Below, one piece after another: positions 1-39,098 of a DNA stretch of 39,098 bases. The translations under genes and the position numbers were made by a program. The stretch spans positions 299 through 39,396 of IMG/VR virus record IMGVR_UViG_3300030406_001738; one strand, written 5' to 3'. Numbering within the stretch: position 1 is the stretch's first letter; every line of letters starts with the position of its first letter. Below the pieces are notes generated by a model that ran no database searches, was not told where the DNA came from, and saw only the letters and a program-made list of their open reading frames with translations. The stretch comes from a virus.

Positions 1-1
1 T

Positions 2-514
2 TCTCCTGTAATCCCGCTATCAACTGGCTTCATTGACATTGTTGGCGCGGCTGCGGGTGGTACTGTAGGTCTTGTGGGTGTTTTCGCAGGTGCTGAATAC
101 GTTTCGTCTACCACTGGTGAGAAAGTTTTTTCTAATTTCTGGCCTGGATCTGGCGCGGATACTAACTTCCCCGTCAAAGGTTTTGTGTATGACAACCCAT
201 TACAATCATATGTGATTTGTTCAGATGGCACACTAACTAGTGAAGCCACTGCGCGAGGACATGTGTTTGCTAATGCTAACTTTGCAACTGCTGCTTCTGG
301 TTCAACAACCACAGGTATTTCATCTGCTAAGTTGGCTGTCGGCACAATCGCTGTCACCGCAAATTTAAATCTGCGTATTATGGGTATTCAAGATGACCCT
401 GAAAACTCAGACTTTACTGCTGCGGGTATTCCATTAATCGTTCGTTTAAACAACTCCTTCAATTCACCAAATGGTGCTATTGCAGGTGGTACTGTTTCAA
501 CGACTGGCGTATAA
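2..514 (+). CDS. Putative head/virion protein, 5' end cut by window
   Basis: The frame is open from base 2, so the start lies upstream of the window; about 170 residues are visible. The visible N-terminal part is small and hydrophobic (IVGAAAGGTVGLVGVFAGAEYV), followed by a Gly/Ser/Thr-rich, probably beta-rich body. There is no enzymatic motif. It lies 12 nt upstream of the major capsid gene on the same strand, so a head protein (scaffold, decoration or minor capsid protein) is the most reasonable guess from context. I do not recognise the family firmly. An internal GTG at 74 could start a shorter form, but the upstream codons read as natural protein sequence, so I treat the gene as partial. 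Confidence 0.7.
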   Translation, partial: SPVIPLSTGFIDIVGAAAGGTVGLVGVFAGAEYVSSTTGEKVFSNFWPGSGADTNFPVKGFVYDNPLQSYVICSDGTLTSEATARGHVFANANFATAASGSTTTGISSAKLAVGTIAVTANLNLRIMGIQDDPENSDFTAAGIPLIVRLNNSFNSPNGAIAGGTVSTTGV

Positions 515-526
515 GGAGACTGACTT

Positions 527-1438
527 ATGGCTATATCTCGCGCACAACTAGCGAAAGAGTTGGAACCAGGTCTCAACGCTTTGTTCGGTATGGAGTACGA
601 TAGGTACGAAAACCAACATGCAGAGATCTATACAACAGAAGCTTCTGATCGAGCATTCGAAGAAGAAGTGATGTTGTCTGGTTTCGGAGCGGCACCTACT
701 AAATCAGAAGGTGGCGCAGTAAATTTTGACGACGCTAACGAAGCATATACTGCTCGTTACAACCACGAAACGATAGCGTTGGCATTCTCAATTACTGAGG
801 AAGCTATCGAAGACAATCTTTATGATCGTCTTGGTTCACGTTATACTCGTGCGTTGGCTCGTTCAATGGCACACACAAAGCAAGTTAAGGCTGCTTCAGT
901 TCTTAACAATGCATTTACCGCAGGCGCTTTTGCAGGTGGTGATGGCGTTGCTTTATGTGCGACTGACCACCCACTTACTTCAGGTGGTACGTTTGCCAAC
1001 GAACCTGCAACTGCTGCTGATTTGAACGAAACATCTCTTGAAGATGCTTTGATTAACATCGCAGGATTTGTCGATGAGCGCGGACTTAAAGTTGCACTAC
1101 GTGGATTAAAATTAATTATTCCGCGTCAACTACAGTTCATTGCAGAACGTCTAATGGTATCTAACCTTCGTGTTGGTACAGCGGATAATGATGTAAATGC
1201 TCTAAGATCAATGGGTATGTTGCCAAACGGTTACGCCGTTAATGACTACCTAACTGATCCTGATGCGTTCTTTATCCTTACAGACGCTCCTCGTGGATTT
1301 ATCCATTTCGAAAGAACTCCGATGTCAACTGGCATGGAGGCAGACTTCGATACAGGTAACATGCGTTACAAGGCTCGTGAGCGTTATAGCTTTGGCTTTA
1401 GTGATGCACGTTGTGTATTTGGTTCCCCTGGAGCCTAA
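527..1438 (+). CDS. Major capsid protein, Mu gpT-like
   Basis: The 303-aa protein looks like the Mu-like major head subunit (gpT) group with the HK97 capsid fold. Supporting stretches are an N-terminal region of MAISRAQLAKELEPGLNALF type, the acidic helix around residues 78-90 (ITEEAIEDNLYDRLG), the ATDHPLTSGG loop near residues 144-154, and the C-terminal RYSFGFSDARCVFGSPGA end. It forms the icosahedral shell. The start is set by AAGGAG eight bases before the ATG. The length fits gpT-like capsid proteins (roughly 300 aa). No separate protease or scaffold domain is seen inside it. An intrinsic terminator follows directly, which allows strong separate expression of the capsid gene. Confidence 0.85.
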   Translation: MAISRAQLAKELEPGLNALFGMEYDRYENQHAEIYTTEASDRAFEEEVMLSGFGAAPTKSEGGAVNFDDANEAYTARYNHETIALAFSITEEAIEDNLYDRLGSRYTRALARSMAHTKQVKAASVLNNAFTAGAFAGGDGVALCATDHPLTSGGTFANEPATAADLNETSLEDALINIAGFVDERGLKVALRGLKLIIPRQLQFIAERLMVSNLRVGTADNDVNALRSMGMLPNGYAVNDYLTDPDAFFILTDAPRGFIHFERTPMSTGMEADFDTGNMRYKARERYSFGFSDARCVFGSPGA

Positions 1439-1473
1439 TATGTGATATAGGAGGATCTCCTCCGAGTATGATT

Positions 1474-1503
1474 GGGGCGACTTCGGTTGCCCCTTTCTTT
1501 TTG
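1474..1503 (+). terminator. Rho-independent terminator with UUCG loop
   Basis: GGGGCGAC (1474-1481), loop TTCG (1482-1485), GTTGCCCC (1486-1493), then TTTCTTTTTG. The eight-pair stem has one G-U pair and an extra-stable UUCG tetraloop. It lies 36 nt after the capsid stop codon. A smaller inverted repeat (GGAGG, loop ATCT, CCTCC, 1450-1463) lies just upstream. Confidence 0.85.
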
Positions 1504-1536
1504 TTTAAAAGTAAGTTATTCTGTCACCATCCCTGA

Positions 1537-1555
1537 CAGTCGCATGGGGCGACTG
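1537..1555 (+). promoter_or_regulatory. Stem-loop in the leader of the next virion gene
   Basis: CAGTCGC (1537-1543), loop ATGGG, GCGACTG (1549-1555) is a perfect seven-pair stem. It ends 24 nt before the next start codon and has no T tract, so it is not a terminator. It could protect the 5' end of the mRNA or be a processing site. No clear -10/-35 pair was found in 1504-1579. Confidence 0.4.
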
Positions 1556-1579
1556 ACTAACCCAAGACAGGAGATCGAC

Positions 1580-2041
1580 ATGGGTACAACAACTTTTTCT
1601 GGTCCTATTAAAGCAGGAACCATCAAAGAAACTACGGGTACAACCCTTGGTTCAAATATCAAAAACACTGGTCAAGTAGTAATGTCTCAGACATTTGCAG
1701 CAGATCTATCTGGTGGTGCATTAGCTGCACAAGTTACAGATGTTGTTATTCCTGCAAACTCTCAGATTATCGATTGTGTGCTTGACGTTATAACAGCAGC
1801 AAGTGGAGCTACAAATATAAGCGTTGGAGACACCGTTGGTGGTGCAGCAACTCTTGTAAATACATTTGGAATTGGAACTACCGCAGGACGCAAATATCCA
1901 ACTACCGAATCTGGTGGTGCATTAGCGTGGGAAGACACAGGAACAGCAGACATTCGTTTGACTGTTACTAACTCTGCCGCAACCTCTGCCGGTGAGATTC
2001 GTATTACTATTTTGTATGCTCAAAATAATAACCTTGGCTAA
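1580..2041 (+). CDS. Small virion protein, beta-rich
   Basis: 153 aa beginning MGTTTFSGPIKAGTIKETTG. A longer frame from 1472 would start inside the terminator; the ATG at 1580 has CAGGAG seven bases upstream and the protein reads naturally from there. The composition is Ala/Gly/Thr/Val-rich with alternating hydrophobic residues and no charged clusters, typical of a beta-sandwich capsid-surface or fibre-base protein. Similar short proteins starting TTFSGPIKAGTIKETTG are familiar to me from marine phages, where they sit after the capsid gene with unknown function. Placed between capsid and connector genes, it is most likely a head decoration or other virion protein. Confidence 0.7.
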   Translation: MGTTTFSGPIKAGTIKETTGTTLGSNIKNTGQVVMSQTFAADLSGGALAAQVTDVVIPANSQIIDCVLDVITAASGATNISVGDTVGGAATLVNTFGIGTTAGRKYPTTESGGALAWEDTGTADIRLTVTNSAATSAGEIRITILYAQNNNLG

Positions 2042-2053
2042 TAGGAGGGCACT

Positions 2054-2326
2054 ATGGCTGCTTCTATTTCTGCAAAGACAGCTACGGCGACTGGTACATT
2101 ACAGGGTGGTCGAACTAGACTAAAAGCATTCTACGTAAAGACTGCGGGTAGCGGTTCTCCTGCTGTTGTGTTCAAAAACGGTAGTGGTGGAGCAACGTTA
2201 TTGTCTATGGTGTTTCACACGAGTGATGATAACCAGATTACTATTCCAGATCATGGTATGATTTTTGATGATGAGTGTCATGTGACACTCACTAATATTG
2301 ATTCAATCACTGGATTCTTTGGGTAA
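2054..2326 (+). CDS. Small virion protein of unknown function
   Basis: 90 aa, preceded by AGGAGGG with good spacing. The sequence is rich in Ser, Thr, Gly and Ala and looks like one small beta domain (LKAFYVKTAGSGSPAVVFKNGSGG, then MVFHTSDDNQITIPDHGMIF). It has no membrane segment and no catalytic motif. Position and composition match the preceding 153-aa protein, and the two are probably co-translated and both in the particle. I know similar sequences in marine phage head regions but no assigned function. Confidence 0.6.
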   Translation: MAASISAKTATATGTLQGGRTRLKAFYVKTAGSGSPAVVFKNGSGGATLLSMVFHTSDDNQITIPDHGMIFDDECHVTLTNIDSITGFFG

Positions 2327-2330
2327 TACA

Positions 2331-2618
2331 ATGGCAGAGCGTAAACGCGATAAGATGCCAAAGAGAAACAAGAAAAATTTCCGCCCCACAAAAAAAGGGG
2401 CGGGAATGACTGAGGCGGGTGTGAAAGCATACCGTCGTAAAAACCCCGGCTCTAAACTAAAAACTGCGGTGACTAAGAAAAAGGGTCTGACTAAGTCAGA
2501 AAAAGCACGTCGTAAATCTTTTTGTGCTCGATCTGCGGGTCAAATGAAAAAGTTTCCAAAGGCAGCTAAAGATCCAAATTCTCGTTTAAGACAAGCAAGA
2601 AAAAGGTGGAGATGTTGA
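2331..2618 (+). CDS. Small very basic protein, DUF6321-like
   Basis: 95 aa, extremely Lys/Arg-rich. It carries the run GMTEAGVKAYRRKNPGSKLKTAV and the Cys-containing motif KSFCARSAGQMKKF (near residues 61-74), followed by DPNSRLRQARKRW. This pattern matches a family I remember as DUF6321 in cyanophages; the number is from memory. Function is unknown. The charge suggests binding of DNA or RNA, perhaps inside the head. It starts 4 nt after the previous stop and begins a run of small basic genes between the capsid and connector genes. The start at 2331 is preferred over an upstream one at 2298 that would overlap the previous gene. Confidence 0.7.
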   Translation: MAERKRDKMPKRNKKNFRPTKKGAGMTEAGVKAYRRKNPGSKLKTAVTKKKGLTKSEKARRKSFCARSAGQMKKFPKAAKDPNSRLRQARKRWRC

Positions 2619-2842
2619 ATAGACAAGTGACGGTAACTCTTGTAACAGCTTTTATCCTTGGTGTTGGGGGTGTTGGTTATAGTTGGGCTGATTGGGTCAC
2701 AAAGACTCTAATCGCTGTAGATAAACGAACAGAGGTTATGGCCTCACAAATTGATTTTATGAAAACGCAAATGGAGATACGTTATGGCAATGTCCAGGGC
2801 ACAGATGCGACAGCAAATTTCAAAGCCGCCTCAAAAGAGTAA
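2612..2842 (+). CDS. Small single-span membrane protein
   Basis: 76 aa. Residues 5-27 (QVTVTLVTAFILGVGGVGYSWAD) form one membrane span. The rest (KTLIAVDKRTEVMASQIDFMKTQMEIRYG) is an amphipathic helix that could form a short coiled coil. The ATG at 2612 has AAGGTGG just upstream and overlaps the previous gene by 7 nt; a GTG at 2606 is the alternative. This shape fits a small holin or spanin-like protein or a membrane-associated virion protein. No endolysin is seen nearby, so a lysis role is only a possibility. Confidence 0.55.
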   Translation: MLNRQVTVTLVTAFILGVGGVGYSWADWVTKTLIAVDKRTEVMASQIDFMKTQMEIRYGNVQGTDATANFKAASKE

Positions 2843-3053
2843 AGGCACTCCGAAAGGTTTAACTTACTATAAAAAAGGCGGAAAAGTTTCTGCTAAATCT
2901 AAAGGTAGTAAGATATGTCCAGAGGGTAAAGCTTGGGCGAAAAGAACCTTTGATACATATCCTTCAGCCTATGCAAATCTTGCTGCATCTAAATATTGTA
3001 AAGATCCGAACTATGCTAAAAAAGCGAAGGGCGGTAAACGTAAAGGTAGGTAA
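2784..3053 (+). CDS. Small basic protein with CPEGKAWAKRTF motif
   Basis: 89 aa, Lys-rich. It contains GLTYYKKGGKVSAKSKGSK and the motif ICPEGKAWAKRTFDTYPSAYANLAASKYCKDP, with two Cys about 28 residues apart that might bind metal or form a disulfide. The start has GGAG seven bases upstream and lies 59 nt inside the preceding membrane-protein gene in another frame, an unusually long overlap. The motif recurs, in my memory, in small proteins of marine phages with no known role. It belongs to the basic-protein run at 2331-3969. Confidence 0.6.
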   Translation: MAMSRAQMRQQISKPPQKSKGTPKGLTYYKKGGKVSAKSKGSKICPEGKAWAKRTFDTYPSAYANLAASKYCKDPNYAKKAKGGKRKGR

Positions 3054-3340
3054 TGGCTGACCCTAAAAAAGGAACTGGTAAAAAGCCTAAAAAAAGTGGT
3101 CGTAGGCTTTACACGGATGAGAATCCTAAAGACACTGTCTCTATAAAATACGCAACAGAAAAAGATGCTAGAGACACAGTTGCAAAAGTAAAAAAAATAA
3201 AGAAGCCTTTTGCCAGAAAGATACAAATATTGACAGTTTTAGAACAAAGAGCAAAGGTAGCAGGAAAACCAAAACAAGCTCAAATTGCTAAAAAAGGTAA
3301 AGAAGCGATTAGAAAACAGCGCGGTAACTCCAATGGGTGA
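3053..3340 (+). CDS. Small basic virion-region protein
   Basis: 95 aa, highly basic. After a Lys-rich N-terminus, residues 16-70 hold the recognisable core DENPKDTVSIKYATEKDARDTVAKV, KPFARKIQILTVLEQRAKVAG, predicted helical and followed by a basic tail. Its start codon shares one base with the previous stop (TAATG). I know this core from small proteins of cyanophages and related marine phages, always near structural genes and without assigned function. Interaction with packaged DNA or with the head interior is a guess from charge and location. Confidence 0.65.
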   Translation: MADPKKGTGKKPKKSGRRLYTDENPKDTVSIKYATEKDARDTVAKVKKIKKPFARKIQILTVLEQRAKVAGKPKQAQIAKKGKEAIRKQRGNSNG

Positions 3341-3716
3341 ATTAAAAAAATGGTTAAAACAAGATTGGGTTAGAATTGGCTCAGATGGTAGCATAAAAGG
3401 CAAGTGTGGTACGTCTAAGAATAAAAAGAATCCTGACAGATGTTTACCAAGAGCAAAAGCAGAAAGCCTTTCCAAAGCAGAGCGAAAGAAAACTGCTCAA
3501 AAGAAAAAACGAGAAGGTAAAAAAGGTAGAACTGTTGTTAAAAACACGAAAGCAGCAGAGGTCAAAAACCTTAAAAATGGAGGTGAAATAAAGACAACTA
3601 AGCCAAAAAGACCTTTTAGAGGTAAGTCACAAAAAGGTACAGCAGTGGCTAGAGGTTGTGGGGCAATCATGCCTAATCGTCGTAAGAGAACCAAAGGTGC
3701 AGTTAGACAGTTTTGA
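3333..3716 (+). CDS. Basic Cys-containing small protein
   Basis: 127 aa starting MGELKKWLKQDWVRIGSDG. It has the pattern GKCGTSKNKKNPDRCLPRAKAESLSKAERKKTAQKKKRE, with Cys about 14 residues apart, and a C-terminal ARGCGAIMPNRRKRTKGAVRQF. A middle NLKNGGEIK run resembles the KNGG repeats of the next gene. The chosen start overlaps the previous stop by 8 nt (ATGGGTGA); an upstream start at 3285 would lie inside the previous gene and reads less naturally. The family is known to me from marine phages (WLxQDWVRI plus CGTSK), function unknown. The very high Lys content again suggests nucleic-acid contact. Confidence 0.65.
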   Translation: MGELKKWLKQDWVRIGSDGSIKGKCGTSKNKKNPDRCLPRAKAESLSKAERKKTAQKKKREGKKGRTVVKNTKAAEVKNLKNGGEIKTTKPKRPFRGKSQKGTAVARGCGAIMPNRRKRTKGAVRQF

Positions 3717-3729
3717 AAGGAGAACTCAC

Positions 3730-3969
3730 ATGGCTATGAAGAAGAAAAAGGGCTACCGTAATGGCGGCAAAATAAAACCCAAAGGGATGAAAAACGGTGG
3801 CAAGGTCAAGCCCAAGGGAATGAAGAACGGTGGCAAGGTTAAGCCCAAAGGGATGAAGAATGGTGGCAAGGTTAAGCCTAAGGGTATGAAGAATGGTGGC
3901 AAGGTTAAGCCTAAGGGTATGGTTAAAGGTGGTAGAGTTGGTGGCTCTGGATTTAAAGGAATCTTCTAA
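3730..3969 (+). CDS. KNGGKV-repeat basic protein
   Basis: 79 aa made almost wholly of an 11-residue unit, MKNGGKVKPKG: four full copies, one variant before them (YRNGGKIKPKG) and one after (MVKGGRVGGSG). The ATG at 3730 has AAGGAGAA upstream. A longer frame from 3658 would run through the previous gene. The repeat has no acidic residue, so the protein is strongly cationic and probably unfolded by itself. It could bind DNA, RNA or an acidic partner in the particle. Each copy starts with Met, and the tract could vary in copy number between relatives. Confidence 0.65.
   Translation: MAMKKKKGYRNGGKIKPKGMKNGGKVKPKGMKNGGKVKPKGMKNGGKVKPKGMKNGGKVKPKGMVKGGRVGGSGFKGIF
3787..3918 (+). repeat. 33-bp tandem repeat, four units
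   Basis: Units start at 3787, 3820, 3853 and 3886, each encoding MKNGGKVKPKG. They differ only at a few third positions (for example AAAAAC/AAGAAC/AAGAAT and CCCAAG/CCTAAG). The last two units are the most alike, which suggests recent duplication by slippage or unequal recombination. Confidence 0.85.
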
Positions 3970-3974
3970 CTAGA

Positions 3975-4661
3975 ATGCCATATCTACAAAGTAATATTCC
4001 TTATTTTAAGGCTTGGGTTCGTCGTGAATACACACATAATCATGAACAATATCACGGTGAGTTTCTTCATGCTATGGTTGTTGCTGTAACAACTATTCCT
4101 AATAGATCCCTTAGTTTTCAAGTAATCTTTACTGGTTGCGAGGCGGAGGGTGAAGAAGAGGATACCGTTCACGGTGGTGCAATGTGGGCAAGAATGCCTA
4201 TCACGGCATTGGTTGCAGACATCCCGCTCGAAGAGTGGCCTGAACCTATGGCAACACATGATGCACAGCCTTGGGATTGTGCTTCTCATTACCATTCCGT
4301 TTACGTCTTAGAAAGAGCTACACCGTGTCCATGGTTAGCCAAAATAAACGGCGAGATGTTTCCTGCCAAGTATCTGTTTACTGTAGACTATACCAACAGT
4401 GAGATTGCAGATGATCCGGCACAACATAAACAAAGCCATGTGATGCAATTGTTGAACGCAGGAGAATGGACAGGAAACATAGTGGCGTTACCAAACAATC
4501 GAGTGAGGGTGACACATCCTGCTTGGTTTGCGGTAGGTGAGGGTGCACCAGACTTTAGACCTTCACAACATATACACTATTCAAAAAGTGATTTAGACTA
4601 TACACTAGATGTGAATAGAGTTTTTGATAATCTTTATAATCAGGAGGATAACGATGGCTAA
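3975..4661 (+). CDS. Conserved phage protein of unknown function, His-rich N-terminus
   Basis: 228 aa. The N-terminus MPYLQSNIPYFKAWVRREYTHNHEQYHGEFLHAMVVAV is a stretch I know from marine phages without function. Four His in about 12 residues (THNHEQYHGEFLH) could bind a metal. Later features are TGCEAEGEEEDTVHGGAMWARMPI, CASHYHSVYVLER and a C-terminal half ending RPSQHIHYSKSDLDYTLDVNRVFDNLYNQ. It is acidic, in contrast to the basic proteins before it. It lies between head and connector genes and overlaps the next start by 8 nt. A virion or assembly role is possible; an enzyme cannot be excluded. Confidence 0.6.
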   Translation: MPYLQSNIPYFKAWVRREYTHNHEQYHGEFLHAMVVAVTTIPNRSLSFQVIFTGCEAEGEEEDTVHGGAMWARMPITALVADIPLEEWPEPMATHDAQPWDCASHYHSVYVLERATPCPWLAKINGEMFPAKYLFTVDYTNSEIADDPAQHKQSHVMQLLNAGEWTGNIVALPNNRVRVTHPAWFAVGEGAPDFRPSQHIHYSKSDLDYTLDVNRVFDNLYNQEDNDG

Positions 4662-4818
4662 AAAATCTTTTCCAGACTTAACGGGAGACGGTAAGGTCAC
4701 CCAAAAAGATATTTTAAAAGGTCGTGGAGTAGAGTTGAAAAAAGGCGGCAAAGTCACAGGATTTAAAAACGGTGGCGCAGTCGTAGTTAAGACAAACCAG
4801 AAACCACATATGAGTTGA
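4654..4818 (+). CDS. 54-aa protein with dockerin/EF-hand-like loop
   Basis: 54 aa. Residues 6-22 (FPDLTGDGKVTQKDILK) match the calcium-binding loop of dockerin/EF-hand type: D8, T10, D12, K14 (backbone) and D19 at loop positions 1, 3, 5, 7 and 12. The second half is basic and has two KGG/KNGG units like the repeat protein at 3730. The ATG at 4654 follows CAGGAGG and overlaps the previous stop by 8 nt (ATGGCTAA). Short FPDLxxDGKVTQxDIL proteins occur in cyanophages, function unknown. Calcium binding is inferred from the loop only. Confidence 0.65.
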   Translation: MAKKSFPDLTGDGKVTQKDILKGRGVELKKGGKVTGFKNGGAVVVKTNQKPHMS

Positions 4819-4822
4819 TGCC

Positions 4823-5488
4823 ATGACAACATCAGGATCAAGAGACTTTAACCTCGATGTCGGGGAGGTAATTGAAGAAGCATACGAGAGATGCGGACTA
4901 GAGGTTCGCACTGGCTATGATGCTAAGACAGCACGTAGATCTTTGAACCTGATGTTTGCAGATTGGGCTAATAGAGGATTAAATCTCTGGACTGTAAATC
5001 AAGGCACAATCACCTTGACGGCAGGCCAAGCCCAACAAACTTTAACTTCAGATGTCGTTGATGTTTTAGAAGTTGTTCTCCGCAGAGATAACACGGATTT
5101 TACAATACAGAGGATAAGTCGTGGTGAATACTTGACGATACCCAATAAAACGACACAAGGTCGTCCTAGTCAGTATTATTTTGACAGGCAAATAGATCCT
5201 GTAATAAATCTTTGGTCTGTTCCAGAAAACTCTACCGATCAATTAATTTATTATTTTGTCCGTAGAATCCAAGACGCAGATGCTCTTGTCAATACTACCG
5301 ATATGCCATTTCGTTTTTATCCTTGTATGGTGGCGGGGTTAGCGTATTACCTTTCAATGAAACGTGCTCCTGAACGTGCACAGCTTCTAAAAGTAGTGTA
5401 TGAAGAAGAGTTTCAACGAGCCGCAGATGAAGATGAAGGACGCACTCCTTTGAAGTTACAACCTAATATTCAATACTTGAGAGTTTAA
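4823..5488 (+). CDS. Head-tail connector / tail accessory protein, P22 gp4-like
   Basis: 221 aa, largely helical. The N-terminus (LDVGEVIEEAYERCGLEVRTGYDAKTARRSLNLMFADWANRG) is typical of podophage head-completion proteins of the P22 gp4 / tail-tubular-A group, which form a ring under the portal. A beta-rich middle and a C-terminal helical pair (YYLSMKRAPERAQLLKVVYEEEFQRAADEDEGR) follow. It would extend the portal channel and hold the tail. No strong ribosome-binding site precedes the ATG; the context TGATGCCATGA recurs before the second adaptor gene at 6605. The next gene starts on the last base of its stop codon. Confidence 0.7.
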   Translation: MTTSGSRDFNLDVGEVIEEAYERCGLEVRTGYDAKTARRSLNLMFADWANRGLNLWTVNQGTITLTAGQAQQTLTSDVVDVLEVVLRRDNTDFTIQRISRGEYLTIPNKTTQGRPSQYYFDRQIDPVINLWSVPENSTDQLIYYFVRRIQDADALVNTTDMPFRFYPCMVAGLAYYLSMKRAPERAQLLKVVYEEEFQRAADEDEGRTPLKLQPNIQYLRV

Positions 5489-5946
5489 TGGCGTTTGCTT
5501 CTGGAAAAAAAGCTTATGGTATATCAGATCGATCAGGACGGCGTTATCGTTTACGAGAAATGCGTCTTGAATGGACTGGTTCATTAGTTGGTCCAGATGA
5601 GTTTGAACCAAAACACCCACAGTTATTTCCACCCAAGGCTTTTCCAGATCCTCAAGCTTTAAGAAATCCTAGACCAGAGCAGAATTTAGATTCTGAAAGA
5701 GCAATCCAAACTGGATATAATCCTGTTGGATTTAAAGAAATAGAGGGAATTACTCCTCCAAATAATTTGGTGGCAGTAGGTGCCGTTGGCACAGTTGTGG
5801 TAAACGAAATTGATAATCAAGTCTCTCTAACAGGAGTGGCAGGTTCAGCTGCTGTTGGTAGCGTTACAGTCATAGATGATGCGGGAACTTTTGATAGCAC
5901 TAATGAAACATTAGACTCTACTGCACAAACTTTTGATGAAGGATAG
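5488..5946 (+). CDS. Virion protein with degenerate zinc-ribbon N-terminus
   Basis: 152 aa. The start MAFASGKKAYGISDRSGRRYRLREMRLEWTG...GPDEFEPKHPQL belongs to a phage family whose other members, as I remember, carry Cys-x2-Cys pairs at these places (CDRCG and CPEC). Here the four positions are S13, S16, G35 and E38, so zinc binding is lost. The C-terminal half contains NNLVAVGAVGTVVV and SLTGVAGSAAVGSVTV, short units like the ATG-x-VG repeats of the genes at 10367 and 13338. Position between connector genes suggests a tail-associated structural role. Its start overlaps the previous stop (TAATG). Confidence 0.6.
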   Translation: MAFASGKKAYGISDRSGRRYRLREMRLEWTGSLVGPDEFEPKHPQLFPPKAFPDPQALRNPRPEQNLDSERAIQTGYNPVGFKEIEGITPPNNLVAVGAVGTVVVNEIDNQVSLTGVAGSAAVGSVTVIDDAGTFDSTNETLDSTAQTFDEG

Positions 5947-5949
5947 GAC

Positions 5950-6600
5950 ATGGCAAAACAAACAGTAGGTATAGGATCATCTGCAAATGACGGAACAGGT
6001 GATACTCTTCGAGCGGGTGCAGATAAGATCAACGATAACTTTAACGAAGTATATGCTGCCCTTGGAAATGGGACAACACTTACTGATATAATAGATTCAA
6101 ACGGCTTATTTGATGTAAGCTCTGGTGCGAATAAAATTGTTTTTTATTACGCAGCTTTAAGTGATTTACCAAGTGCTTCTACATATCATGGCGCTGTGGC
6201 GCATGTCCATGCAACTGGTGGACTATATTTTGCTCACGGCGGAAACTGGATTCGATTAAATGACGAAGTATCTGGGCCTGTAACAACCTATGTAGCAGGG
6301 ACAAGTGGTTCTTCTGCCTACACTTTTACTGGCCCTGGGGCTACTGCGGGTAACAATCCAAACTTTACTTTTTACAAAGGTCATACATACCTCATAGATA
6401 ACACTGCAAATGTAAGTAGTCATCCCTTGCAGATAAGAACATCTGATGGTGGATCTGCTTTTACGACAGGTGTTACAGAAAACTATAACTCAACAACAGG
6501 GTTGACACAGTTTATCGTTCCTCATGAACCTAGTGATACATCCTTAGTCTATCAATGCACCAATCATTCTGCTATGGTTGGAAATATAACAATAGTGTGA
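5950..6600 (+). CDS. Tail protein with cupredoxin-like C-terminal domain
   Basis: 216 aa. Residues 7-40 (GIGSSANDGTGDTLRAGADKINDNFNEVYAALG) are a phage fibre/baseplate module seen in many tail proteins. Residues 110-216 read as a small beta domain resembling cupredoxins: YTFTGPG...NNPNFTFYKGHTYLIDN, SSHPLQIR, and near the end YQCTNHSAMVGNITIV. His158, Cys203, His206 and Met209 occupy the order of type 1 copper ligands (H...C-x2-H-x2-M). Copper binding is inferred; in a tail protein the fold may be purely structural. It is co-directional with the connector genes and ends in a TGA that overlaps the context of the next start. Confidence 0.65.
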   Translation: MAKQTVGIGSSANDGTGDTLRAGADKINDNFNEVYAALGNGTTLTDIIDSNGLFDVSSGANKIVFYYAALSDLPSASTYHGAVAHVHATGGLYFAHGGNWIRLNDEVSGPVTTYVAGTSGSSAYTFTGPGATAGNNPNFTFYKGHTYLIDNTANVSSHPLQIRTSDGGSAFTTGVTENYNSTTGLTQFIVPHEPSDTSLVYQCTNHSAMVGNITIV

Positions 6601-6604
6601 TGCC

Positions 6605-7255
6605 ATGAGTTTTACATATGCACAATTAAAACAAGCTCTGCAAGATTATACAGAAAACACAGAAACTTCTTTTGTGACTAACTTGCCTATATTTATTAGA
6701 ACAGCAGAAGAACGTATTTTAAAAAATGTACAATTAAGTTTGTTTCGTAAAAATGTAAGTGCAAGTACAACAGCTTCTAATAAGTATCTTGCTTGTCCTT
6801 CAGACTTCTTGTCTCCTTTTTCGTTAAGTTTAGCCGGAACAAATGGAGATAAGTTTTTTATTGATTTTAAAGACCCAAGTTTCTTGCAGACATATACTCC
6901 TGACGCTACCACAACAGGCGCTCCTAAATACTACGCTGTATTTGATGTAGATAATTTTTTCTTAGCTCCTACCCCCGATACTACATATACTGCGGAGCTT
7001 CACTATTTTTATCGGCCTGCAAGTTTGACGGCAGGAAGTGACAGCGGTACTACTTGGTTAAGTATTAATGCTGAATTATCACTGTTATATGGAGCACTTA
7101 TTGAGGCGTACATATATATGAAGGGTGAACAGGATGTTATGGCAATTTATAATAAACGATTCCAAGAATCTCTGATTGGTATTAAAATGCTTGGCGAAGC
7201 AAAAGAAACCACCGACGAATATCGCACAGGGAAAATAATTAGGGCAAAACAGTAA
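6605..7255 (+). CDS. Phage adaptor protein (head-tail), DUF6682-like
   Basis: 216 aa. The sequence (MSFTYAQLKQALQDYTENTETSFVTNLPIFIRTAEERILKNVQL; CPSDFLSPFSLSL; GAPKYYAVFDVDNFFLAPTPD; ELHYFYRPASLTAG; YGALIEAYIYMKGEQD; MLGEAKETTDEYRTGKI) is a well-known marine podophage adaptor family. It is helical at both ends with a beta-rich centre. It is expected to form part of the connector or tail tube next to the gp4-like protein. The family number is from memory. The next gene overlaps its stop by one base. Confidence 0.75.
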   Translation: MSFTYAQLKQALQDYTENTETSFVTNLPIFIRTAEERILKNVQLSLFRKNVSASTTASNKYLACPSDFLSPFSLSLAGTNGDKFFIDFKDPSFLQTYTPDATTTGAPKYYAVFDVDNFFLAPTPDTTYTAELHYFYRPASLTAGSDSGTTWLSINAELSLLYGALIEAYIYMKGEQDVMAIYNKRFQESLIGIKMLGEAKETTDEYRTGKIIRAKQ

Positions 7256-7551
7256 TGTTTAAAATAGATATAAGTGTACCACAACATGAAAGCTTAGTAG
7301 GTATTAATACCACTGCTAATCGTGGTTTTACCCCAGATGAACTTGCGGAACAATGTGTCCAAAAGATCATATCGGTCTCTGATAGCACACACCCAGGTGT
7401 TAGAGACCAAGCTCGTGCTTTTTCAAAGCACGTTGAAACGCTTGTCGCAGCTTATATGCGGCAAGCGATTCGATCAGACCGCACCACTGTATGCAATGCA
7501 ATAAAAGATGCGGGTCATCCCCAACTGGCTGAACTTATAAGGAGACTTTAA
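7255..7551 (+). CDS. Small conserved protein of unknown function
   Basis: 98 aa, mostly helical: QHESLVGINTTANRGFTPDELAEQCVQKIISVSDSTHPGVRDQARAFSKHVETLVAAYMRQAIRSDRTTVCNAIKDAGHPQLAELIRRL. It has no membrane segment and no clear motif. It is translationally coupled to the adaptor gene before it (TAATG). Similar short proteins sit at the same place in marine phages, as far as I recall, with no assigned role. A chaperone or minor virion component is possible. Confidence 0.6.
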   Translation: MFKIDISVPQHESLVGINTTANRGFTPDELAEQCVQKIISVSDSTHPGVRDQARAFSKHVETLVAAYMRQAIRSDRTTVCNAIKDAGHPQLAELIRRL

Positions 7552-7552
7552 C

Positions 7553-8002
7553 ATGGCCTTTTCTGGAAACTTTATGTGTACTTCTTTCAAGAAAGAGCTT
7601 CTTGAGGGTGGTCACGACTTTAAAAACAGCGGTGGAGATACTTTCAAAATCGCACTATATGACAACAACGCTTCATTCACCGCAGCCACTACAGATTACA
7701 CAACTTCAAACGAAGTGAGTAACTCTGGTTCTTATAGTGCAGGTGGAGGGACACTAACTCGTGTTGATCCAACTACATCTAGTACGACGGCATTTACCGA
7801 CTTTGCGGATATTACATTTACATCTGCAACGATCACTGCTCGTGGCGCTTTAATATACAATACCACAGAGGGTGGCGGATCAGGCACATCTAACAGTATT
7901 GTTGTTTTGGACTTTGGCTCTAACAAAACATCTACATCAGGTGATTTTCAAATCGCTTTCCCTGCGGCAGGTGCTTCAACGGCTATTATTAGAATTGCCT
8001 AA
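7553..8002 (+). CDS. Beta-rich virion protein
   Basis: 149 aa with a clear AAGGAG before the ATG. It begins [42 protein letters not shown] and continues with alternating Ser/Thr/Gly and hydrophobic residues, ending [18 protein letters not shown]. The opening [10 protein letters not shown]...DTFKIALY is a recurrent pattern in phage structural proteins near tail genes. It probably forms a small beta-sandwich attached to the tail or fibre base. It lies directly before the large S74 fibre gene, so it may be a fibre-linked adaptor. Confidence 0.65.
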
Positions 8003-8004
8003 AA

Positions 8005-10119
8005 ATGGTTGTATTAGCCAATAGAGTAAAGGTCTCTACTAGCACCACTGGTACTGGCACGATAACGCTTGGGTCTGCGGAGGCGGGGTTTCAAACCTTC
8101 GCAGACGGCGGTATTACTAATGGTCAGACAGTCAGGTATACCATAGAAGATGGTTCTGCTTTTGAGATCGGTACAGGCACATATACTGCTTCTGGTACTA
8201 CATTATCCAGATCGCTAACTGAAAGCTCCACAGGTTCATTGCTTGATCTAAGTGGCAGCGCAGTTGTATTTATTACGGCTGCGGCAGAAGATTTAATTTC
8301 TAACGGCACTATAACTAGCAGTGGTGATATCACTCTTGATGCTGGTGGTGATGTTATTCTTGATGCCGATGGTGCGGATATAACTTTAAAAGATGGTGGA
8401 ACATCATTTGGAAGATTCACAAAAAGTGGGGATAATTTTGTAATTGAGTCTCAAGTATCAAACGGAGATTTGATTATTAGTGGTAATGATGGGGGTGCTC
8501 CTGTTTCCGCACTCACCTTTGATATGTCGGCAGCAGGAGCAGCTACGTTTAATTCAACTGTTACGGTTACGGCCTTAAACCTTAACAGTAATATTGTTTT
8601 TGAAGGTGCAACGGCTGATGACTATGAAACTACAGTCACAGTAACTGACCCCACGGCTGATAGAACCGTTACAATTCCTAATCAAACAGGCACAGTCATG
8701 CTGTGGCAAAGTGCTTGGCCTGATGATCCTGCTAATGATATTTACAATTATGCGATTGGTGACGCTGCTTTTGCTGCTCTTCAATCAGGAGCGGCTAGAA
8801 ATGTCGCTTATGGTGAACGTGCTGGAACTGCTTTAACGACAGGCGATTACAATACGGCTTTGGGTTCGTCCGCAATGCTTGAAAATACAACAGACAGCCA
8901 TTCAACGTGTATTGGATATGCAAGTGGTCGTGGTGATCTGTTAACAGGCGGCACTTATCTTGGTTCTAACGCAGGTAATTATAATAGTAACAGCAAAGAT
9001 TATCAAACCGCTGTTGGCTATCTATCAATGAATGATTGTCATGGAGACGAGGCAACGGCCGTTGGCTATAATTCCATGACAGACGGTTATCATTATCGAT
9101 CAACCGCCGTTGGTCGTAGTGCTTTAGCTTACACTAGTACGCTAAACGCTTATTACAATGTTGCTGTGGGGGCTTATGCAGGGGATGCTATTTATGGTGG
9201 GGATTACAATGTTTGCCTTGGCTACAACACCGAGACCAGTCATCACTCTACATCGGTAGGTGGTCAAGCGGGAATAGGTTCAGGTAATTATTCTATATCT
9301 ATAGGATACAGAGCAGTCTATAGTGGAACTAATGCCTCTACTTATAACACAGTTGTAGGTTATGAAGCTGGTTATGATTTAGATGGCGGTGATTACAATG
9401 CGTTTATAGGGCATCAATCAGGTTATAACGGTGGCACAGGAAGTTATAATACTGGAGTCGGAACTTCATCTCTTTATGACTTAACAAGTGGTGCAACCAA
9501 CTCAGCGTATGGAGCGTCTGCACTAACCGATGTAACTAGCGGTAGCGAAAATTCTGCTATTGGTACAAGCGCAGGGGCTTTAGTCACTGAAGGTGATTAC
9601 AACACATTTTTAGGTAGAGATGCAGGTTATAGACAAAGTTCATCTACGACAAATGGATTAACAACAGGAGACAATGTTACTTGCGTTGGCTATGCTGCTA
9701 TACCTACAAGCTCAACTGCAACAAACGAAATTACGCTAGGTGATAACAATGTAACGTCCTTGCGATGTAACACTCAAACAATCTCTAGTCTCTCAGATGA
9801 GCGCGATAAAACAGCTATTCAAGACTTGCCATACGGATTAGAGTTCATTAACGATATGCGTCCAGTTCAGTTTACTTGGAACAGACGCGATGGGTCTTTG
9901 GGTGCAACTCCTGACATGGGGTTTATAGCTCAAGATTTATATGATGTGGAGCTTGAACACTCATCAACATCTCGAACAAGGCTCGTAAAGTGGGACAATC
10001 CAGAAAAATTAGAAGCGGATTATGTGCGATCATATCCGATTTTAGTAAAGGCCGTGCAGGAATTATCGGCAAAGGTAGATGCGCTGACAGCGCGAGTTAA
10101 AGAATTGGAAGGAAGTTAA
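8005..10119 (+). CDS. Tail fibre with YadA-like head repeats and S74 chaperone
   Basis: 704 aa. An N-terminal beta-rich part (residues 1-230) includes [19 protein letters not shown], a common fibre shaft motif. Residues about 250-590 hold many repeats of the type [10 protein letters not shown], TAVGYx[23 protein letters not shown], like the left-handed parallel beta-roll of trimeric YadA-type adhesin heads. The C-terminus is an intramolecular chaperone (peptidase S74): S597-D-E-R-D-K602 has the expected Ser-Lys pair, followed by [17 protein letters not shown] and a terminal coiled coil ([17 protein letters not shown]). The chaperone directs trimer folding and is then cut off before S597. This is a prime receptor-binding or shaft protein. 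Confidence 0.85.
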
Positions 10120-10120
10120 T

Positions 10121-10363
10121 ATGGCTGTAGATGAATTAGACCGTGATTATTTAAAGTTGCTTCATATGTGTGACGGCATTGAAAACATTATTGGCGGCAT
10201 GAAAATGCAACAAGAAACAGATTCTGAAAAGAAAAAACAAGTCGGCAACATGGTCATGCATTTGGAAATGGAAGTGTTAGACAGCAAATATACGGACGCT
10301 AAAAAAGACATGACTAGGATAAACTCTACGATCACAACAGGTCGGGCTTACTGGAAGTCATAA
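10121..10363 (+). CDS. Small helical protein after the fibre gene
   Basis: 80 aa, start preceded by GGAAGGAAG. It is predicted all-helical and rich in Met, Lys and Asp/Glu: DRDYLKLLHMCDGIENIIGGMKMQQETDSEKKKQVGNMVMHLEMEVLDSKYTDAKKDMTRINSTITTGRAYWKS. It has no membrane span. The position directly after an S74 fibre suggests a small assembly factor or tail component, but this is context only. I do not recognise the family with confidence. Confidence 0.6.
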   Translation: MAVDELDRDYLKLLHMCDGIENIIGGMKMQQETDSEKKKQVGNMVMHLEMEVLDSKYTDAKKDMTRINSTITTGRAYWKS

Positions 10364-10366
10364 TCA

Positions 10367-11458
10367 ATGTTAGGCTTTACACCTGTAGCCTCCGCAACAC
10401 TCGCGAGTAGTGGCAGTACTGATGTATCAGTATCCGTTACAGGTCTAGCCGCAACAGGTGCTTTAGGATCAGTAAGTGTAAGCACTGATGTATCGGTATC
10501 TGTTACAGGTCTAGCGTCTACGAGTGGCTTAGGGTCAGTAAGTGTTATTGGAGCATCTGATACTCCTGCTACAGGTTTATCAGCAACAGCCTCTGTTGGT
10601 TCTGTTAGCGTAAGTGCTAACTCCTCTCTTTCTGTTACAGGCTTAGAATCCACTGGTAATTTAAATTCTGTCACTGTAAGTGGACAAGCAGTCGTATCAA
10701 CAGGATCATTAGCAGCTCAAGGATTTGTAGGAAGTCTTACTTCTGGTGGCGCAGCATTTGTTATTGTCACTGGTCTAGAAGCAACAGGTGGAGTTGGGAC
10801 GGTTACTGTGGCCGCCGATGCGCTTGTCTCACCTACAGGGCTTTCTGCTACGGGTGAGGTAAATTCTGTTGTTGTTACCCCTCGAATAATTGTTACCCCG
10901 ACAGGTTTGGAAGCCACTGGTGGTTTAGGAAGCCCAACAATAACAGGTAATGCAAACGTTCCTCCAACAGGTTTAGAGGCTACGGGTGAGGTAAATTCTG
11001 TAACTGTAACTGCTGATGCGGTTGTCTCTCCCACTGGATTAAGTGCAACAGGCGCTACAGATGATGTAACCGTAACTGCTGACGCACTTGTCTCTCCTAC
11101 TGGATTAGGTGCAACAGGTTCTGTGGGGACAGTTACAATTGCAACGATAACAATTGTTGGTGTAACAGGACTTTCTGCAACAGGTGCTTTAGGTGATGCA
11201 ACTGCAACTGCTGGTGCTACGGTTTCAGTTACAGGACTTTCTGCAACAGGTGAGGTGACATCTCCAATAATTTGGGGTAGAATAGTTCCAGATCCAAACA
11301 ATACTTGGAGTAATATAACACCAAACCCAAGCAACACTTGGAGTGGAGTAACACCAAACCCAGGAACTTCTTGGTCTGAGGAAACACCAAACCCAGGAAC
11401 TTCTTGGTCTGAGGAAACACCAAGTCCAAATACAACTTGGACGGATATAGCTGCGTAA
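10367..11458 (+). CDS. Repeat virion protein (VTGLxATGxVGxVxV units)
   Basis: 363 aa. After about 19 residues it is built from about 13 units of 20-22 residues with consensus V-x-x-TGL-x-ATG-x-x-GSVTV, then five 11-residue units of type TPNPGTSWSEE. It is almost free of Lys and Arg. The first repeat likely forms a stack of beta-strand pairs, a shaft or surface spike; the second, with regular Trp, may form a tip. Related proteins in marine phages carry the same TGVxATGxVGTVTV units near tail genes. The same unit appears in the tail protein at 13338. Role: probable virion surface or fibre protein. Confidence 0.65.
   Translation: MLGFTPVASATLASSGSTDVSVSVTGLAATGALGSVSVSTDVSVSVTGLASTSGLGSVSVIGASDTPATGLSATASVGSVSVSANSSLSVTGLESTGNLNSVTVSGQAVVSTGSLAAQGFVGSLTSGGAAFVIVTGLEATGGVGTVTVAADALVSPTGLSATGEVNSVVVTPRIIVTPTGLEATGGLGSPTITGNANVPPTGLEATGEVNSVTVTADAVVSPTGLSATGATDDVTVTADALVSPTGLGATGSVGTVTIATITIVGVTGLSATGALGDATATAGATVSVTGLSATGEVTSPIIWGRIVPDPNNTWSNITPNPSNTWSGVTPNPGTSWSEETPNPGTSWSEETPSPNTTWTDIAA
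10424..11284 (+). repeat. Coding repeats, TGLxATG units
   Basis: About 13 imperfect units of 60-69 bp, each coding TGL/TGS, an ATG-like tripeptide and a V-x-V strand. Stretches such as CTACAGGTCTAGC and GCAACAGGTGAGGT recur. Units near 10970-11130 are the most alike (TADAxVSPTGLxATG), which suggests recent internal duplication. Confidence 0.75.
11285..11449 (+). repeat. 33-bp tandem repeats, five units
   Basis: Units start at 11285, 11318, 11351, 11384 and 11417 and code 11 residues with a fixed Trp (PNPGTSWSEET type). Units 3 and 4 (11351-11383 and 11384-11416) are identical at the DNA level, a recent duplication. Confidence 0.85.
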
Positions 11459-11468
11459 GGACAAGTAA

Positions 11469-12881
11469 ATGCCAAGTACATATACAACAAATGGTGGTAT
11501 AGAAAAAATCGCTACAGGCGAACAGTCAGGAACATGGGGCACAACCACTAATCTTAACTTCGACATCATAGACAGACTCCATAGTGGTGTTGGTACGATA
11601 GATCTTTCTAGCTCTGGTGCAGCTCATACTTTAACCACCACAGACGGAACATTGTCTGATGGTATGTATAAAGTTCTTGTTTTAAGTGGCGCTACTCAGG
11701 CTTGTACAATTACCGTTTCTCCTAATGACGCTCAAAAATTATATTTTGTGGACAATAATTCTGGTCAGGATTGTACTTTTTCTCAAGGATCTGGGGCTAA
11801 CGTCACAATAGGAAACGGAAAAACTGGGATTATATTTTGTAACGGTGCAGGATCAGGCGCTGCGGTAAATCAAATTATTGACACAACTTCTCTTGTTGAT
11901 TTTGGAGTGACAGCAACCTCTGGTGAGTTAAATTATGTTGATGGTGTAACATCAGCAATACAAACTCAAATTGATTCTAAAGCTAATATTGCTAATCCAA
12001 CATTCACAACTGGGATAACCTCTCCGCAAGTAGATGTAACTGCGCAAGGTGATTTAAGACTACAAGACACCTCTGGAGGTCAATATGTTGCACTACAAGC
12101 TCCTAGCACAGTTTCATCGAGTTATACTTTAACTCTTCCTGCTGCCGATGGATCTGCTAGTCAGGTACTTGCAACCAATGGATCAGGCGTTTTAAGTTTT
12201 GCAGCACCAGGAAATCCTGTAGACTATCAAGAGTTTACCTCTTCAGGCACTTACACTAAACCAAGTGGAGTTAATTACATATATGTAGAAGCTATTGGTG
12301 GTGGCGCGGGTGGCGGTGGCGCTGCATTTTCTGGAGATCGAAGAGGTGGGGGTGGTGGAGGAGAGTTTACAAAACAACTTCTTAGGGCATCTGATGTATC
12401 TTCATCTGTCTCCGTTACTATAGGAGCGGGAGGCGCGGGAGGCGCAGCGGGAGGAAATAATGGGTCAGTCGGAGGATCTACCACATTTGGTTCATATGTC
12501 ACATCAAGGGGTGGTGGATATGGCAGTGCGATTTCTGGAGGATATAGCCCTGGTGATATAGATGCTTCGCTTCTTCCCTTTCCTAACGCGGCTTACGGAG
12601 GCGGTGGAACTGGAGCCTTTGAACAATTTAACGGAGGTTCTACAACTTATGGTGGGGGCGGAGGCGGCTCGAATGTTGGGTCGGGTGCTGATGGTAGTGG
12701 ATCTGGTGCTGTTACGACAGGGGGTACTTCAGTCTATGGTGGTGCAGGCGGTGCAGGTGGTAATGCCTCAACGGCTCCACAAAATGGAACTGCTCCGGGA
12801 GGTGGAGGAGGTGGAGGTTACAGAAGCACCGATGCAGGCGGAAGTGGCGCTGCCGGAAGAGTTCGTGTTTGGGGTTGGTGA
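11469..12881 (+). CDS. Tail fibre with glycine-rich C-terminal domain
   Basis: 470 aa. The N-terminus (MPSTYTTNGGIEKIATGEQSGTWGTTTNLNFDIIDRLHSGVGTIDLS) is a standard phage fibre attachment module. The middle has the shaft motif GELNYVDGVTSAIQTQIDSKANIANPTFTTGI and the SSSYTLTLPAADGSASQVLATNGSG unit. From residue about 255 (VDYQEFTSSGTYTKPSGVNYIYVEAIGGGAGGGGA) the protein becomes a glycine-rich domain with runs of up to seven Gly, ending GAAGRVRVWGW. Such domains form polyglycine-helix sandwiches in phage adhesins and fit a host-binding tip. It is followed by a small gene resembling a fibre-assembly protein. Confidence 0.8.
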   Translation: MPSTYTTNGGIEKIATGEQSGTWGTTTNLNFDIIDRLHSGVGTIDLSSSGAAHTLTTTDGTLSDGMYKVLVLSGATQACTITVSPNDAQKLYFVDNNSGQDCTFSQGSGANVTIGNGKTGIIFCNGAGSGAAVNQIIDTTSLVDFGVTATSGELNYVDGVTSAIQTQIDSKANIANPTFTTGITSPQVDVTAQGDLRLQDTSGGQYVALQAPSTVSSSYTLTLPAADGSASQVLATNGSGVLSFAAPGNPVDYQEFTSSGTYTKPSGVNYIYVEAIGGGAGGGGAAFSGDRRGGGGGGEFTKQLLRASDVSSSVSVTIGAGGAGGAAGGNNGSVGGSTTFGSYVTSRGGGYGSAISGGYSPGDIDASLLPFPNAAYGGGGTGAFEQFNGGSTTYGGGGGGSNVGSGADGSGSGAVTTGGTSVYGGAGGAGGNASTAPQNGTAPGGGGGGGYRSTDAGGSGAAGRVRVWGW

Positions 12882-12895
12882 GGAGACACATTTAA

Positions 12896-13333
12896 ATGGC
12901 AAAATATGCAGTTATAATTGATAATAAAGTATCAAACATAGTAGAATCAGATTCCGCATTAGAAAAGAATTGGGTCTTAGTTAATGGCGTAGTGGATATA
13001 GGAACTTCTTATACTGATGGAGCTTTTGTTACGCAAAGTCCAACAAAAGATCAAATTATTGATTCAATGAGTGAACAATTCAACATTGTTGTTCAAGAAA
13101 AATTAGATTCTTTTGCTAAAGAAAGGGGTTACGATAACATGTCAAGTCTTTCTTCTTATGCTACAAGTTCCGTTGACTCTTTTAAACAAGAGGGTCTTAG
13201 AGGGATTGAGTTACGAGATTCTTCGTGGAGTGTTTTTATAGACTATATAGCTAAAGTTCGATCTGGTGAAATTAATTATCAAGACGGAATAAGTAAATTA
13301 GAAGAACTATTGCCAGATTTAACTTGGACGTAA
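12896..13333 (+). CDS. Putative tail fibre assembly-type protein
   Basis: 145 aa. The N-terminus (MAKYAVIIDNKVSNIVESDSALEKNWVLVNGVVDIGTSYTDGAFV) is like the short beta module at the start of fibre-assembly and DUF4376-type proteins. The C-terminal half is helical: IVVQEKLDSFAKERGYDNMSSLSSYATSSVDSFKQEGLRGIELRDSSWSVFIDYIAKV. This combination is common in genes just downstream of phage tail fibres, where the product helps trimerise the fibre or becomes part of the tip. The ATG follows GAGGAG at about 11 bases. The assignment rests on architecture and position. Confidence 0.6.
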   Translation: MAKYAVIIDNKVSNIVESDSALEKNWVLVNGVVDIGTSYTDGAFVTQSPTKDQIIDSMSEQFNIVVQEKLDSFAKERGYDNMSSLSSYATSSVDSFKQEGLRGIELRDSSWSVFIDYIAKVRSGEINYQDGISKLEELLPDLTWT

Positions 13334-13337
13334 AAAT

Positions 13338-15572
13338 ATGCCACTTACCAAACTTCAGTTTCAACCAGGGATAAACAAGGAAACAACCTCATACAGTAAC
13401 GAGGGTGGTTGGTTTGATATGGATAAAGTGCGTTTTAGAGCAGGATATCCTGAAAAAATCGGTGGTTGGACAAAGGTTGGAATCAACTCATTTCTTGGCT
13501 CTTGCAGAGCTTTACATGCTTGGAGAACAATTGCTTTAGACAACTACGTTGGTTTAGGCACTAGCGAAAAGTATTACATAGAAAGTGGGCAGGGATACTA
13601 TGACATCACTCCCATAAGATTGAGCCAACCTCCAAACGAAAATGTAAGTGTAAATATTGACGGTATTTTTGCAACAGGTGAGGTTGGTGAGGTAGAAATA
13701 TTATTAAATCTCGAAGAGGTAACGGGTCAAGAAGCTACAGGAAATGTTGGTCGAGTAGGGATTCAAACAAACGACGATGTGATGGTAATTGTTCCTGACA
13801 GTTTTGTTGAACAAAACGAAACTTTTTTTGCAACAGGTGAGGTTGGTGAGGTAACTATTTCAGGAAACATAGATACAACCGTTACACCAGAAGGAGTGTC
13901 TGCCACAGGAGAAGTATCAATACCTATAATAGCAATTCAAACACTTTTACCTGTAATTACTTTTTCTGCAACAAACGCCTCAAATCAAATTACTGTAACA
14001 CATGCAAATCATGGTGCAGTAGCAAAAGACTTTGTAACATTTACAAATGCAGTTTCTCTTGGGGGCAATATAACAGCAGCAATTTTAAATCAAGAGTATG
14101 AAATAAATGAGATCGTTGATGATAATTCTTATAAAATATTAGCTAGACAGGTAGCTTCACTTCCTGAAATTACTGTCAACGGAGTTTATACTCCCACCAC
14201 TGTAGCAGCTAATTCCTCTGACACAGGAAATGGAGGAGATAATGTTACAGGAGATTATCAAATAAACAACGGCCTTGAGTCTGCCGTATATGGTAATGGT
14301 TGGGGTGCAGGAACTTGGTCTCGTGGCGCATGGGGGTCTGCGGCTACGGTAAATCTTTTAACTGACACATTGCGTTTGTGGTCTCATGACAATTTTGGTG
14401 AGGATTTAATTATAAATGTACACAATGGCGGTATATTTTATTGGGATGCCTCTGCTACAAACGCCATAACTTTAAGGGCTGTTCCCTTATCTTCTTTAAC
14501 GGGTGCAAGTAATACCCCCACTGTTGCGGCTAAGATTATAGTATCAGATGTAGACAGGCATGTGATTGCTTTCGGATGCAACCCATTGGGTAGCTCTACG
14601 CAAGATCCATTGCTGATACGTTTCTCCGATCAAGAGAATGCAGCAGATTGGACTCCTACAACAACTAATACCGCAGGAGATTTAATTGTTGGCTCAGGTT
14701 CTAGAATTGTAACTGCTGTAGAAACAAGACAACAAACACTGGTTTTTACAGATGTTTCTGTTCATTCGTTACAGTTTCTTGGAGCACCGTTCACTTTCGG
14801 AATAAACATGATCTCAGAAAACATAACTGTAGCAAGTCCAAATTCAGCAATAGCTGTTGAAGATAATGTTTATTGGATGGGTAAAAATGAGTTCTATGCA
14901 TATACTGGTCAAGTACAAAAGTTACCTTGCACAGTTAAAGATTTTGTTTTTAGTGATTTTAATGAGAATCAATCTGAAAAGATATTTGCTTCTTCAAACA
15001 CATCTTTCTCTGAGATATGGTGGTTTTATCCTTCGGCAGACAGCACTACAATAGACCGTTATGTTATTTACAATTACGTTCAAAACATTTGGTATTATGG
15101 TAATTTAGCTAGAGGGGCTTGGCTAGATAGAGGCATCCAAGAGTTTCCTATAGCAGCAGGCTTAGATGGATATTTATATTTACATGAGAATGGTTTTGAC
15201 GATGGAAGCACGGCTCCTGCTTCTGCTATATCTGCACACATTGAGTCCAGTCAGTTTGATATCGGCGATGGTAATAACTTTTCTTTTGTTAATAGGTTAA
15301 TACCAGATGTAACTTTTAGAAACTCATCAACATCTACACCAAGTGTAACTTTTACAATGAAAACCAGAAACTTTCCTGGGGGTAACTATCTTGAGACAGA
15401 TGATGAAACAATTTCAAAAACCGCATCTGTTCCTGTAGAGCAGTTTACTAATCAAACCTTTGTAAGATTAAGGGGTAGATCAATGGCACTTCGTGTGGCA
15501 TCAACAGAGACAGGCATGACTTGGCGGCTTGGATCGCCAAGACTAGATATAAGGCAAGATGGAAGAAGATAA
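13338..15572 (+). CDS. Large tail protein (tail tubular B / P22 gp10-like position)
   Basis: 744 aa. It begins MPLTKLQFQPGINKETTSYSNEGGWFDMDKVRFRAGYPEKIGGW, the signature of a marine podophage tail protein that takes the place of tail tubular protein B or P22 gp10 (closed tail tube or nozzle). Beta-propeller-like segments follow: DTLRLWSHDNFGEDLIINVHNGGIFYWD, VSDVDRHVIAFGCNPLG, DPLLIRFSDQENAADWTPT, ENVYWMG-type strand, SEIWWFYPS. In relatives I remember, DITPIR is followed almost directly by the TFxATNxSNxITVTxANHGAV segment. Here residues about 95-205 insert four ATGEVG-type units. The next gene starts within the TAATG of its stop. Confidence 0.75.
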   Translation: MPLTKLQFQPGINKETTSYSNEGGWFDMDKVRFRAGYPEKIGGWTKVGINSFLGSCRALHAWRTIALDNYVGLGTSEKYYIESGQGYYDITPIRLSQPPNENVSVNIDGIFATGEVGEVEILLNLEEVTGQEATGNVGRVGIQTNDDVMVIVPDSFVEQNETFFATGEVGEVTISGNIDTTVTPEGVSATGEVSIPIIAIQTLLPVITFSATNASNQITVTHANHGAVAKDFVTFTNAVSLGGNITAAILNQEYEINEIVDDNSYKILARQVASLPEITVNGVYTPTTVAANSSDTGNGGDNVTGDYQINNGLESAVYGNGWGAGTWSRGAWGSAATVNLLTDTLRLWSHDNFGEDLIINVHNGGIFYWDASATNAITLRAVPLSSLTGASNTPTVAAKIIVSDVDRHVIAFGCNPLGSSTQDPLLIRFSDQENAADWTPTTTNTAGDLIVGSGSRIVTAVETRQQTLVFTDVSVHSLQFLGAPFTFGINMISENITVASPNSAIAVEDNVYWMGKNEFYAYTGQVQKLPCTVKDFVFSDFNENQSEKIFASSNTSFSEIWWFYPSADSTTIDRYVIYNYVQNIWYYGNLARGAWLDRGIQEFPIAAGLDGYLYLHENGFDDGSTAPASAISAHIESSQFDIGDGNNFSFVNRLIPDVTFRNSSTSTPSVTFTMKTRNFPGGNYLETDDETISKTASVPVEQFTNQTFVRLRGRSMALRVASTETGMTWRLGSPRLDIRQDGRR
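13620..13952 (+). repeat. ATGEVGEV repeat insertion inside the tail protein gene
   Basis: Four units (FATGEVGEV, EATGNVGRV, FATGEVGEV, SATGEVSIP) near residues 111, 132, 164 and 188. A 27-nt stretch at 13668-13694 is repeated exactly at 13827-13853. GCAACAGGTGAGGT also occurs in the repeat gene at 10367 (near 11243). Confidence 0.75.
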
Positions 15573-15826
15573 TGTCTACTAGAGGAATCCCTGCCCCGTA
15601 CTTTCCTTCACCCCCACAAGGGTATGATCCAAGGTATTTTGCAGAAGTAGTTCGTGCTTTCTCTGTATACATACAACAAACACAAAACCCAGGAACTGCT
15701 GTATTTAATACTTTAAATCTGCTAAACTTGCCAGTACATGCAAACAATGCGGCTGCTGTTAGTGGTGGTTTAGAGGTAAATGATGTATATAAAACTTCAA
15801 CAGGTGAATTAAGGATAGTAGTATGA
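15572..15826 (+). CDS. Small conserved phage protein (GIPAPYF)
   Basis: 84 aa. The start is the ATG that shares a base with the preceding stop (TAATG); a longer frame from 15521 would lie inside the previous gene. The core MSTRGIPAPYFPSPPQGYDPRYFAEVVRAFSVYIQQTQNPGTAVFNTLNL resembles short proteins found after tail tube genes in marine phages. The N-terminus is Pro/aromatic-rich, then one amphipathic helix and a short beta tail (GLEVNDVYKTSTGELRIVV), a motif also seen in fibre-tip proteins. Function unknown; a tail component is likely. Confidence 0.65.
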   Translation: MSTRGIPAPYFPSPPQGYDPRYFAEVVRAFSVYIQQTQNPGTAVFNTLNLLNLPVHANNAAAVSGGLEVNDVYKTSTGELRIVV

Positions 15827-16056
15827 GTGATGAAACCATTATAATAATGCCTGATGGTGGCAAGTGGAAGCCTTCAAGCTCTGTTGATACATTACAATGT
15901 CATCATTGTGATAACTTAGTAGATACACCAGAAGAAGTTGCCTCGTATCCAGATGGTAATTGTCCAGATTGCGGAAAGTCTTGGACAGATGACACAAAAA
16001 GACATACAAAGATTACAGTAACCATGCCACAAGCTGCCGGAGGTAGCACGTTATGA
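15823..16056 (+). CDS. Small zinc-ribbon protein
   Basis: 77 aa. Two Cys pairs, C26-x2-C29 and C47-x2-C50 (QCHHCDN and NCPDCGK), form a classical zinc ribbon with a 17-residue loop. The flanks are beta-rich, ending ITVTMPQAAGGSTL. The gene overlaps both neighbours by 4 nt (ATGA), so it is translated with the tail and ejection proteins. It may bind nucleic acid or simply be stabilised by zinc as a virion component. No catalytic residues are seen. Confidence 0.65.
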   Translation: MSDETIIIMPDGGKWKPSSSVDTLQCHHCDNLVDTPEEVASYPDGNCPDCGKSWTDDTKRHTKITVTMPQAAGGSTL

Positions 16057-16775
16057 TTCAGTTTCTTGCACCGTTCCTTGCCCCTGCATTAAGCTCCGCT
16101 TTGGCTGGAAGCAGCGTACCTTTTCTCGCAAAACTTGGAGCTTCACTTGTTAAAAATCCAATGCTTAGTTCTGCTATAACATCGGGAATAGGTTCTTTGT
16201 TATCGGGAGACGATTTTGGTGATGCTTTAAAAAACGCAGCGATAGGAGGTATAGGTGGTTCTTTAGGTTTATCGGGAACAGGTGCAGGCACAGTAGCAGA
16301 TGCAGCAACAAATAACGCACTACAAGGTACAATAAAAGAAAAAGGAATAGCTTCTATTTTAAACCAATTAACTGAAAAAGATGGGTTGCTGTCGCCTGGA
16401 AATCTTTTATTATTTAGTTCGCTTCTTCCACCACCTAAAATGGAAAAGCGTAAACCTTATCTTGGTGGAGGATACTATGGCCCCGGTGGTAGATACGTTC
16501 CGGCAAGTAGAGTTTTTGGTGCCGTTGAGGGGGGTCGCATAGAAGGTCCAGGGACTCCGACAAGTGATTCAATTCCTGCAATGATTTATCAAGACGGGGT
16601 GCCTGTACAAGAGGCTGCACTTTCAACACAAGAAGTGGTGCTATCACATAAAGATCTAGCGGCAATGGACCCAAACGGAGACTATGAACGTGCTTCTGAA
16701 ATTATCGGCAACGCTAAGAATGGTGATCGCGCTAAAGCAGCGGCTGAAATGTATTTAAAAATGCAAAGGGCATAA
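16053..16775 (+). CDS. Internal/ejection-type virion protein
   Basis: 240 aa. The first 80 residues are hydrophobic and Gly/Ala/Ser-rich (FLAPFLAPALSSALAGSSVPFLAKLGASLV; SAITSGIGSLLSG; AAIGGIGGSLGLSGTGAG), able to insert into membranes. The C-terminal part contains YLGGGYYGPGGRYV and the marine-phage motif GGRIEGPGTPTSDSIPAMIYQDGVPVQEAALSTQEVVLSHKDLAAMDPNGDYERA, seen in internal proteins. It is the first of four consecutive genes for large or membrane-active proteins at the end of the virion block, the place where podophages keep DNA-ejection proteins. It starts with ATGA overlap. Confidence 0.6.
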   Translation: MIQFLAPFLAPALSSALAGSSVPFLAKLGASLVKNPMLSSAITSGIGSLLSGDDFGDALKNAAIGGIGGSLGLSGTGAGTVADAATNNALQGTIKEKGIASILNQLTEKDGLLSPGNLLLFSSLLPPPKMEKRKPYLGGGYYGPGGRYVPASRVFGAVEGGRIEGPGTPTSDSIPAMIYQDGVPVQEAALSTQEVVLSHKDLAAMDPNGDYERASEIIGNAKNGDRAKAAAEMYLKMQRA

Positions 16776-16778
16776 GAC

Positions 16779-18215
16779 ATGGGTAGAGGCAGTAGCGGCA
16801 GCGCACAACAAACAATAGTTAGAGATTTACCAGAAGAAGCCAAACCGTTTCTTTATGGTTTTGGAGATCAGTTCCTTACTCAAGAAGAATATGATGAGCT
16901 ATCTCCAGAAGAACAAGCTAATATTGATGTAATTGAGGAAGATGGTAGTACTAAATATAGAAACCCAGACTATATCGAAGGTCTTTTACCAACAGCGCAA
17001 AAACTATTTACAGGGCAATTGCCAGAGTATGGAATTGCTGACCGTGATCCATTACAAGATTTGGCCTACACCCTGACCCAATCGGGGGTTGGATCTTATC
17101 AGCCGTATCTTGACGCTGCCTCAAACGCGCAGTTTTTGGGTATGCAGGGTGTTGGTCAAGCGATGGATGAAACCCAACGATTGGCGGGAGAAATCCCTGG
17201 TCAAGTTGCAATAGGACAACAAGCTCTTGGAGAGGGCATAACTAAAGCTGATATAGCCGCAGAACGTGCTCGTATGTCCACATCGGCGGCACAGCAAGCT
17301 CTTATGGACGCGGGGCAGTTTGGTCGAGGCACAGCGGGTCAAGGCATCGCATCTTTACGCGGTGCAGCAAGTCAGTTTGATCCACGCATGTCAGCGGCAT
17401 ATTACAATCCATTTGAAACACAAGCTGTTGATGCTGCATTAGCTGATATTGAACGAGCAGGTGCTCGACAACTTGACGAAGTTGGGCGTCAGACTAGAGA
17501 TCAAGCGTTACGTCAAGGTGCCTTTAGTGGAAACCGTCGTTTCTTAGAACAATTTAGACGAGAAGACCCGATTCGTGAGGACATACTGGAAAGACAAGCA
17601 CGAACAGCAGCAGGAATGCGACAAGCTGGATATGAAGCCGCAGCGGAACGTGCCAGACAGTCTTTTGAACAAGCTCGCGCACGTCAGCTTCAAAGTGCTC
17701 AAACAATTGGTCAACTTGGTCAGGCGGGTGCAGGGACACAAATTACAGCGGCGGATCGAGCAGGACAGTTAGGTCTTGGCGCAGAACAGTTAGCTCAAAC
17801 CAGTGCAATTCAAGGTGGACAACTTGGATCACAAGCAGCACAACTCGGATTGCAAGGTATAAACACGGGATTAGGAGCACAACAGCAAATTGCAGGAATG
17901 GGACAAGGCATCGCTGGTCTTGGTATGAACATGGCAAATCTAGGTGGTATGCAACAAAGGATGGGAGCCGCAGACATAAACCTATTGTCTCAAATGGGTG
18001 CACAAGGGCAAGGTTACCAACAGTCTTTACTAGATGCGCAACGTGCAAATCAAATGTTACCGTATCAACAGGTTGGTTTCTTTTCTGATGTTATACAAGG
18101 TGCACCGCTTGGCACGGCACAAACTACGTTTGCACCGACGGCATCACCCTTTCAACGATTTACAGGAAACGCGATAACGTATGCTGGATTGCAAAATGCG
18201 GGAGTATTCGGATGA
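16779..18215 (+). CDS. Internal virion protein, Gln/Ala/Gly-rich helical
   Basis: 478 aa. Residues 1-90 are acidic (LPEEAKPFLYGFGDQFLTQEEYDELSPEEQANIDVIEEDG). From about residue 130 the chain is long-helical and rich in Gln, Ala, Gly and Arg, with heptad-like spacing (ARQLDEVGRQTRDQALRQGAFSGNRR; AAERARQSFEQARARQLQ), then a QLGxQAAQLGLQGxNxGLGAQQQIAGM-type repeat region. The ending (FQRFTGNAITYAGLQNAGVFG) is common in cyanophage-like internal proteins. This is the make-up of ejection proteins that leave the particle with DNA. It overlaps the next start by 4 nt. Confidence 0.6.
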   Translation: MGRGSSGSAQQTIVRDLPEEAKPFLYGFGDQFLTQEEYDELSPEEQANIDVIEEDGSTKYRNPDYIEGLLPTAQKLFTGQLPEYGIADRDPLQDLAYTLTQSGVGSYQPYLDAASNAQFLGMQGVGQAMDETQRLAGEIPGQVAIGQQALGEGITKADIAAERARMSTSAAQQALMDAGQFGRGTAGQGIASLRGAASQFDPRMSAAYYNPFETQAVDAALADIERAGARQLDEVGRQTRDQALRQGAFSGNRRFLEQFRREDPIREDILERQARTAAGMRQAGYEAAAERARQSFEQARARQLQSAQTIGQLGQAGAGTQITAADRAGQLGLGAEQLAQTSAIQGGQLGSQAAQLGLQGINTGLGAQQQIAGMGQGIAGLGMNMANLGGMQQRMGAADINLLSQMGAQGQGYQQSLLDAQRANQMLPYQQVGFFSDVIQGAPLGTAQTTFAPTASPFQRFTGNAITYAGLQNAGVFG

Positions 18216-20152
18216 ACGTATTAGATCGAAAACTCTTTAACCGTGGTGCAAGAGACGAGCTTCGTAGAAAAGGTGGGATCATGGCATCGTCTGAACCGAT
18301 GATGCAAGCTGTTGGATATGAAAACGGTGGTGGTATAACTGGAATACCAAACATTAGTCTTACCAATCCTAACGCAGTGCGCTTTGTTCCTACTAATGAT
18401 CAAATAGCTCCACCCCCCGCAGTATCTCAAATACCAGTTCAAGGTAGGACTAATGTTGGACCTAGATCTGGCGGCTTCTCTGCCGCAGGTGCATTAAGAG
18501 CACGTCAACTTAGGGAACCTTTTGGTGTCCAACCTCCCTTTCGCACAGATGCGATAGCGCAAGCGACTGCACAATCGCAACGTATTAATCCTCCTTCATA
18601 TTTATATGTAAACATTCCGGGTGTTACACCTGATCCAGTATTAATGACGGAGCAAGACTTTGAGCGTTTTGAAAAGATGTACCCTGATGCAGCTCAATCA
18701 TCAGATTCAACTGTTATAGATGTCGCGTCGTTAGACAGTCGGGTGGACATAAGCAACGTCCCAATAGTTACATCATTAGACCCCACCAGTGGCAGCAGAA
18801 AAGATGCTGTTGAAAAAACTAAAAAGACTACGACGCCAAACGTTAATGTTAACACACCTTCGTACAATCCTGCCACTACAGTCATAGACTACGATCCTAC
18901 AAATGTGGATCAAGCTGCGCTTCAATTAAGAGCAGAACAAAAGGCCAATCAAGAGTTATATACTGACAGGTTACGCATTGAGAACCAAATAAAAAGATTA
19001 GAAGAGAGCGCAATAACGATAGATGATTTTGAACGTTTGAAAGTTTTAAAAGCGCAATTAGAAAGTATGGGTGGGTCTACAGATCAAAACCCTGTTACTG
19101 CTCAATTAAAGCAAGCAGAAGCTAATTTTGGTAAACTTATTAAACAAGATCAAGACACGGCTCAAATTTCATCAACAGCCCGTGATCTAGTTGTTGCTCA
19201 AGAAACAGTAAATCAGTTAGAAGAAACACTTAAATTAGCAAATCCTGAAAACAAACCTGTAATTCAAAACAGATTAGAAAACGCAAATGACGCTTTAGTT
19301 GTTGCTAAAGCTGCCCATAATAATGCCAAGTTAGAACAAACATCTGAGTTTCCAATTGATGAACGTTTAGCTCCACAAGCAAATAAACGTAGAGACGATG
19401 ATCCAGATCTTTCTGAACTAGTAACATCAACACCAAAAGCACCAGAAAAACCCAAGTTTCCAAGCTTGGATCAATTCATAGAAGTTCAGGGCGGCAGAGA
19501 CGAACGGGAAAAATTTCAAACCAATGCCGATAAAACATTAGATGACGCAACAAAAGACTTTGGAGGTGCCAAAACAGATGATGCATTTGACGATGTCTTT
19601 GACAAGTATGTGTCTAGGTTTTCTGAAATCTTAGGTGATGACGAGGAAGAAAAGAAAAGAAATACAGGGTTTGCATTGGCAATGTACGGTGCAACCTACG
19701 CCGCTACTGGGGACGCCGGACAAGCGGCTATGAACATGATTGAAACACTTCGCGGTGATGCAGCAACTCGTCAAGAGCGCAAAGACAAAATTAAGATGTT
19801 GGCCTTGCAAGCTGCAACAGACAAAGAAGCAAGAGACGATGCTTTACAAACACAGTTGGCTAAAGAAACACGACAAGATAAACGAGAGCTTGAAAAGTAT
19901 GAAGCAAAACTTAAAATAAAAGAAAAGTTTGACGATCCAACTGGGTATTTAGATACCGATGCTGGCAAATTTTTCTCGGAAATATACGCTGATGTTTTAA
20001 CCGATGATACCCTAAACGAGGATGAAAAAGGCGAGGCATTTATAAAAAGAGCAGGAGAAGCAAACGCAGAAGCTTTTTACAGAGCTTTAAATATTCCAAG
20101 GCTTGGAGTAAAGCAGGGTGGTGGAAAAGGATCAGACTGGTTCAACCAATAA
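18212..20152 (+). CDS. Internal/ejection-type virion protein, coiled coil
   Basis: 646 aa. The first 40 residues (MNVLDRKLFNRGARDELRRKGGIMASSEPMMQAVGYENGG) are a motif common in marine-phage internal proteins. Residues about 230-400 form long coiled coils (LQLRAEQKANQELYTDRLRIENQIKRLEESAI; LVVAQETVNQLEETLKLA). A short amphipathic stretch (NTGFALAMYGATYAATGDAGQAAMNMIETLRGDAATRQERKDKIKMLALQAATDKEARDD) follows before a charged C-terminus. Its place between two other large proteins of the same kind points to the ejected core complex. No lytic transglycosylase motif is visible. Confidence 0.6.
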   Translation: MNVLDRKLFNRGARDELRRKGGIMASSEPMMQAVGYENGGGITGIPNISLTNPNAVRFVPTNDQIAPPPAVSQIPVQGRTNVGPRSGGFSAAGALRARQLREPFGVQPPFRTDAIAQATAQSQRINPPSYLYVNIPGVTPDPVLMTEQDFERFEKMYPDAAQSSDSTVIDVASLDSRVDISNVPIVTSLDPTSGSRKDAVEKTKKTTTPNVNVNTPSYNPATTVIDYDPTNVDQAALQLRAEQKANQELYTDRLRIENQIKRLEESAITIDDFERLKVLKAQLESMGGSTDQNPVTAQLKQAEANFGKLIKQDQDTAQISSTARDLVVAQETVNQLEETLKLANPENKPVIQNRLENANDALVVAKAAHNNAKLEQTSEFPIDERLAPQANKRRDDDPDLSELVTSTPKAPEKPKFPSLDQFIEVQGGRDEREKFQTNADKTLDDATKDFGGAKTDDAFDDVFDKYVSRFSEILGDDEEEKKRNTGFALAMYGATYAATGDAGQAAMNMIETLRGDAATRQERKDKIKMLALQAATDKEARDDALQTQLAKETRQDKRELEKYEAKLKIKEKFDDPTGYLDTDAGKFFSEIYADVLTDDTLNEDEKGEAFIKRAGEANAEAFYRALNIPRLGVKQGGGKGSDWFNQ

Positions 20153-20164
20153 GGGTCACGACAC

Positions 20165-23100
20165 ATGGTCACGCTTAACGAACTTCGTAATCGCGCCATC
20201 GAAGCATATGAAGCAGGGGATGTGGAACGTGCAGAGCGTCTAAAAGAAGAATACAAAAACAAAGAAGAGTTTGAAACTTTAAGAACTCAAGCTATTGATG
20301 CGTTTGAAGCAGGGGATGTAGAGCTTGCAGAAAGTCTTAAATCTCAAGCAAAACAAAAAATACAACCCTACAAAGAATCACAGTTTACAGACGTAGGTCG
20401 AGGTATAACCGCTGCTCCTGTGACTTTGGCACAAGGTATTACAGAGTTTGGAACCGCCGGATTTGATGCTGCCTTTGGTACAAACTACTCTCGTCCTGTT
20501 ACTGAAGCTTTTGAAAACTTTAAAAGAGAATACAACCTCAACCCTACAACAACTGCGGGTAATGTCACCGAAGAGCTAGTAGGATTTGGTCTTGGTTTCA
20601 TTCCAATAATAGGGTGGCTTGGTCGGGCAAACAAAGTAGCACAAGGTTCAAAAATCGTAACTGCTCCTGCAAAGAGTAAATTCTTTAGATCCGCAGAGAA
20701 GTTTGGTGGATCTAAGGTTGGCAAATCCATGTTGAAAAACCGTACCCGTTTGATAGGAACCACGGCTCTTGCAACTGGTGGTTTTGAAGCGGTGTTTAGT
20801 CCTGACGGAAGAGCTACGATTTCCGACTCGTTTGATATACTACCCGATCCTCTTGACGCGGCTCTTGAGACTGAACGCACAGAGAATCTATCAGGTGCCG
20901 ATCTAGGTCTTGCTCGTTTAAGAAATAGTTTGCGTAGAGGCGTAGAGGGGGGCTTGGCAAGTCTTACCTTTGATGTTGGGTTACCTGTTGTTGGTGCAGC
21001 GGCACGAGCGGCGGGAACTTTACCGGGTGTTTCTCCTGTAACTTCTTCCTTGGCTCGTGCATCTGCGACTGTATTCAATGCAGGAGGAGAACTAATTAGC
21101 CGTATCCCTGGTGCCAAGACATCAAAAGAAACATTTGACGCATGGTTCAAACCTGGCGGTGTAGCAAACGGAGAACTAATTGAAGAGGTTCTCGATGTTA
21201 AAGCAGTGGGTGATACTGCACAAAGAGAAGCATTGAAACTATACAAAGACTTTGAGAAAGCCACTGGTCAGTTTATGTCGGTGGTAAAACTTCCAAAGAA
21301 AAGAAAGAAAACTCGTGAGCAAATCAAACAGAAACTGTACAAGTTTCTGACCACAGGTGACGATACTGCGCTTGATGGGTTAAACGACCAAGCTAAAAAA
21401 GCAGCAAATAGAATGTTGAAACTTGATCTTGAGTATCAAGATAAGATTCTTTTGGAATTAGAACAACGTTTGGCTAGTGGGACTGGTAATCCTAAGATGA
21501 TAGCGGACGCGATAAAAGATATAGAAGCTCATAAAAAATCTGTAGGCGGCTACATCCGTCGCCGTTATGCCATGTATGATGACGCAGAAAACTATTATAA
21601 AGGCTTGGTTATAGGCACCCCAGAGTACAACGCTGCTCTGAAAGAAATGAAAAATTATGTTCGTTTTCAAAAGCCAGGTAACGAAGAATATGCAGATTTG
21701 TTTGGTGGCAGGGATCTCCCTGACTTTGTATCTGATGCAGACTTGGATGAGTTTGCAGAAAGAAAACTACTACGGTATTTAGATCTTGATGTTTCCGATG
21801 GAAAACTTACTCCGCAACAAGCTTTACGTGAAAAACAAAAAGCTTTAGCCGCTGAAGGGTCTCAAGTTGTTTTACCAGGTCGGGCTGTAAGTATAACAGA
21901 CAATATGTTTATCAAACGTGTTGAAGAACTAAAGCAACTTCCGTCAACTAGAGAACTCATGGGTGAGGTTGTTGATCCTGCAAAGGCATACTTTAAAACT
22001 ATTTCAGATATGTCCACAACATTAGCGGGTCTAAATTTTTATCGCAATGCAGCAAATACCTTTGGACAAAACATTGAAAATGCTCTTGAAAATCTTGCCA
22101 AAGGTGAACGCCCATTAATTGTTCGAAGTGCCTATGATAGACCAGAAGCTATTTCAGGAGAACAAATAGTACGAGATGAAGATTATTTACGGAGTCTTGG
22201 ATACGAGCAGCTTGAGGCAGCAGATCAACCCACAATTTTCTTTGGACCTTATGCAGATCTTACGCGTATGTTTGTTACACCAGAAGTTAAACAAGCTTTA
22301 ACCACTCCTGCTCGACTAGGACTTGATGAGTTGGGACAAGCAGTAGCAGTGGGTGCGCTTCTTAAAGGTCAAGCTCAACGTATGACCATTGTTCCCAATC
22401 TAATATCTCAAATCAGAAACATCACAGGTAACGGTATTGCCCTCGCACAAAACGGGAACCTTGCCCGTAACTCTGACTTTGTTGATACGTTTCGTTTGAT
22501 TGCTGCAAATACTGATACATTAGATGATGAAGGTTTAAAGAAACTAAGCCGTGAACTTGGTGCGTTGGGCGTCATGGACACTAGCCTTGTGACCAGTGCC
22601 TTGAGAGATTTCCGTGATATGGCAAAGGATTTTAAAGTTGCCGGAAAGCTACAGTCTTTCGCGGACGATGCTTCATACAAACTTATCCCTTTTATGCAAC
22701 AACTTGAGAACTTGTATTCAAACTCCGATTCATATTTTAAGTTAATGGCGGTGTTTGCGGAGCAAGGTAAAATGGCAAACGCTTTATCTAAAGCGGGTAT
22801 AGATATAAATAATGTCAAAAATCCAGGGCAGTTTGAAGTTCTTAAAAAATCTTTGAGAGAACAAAAAATCGCTAAAAGAGATGCGTCACTGTCTCTAGAT
22901 ACTTCTCCTGCAAACTTCTTACTCACCATGGCGGGAGACACAGTAAAAGACACAATGCCCGTATACAGCCGTGTTGGTAAAGCAATACGTCGCCTCGATG
23001 CGATCCCTGTCTTCGGTAACTTTACATCGTTTGCTTCAGAAAACATTCGTAACGCAGCTAATACCTTGTCCCGTGGGGTACGAGAGCTTTCATTCAAAGC

Positions 23101-24562
23101 GGATGATCAGTTAATTAGAGCCTTGGGGCCAGACAACGCACGGATATTAGAGCGTCAGATCCGTGGGATCGGGTCACAACGTTTGATGTCTTACCTGACA
23201 ATGTCTACCGTTATGCCTGCCGCTATAACCAAAGCCTCAATGCTTGCAACTGGAACCACGGAACAGGAACTTGAAGCTGCCAAAGCACTGACCGCAGACT
23301 TTTATGACGGACATGCGTTGGGTGTGATTAGTAACGATGGTCGTGGAAAGATGGAACTGTTTGATCAGAGTTATGTATTTCCTCATGCCTTTGTTACAGA
23401 TCCTGTTCGTAAAGCTCTTCAAACATACAACGAAAGAGGTGAGCTTGGTAAGGATGAAGCCGACCAAATCTTAACAGGAGCTTGGAGTTTAGTTCAAGGC
23501 TACGCCGATCCATTTCTTTCTGAGTCTCTTTTCTTTGAAAGAGTCAGAGATGTTCTTCCACAAGCGTGGATTGGTCGAGATGGAGAAACACAAACGGGTG
23601 CTAAAGTATACAGTGGGTCGGACAGCTTTGGAGATAAGATGTCCAAAAGTATTACCCACATCATGGGTACATACATCCCTGGTTATGGTCGAATGTTTGT
23701 TGAAGAAAGAGGCGGTAAGTTACAACCGGGTAGATTGTTCCGTGGTCTCACAGGAGAAGTGGGAACAAGGGGTCAGGATTTTACAGCCAATGAAGAACTG
23801 GCTCGTACCATTACAGGATTCACGCCCATCCCTGTAAACGTGCGAACAGACTTTCGTTTCAAAGGCGGTGAGTATCTACCTTTACGATCCGCAGCTAAAA
23901 GTAATGCTAACCGTGAGATCAAACGTGCGGACGCTACAGTGCCCGAAATGGTAGAAGCTTGGAACACCTACCTAGACAACCTTTACCGTGAACAGAGCAA
24001 GCTCTTCTTCAACGTACAGGCTGCTCGTGCCATAGGTGCTAGTGATCAAGAGATAAGAAGTGAACTTAAACTAGCCGGAATGGGTGGTGCAGAGATATCC
24101 GCTATCCTTCGAGGCGAGTTCTGGCCTGGTCTAGCTTCTAAAGAACTAATCAAAGACACCAAGAAAGATATGAGATCGGAAGATAAAAGTCGGGTGGTAA
24201 ATCAAATCCCTTGGTCAACCTTTAACAGACTGTCCAATGATCGCCGGAACATGAAACTAGAACCTGTCATTGCCAAAGAGGAACGAGAGGCAAGACTTCA
24301 AAGTCGGCAGGCGCAGCGAGAAGTTGAATCCCAAACAGCACAACAGCAAGTAACAACACCTTCAGAAATAGAACTTTCTCCACAACAACCTCCTGTTCAA
24401 ACTTCTGTTCAAGTTCCTCAAGCTAATGTAAATGTGCAACCAACGGTTACGAGAAATAATCCACAATCCATGTTGCCATTCTTGGGTAGCAATCCGTTCG
24501 ATGCTTTGAGAAATCTAGAACTATTGCAACGTTTACGCGGAACTAATCCGCCTCCTCAATAG
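20165..24562 (+). CDS. Giant internal/ejection protein, 1465 aa
   Basis: It starts with two near-identical helical units (LRNRAIEAYEAGDVERAERLKEEY and LRTQAIDAFEAGDVELAESLKSQA, residues 7-62), like a TPR pair. A hydrophobic stretch follows (LVGFGLGFIPIIGWLGRANKVA, about residues 138-160), then long helical regions, and a Gln-rich tail (TAQQQVTTPSEIELSPQQPPVQTSVQ). It has no Walker, peptidase, transglycosylase or transferase motif that I can see. Size, position (last virion gene) and helical content match T7 gp16-like or P22 gp16/20-like ejected proteins that build a channel across the cell envelope. Its 3' end overlaps the convergent gene on the other strand by 20 nt. Confidence 0.6.
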   Translation: MVTLNELRNRAIEAYEAGDVERAERLKEEYKNKEEFETLRTQAIDAFEAGDVELAESLKSQAKQKIQPYKESQFTDVGRGITAAPVTLAQGITEFGTAGFDAAFGTNYSRPVTEAFENFKREYNLNPTTTAGNVTEELVGFGLGFIPIIGWLGRANKVAQGSKIVTAPAKSKFFRSAEKFGGSKVGKSMLKNRTRLIGTTALATGGFEAVFSPDGRATISDSFDILPDPLDAALETERTENLSGADLGLARLRNSLRRGVEGGLASLTFDVGLPVVGAAARAAGTLPGVSPVTSSLARASATVFNAGGELISRIPGAKTSKETFDAWFKPGGVANGELIEEVLDVKAVGDTAQREALKLYKDFEKATGQFMSVVKLPKKRKKTREQIKQKLYKFLTTGDDTALDGLNDQAKKAANRMLKLDLEYQDKILLELEQRLASGTGNPKMIADAIKDIEAHKKSVGGYIRRRYAMYDDAENYYKGLVIGTPEYNAALKEMKNYVRFQKPGNEEYADLFGGRDLPDFVSDADLDEFAERKLLRYLDLDVSDGKLTPQQALREKQKALAAEGSQVVLPGRAVSITDNMFIKRVEELKQLPSTRELMGEVVDPAKAYFKTISDMSTTLAGLNFYRNAANTFGQNIENALENLAKGERPLIVRSAYDRPEAISGEQIVRDEDYLRSLGYEQLEAADQPTIFFGPYADLTRMFVTPEVKQALTTPARLGLDELGQAVAVGALLKGQAQRMTIVPNLISQIRNITGNGIALAQNGNLARNSDFVDTFRLIAANTDTLDDEGLKKLSRELGALGVMDTSLVTSALRDFRDMAKDFKVAGKLQSFADDASYKLIPFMQQLENLYSNSDSYFKLMAVFAEQGKMANALSKAGIDINNVKNPGQFEVLKKSLREQKIAKRDASLSLDTSPANFLLTMAGDTVKDTMPVYSRVGKAIRRLDAIPVFGNFTSFASENIRNAANTLSRGVRELSFKADDQLIRALGPDNARILERQIRGIGSQRLMSYLTMSTVMPAAITKASMLATGTTEQELEAAKALTADFYDGHALGVISNDGRGKMELFDQSYVFPHAFVTDPVRKALQTYNERGELGKDEADQILTGAWSLVQGYADPFLSESLFFERVRDVLPQAWIGRDGETQTGAKVYSGSDSFGDKMSKSITHIMGTYIPGYGRMFVEERGGKLQPGRLFRGLTGEVGTRGQDFTANEELARTITGFTPIPVNVRTDFRFKGGEYLPLRSAAKSNANREIKRADATVPEMVEAWNTYLDNLYREQSKLFFNVQAARAIGASDQEIRSELKLAGMGGAEISAILRGEFWPGLASKELIKDTKKDMRSEDKSRVVNQIPWSTFNRLSNDRRNMKLEPVIAKEEREARLQSRQAQREVESQTAQQQVTTPSEIELSPQQPPVQTSVQVPQANVNVQPTVTRNNPQSMLPFLGSNPFDALRNLELLQRLRGTNPPPQ

Positions 24563-24752
24563 TCAGCTTGATACCGTTGCCACCAAACATTTTTACTAAC
24601 TCATCAGCCAATGCTTCTGTGTCATTGATGATTTCTTGATCATCGGTATGAGTTGCAAGGTTAAGAGCAACTCCTATAAATTCCATCAAGGACTCAACTT
24701 GCATTGGATGCATCTGTCTTAGCCCTAAAGTTTTAAATTTTTTTTCTATCAT
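24543..24752 (-). CDS. Small protein coupled to DNA polymerase
   Basis: 69 aa starting MIEKKFKTLGLRQMHPMQVESLMEFIGVALNLATHTDDQEIINDTEALADELVKMFGGNGIKLTIEEAD. The ATG overlaps the polymerase stop (TAATG); an upstream start at 24770 would lie inside the polymerase gene. It is mostly helical and acidic, with no known motif. As the last gene of the replication operon it may be a polymerase accessory or a modulator of a host protein. Its end overlaps the virion gene of the opposite strand by 20 nt, and no terminator lies between the two converging transcripts. Confidence 0.6.
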   Translation of the reverse strand: MIEKKFKTLGLRQMHPMQVESLMEFIGVALNLATHTDDQEIINDTEALADELVKMFGGNGIKLTIEEAD

Positions 24753-26653
24753 TATGTTATATCTCCCCAATCATTTTGGATATCTACGTCAATTTTAGAG
24801 GGGACTTTGAGCGGCACACCAGTTTCCATTATTTCCTGTATTTGAGTCGCTTGCTCTTGCCCCTCTATGTTAAAACATAACTCATCATGCACCGTAAGCA
24901 TAGGAGTAAGTCCCTCGTTGTAGCAGTCAAGCATCGCTTTCTTTGTTTGATCTGCTGCTGAACCTTGGATTAATCTGTTTAACGCCTTGTAAGTAAACGC
25001 TCTTTTGATCAAAGGTCCGTATTCTTTTTGTGCTTCGTCGTGTGGCAAAGGTTTACCTGCACCAAACTTCTTTGGCTCCCACAATGGAAAACGGCACTTA
25101 CGTCCAAGCAAAGTTCGTATCTGACCAAACTTAGATGCTTGTTGTGTCGCCAGTTCTGCAAGAGATTTAACAAACGGAACTTTACTTTGATGGTTTTCCA
25201 TCAGTTCCTTTGCTTCTTCTTTTGATATGTCTAACTGGTTGGCTAACTTACCAACACCCATGCCATACATAATCCCCAGATTTACAGTCTTAGCTTGTTT
25301 ACGATCAATGCCTGCTATGTCTGCTACCATCTGATGCAAATCTACATCACCCGTGTTGAACTCTTCGACAATCTGATCGACCATGTCATGCCGATTGACC
25401 CCTCGAACCGAAGCTGCAAAGTGAACAAGTAGCCGTGGCTCTTGGCTTGAATAGTCGAATGACCCCCACTTGCATCCATCGTCTGGAATAAAAAGGCCAC
25501 GGATCAGTTTCTTTATATCCTTATCTCTGGCAGGTATTTGCTGGAGATTTGGATTGGAGCTTGAGAACCGACCCGTGACAGTACCACCCTCATCGCGACG
25601 TGTAGAGTGGAGTTCTGTATGGATACGTCCATTGTGCTCATGTCGGAGGATGCTGTCAATAAAAGTTGAGTCGGCTTTGTCAAATTCTCTGAGCTTGACA
25701 AGTGTCTTACATACATCAGATGGGTGATTCGTTAGAAACTCTTTCGTAAAGCTTGGCGCATCTTTCTCGGTTCTTGGGTATGGTATATCAAGCTTATCAA
25801 ACATCTTTGCAATCGATGCCGACGCCCATATGTCTACGTCTAGTCCTGATTCTTTCTTGAGAAACTCCCGAAATGAATCCGTTTTTTTCTTGATTAGTTT
25901 CTTATTTACATCAGCTTTGTCTAGATCAACCCTTACACCTCTTGTCCGCATGTCCAACATGCACGGTATCAATCCTATCTCAAGATGCCAGATGTCCCAC
26001 AACTCTTCCTTTTGTAGTATTGGTTTGAGTGCATCCCATAGTTTGAGTGTAGCAACGGCGTCTTGTTCTGCATATGCACCCACATACTTGGGTGGTAGCT
26101 TCCACATCTCGGCCTTTGGATCTATACCCCACTCTTTCGCAGCTGCCTGTAGGAGCTTCTCATCTTTCCGCTGAGAGATGTAATCCCTTGCCATGGCGTC
26201 TAACCCAAAAGACCACCTGTTCTCGTCTACAAGCGCCCCTGTGATCATCGTATCGACTATCTTACCCTTGATCTCTATGCCTTCGGCACGTAACCAACCT
26301 GCATCGTAGGTGGCATTGTGCATAATCACGTTCATATCTGGCACAGACAATTGTTTCTTGAGCCAACGCAACGTGAACTTCGGATCTAGGTTGTGTCCGT
26401 TTGAGTGCCGGATAGGAAAGTATCCTTGGTATTCCCCTGCTGCCACGGCTATGCCTATGATGTGTCCATCGTTCCGTGCCCACCCAGGACCTAGTGTTTT
26501 GATGTTTGGATCATAGGTTTCTAAATCAACGGATATTTCTTTGTAACCTGTGAGGTCTGGAAACTCCGGTGGTATGTTCCAGTCCACATCTACTAGATCC
26601 ATTTCACCTCGGATCTGATAATTTTGATCACTTCCGAATAGATTTTTTTGCAT
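24752..26653 (-). CDS. polA: Family A DNA polymerase with 3'-5' exonuclease
   Basis: 633 aa, replicative polymerase. Exonuclease domain (residues 35-215): D43-x-E45 (VDLETY), D117 (MHNATYDAGW) and Y194-x3-D198 form a full DEDDy set, so proofreading should work. Polymerase domain: motif A D400-Y-S-S-Q-E (Gln where most have Ile), motif B R451-x3-K455-x7-Y463-G, motif C H589-D590-E591. The residue four after K455, equal to E. coli Phe762, is Leu459. There is no 5'-3' nuclease domain. The gene starts 26 nt inside the MazG-like gene end. It synthesises phage DNA with the neighbouring primase, helicases and SSB. Confidence 0.93.
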   Translation of the reverse strand: MQKNLFGSDQNYQIRGEMDLVDVDWNIPPEFPDLTGYKEISVDLETYDPNIKTLGPGWARNDGHIIGIAVAAGEYQGYFPIRHSNGHNLDPKFTLRWLKKQLSVPDMNVIMHNATYDAGWLRAEGIEIKGKIVDTMITGALVDENRWSFGLDAMARDYISQRKDEKLLQAAAKEWGIDPKAEMWKLPPKYVGAYAEQDAVATLKLWDALKPILQKEELWDIWHLEIGLIPCMLDMRTRGVRVDLDKADVNKKLIKKKTDSFREFLKKESGLDVDIWASASIAKMFDKLDIPYPRTEKDAPSFTKEFLTNHPSDVCKTLVKLREFDKADSTFIDSILRHEHNGRIHTELHSTRRDEGGTVTGRFSSSNPNLQQIPARDKDIKKLIRGLFIPDDGCKWGSFDYSSQEPRLLVHFAASVRGVNRHDMVDQIVEEFNTGDVDLHQMVADIAGIDRKQAKTVNLGIMYGMGVGKLANQLDISKEEAKELMENHQSKVPFVKSLAELATQQASKFGQIRTLLGRKCRFPLWEPKKFGAGKPLPHDEAQKEYGPLIKRAFTYKALNRLIQGSAADQTKKAMLDCYNEGLTPMLTVHDELCFNIEGQEQATQIQEIMETGVPLKVPSKIDVDIQNDWGDIT

Positions 26654-26963
26654 CTCTTAGTATCTCCTCAACGCTTCGCTCGTTTCTTGTGACGAACTCT
26701 GCACCTAATGCTGTATATCCTGCCTTATCAATCCACGAATCCTCGTGGTCTATAGTCTCAAGTAGTCTGCTTGTTTTGACCCAGTCCATCATCAATGCGA
26801 CGTGAGCTGCGGTCAGGTATCCGTGGGATCTTAACGCCCCACTTATGATTATGTTCCATCCCTCTGCAATGCGGTCATGGTTTTCAAAAGCGTCCCCGTA
26901 ATCTTTTGCACGAGGTCCGTTAACTAATTTCTCTGCTGCTTCTAGTAGTTCTTTTCTATTCAT
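26628..26963 (-). CDS. MazG-like (DUF6378) protein
   Basis: 111 aa, all-helical. Motifs: NGPRAKDYGDAFENHDRIAEGWN (residues 14-36), HVALMMDWVKTSRL (54-67) and DHEDSWIDKAGYTALGAE (72-89). This is the DUF6378 pattern, related to all-alpha NTP pyrophosphatases such as MazG; the acidic residues of the EDSWxDxAGY stretch would hold Mg2+. Such enzymes may hydrolyse nucleotides to balance the dNTP pool or lower ppGpp during infection; activity is inferred from the fold. It overlaps the helicase stop by 4 nt (ATGA) and the polymerase start by 26 nt, so it is part of the replication operon. Confidence 0.75.
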   Translation of the reverse strand: MNRKELLEAAEKLVNGPRAKDYGDAFENHDRIAEGWNIIISGALRSHGYLTAAHVALMMDWVKTSRLLETIDHEDSWIDKAGYTALGAEFVTRNERSVEEILRDAKKSIRK

Positions 26964-28489
26964 AACATATACCTGTATTTGTTTCCTGTTAAAACGATAT
27001 ATAGATTATGTCGTGCTCTTGTTACGCCGACATAAAAGGCTCGATGCTCATCATCTGGGTGGTCACTGTTCACACATGCAGCGGTAGACTTATCTAACAC
27101 TACACAGTTGTCATCCTCTCCACCTTTCATCGCGTGAAACGTTGAGACTTTGATACGGGGTTTAGAAGTTAGATCCTCACCTCTACGATAGATTGCTTCG
27201 ATGTAATCTCGTTCCTTGTAACTTACTTTTAGTATGTCATATGCCGCGTGACTTGCATCTCGGAGCAAACCAAACTCATCCAGAAGTGTGTCCATGTCTA
27301 CTTCGTCCTCGGGAGTCAACACCTCCAAAAGTTTTGAGGCACCTCGTTTGACAACGGCATCCTCCCCTTGCTTTGGCACAGCAGCGTAAAGTTTTTTGAT
27401 CCGTTCTGTATTGATCTTTTTACCTTGGCACAGATCATCCCAAGTCATCATGTTCTCAACCAGTTTTTCTGAGATGCTAGGTCTGCCCTTGATAGAATAT
27501 TTGAAACCAGAGTTTCGTAGGAAAGATGCAACGTCCCTGACATACCTATTTGTTCTTGCCATGATCGTCCAAGACCCTTCGTTCAAAGGTATCTGATCCA
27601 TGTAATATACATATTCAACGGTGCCTAATTCATCACGAGGATCAAACTTCTTTTCAATACGCCCATCAATACGGTTGGCTATACTAGCTGCTAGTTCATG
27701 AACACGTCTCGGAATGCGGTAAGACTGTGTCAGATACTCAATATTACTAGAGCTTTGGATAAACAGGTTTACGTTTACGCCAGTCCAACGATGCACAGCT
27801 TGGTCGTCGTCGCCTGCGATAATTATCTTATCTGCACATTCAGACATGCCCTTGACCATCTCCCACTGTAGCGGTGTGAAATCTTGTGCCTCGTCCACAA
27901 ACAAGTAGTCTAGATTTGGATACTCACCCATTTCAATGTACCGTTCAATCATGTCGATAAAGTCTACTTTGCCAGTGGTTCTTTTGTATTCTTGCAGTGT
28001 CCCTTGAAACTGTACCGCCTTGGCGTAGAACAAAGTGAAGTTGTTTGTTGCGCTGAACTCATCTTCCAGACTAACCATGCGATACCTCGAACGGCTGTCC
28101 ATCTGTAAGTAGTCTTGACCCGTGCCTCCTAAATTAGGAGTTCGCATCCCATCGTCTAGATCTATCTCATCCTCTTTCTCAAACGACAGACCAATAGGTT
28201 CTCCAATGGCTTTGTAGTCTGCAAGTTTCATTACATCTTCGGGTTGCAAACCCAGACCATGAAACCCAAGGGAGTGACTGGTTCTCATAAACGGAAAGTC
28301 TTTGGACTCTAAATTAAACTGTGAACACGCACGGGTAATCATCTCCTCAATGGCTTTTCTTGTAAAAGATATCACACCTATACGAGAAGGATGCACTCCG
28401 CTTTGCAACGCCTCTTCTATCTCTTGGATCAATCGATAGGTTTTACCGCAACCTGGAGGTCCAAGTATTAACTTACTATTCTGTATCAT
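26960..28489 (-). CDS. UvrD/Rep-like superfamily 1 helicase
   Basis: 509 aa. All SF1A motifs are visible: Walker A GPPGCGKT (10-17), Ia VISFTRKAIEEM (39-50), II VDEAQDF (198-204), III GDDDQAVHRWTG (226-237), IV-like QSYRIP (255-260), ARTN (311-314), V VSTFHAMKGGEDD (448-460) and VI YVGVTRARHNLYIV (486-499). It should be a 3'-5' ATP-driven DNA translocase. It is shorter than UvrD (about 720 aa) because the 1B and 2B insertions are small. It overlaps the AlpA-like gene before it by 14 nt. In a cluster without DnaB it may serve as the fork helicase. Confidence 0.9.
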   Translation of the reverse strand: MIQNSKLILGPPGCGKTYRLIQEIEEALQSGVHPSRIGVISFTRKAIEEMITRACSQFNLESKDFPFMRTSHSLGFHGLGLQPEDVMKLADYKAIGEPIGLSFEKEDEIDLDDGMRTPNLGGTGQDYLQMDSRSRYRMVSLEDEFSATNNFTLFYAKAVQFQGTLQEYKRTTGKVDFIDMIERYIEMGEYPNLDYLFVDEAQDFTPLQWEMVKGMSECADKIIIAGDDDQAVHRWTGVNVNLFIQSSSNIEYLTQSYRIPRRVHELAASIANRIDGRIEKKFDPRDELGTVEYVYYMDQIPLNEGSWTIMARTNRYVRDVASFLRNSGFKYSIKGRPSISEKLVENMMTWDDLCQGKKINTERIKKLYAAVPKQGEDAVVKRGASKLLEVLTPEDEVDMDTLLDEFGLLRDASHAAYDILKVSYKERDYIEAIYRRGEDLTSKPRIKVSTFHAMKGGEDDNCVVLDKSTAACVNSDHPDDEHRAFYVGVTRARHNLYIVLTGNKYRYML

Positions 28490-28700
28490 ACTCTTTGCCT
28501 CTTGGTCTGGTGTTTACCCAGTCTTCTATTTCAGACAAAACCCAACGACTCGATGATCGCTTGTTGTCTTCTGGCCCCAGAACTATGGGCTTTGGAAAAC
28601 TGTCTGAGTTTTGTGATAGCTTGTAGACGTAAGATCGTGACACACCCAATAGATCTGCCACCTCACCCACTCTCAAAAGCCTATTAGAAGGGGATGTCAT
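28476..28700 (-). CDS. AlpA/excisionase-family DNA-binding protein
   Basis: 74 aa, a single winged-helix domain of the AlpA/MerR-like type: LLRVGEVADLLGVSRSYVYKLSQNSDSFPKPIVLGPEDNKRSSSRWVLSEIEDWVNTRPRG. The helix-turn-helix is residues 10-28 and the wing ends with SSRWVLSEIEDWV. These proteins act as transcriptional regulators or excision directionality factors. The gene lies between primase and helicase and overlaps both (17 and 14 nt), with GAGGAG upstream. Placed in the middle of the replication operon it could control that operon or a recombination step; no integrase is in the window. Confidence 0.8.
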   Translation of the reverse strand: MTSPSNRLLRVGEVADLLGVSRSYVYKLSQNSDSFPKPIVLGPEDNKRSSSRWVLSEIEDWVNTRPRGKEYDTE

Positions 28701-30216
28701 TTTCGAACTCCTCTTTTCCTAGTGTCATTTCTCCCTCGTCAAATGCAGGTATCCACCAACAACGTATGGTGCTTCTTACTTCACCCTTTGGTGTCCTCTT
28801 TACAATCGCTTGAACTGTACTGTCACCACCAAGATCACGAATCATCTGTATGATCTGCGCTCTGGTATGACCAGTAAATCTGCGTTGATGCAAAAACTCC
28901 AAGAGTCCAGGCAAGGTGAACTTAGTAACTCCGGCGTCTGTCCAAGGCTTGCCCATCTCCATTTCTTCTGGAGCCAGTGCTCTGATATGACTTGTACAAT
29001 ATGTTTGCATATGTTGCTTGAACTCCCCTGCCACAGTCAACTCCTCGGGAACATCGAGGTATGTGGCATTTTGCATAAGTGTATTGATAGTTTGTTGCCA
29101 CTTCTGTGGCTTCATGGTCGGAGGCATAAAATTCTTTTGCTCCATACAGGCACGTTGCCAGAGCGTTTGGTTCTGTAGCTGCTCCGTGCTTAACTGTAAC
29201 CGCTGACCGTTTACATCCATAAAATATAAACGTGGTTCTGATAACATGATACTCAGGCCATCAACACGAGGTGCATCTGGCGCATCTCCTCCGATACCAA
29301 ACTTCTGTTGAGCACAAACCGTAGGATCGCAGTGGCTTTTGAACGGTTCGTCCTTACATGTATATCCGTATTCTTTTTTCTCATGTTGCTTGATTGTATT
29401 TGTTACCTCTTGCGAACTCAAAGGTGGGTTGAACATCGCCCTATTCATCTCCTCCGCTTGTTGTTGCCAGTGATCTGGGTTGCTTAGTTTCGCATACTTG
29501 CACATCATAAACAGCAACTTGTTTCTTGGTTCTGATTGCGGTCCGTCTGCAAATATATGTTTCAAGCATGGCGGCCCCTTGGGAAAGATCTCCCTGGGCT
29601 TAGACATCTGGAGTGCTTCAAGGTCTGCAAGGCTAGTCTGCTTCTTGTCTATCGCATCAAGAAACTCATCCAGTTCCATGGCCTCAACCTTGCTGTTGAA
29701 ACAATACCGTTGTGGCATCTCCGCATTGAAGTATGGCATGTTGATAAAGTTGCCTACGTCTCCACGCTCCGTGATGATTGTGTCTTGCTTTGGAAAGATC
29801 TCGCAACCGCTTTGTCCCAGTGCAATAGACATCTCGGTAAGATACTCTCGCACCACTGCGGCTTGTTCAAACTCTTTGAGAAACAAATACAAATGCGCTC
29901 CACCAGATTTAGATCTGCAATGCAGCAGCGGAAGCTTTAACTTCTGTATTTTGTTCTGTAAACTCTTGTGATCGAGGTCATAGATATCTACGTCCAACGC
30001 ACCCCACTTGCACATGTTATCTTCATCAATAGGAATAGCACCAACACCATTGACCCCGTCAATGTGCTGCTGAACTAACTCTTCAGTAAGAGGTTCCCTA
30101 ATTATTCTGCTCTGTGATTCTGCTTTACCGTTACGATTTGTGCGACCAACGACAGTTGTACCATGTGCGTTCTTAGCCCCAACAAAAGCGGCAAGCAGTC
30201 TTTTTGATTGTGACAT
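28684..30216 (-). CDS. Archaeo-eukaryotic-type primase (PrimPol-like)
   Basis: 510 aa. The catalytic half matches AEP primases of the TOTE/PrimPol sort: D75-V-D77 in KWGALDVDIYD (metal site), SKSGGAHLYLF with S104 and H108, EIFPKQD (139-145) and GNFINMPYF (155-163). C-terminal to it, PPCLKHI (C217) and YTCKDEPFKSHCDPTVCAQQKFG (C287, C296, C301) give four Cys able to bind zinc or an iron-sulfur cluster. The chain ends EEFENDIPF, like the acidic partner-binding tip of bacterial SSB. It makes RNA or DNA primers for the polymerase; there is no TOPRIM or DnaG motif. A terminator hairpin lies just upstream. Confidence 0.85.
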   Translation of the reverse strand: MSQSKRLLAAFVGAKNAHGTTVVGRTNRNGKAESQSRIIREPLTEELVQQHIDGVNGVGAIPIDEDNMCKWGALDVDIYDLDHKSLQNKIQKLKLPLLHCRSKSGGAHLYLFLKEFEQAAVVREYLTEMSIALGQSGCEIFPKQDTIITERGDVGNFINMPYFNAEMPQRYCFNSKVEAMELDEFLDAIDKKQTSLADLEALQMSKPREIFPKGPPCLKHIFADGPQSEPRNKLLFMMCKYAKLSNPDHWQQQAEEMNRAMFNPPLSSQEVTNTIKQHEKKEYGYTCKDEPFKSHCDPTVCAQQKFGIGGDAPDAPRVDGLSIMLSEPRLYFMDVNGQRLQLSTEQLQNQTLWQRACMEQKNFMPPTMKPQKWQQTINTLMQNATYLDVPEELTVAGEFKQHMQTYCTSHIRALAPEEMEMGKPWTDAGVTKFTLPGLLEFLHQRRFTGHTRAQIIQMIRDLGGDSTVQAIVKRTPKGEVRSTIRCWWIPAFDEGEMTLGKEEFENDIPF

Positions 30217-30225
30217 AACTGCTCC

Positions 30226-30262
30226 AAATAAAAGAGGGACAGCATAGGAGAACTGCCCCTCT
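30226..30262 (-). terminator. Intrinsic terminator between SSB and primase genes
   Basis: Read on the minus strand: AGAGGGGCAG, ten-base loop, CTGTCCCTCT (30262 to 30233), then TTTATTT. The ten-pair stem has one G-U pair. It lies in the 53-nt gap after the SSB stop and before the primase start, so it should reduce read-through from SSB into primase and downstream genes. Confidence 0.8.
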
Positions 30263-30269
30263 CAGACTG

Positions 30270-31088
30270 CTAGAATGGGATTTCGTCGTCCTTAACTTCC
30301 GCATTCTTGTCATCAGAGGTATCAGGAGTGGAAGCCCTCTCCTCTGGTGCCGCAGCCTTTACCTCTCCGTCCTGCACTGAAACGAAGAGAGCCTTTGCTT
30401 GTTGGTACAAGTCTGTTTCTTTAATGCGACCCTCTAATTGTACAGAGTAGTTCGCATATGACTGATCGTTTTTGTTTGTCTCTTCAACAGAGGACACACG
30501 CCAGATGTTTGCAAAGATAGGAAGCTTTACAACCTGACCAGTCTTTGGATGTTTTGCTGTTTGCAGATTGATCTGTGACTTCCAACGACGGCTCACTTTC
30601 AACGCCGTGATCTTCATGTCCAAGACCGCAGGGTTCCACGCCCCATCCGAAGTTTCATACAACACATAATAGTTGTCAGCTTTGACCATCTCATTACCGT
30701 TTGGAAGAAGTTCTTTGTTCCCCTCCCGAACAGCTTGTTTGATGACTGGATCGTCTGGTGCTAACTCACCTACAAATCCACCACCATCATCCATGGGCAC
30801 CCATTCGGTGTACTTAGTGACAGATGCACAGGCAACGACACGCATACCCTCTGATCCATCCCAGTATTCACCAGTAAGGTTGTTGAAGATGTCCCCTGCA
30901 CCAATACCTTTGATGTACTCAGGTTTGTTTTTGTTAACCTGTGGTGACATTTGTTGTGCCAACCGAATGAACGGCATGGTCATTTCTTCAGCGGCAAAGG
31001 AAGATCCTGCCCCTGCGTCTGCAAAGATGTCGTCCATTAACTCTGTGCTAACTTCCACACCTTTTGTTTTTGCTACTGCTGTGTTCAT
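30270..31088 (-). CDS. SSB-like single-stranded DNA-binding protein
   Basis: 272 aa. It has an N-terminal acidic stretch, then a beta-rich core (MPFIRLAQQMSPQVNKNKPEYIKGIGAGDIFNNLTGEYWDG; VVACASVTKYTEWVPMD; NYYVLYETSDGAWNPAVLDMKITALKVSRRWKSQI) and a flexible Ala/Glu/Asp-rich tail ending KDDEIPF. That tail is like the last residues of E. coli SSB (DDDIPF). The core is not a plain E. coli SSB OB fold, so the call rests on tail, length and operon context. It would coat single-stranded DNA at the fork and recruit partners. AAGGAGG lies inside the end of the gene before it, and a strong terminator follows. Confidence 0.65.
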   Translation of the reverse strand: MNTAVAKTKGVEVSTELMDDIFADAGAGSSFAAEEMTMPFIRLAQQMSPQVNKNKPEYIKGIGAGDIFNNLTGEYWDGSEGMRVVACASVTKYTEWVPMDDGGGFVGELAPDDPVIKQAVREGNKELLPNGNEMVKADNYYVLYETSDGAWNPAVLDMKITALKVSRRWKSQINLQTAKHPKTGQVVKLPIFANIWRVSSVEETNKNDQSYANYSVQLEGRIKETDLYQQAKALFVSVQDGEVKAAAPEERASTPDTSDDKNAEVKDDEIPF

Positions 31089-31089
31089 A

Positions 31090-31653
31090 TTATTTCCTCC
31101 TTATTTCCGCAGTGTTCATTGAGTATGCCCCGAACAAGTCAAGGTCTATTGGTTTACCTTCTGTGATACGTTCCTTTACAAAAGCCTTGAGCGTCTGTGC
31201 ATGAACGTGGGTCTTGGTCTTCGGATCAAAACCCTTCTCTTGCAGCAAACCAACAACGTCCCCTGCAATATTATCTTCACCTTTCCCGAAGGAAACAGTC
31301 ACATCATTCTTGATGATGCTATCTAAATTGTTTTCTCGTAACCAGGTGTAAGCTTCTTCTCTCCTCGCAACTGGTATGGATGCGTGAACTTGTAGCTTAG
31401 TTGAAACAGTGAGACCATCTACATCGATCCGATCTACACCCATCTCATCCATCAGCATTGGGATTTGTTCCGAAGCTAACGAATGTTTTTGAGACTTCAA
31501 ACTTTTCAAATGGTTTTCAGCCTCATCAATCTTGTCCTCAAGGTTTTTCATATCTCGAACCAGAGAACTCAGAGTCTTGCCAGTGTCTGTGTCTACATTC
31601 TTTAACGCACTAGCCTCGTCAAAGATGTCTTCGAATATTTCATCATTCGCCAT
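31090..31653 (-). CDS. Coiled-coil protein coupled to SSB
   Basis: 187 aa. Residues 28-65 (LVRDMKNLEDKIDEAENHLKSLKSQKHSLASEQIPMLMDEMG) form a coiled coil. Behind it lies an alpha/beta part (VDRIDVDGLTVSTKLQVHASIPVARREEAYTWLRENNLDSIIKNDVTVSFGKGED) and a helical end (THVHAQTLKAFVKERITEGKPIDLDLFGAY). The family is seen next to SSB genes in marine phages, as I recall, and has no proven function. It lies one base before the SSB start and carries the SSB ribosome-binding site, so the two are made together. Roles such as SSB partner or nuclease inhibitor are only guesses. It is the first gene of the leftward replication operon. Confidence 0.65.
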   Translation of the reverse strand: MANDEIFEDIFDEASALKNVDTDTGKTLSSLVRDMKNLEDKIDEAENHLKSLKSQKHSLASEQIPMLMDEMGVDRIDVDGLTVSTKLQVHASIPVARREEAYTWLRENNLDSIIKNDVTVSFGKGEDNIAGDVVGLLQEKGFDPKTKTHVHAQTLKAFVKERITEGKPIDLDLFGAYSMNTAEIRRK

Positions 31654-31729
31654 TACAAGTATTTCCTCTTCAGGGTTGATTTATGTGGACGCCTCGTGCT
31701 ATCCACTGTATAGACATTAGTGGAGGTAT
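31654..31729. promoter_or_regulatory. Divergent intergenic region, possible promoters
   Basis: This 76-bp gap separates the leftward replication operon from the rightward helicase gene, so promoters for both are expected here or just inside the genes. For the plus strand, TTGATT (31676-31681) and an extended -10-like TGCTATCCA (31697-31705) are 18 bp apart; this is weak. GTGGA (31685-31689) and TCCAC (31702-31706) form an inverted repeat that could be an operator. No convincing leftward -35/-10 was seen. The plus-strand gene has TGGAGG before its ATG. Confidence 0.3.
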
Positions 31730-33199
31730 ATGATGGATGTCAACTACAAATTTAAATTAAAACCATTTAACCACCAACTCGAGGCATTGAAACTCGGTTG
31801 GGATCGCCGGGAGTTTGGCCTGTTCATGGAGATGGGAACAGGTAAGTCCAAGGTTTTGATCGACAACATGGGTATGTTGTACTTACGGGGAGCAATAAAC
31901 TTTGCTTTGGTCATCGCACCGAAAGGCGTTTACCGTAACTGGGTATCAAAAGAAATCCCAGAACATATGTCTGATGACATACCGTACAGAGTGATTCGAT
32001 GGGTGGCCTCCCCCAATAAAAGTCAACAAGAAGAAATGCGTTCAGTCAAGGATCATTTCGAAGGTTTGACTATTTTTGTAATGAATGTCGAATCATTCTC
32101 TACGCCCAAAGGTAGGAACGGTGGCGAGTGGATGGCAAGAAAACTTGGCACCCATGGCATGATTGCTATAGACGAAAGCACAACTATCAAGAACCACAAA
32201 GCTAAACGAACCAAAGCATTGATGAAGATTGCAGCTGACTTCAAATACCGCAGACTTTTGACTGGTTCTCCGATTACCAAATCACCAATGGATATTTTTT
32301 CTCAGACTGAGTTTCTCCGACCAGGTCTCTTAGGTTATGATTCATACTACGCATTCCAAGGACGGTATGCCATCATGGTACGCAAGACCATGGGTTCACA
32401 TGCATTCCAACAGCTTGTCGGATACCGCAATTTGGATGAACTCACTGCAAAGATAGACCAATTCAGTTATCGCGTTCTAAAAAAGGACTGCCTCGATCTG
32501 CCAGATAAAATATATACTGTCCGATATGTAGGCATGACCGCAGAACAAGTGAACATGTACAACCAGATCCGTAAACATGCCATGGTTCTGTTGGAAAATG
32601 GGGAGATGAGTACGGCTCCGGCTGTCATTACACAAATGCTCCGCTTGCAACAGATCCTGTCGGGACATCTCAAGACCGACGATGGTGACATGGTTTACTT
32701 CCAATCCAAACGTATGGAGGCACTGGAAGAAATACTTGAAGAACACGATGGTAAAGTTATTGTCTGGTCTCGGTTCCGATATGACATCCAACAGATTGTG
32801 TCCACGCTCAACAAGAAACACGGCGAAGGTTACGCAGCTGCCTACTACGGGGATACTTCAGACGAGGATCGAAACAATATTGTCCAAGACTTTCAAAACC
32901 CAGATCACCCATTGAAATGTTTTGTTGGTAATCCTGCCACCGCCGGATACGGTCTGACATTGACCGAAGCTAACCTGGTGGTCTACTATGCTAATGACTT
33001 TAATCTTGAAACTCGTATCCAGTCAGAGGATCGGGCGCATCGGATTGGACAGAAGAACAACGTGACGTATGTTGATTTGATAACTGAGCGCACAATAGAT
33101 GAGCATATCGTCAAAGCACTCCGTGCAAAAATAGACATAGGTGCAAAGGTGTTAGGTGAAGAGGCAAAGCAATGGCTAAGTTTGACCCCGAAAAAGTAA
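31730..33199 (+). CDS. SNF2/superfamily 2 helicase
   Basis: 489 aa with a two-domain SF2 layout: FNHQLEAL (13-20), Walker A MGTGKS (35-40), Ia APKGVYRNW (63-71), Walker B D148-E-S-T (DEST, a SNF2-type variant of DEAH), III LLTGSPITKSP (176-186), IV VIVWSRFRYDIQQI (343-356), V TAGYGLTLTEANLVVYY (404-420) and VI QSEDRAHRIGQKN (431-443). The DRAHRIGQ motif is the SNF2 hallmark. It should translocate on double-stranded DNA and may remodel proteins, help replication or act in recombination. It stands alone on the plus strand between two minus-strand blocks. It overlaps the small gene after it by 28 nt. Confidence 0.9.
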   Translation: MMDVNYKFKLKPFNHQLEALKLGWDRREFGLFMEMGTGKSKVLIDNMGMLYLRGAINFALVIAPKGVYRNWVSKEIPEHMSDDIPYRVIRWVASPNKSQQEEMRSVKDHFEGLTIFVMNVESFSTPKGRNGGEWMARKLGTHGMIAIDESTTIKNHKAKRTKALMKIAADFKYRRLLTGSPITKSPMDIFSQTEFLRPGLLGYDSYYAFQGRYAIMVRKTMGSHAFQQLVGYRNLDELTAKIDQFSYRVLKKDCLDLPDKIYTVRYVGMTAEQVNMYNQIRKHAMVLLENGEMSTAPAVITQMLRLQQILSGHLKTDDGDMVYFQSKRMEALEEILEEHDGKVIVWSRFRYDIQQIVSTLNKKHGEGYAAAYYGDTSDEDRNNIVQDFQNPDHPLKCFVGNPATAGYGLTLTEANLVVYYANDFNLETRIQSEDRAHRIGQKNNVTYVDLITERTIDEHIVKALRAKIDIGAKVLGEEAKQWLSLTPKK

Positions 33200-33402
33200 C
33201 ACAGCTTATGGTAGAACGTGCAACTGGGTACGCATCCCGCGAAACAGCAGCAAAAGAACTAGCAGAAATGACTGGTCTTGATTTCGATGTAGCCAAAGCA
33301 TTCTGCTCCAATCTCAAACCCCGTGGCTCTGCCGGACTTGCCGAAGTCAGAGGCTACAAAAAAGGTGAGTGGCCCGAAAAGAAGCCCCCAAAAGGGGGCT
33401 AG
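33172..33402 (+). CDS. Small helical protein coupled to the SNF2 helicase
   Basis: 76 aa: MAKFDPEKVTQLMVERATGYASRETAAKELAEMTGLDFDVAKAFCSNLKPRGSAGLAEVRGYKKGEWPEKKPPKGG. The middle (SRETAAKELAEMTGLDFDVAKAFCSNL) resembles a short helix-turn-helix or helical hairpin. The start lies 28 nt inside the helicase gene, so translation is coupled and the product may be its accessory. The last codons (KPPKGG) are written by a GC-rich hairpin that works as a terminator. I do not recognise the family. Confidence 0.65.
   Translation: MAKFDPEKVTQLMVERATGYASRETAAKELAEMTGLDFDVAKAFCSNLKPRGSAGLAEVRGYKKGEWPEKKPPKGG
33377..33400 (-). terminator. Hairpin terminator overlapping a gene end, better in the leftward direction
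   Basis: AGCCCCC (33383-33389), loop AAAA, GGGGGCT (33394-33400), a perfect seven-pair stem. On the minus strand it is followed by TCTTTTC, a fair T tract, so it can end leftward transcription from the right block. On the plus strand only TTT (33403-33405) follows. A second inverted repeat, GAGAAAG/CTTTCTC (33408-33414 and 33430-33436), lies next to it. Both converging transcripts may end here. Confidence 0.65.
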
Positions 33403-33458
33403 TTTGGGAGAAAGACCACAGGCATGAACCTTTCTCATCGAGCAGTTAAACTATACTA

Positions 33459-33629
33459 TCATGCAGCTTGCATTTCATCAACAGCTTTCCGTATCATAAC
33501 CGACAATTGACGAGCCATGGATCTTTGCTCGTGCTCTGACAGTTTACGAAGCGCATCATGATCCTCTTTCAATAATCCAACATTCTGAAACTGTTGTTTA
33601 TCTGAATCCTTCATCTTTTTTCTCGGCAT
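33459..33629 (-). CDS. Ribbon-helix-helix-like small regulator
   Basis: 56 aa, beginning MPRKKMKDSD. The middle FQNVGLLKEDHDALRKLSEHEQRSMARQLSVMIRKAVDEM has the strand-helix-helix order of Arc/MetJ-type repressors: a short strand (QNVGLL), helix 1 (EDHDALRKLSEHEQ) and helix 2 (SMARQLSVMIRKAVDEM). AAGGAG lies six bases before the ATG. It is the last gene of the right-hand leftward block and sits just before the terminator at 33377. It probably binds operator DNA as a dimer; the targets are not known. Confidence 0.7.
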   Translation of the reverse strand: MPRKKMKDSDKQQFQNVGLLKEDHDALRKLSEHEQRSMARQLSVMIRKAVDEMQAA

Positions 33630-33669
33630 ACTTGTCTCCTTTTTGTTATTACTTGTACACTACATGACA

Positions 33670-34095
33670 CTAACTAACAAGTACATATGCCGTTACTTCT
33701 TTAAAAAGATCTGGGCGCAGCTCAAGCACATGTTCCACCACATCTTCACTTAGTTTTGTTTCGTTTACGATCTCTTCCAATGTCCAAACTTCGTCGTTTT
33801 CTTCGAAAAACTTTTTTATTACAGCGGTCTCGTGTCTTCCATTCCCAGGTATGTTTCTTTTTTCTAAATCTTCCTCAATCCGAATGCAACGCCACGGTAT
33901 TTGATCCCTCTTGTCCTCATAGTTTGGAATGCAATGTGCGTAAACCATTTGCCCTTCCTCCAGGTTCATGCGCTGTACAATTCGTGTGTTGAAGAACACC
34001 GCTTCCCCTTCTTCGGTTGCACCGAACGCACTGTTTGAATTTGTTATCCCATCAACAATGACAGGCATGGCAGTAGTATTAAAACCTTGGGTCAT
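33670..34095 (-). CDS. Small protein with OB-like N-terminus and winged-helix-like C-terminus
   Basis: 141 aa. The N-terminal part (FGATEEGEAVFFNTRIVQRMNLEEGQMVYAHCIPNYEDKRDQIPWRCIRIEE) looks like a small cold-shock/OB beta barrel. The C-terminal part (ETAVIKKFFEENDEVWTLEEIVNETKLSEDVVEHVLELRPDLFKEVTAYVLVS) looks like a winged helix. This pair suggests RNA or DNA binding. Its start lies 17 nt inside the gene upstream of it. The fold call is from pattern reading only; I do not recognise a named family. Confidence 0.6.
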   Translation of the reverse strand: MTQGFNTTAMPVIVDGITNSNSAFGATEEGEAVFFNTRIVQRMNLEEGQMVYAHCIPNYEDKRDQIPWRCIRIEEDLEKRNIPGNGRHETAVIKKFFEENDEVWTLEEIVNETKLSEDVVEHVLELRPDLFKEVTAYVLVS

Positions 34096-34249
34096 ATATC
34101 TCTCCTTTGTTAAGTTTTTCTTTGTAATCTCTTATCTCTCGAACAAGCCCCTCAATCCTTGGATCTTGGGGATCATCCCATTCTATATCGTCAAGTTCTT
34201 TTTGTCTATTTCGTAGCAATTCTACTATTGAATCTAATCTTTCGTCCAT
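34079..34249 (-). CDS. Short acidic helical protein
   Basis: 56 aa, from an ATG with AAGGAG five bases upstream: MDERLDSIVELLRNRQKELDDIEWDDPQDP, then RIEGLVREIRDYKEKLNKGEIYDPRF. Two charged helices separated by an acidic Asp/Pro-rich turn. It overlaps the next gene by 17 nt. Good ribosome-binding site, compact coding context and no gap support it as real. Function is unknown; a helical hairpin of this type could bind a host protein. Confidence 0.6.
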   Translation of the reverse strand: MDERLDSIVELLRNRQKELDDIEWDDPQDPRIEGLVREIRDYKEKLNKGEIYDPRF

Positions 34250-34425
34250 TTATTCTCCTTACTGAGGCTGACGCTCACCTTGGGTAAAGGTGAAGGATTG
34301 TTCCCCGCGTTGGCCTCACGATCTTTCCATGGTGGTTCAGCCAAGCTTACTTTGCTCTTTTTTCTGTGTCCTTCTCTGCGTATGTGACTCATCCATTCCT
34401 TATCCGTCTTAATACATTTCGTCAT
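34234..34425 (-). CDS. Small basic protein, low support
   Basis: 63 aa: MTKCIKTDKEWMSHIRREGHRKKSKVSLAEPPWKDREANAGNNPSPLPKVSVSLSKENKWTKD. It is basic and probably unfolded in its second half. The ATG overlaps the previous stop by 4 nt (ATGA), and its end overlaps the next start by 16 nt, which is how this block is packed. There is no strong ribosome-binding site, so translation would depend on coupling. The main reason to keep it is that otherwise a 170-nt gap would be left in an otherwise gapless gene string. Confidence 0.45.
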   Translation of the reverse strand: MTKCIKTDKEWMSHIRREGHRKKSKVSLAEPPWKDREANAGNNPSPLPKVSVSLSKENKWTKD

Positions 34426-34610
34426 ATCTTAATTCCGCTCAATCTTAACTTTGAAACAAACGATTTCAACTCTTCCCGCGCACGAAACAAGTCCTGTTCT
34501 GTATTTCTGGGTCGATCCCTGCGCCCGAGTTCATCTTGCAACCTATCAACTTGTTGTCTTAGAAAACGGTATTCAAACTTGAGCGCAGGACTTAAATCTT
34601 TATCACCCAT
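34422..34610 (-). CDS. Small coiled-coil protein
   Basis: 62 aa: MGDKDLSPALKFEYRFLRQQVDRLQDELGRRDRPRNTEQDLFRAREELKSFVSKLRLSGIKI. One long charged helix, likely a coiled coil. The start at 34610 overlaps the upstream gene by 8 nt (ATGGGTGA). A TTG at 34643 with GGGAGGAG upstream is an alternative that would add 11 residues but lies inside the upstream gene. Function unknown; coupled translation in the early block. Confidence 0.55.
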   Translation of the reverse strand: MGDKDLSPALKFEYRFLRQQVDRLQDELGRRDRPRNTEQDLFRAREELKSFVSKLRLSGIKI

Positions 34611-34737
34611 CAGATAACTTTCTCCATAGTTCTCTGTCTTCAAAAATCTCCTCCCATTGTTTTTTAATCTTATCTATTTCTGTTTGTTTTAGATCACGAG
34701 ATTTAAGCATTTTTTCTAAGTTTTCCCTTTCACCCAT
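34603..34737 (-). CDS. Very short charged helical protein
   Basis: 44 aa beginning MGERENLEKMLKSRDLKQTEI, then DKIKKQWEEIFEDRELWRKLSDG. It is one charged amphipathic helix. Its ATG overlaps the stop of the gene before it, and its stop overlaps the start of the gene after it, both times as ATGGGTGA. The double coupling and natural reading suggest a real microprotein, perhaps binding a host or phage partner. No family is recognised. Confidence 0.5.
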   Translation of the reverse strand: MGERENLEKMLKSRDLKQTEIDKIKKQWEEIFEDRELWRKLSDG

Positions 34738-34978
34738 CTGGTCTGACCTTTGGCTTTACGTCAATTTCTTTTATGCCTGACATGAACGGTGTGCGTCTAC
34801 AGTACATCATGATCTCCTTGCCGTATGTATCAGCAAGGATGTCGTACAGATTATCCATCACTCCGTCGCCCATGGCATCGTAACAAGCCTTTTCACTCGG
34901 GAAAATAACAGACGTTGCTACGTCTTGGTCTTCAACCACGTACTCAATAACGAGTAACGTGTAGAAAAGTTTAAACAT
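34730..34978 (-). CDS. Small alpha/beta protein of unknown function
   Basis: 82 aa: FKLFYTLLVIEYVVEDQDVATSVIFPSEKACYDAMGDGVMDNLYDILADTYGKEIMMYCRRTPFMSGIKEIDVKPKVRPDG. A first strand, a strand with SVIFPSEKACYDAMGDGV turn, a helix and a last strand give a compact alpha/beta domain. Two Cys are present but no metal motif. The SEKACYDAMG stretch is like small phage and host proteins of unknown role. Start and stop overlap neighbours by 8 nt each. Confidence 0.6.
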   Translation of the reverse strand: MFKLFYTLLVIEYVVEDQDVATSVIFPSEKACYDAMGDGVMDNLYDILADTYGKEIMMYCRRTPFMSGIKEIDVKPKVRPDG

Positions 34979-35219
34979 CCTTGACCACCTCCCACACGCC
35001 CTCTGCGCCTGCGTCTATATTAGTGTCCCGAACCAAACCTTTTTTGTGTAGCTGCGAAAGATTGTTTCGCACAATTGATAACTTCAAACCCATCCGGTCT
35101 GACAATTGTCGCGCTGTCCCTGGACCTCGATCGAGTTCAGCCAAGACTTGCTCCTTCCGAGTAAGTGCCTTGTTACTTCGACGCTTGTTAGTTAATCGTT
35201 TCCAAAACTCCTTGATCAT
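34971..35219 (-). CDS. Winged-helix regulator
   Basis: 82 aa. Residues 17-80 form a winged helix: LTRKEQVLAELDRGPGTARQLSDRMGLKLSIVRNNLSQLHKKGLVRDTNIDAGAEGVWEVV. The recognition helix is KLSIVRNNLSQLHKKGLV, and the wing ends EGVWEV. The N-terminus is very basic (KRLTNKRRSNKALTRKE). It is probably a transcription regulator of the phage. It overlaps the XRE regulator gene by one base (TAATG) and the next gene by 8 nt, so the two regulators are made together. Confidence 0.75.
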   Translation of the reverse strand: MIKEFWKRLTNKRRSNKALTRKEQVLAELDRGPGTARQLSDRMGLKLSIVRNNLSQLHKKGLVRDTNIDAGAEGVWEVVKDV

Positions 35220-35656
35220 TAGTCTTCTCCTTTTCTCTTGATCCTTGTGTTCACACCTAAGTTGTAAACCAGTTCTTGTTTAAAATCACATAATCTTTTC
35301 TGAACCTTTGCAGGGTCTACCGTCTCAATCAGTTCATCCAATCGATCCACGACGTAGTGCATACATACTCTGTCATCTACATCATTTGCGGTTAATTTAG
35401 ATAAATGATCGGACATGAAACTTGCTTTTTCTGCGGACGTTTGTTTTTGATGCTCCTCTTCATTTGTTGCGTACAAAAAACTTGTATCCTCCAACGCAAT
35501 TGCAAGTTTTTCTAGAGGAATAAATCTAGGAAACTTAACCTCATTGCGTTCAAGCCTGCTTAGTAAAGATTGGCTCACCCCCGCTTTTTCTGCCAGTTCG
35601 CATTGGTTATAAAACTTTAATTTTCTTAATCTTTTCAATTTTTTTCCGTCAATCAT
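35219..35656 (-). CDS. XRE-family regulator
   Basis: 145 aa. The N-terminus is a lambda-repressor-like helix-turn-helix: KKLKRLRKLKFYNQCELAEKAGVSQSLLSRLERNEVKFPRFIPLEKLAIAL. The recognition helix is VSQSLLSRLERN. The C-terminal part is helical and acidic (KASFMSDHLSKLTANDVDDRVCMHYVVDRLDELIETVDPAKVQKRL), perhaps for dimer formation. The ATG at 35656 with GGAGG is chosen over a TTG at 35668; it overlaps the previous stop by 4 nt. It lacks an S24 cleavage domain, so it is not a classic CI repressor. Confidence 0.8.
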   Translation of the reverse strand: MIDGKKLKRLRKLKFYNQCELAEKAGVSQSLLSRLERNEVKFPRFIPLEKLAIALEDTSFLYATNEEEHQKQTSAEKASFMSDHLSKLTANDVDDRVCMHYVVDRLDELIETVDPAKVQKRLCDFKQELVYNLGVNTRIKRKGED

Positions 35657-35865
35657 GCTATCCTCCAAACACGATATCCATTTTCAACCTTTCTACAGCT
35701 ACCTTTCCGTCCAAGCTTTTTTAGTTTGGCGGCAAGGTCACATCCTTTTGATCTTCCTTTTGATCCTTCAAAAAACACACTGTCCTTAACATCCATTTTA
35801 GATGCAACCTCACGCATTTTATTTTTCTCTGGCATGGGTATATTCTTCTCTATTTTATATTCCAT
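35653..35865 (-). CDS. DUF7303-like small basic protein
   Basis: 70 aa: IPMPEKNKMREVASKMDVKDSVFFEGSKGRSKGCDLAAKLKKLGRKGSCRKVENGYRVWRIA. The pattern (IPMP, then a KMDVKDSVFF strand, a helix and a C-terminal YRVWRI strand) is one I know from phages and bacteria as DUF7303; the number is from memory. These are small, basic and probably nucleic-acid-binding or nuclease-inhibitor-like proteins with no proven role. The start has GGAGAAGG upstream and lies 11 nt inside the gene before it. Confidence 0.65.
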   Translation of the reverse strand: MEYKIEKNIPMPEKNKMREVASKMDVKDSVFFEGSKGRSKGCDLAAKLKKLGRKGSCRKVENGYRVWRIA

Positions 35866-36202
35866 CCTTCTTCTCCCATTGATTTACTTCAGCGTACCAC
35901 TTGTCTGTGCTCCTACTTCGACAGACTTGTGCATTGATCCACTCGCCCTCCTGTTCTTGTAGCCATCGAATGAAATCTTCTCTGTGTATACTCAGATCAA
36001 ACAATACCCACGCAGGTTTGCCCTTCGGTTCTTTCGTATAAAATCCTTTCAAAAATATCTTTTCTTTCGATGCTCTGTGCTCACCGAGTTTTTTGATAAG
36101 TTCGTCTGCTTTCTTCCGACACATCGATGCTTCCTCAAAAGAACACGCAGGATCTTTTGCCTTCCGTAACAAGGCTTCAAGACGTTCATAATCATCAGCC
36201 AT
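35855..36202 (-). CDS. DUF2786-like N-terminus with new C-terminal domain
   Basis: 115 aa. Residues 5-38 (YERLEALLRKAKDPACSFEEASMCRKKADELIKKLGE) resemble the DUF2786 helical module of phage proteins. Then EPKGKPAWVLFDLSIHREDFIRWLQEQEGEWINAQVCRSRSTDKWYAEVNQWEKK forms a second domain, alpha/beta in look. The C-terminal motif PKGKPxWxLxDL is also in the gene at 38796. It overlaps its neighbours by 1 and 11 nt. Function unknown; the second domain may bind nucleic acid. Confidence 0.6.
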   Translation of the reverse strand: MADDYERLEALLRKAKDPACSFEEASMCRKKADELIKKLGEHRASKEKIFLKGFYTKEPKGKPAWVLFDLSIHREDFIRWLQEQEGEWINAQVCRSRSTDKWYAEVNQWEKKDGI

Positions 36203-36642
36203 TATAATTCCTCAAATTTATCAAGTTTCTCTTTCAATAGTTTATGTACTCTTTCTGCTTCGGCTTGCTCCGATTTAAAAACCGTCATAAAAATACTTGG
36301 ATCTCTTTTTCCAAATCTTAGTTCGTCTTTCTCTCTTTCTTTAACTCTGTCAGAGATCTCAGTCGCATACCAATAGAGCGCACGTTGGATCAGTCGGGCA
36401 TCTTGCACATTGAAAAATATATATTCGTTTGGTTCTACTTTTTTCTTCTTTTGTGTAGAAGCAAGGTCTTGAATTGGTTGTCCGAAAAGAGCTTCCAACT
36501 TTTTACGGACAATGGTTCTTGGTTTTGTTTGACCAAGCTCAAACTGACTATAGGCTGCTTGCGTTATACCAACCTTCTCAGCCACCTCTTCTTGTTTCAT
36601 TTGTTTCTTTTGCCGTAACAATTTTAATGTTTCTGACATCAT
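36202..36642 (-). CDS. XRE-family regulator downstream of the methyltransferase
   Basis: 146 aa. Residues 3-50 form a helix-turn-helix: SETLKLLRQKKQMKQEEVAEKVGITQAAYSQFELGQTKPRTIVRKKLEALFG. The recognition helix is ITQAAYSQFELGQ. The C-terminus (YIFFNVQDARLIQRALYWYATEISDRVKEREKDELRFGKRDPSIFMTVFKSEQAEAERVHKLL) is helical and charged. It starts with GGAGG and ATGATG overlapping the methyltransferase stop, which resembles the controller genes of restriction-modification systems. No restriction nuclease is visible nearby, so control of the methyltransferase or of the phage switch are both possible. Confidence 0.8.
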   Translation of the reverse strand: MMSETLKLLRQKKQMKQEEVAEKVGITQAAYSQFELGQTKPRTIVRKKLEALFGQPIQDLASTQKKKKVEPNEYIFFNVQDARLIQRALYWYATEISDRVKEREKDELRFGKRDPSIFMTVFKSEQAEAERVHKLLKEKLDKFEEL

Positions 36643-37817
36643 CGAACCTCCATGTAACTTTCGATTAACCCTTGCGCGACTTGCGATGTGATGGCGTTGC
36701 CGTAGGCGCGGAGGCGTCCCACTCGGGCGGTAGCCCCATGAGCCAACGGGAATGTGTCGGGTTCAACTGGCCTCCACTTTCCATCTCGGCAGAGGAGCCA
36801 GTCCGCAGCTGACCAGAAGCCGTTAGTCTCATAGGCTCGGGTTTCGGTGTCATCTCCCCCTTTGCCTCCATCACCGCTTCGATCATCTCGGGAGATACTT
36901 GCTCCCTCAGATTGCACGGAAACGATCTGTTCTTTCTCGTCGTCTGGTGCATCTTGATCATTGCTTCTCGGCTCCGAAGAGGCAGACTGTCCATCGTGTT
37001 GGGCGTTGCCCATCCCGACATCTTTGCCATCTGGGTCAGGCTGCTCCCCGACATTCCGTCCGTGATCCCCGAACCTCCCCTCGTGCCGTCCGTTGCCGAT
37101 GGCGTTGTCCACCCCGACATCTGCGACTGCTCCGGCAAGTTGTGACCCCGACTGTTCCACTCCTTCACCGACTCTGGTTTCGCCGCTCCCTTGTGATCCG
37201 CCGTGGTCGGTGTCGCCCACCCTGTCAGTTGTGCCGCCACATCCAACGTGTCCGTGCTGATCTTGCCGTTGCGTATCCGACCTCCCTGATATCCACCCTT
37301 GTGATCTCGGGTTGTCGGTGTCGGCCACGAACCAGAGACGTTGCCTGATGTGCGGTGCACCGAAGCCCGCAGAGCAGAGATCGAAAGCCCCGATGGCGTA
37401 GTCCGATCCTTCCATGTCAGCTTGTACAAGGTCGATCCAACCGAGGCCGTCTTTGCTTGCAACCTGCTCTCCAAAGACCGTTGGAGGTCGGCACTCTTCG
37501 ATGAGGTGAAACCAGTGAGGCCAGAGGTGCCGCTCGTCAGCCATCCCTTTTCTTGTGCCTGCACCGCTGAAAGGTTGGCAAGGACACGATCCCGTCCAGA
37601 CGGGTCTGTCGTCCTCCCACCCTGCGGCTCTGAGCGCATGGCTCCAGACCCCGATTCCTGCGAAGAAGTGACACTGAGTAAATTGAAAAAGTTCTTCTGG
37701 TTTGACATCCGATATGCTCCTCTCATCGACCACACCATCGGCAATGTGACCATCTCTAATTAAGTTTCTTAACCATGCCGCAGCATATGGGTCTATCTCG
37801 TTGTAGTATGCGCTCAC
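36639..37817 (-). CDS. C5 cytosine DNA methyltransferase
   Basis: 392 aa starting with GTG (37817-37815), which overlaps the previous stop by 4 nt; MSAYYNEIDPYAAAWLRNLI is the family start. Motif I F52-A-G-I-G (SAM binding), IV GSCPCQPFSG with catalytic C80, VI E117-Q-V (usually ENV), VIII HIRQRLWFVAD (157-166), and the end motif RLRAYGNAITSQVAQ. Residues about 167-330 should be the target-recognition region but are Gly/Asp/Gln/Arg-rich with VADTDN/VGDTDH-type repeats. The region is visibly more GC-rich than its neighbours, a sign of transfer. It would methylate cytosine to protect phage DNA. A second long frame covers most of it. Confidence 0.85.
   Translation of the reverse strand: MSAYYNEIDPYAAAWLRNLIRDGHIADGVVDERSISDVKPEELFQFTQCHFFAGIGVWSHALRAAGWEDDRPVWTGSCPCQPFSGAGTRKGMADERHLWPHWFHLIEECRPPTVFGEQVASKDGLGWIDLVQADMEGSDYAIGAFDLCSAGFGAPHIRQRLWFVADTDNPRSQGWISGRSDTQRQDQHGHVGCGGTTDRVGDTDHGGSQGSGETRVGEGVEQSGSQLAGAVADVGVDNAIGNGRHEGRFGDHGRNVGEQPDPDGKDVGMGNAQHDGQSASSEPRSNDQDAPDDEKEQIVSVQSEGASISRDDRSGDGGKGGDDTETRAYETNGFWSAADWLLCRDGKWRPVEPDTFPLAHGATARVGRLRAYGNAITSQVAQGLIESYMEVR
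36665..37708 (-). CDS. Overprinted protein inside the methyltransferase gene
   Basis: 347 aa in the +1 frame of the methyltransferase, open over 1,044 nt. The ATG at 37708 has GAGAGGAG about nine bases upstream. The chain has STLYKLTWKDRTTPSGLSISALRASVHRTSG, then four spaced units W128-P-T-P, W164-A-T-P, W200-T-T-P and W233-A-T-P (36, 36 and 33 residues apart; units such as TTRDHKG and TTADHKG), and ends with LNPTHSRWLMGLPPEW (residues 315-330). I remember database proteins with GWPTPTxRDxKG repeats and NPxxSRWLMGxPxEW ends near phage methyltransferases. The function and even its translation are unproven; it may be a real second product or a by-product of the methyltransferase repeats. Confidence 0.5.
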   Translation of the reverse strand: MSNQKNFFNLLSVTSSQESGSGAMRSEPQGGRTTDPSGRDRVLANLSAVQAQEKGWLTSGTSGLTGFTSSKSADLQRSLESRLQAKTASVGSTLYKLTWKDRTTPSGLSISALRASVHRTSGNVSGSWPTPTTRDHKGGYQGGRIRNGKISTDTLDVAAQLTGWATPTTADHKGAAKPESVKEWNSRGHNLPEQSQMSGWTTPSATDGTRGGSGITDGMSGSSLTQMAKMSGWATPNTMDSLPLRSREAMIKMHQTTRKNRSFPCNLREQVSPEMIEAVMEAKGEMTPKPEPMRLTASGQLRTGSSAEMESGGQLNPTHSRWLMGLPPEWDASAPTATPSHRKSRKG

Positions 37818-38059
37818 TTCATTGCCCCCCAACTTCCTGACAACAACTCTCTGAGAAACTCTACGCTATCTAATTCCATCTTGCGCATCTCCTTTTCTCT
37901 TGGATCTCGTGACACATCCAGATCACGTAGATGCTCTTGCAAATGATCCAACGCAACTTGCAACGTGTTCACGTCCATGTAGTTGAGTTGAGCAGCCGCT
38001 CCATTCGGGAGCACAAGATATGTGTGCCCCATCGGTAAATCTAAAACTCGCTTACTCAT
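37814..38059 (-). CDS. Small helical protein before the methyltransferase
   Basis: 81 aa beginning MSKRVLDLPMGHTYLVLPNG, then AAAQLNYMDVNTLQVALDHLQEHLRDLDVSRDPREKEMRKMELDSVEFLRELLSGSWGAMK. The start at 38059 has GGAGG six to seven bases upstream and overlaps the previous stop by 8 nt (ATGAGTAA). A longer frame up to 38239 would lie inside the gene before it. A short beta part is followed by charged helices. It overlaps the methyltransferase start by 4 nt. No known family; it could be an accessory of the methyltransferase or a host-interaction protein. Confidence 0.6.
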   Translation of the reverse strand: MSKRVLDLPMGHTYLVLPNGAAAQLNYMDVNTLQVALDHLQEHLRDLDVSRDPREKEMRKMELDSVEFLRELLSGSWGAMK

Positions 38060-38282
38060 CTTCGACCTCCACTCTACCCGTGCCACTGCACGTTTCACAT
38101 TCCATTGGTTTGACATCAATGACACCAATGTCGCGATCAACATTGTGGGGTCGATAGACCTCAACATCGACAATACCTTCACCGTCACAGTCCCAACAAT
38201 AATCTGGTTTTCGTTCCTTATTATAGAATACCTTGTCAAAGATATCGCTCAACATAAGCTCCATCGGATCTACCTTATGCAT
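38052..38282 (-). CDS. DnaJ-type zinc-knuckle protein
   Basis: 76 aa. Two CxxCxGxG units, C-W-D-C-D-G-E-G and C-E-T-C-S-G-T-G, about 40 residues apart, form one zinc-binding pair as in the cysteine-rich centre of DnaJ. The N-terminus is MHKVDPMELMLSDIFDKVFYNKERKPDY. There is no J domain, so it is a stand-alone knuckle; such short proteins occur in many phages. The start at 38282 has GGAGG and overlaps the previous gene by 8 nt (ATGCATAA). A longer frame from 38498 would lie inside the gene before it. It may hold a protein or a nucleic acid; its role is unknown. Confidence 0.7.
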   Translation of the reverse strand: MHKVDPMELMLSDIFDKVFYNKERKPDYCWDCDGEGIVDVEVYRPHNVDRDIGVIDVKPMECETCSGTGRVEVEDE

Positions 38283-38796
38283 CTTCTTCCTCCACTTTTG
38301 AAATCCAATAGTCCAAACCCATTTCTTGTTCTTCCTCCCATCTTGCTTCTCGTTCCTTGATCTCTTCATCCGTGAGCGTCCGACAATGGTGCTCACCCAA
38401 CGTGAACTCACCAACAATGTCCGTGCCTTCGACCTCGTACTCTGCTTGGACTTCGATGCCCAACCGATGCAGTTCTTCCCATACAGGAATAGGTGCATCC
38501 CATGCCGTCCAGCAATTGAACCTGAAGTATGATGTCTTCATTGGATAGTGATCGTCATGTTTGATCTCTTCCATGATCTGAATGTTCGTGACTTCCCACT
38601 TTGTATTCCAGTTGTCACACCTCCAGTTCCATTGTGGAGATGTGCTCTTGCCATCGTGCGGTTGCCCGATAACCTTCAAAGGTATCGGGAGAACCGTATC
38701 ACAAAAACGCTTGCGCTCTTTGAGTTCCCAGTAAAGATGAGTAACCATGCTCGTCTCACCGTGAATATAAACTTCTTGCATACACCAGTTAGGCAT
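38275..38796 (-). CDS. Api92-like protein (DUF1281 ferredoxin-like)
   Basis: 173 aa starting MPNWCMQEVYIHG, the typical start of Api92-like phage proteins. Other marks are LPIPL (near residue 36), WNTKWEVTNIQIM (about 64-76), YFRFNCWTAWDAPIPVWEELHRLGIEVQAEYEVEGTDIVGEF (about 90-131) and a charged helical tail. Api92/DUF1281 proteins have a ferredoxin-like fold; the function is unknown although they are widespread in phages and mobile elements. The start shares a base with the previous stop (TAATG) and has GGAGG; a TTG start at 38811 is less likely. Confidence 0.75.
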   Translation of the reverse strand: MPNWCMQEVYIHGETSMVTHLYWELKERKRFCDTVLPIPLKVIGQPHDGKSTSPQWNWRCDNWNTKWEVTNIQIMEEIKHDDHYPMKTSYFRFNCWTAWDAPIPVWEELHRLGIEVQAEYEVEGTDIVGEFTLGEHHCRTLTDEEIKEREARWEEEQEMGLDYWISKVEEEDA

Positions 38797-39098
38797 TACA
38801 CTGTCCTCCAAATTTCTAATGCGTCTACTTCGGGTAGATCATTCAAGATTGTAACTTCTTTGAACTCTTGCATAATAAGATCTTTCAAAAGCCAGTCAGG
38901 TTTACCTTTCGGTTTTTTCCACTCACAAACCTTGAGTTCTCCATTCTCTTTGATCTGAGCAACGACACATCTGTTCAAACGTCTTTTCAATTCTTTCTTA
39001 TCCAAGAAATTAGTTACTTGATCAGAGCACCAGTATTCAAACTTCTGATCAAAACCCTCGGGTGACCACTCGTACTTGCCAACATCTTGCTTAGGTAG
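38796..39098 (-). CDS. Partial protein of unknown function, 5' end outside window
   Basis: The frame is open to the window edge, so the start lies beyond 39098; 100 residues are visible. It reads KYEWSPEGFDQKFEYWCSDQVTNFLDKKELKRRLNRCVVAQIKENGELKVCEWKKPKGKPDWLLKDLIMQEFKEVTILNDLPEVDALEIWRTV. An internal TTG at 39005 could start a shorter form, but upstream codons continue naturally. The PKGKPxWxLxDL stretch is also in the gene at 35855. It has two Cys and many aromatic residues; no known domain is recognised. It is coupled to the Api92-like gene (TAATG). Confidence 0.6.
   Translation of the reverse strand, partial: LPKQDVGKYEWSPEGFDQKFEYWCSDQVTNFLDKKELKRRLNRCVVAQIKENGELKVCEWKKPKGKPDWLLKDLIMQEFKEVTILNDLPEVDALEIWRTV

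Follow-up and report, generated by a model that had tools for sequence, protein, structure and literature searches.

The small subunit of the cytosine-5 DNA methyltransferase M.EcoHK31I is reportedly read from an alternative frame inside the gene of the large subunit, as Lee, Kam and Shaw are said to have described in 1995. In this two-polypeptide enzyme (specificity YGGCCR), motifs I-VIII and X are carried by the large subunit, which also holds the predicted recognition domain, and motif IX resides on the separate small polypeptide (PMC3404938). Another C5-methyltransferase, M.AquI, is split in two polypeptides after motif VIII, its small subunit consisting of the distal variable region and motifs IX-X (PMC3404938). 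Among phage enzymes, the Bacillus C5-methyltransferases of SPR, SP-beta, phi3T, rho11, and H2 contain tandem recognition modules that widen specificity (PMC8936443), and ShiLan exemplifies an out-of-frame HNH insertion in phage methylases (PMC11855218).

The locus described here lies in the window, i.e., the whole stretch of 39,098 nucleotides that was analyzed; the IMG/VR virus record containing this stretch is 39,396 bp long. The locus has two long overlapping frames, here termed alpha and beta. Judging from their sequences, these most probably specify the two subunits of a cytosine-5 DNA methyltransferase of the same kind as M.EcoHK31I, made from one overlapped gene. As in M.EcoHK31I (compared by description rather than by sequence), alpha has motifs I-VIII and X without IX, and a second polypeptide lies in an alternative frame inside the first gene, as indicated by selection for the window pair and reportedly for M.EcoHK31I. 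The window pair differs from M.EcoHK31I in that alpha is unconstrained at the expected place of a recognition domain, beta, with its four cassettes, is longer (347 aa), and the pair is phage-borne with no restriction gene seen. M.AquI is likewise a C5-methyltransferase on two polypeptides; however, in the window pair motif X stays in alpha, and beta overlies most of alpha. The Bacillus multispecific enzymes are also phage C5-methyltransferases with tandem modules, for which the units of beta are candidate counterparts, but the Bacillus modules are in the frame of the catalytic domain, whereas the candidate modules of beta are in the +1 frame. ShiLan, too, has a phage methylase gene that conceals a second protein in another frame, although this protein is a mobile homing endonuclease insertion, whereas beta is widely conserved with the methyltransferase and extends over most of the gene.

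Layout of the locus and the putative catalytic subunit

Alpha, the putative C5-cytosine methyltransferase large subunit, spans positions 36639-37817 on the minus strand (GTG 37817 to TGA 36639, 392 aa), its ORF being open from TTG 37832. The overlapping gene beta occupies positions 36665-37708 in the +1 frame (ATG 37708 to TAA 36665, 347 aa), with coordinates exactly as given in the initial annotation of this DNA; as are all alpha and beta features below, it is on the minus strand. The features that had been noted with it were reproduced as well: the beta ATG is preceded by GATGAGAGGAGCATATCGG, four W[PAT]TP units are spaced 36, 36, and 33 residues apart and read in the alpha frame as VADTDN and VGDTDH (with VDNAIGN and MGNAQHD for the other two), beta has the distinctive C-terminal end LNPTHSRWLMGLPPEW, and alpha motifs I, IV, VI, VIII, and X (GNAI) are all present. 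The overprinted pair that had been proposed is real by the measure of sequence evolution, on which evidence both frames of the overlap are protein-coding genes.

Motifs I (37617-37670), IV (PCQ, 37557-37598), VI (37446-37478), and VIII (37323-37361) identify alpha as a C5-cytosine DNA methyltransferase. Its catalytic core (37323-37670) was delimited from the alignment of alpha proteins and by hhalign to a canonical C5 profile (probability 98.8). Alpha matched phrog_363 in the PHROG library (E 2.6e-82) and PF00145 in Pfam (39.8 bits, over profile positions 66-161 only), and its Foldseek matches were M.HaeIII and M.HhaI (E about 1e-6). Alpha resembles canonical enzymes as far as motif VIII, after which both the PF00145 and hhalign alignments end, and again from motif X (RAYGNAI, 36690-36710), which together with NGFWSAADWLLCRDGKWRPVEPDTFPLAHG...RVG forms a conserved C-terminal block (36690-36824) recognized from invariant columns in the alpha alignment. 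The intervening linker (36825-37322) is unconstrained in the alpha frame (dN/dS about 1.3) and predicted to be disordered, with residues 173-336 of the AlphaFold model having pLDDT <50 and no secondary structure. Neither a target-recognition domain nor motif IX was found in the alpha chain with PF00145, hhalign, or a frame-0 motif IX search.

Cassettes and the motif IX-like block of beta

Beta matched two PHROG families, phrog_31772 (E 1.1e-40) and phrog_1008 (E 1e-33), both of which hold the same +1-frame protein and carry the name 'DNA methyltransferase'; since the libraries are silent on the out-of-frame overlap of these families with phrog_363 (alpha), the family name may mislead. Beta had no match in PDB sequences, Pfam, or NCBIfam, and its AlphaFold model, built from 31 sequences, was of low confidence (mean pLDDT 46). 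A conserved N-terminal element (LQRSLESRLQAKTASVGSTLYKLTWKDRTTPSG, 37388-37486), defined by conserved columns in the beta alignment, was modeled as a helix and a beta hairpin (pLDDT about 62-72). The four cassettes of the window comprise cassette 1 (WPTPTTRDHKGGYQGGRIRNGKISTDTLDVAAQLTG, 37220-37327), of a type found in 45 viral genes and 7 genes of bacterial genomes (52 in total); cassette 2 (WATPTTADHKGAAKPESVKEWNSRGHNLPEQSQMSG, 37112-37219), of a type found in 15 viral genes; cassette 3 (WTTPSATDGTRGGSGITDGMSGSSLTQMAKMSG, 37013-37111), of a type found in 32 genes; and cassette 4 with its spacer (WATPNTMDSLPLRSREAM...KPEPM, 36830-37012), whose NTMDxLPxRSxEA core is common to a beta of another clade (locus L317). 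Each beta has one to six cassettes (median 36 aa). These come from a shared repertoire in which at least 20 types recur: clustering gave 21 groups with members in 5 or more genes, a core stretch accounting for one of the groups. Marine phages, N15, and proteobacterial prophages have types in common. The initial annotation had placed the repeats just where the target-recognition domain should be; rather than lying over a normal domain of this type, they are best read as replacing one in the other frame.

The C-terminus of beta is an LNPxHSRWLMGLPPEW block resembling C5 motif IX (36719-36766 in the window), with columns that are mostly invariant or nearly so in the beta alignment. When the beta profile was compared to the canonical C5 profile, the best local match, a short one, was motif IX (P 0.043, with 3 of 100 column-permuted profiles scoring as high), and motif IX was again the best, short match for the sister-clade beta profile (P 0.0046, also with 3 of 100 permuted profiles as high). 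Sister-clade betas are homologous to the beta of the window clade (hhalign 99.4, E 6e-22) and carry the block in the form LNPxWVEWLMGYPxGWT; one of these, LLTPEDGEELMGYPQEWT, is close to the canonical LTPRECARLMGFP. Along the DNA, the motifs are in canonical order, namely, I-VIII, candidate recognition region, IX-like block, and X, with the two middle elements in the +1 frame.

The co-occurrence of beta and motif IX was assessed in loci that were fetched with methyltransferase queries only and not chosen for beta. None of the 56 methyltransferases with an in-frame motif IX was accompanied by beta, compared to 20 of the 28 without a recognized in-frame motif IX (p 3e-13; p-values here and below are approximate because loci and pairs are phylogenetically related). 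The remaining 8 loci had neither beta nor a pattern-recognized motif IX, and on inspection most of them show an in-frame IX-like stretch. The presence of beta is exclusive with that of an in-frame motif IX.

Beta could also be a real protein that acts as an independent factor (e.g., in anti-restriction, DNA binding, or regulation) and is overprinted on the methyltransferase gene without being a subunit of the enzyme, a reading compatible with its low-confidence fold (mean pLDDT 46) and the lack of a match in PDB sequences. Physical overlap would, moreover, be enough by itself to hold both genes together. Nevertheless, we regard an independent factor as improbable, as the exclusivity of beta with in-frame motif IX, the best profile match to motif IX in two clades, the canonical motif order, and the missing constraint on any recognition region in alpha itself all argue for a methyltransferase subunit.

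Selection in the two frames and start signals of beta

An OLGenie-like count with our own script was applied to codon alignments of alpha: in 22 independent pairs, each isolated substitution was assigned to a class according to what it changes in either frame. The frame-resolved dN/dS in the catalytic core was 0.045 for alpha and 0.18 (0.11-0.26) for beta, and in the C-terminal block 0.11 and 0.18, respectively. Over the cassette region, alpha NN/SN was 1.30 (bootstrap 95% 0.71-2.64) and beta NN/NS was 0.074 (bootstrap 95% 0.050-0.097); since NN/NS compares second to first codon positions of alpha, even a single gene should give a ratio somewhat under 1, and the 0.07 observed for beta is far below that. 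Own-frame dN/dS of beta was 0.07-0.18 over the three regions tested, and the beta-frame ratio in the non-overlapped N-terminus of alpha was 1.13 with a wide error (0.26-8.5). Substitution over the cassettes has a three-base periodicity (0.20, 0.075, and 0.056 at alpha codon positions 1, 2, and 3) that follows the beta codons. Cassettes of the same type from different genes are 77% identical in beta versus 45% in alpha, and beta identity exceeds alpha identity in 41 of 42 types, the lone exception being a core stretch that was caught by the pattern and is no true cassette. Two sister clades repeat the frame switch (alpha 1.03 and beta 0.20 in 13 pairs; beta 0.04 in the other clade, from only 5 pairs). 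Selection, as read from these substitutions, moves from the alpha frame in the core to the beta frame in the cassettes; at the C-terminal block it acts on both. The initial annotation had raised selection on one frame only as an outcome that would speak against the pair; the constraint on beta extends over its whole length, and the frame left free over the repeats is that of alpha.

A predicted ribosome-binding site (AGAGGAG, with about 8 nt spacing) precedes ATG 37708, the two together spanning 37706-37727, and codon bias in the alpha frame follows these signals across homologs. The Arg codon that forms the SD is AGR in 51 of 96 distinct contexts versus a 20% background, and the Asp codon that forms the beta ATG is GAT in 77 of 90 versus a 33% background; an ATG is present at the beta start site in 74 of 96 distinct contexts. 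The SD and ATG of beta are conserved by this comparison.

Selection changes frame where shifts would be needed if programmed frameshifting produced one long polypeptide, entering the +1 frame past motif VIII and leaving it ahead of motif X, with beta as no separate product. Such a mechanism is very unlikely, given that a conserved SD and ATG, situated about 380 nt ahead of the switch, belong to beta itself, which also has a stop of its own, and that neither the constraint on the beta frame over the alpha core (0.18) nor the constraint on both frames at the C-terminus would be needed by a single chimeric product.

Openness of the +1 frame

The length of the +1 frame was compared to a null in which alpha codons were shuffled among synonymous positions, keeping the protein and its codon usage (300 shuffles). 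In the window alpha, the +1 frame is open for 364 codons, against a null mean of 180 and a maximum of 356, and the length of the other forward frame is not unusual. Homologs with a +1 frame broken by stops had been proposed as a counterindication and were looked for; the frame is open across most of the gene in all 57 distinct IMG/VR loci that were retrieved with alpha or beta as query, at lengths matched in ≤5% of shuffles per gene and in 0 of 300 for most. Among bacterial-genome loci, 73 of 78 reached p≤0.05, in a sample that is biased toward open +1 frames because these loci were found through beta. Twenty canonical C5-methyltransferase genes, taken as a group, had no excess of +1-frame openness (median open fraction 0.17; one gene at p 0.01). 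That the +1 frame is untranslated, and kept open by composition or by features of the DNA or RNA such as repeats or recombination cassettes, has hardly any likelihood, for although the genes are G+C-rich (0.56 GC at window positions 37001-38000), which lowers stop frequency, and the cassettes are repeats, the synonymous-shuffle null is rejected, substitution periodicity tracks beta codons over the cassettes, the SD and ATG are conserved, and canonical methyltransferases as a group lack an open +1 frame.

Proposed function and origin

Under the preferred reading, a two-subunit C5-methyltransferase, ribosomes would initiate beta at an internal binding site of its own within the alpha gene, and beta would bind alpha, supplying the small domain that alpha lacks, i.e., motif IX and, via the W[PAT]TP cassettes, probably target recognition; alpha would contribute motif X along with AdoMet binding and catalysis. 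An ancestral one-frame methyltransferase may have taken a +1 shift and then a compensating shift, from which a canonical motif order with recognition and IX in the +1 frame is expected. The most likely role of such an enzyme is modification of phage DNA against host restriction enzymes, and the variable cassette arrays may provide several specificities for one phage. A single cassette may plausibly be a separate target-recognition unit. A broader proposal, which we put forward tentatively as somewhat short of an even chance, is that each ~36-residue W[PAT]TP cassette is a self-contained recognition unit shuffled by phages to give a combinatorial multispecific enzyme, and that phage C5-methyltransferases of this architecture form a major class that is for the most part mis-annotated.

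Distribution and annotation

Window-clade beta was found in 218 of 50,697 phage records and sister-clade beta in 88 phage records, mostly from Paenibacillus. All 80 beta-bearing bacterial loci had alpha in the same +1 relation, and the overlap architecture recurs in phages of Proteobacteria, Paenibacillus, Lacticaseibacillus, and mycobacteria. Restriction-linked relatives were searched for, and the beta-bearing loci looked like prophages. The supposition that beta is absent from the methyltransferases of Mycobacterium, Gordonia, and Paenibacillus phages proved partly wrong, as Paenibacillus and some Mycobacterium phages match sister-clade beta. Locus L335, considered as a one-frame fusion, was ruled out: its contig contains a frameshift, and alpha continues in another frame. 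At locus L162 (Consotaella salsifontis), a stop at 4477 splits alpha inside the cassette region and leaves beta intact, representing either a two-piece alpha or a sequencing error, and a decayed pair with stops in the alpha frame occurs on a Citrobacter amalonaticus plasmid (L282, 2480-3700). Diverged pairs with a single cassette were seen in Salmonella phage SAP012, Escherichia phage Bas80, and a Pseudochrobactrum plasmid (L278, L279, and L281); the gene tables of SAP012 and the Pseudochrobactrum plasmid have no gene over the methyltransferase.

Both frames are annotated in Xanthomonas phage PhiXhv-5 and E. coli phage K1G, and only alpha in epsilon15 and N15. The initial annotation had called the second product undescribed, which is too strong in view of the PHROG 1008 and 31772 matches, the 'Mte8-like' annotation of beta in K1G, and the M.EcoHK31I precedent; no paper on this overlap was found in the open-access literature. 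Same-strand genes that overlap by >1,000 nt, with purifying selection passing from one frame to the other along the way, are an unusual and clear-cut case. The usual annotation gives one frame, or names both 'DNA methyltransferase'; for many phage methyltransferases, the half responsible for recognition would thus be absent from the annotation or wrongly read, and alpha cloned alone would then be an inactive or mis-specified enzyme. Two testable questions are opened, namely, how phages change methylation specificity, and whether M.EcoHK31I, an old split-enzyme oddity, represents a large family.

Elsewhere in the window, two HTH repressor-like genes (35219-35668 and 36202-36642, minus strand) follow the methyltransferase gene downstream and share its orientation. 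An Rfam Mu-gpT-DE RNA (1531-1582, plus strand; 63 bits, gathering threshold 49) is located just 3′ of the major head protein gene. A 33-nt tandem repeat of 4.9 copies (3760-3921) gives rise to the KGMKNGGKVKP repeats of a small basic protein encoded by ORF 3658-3969, and 66-nt and 33-nt tandem repeats (10418-10545 and 11294-11440, respectively) lie inside the gene of a Ser/Thr/Gly-rich repeat protein (ORF 10367-11458).
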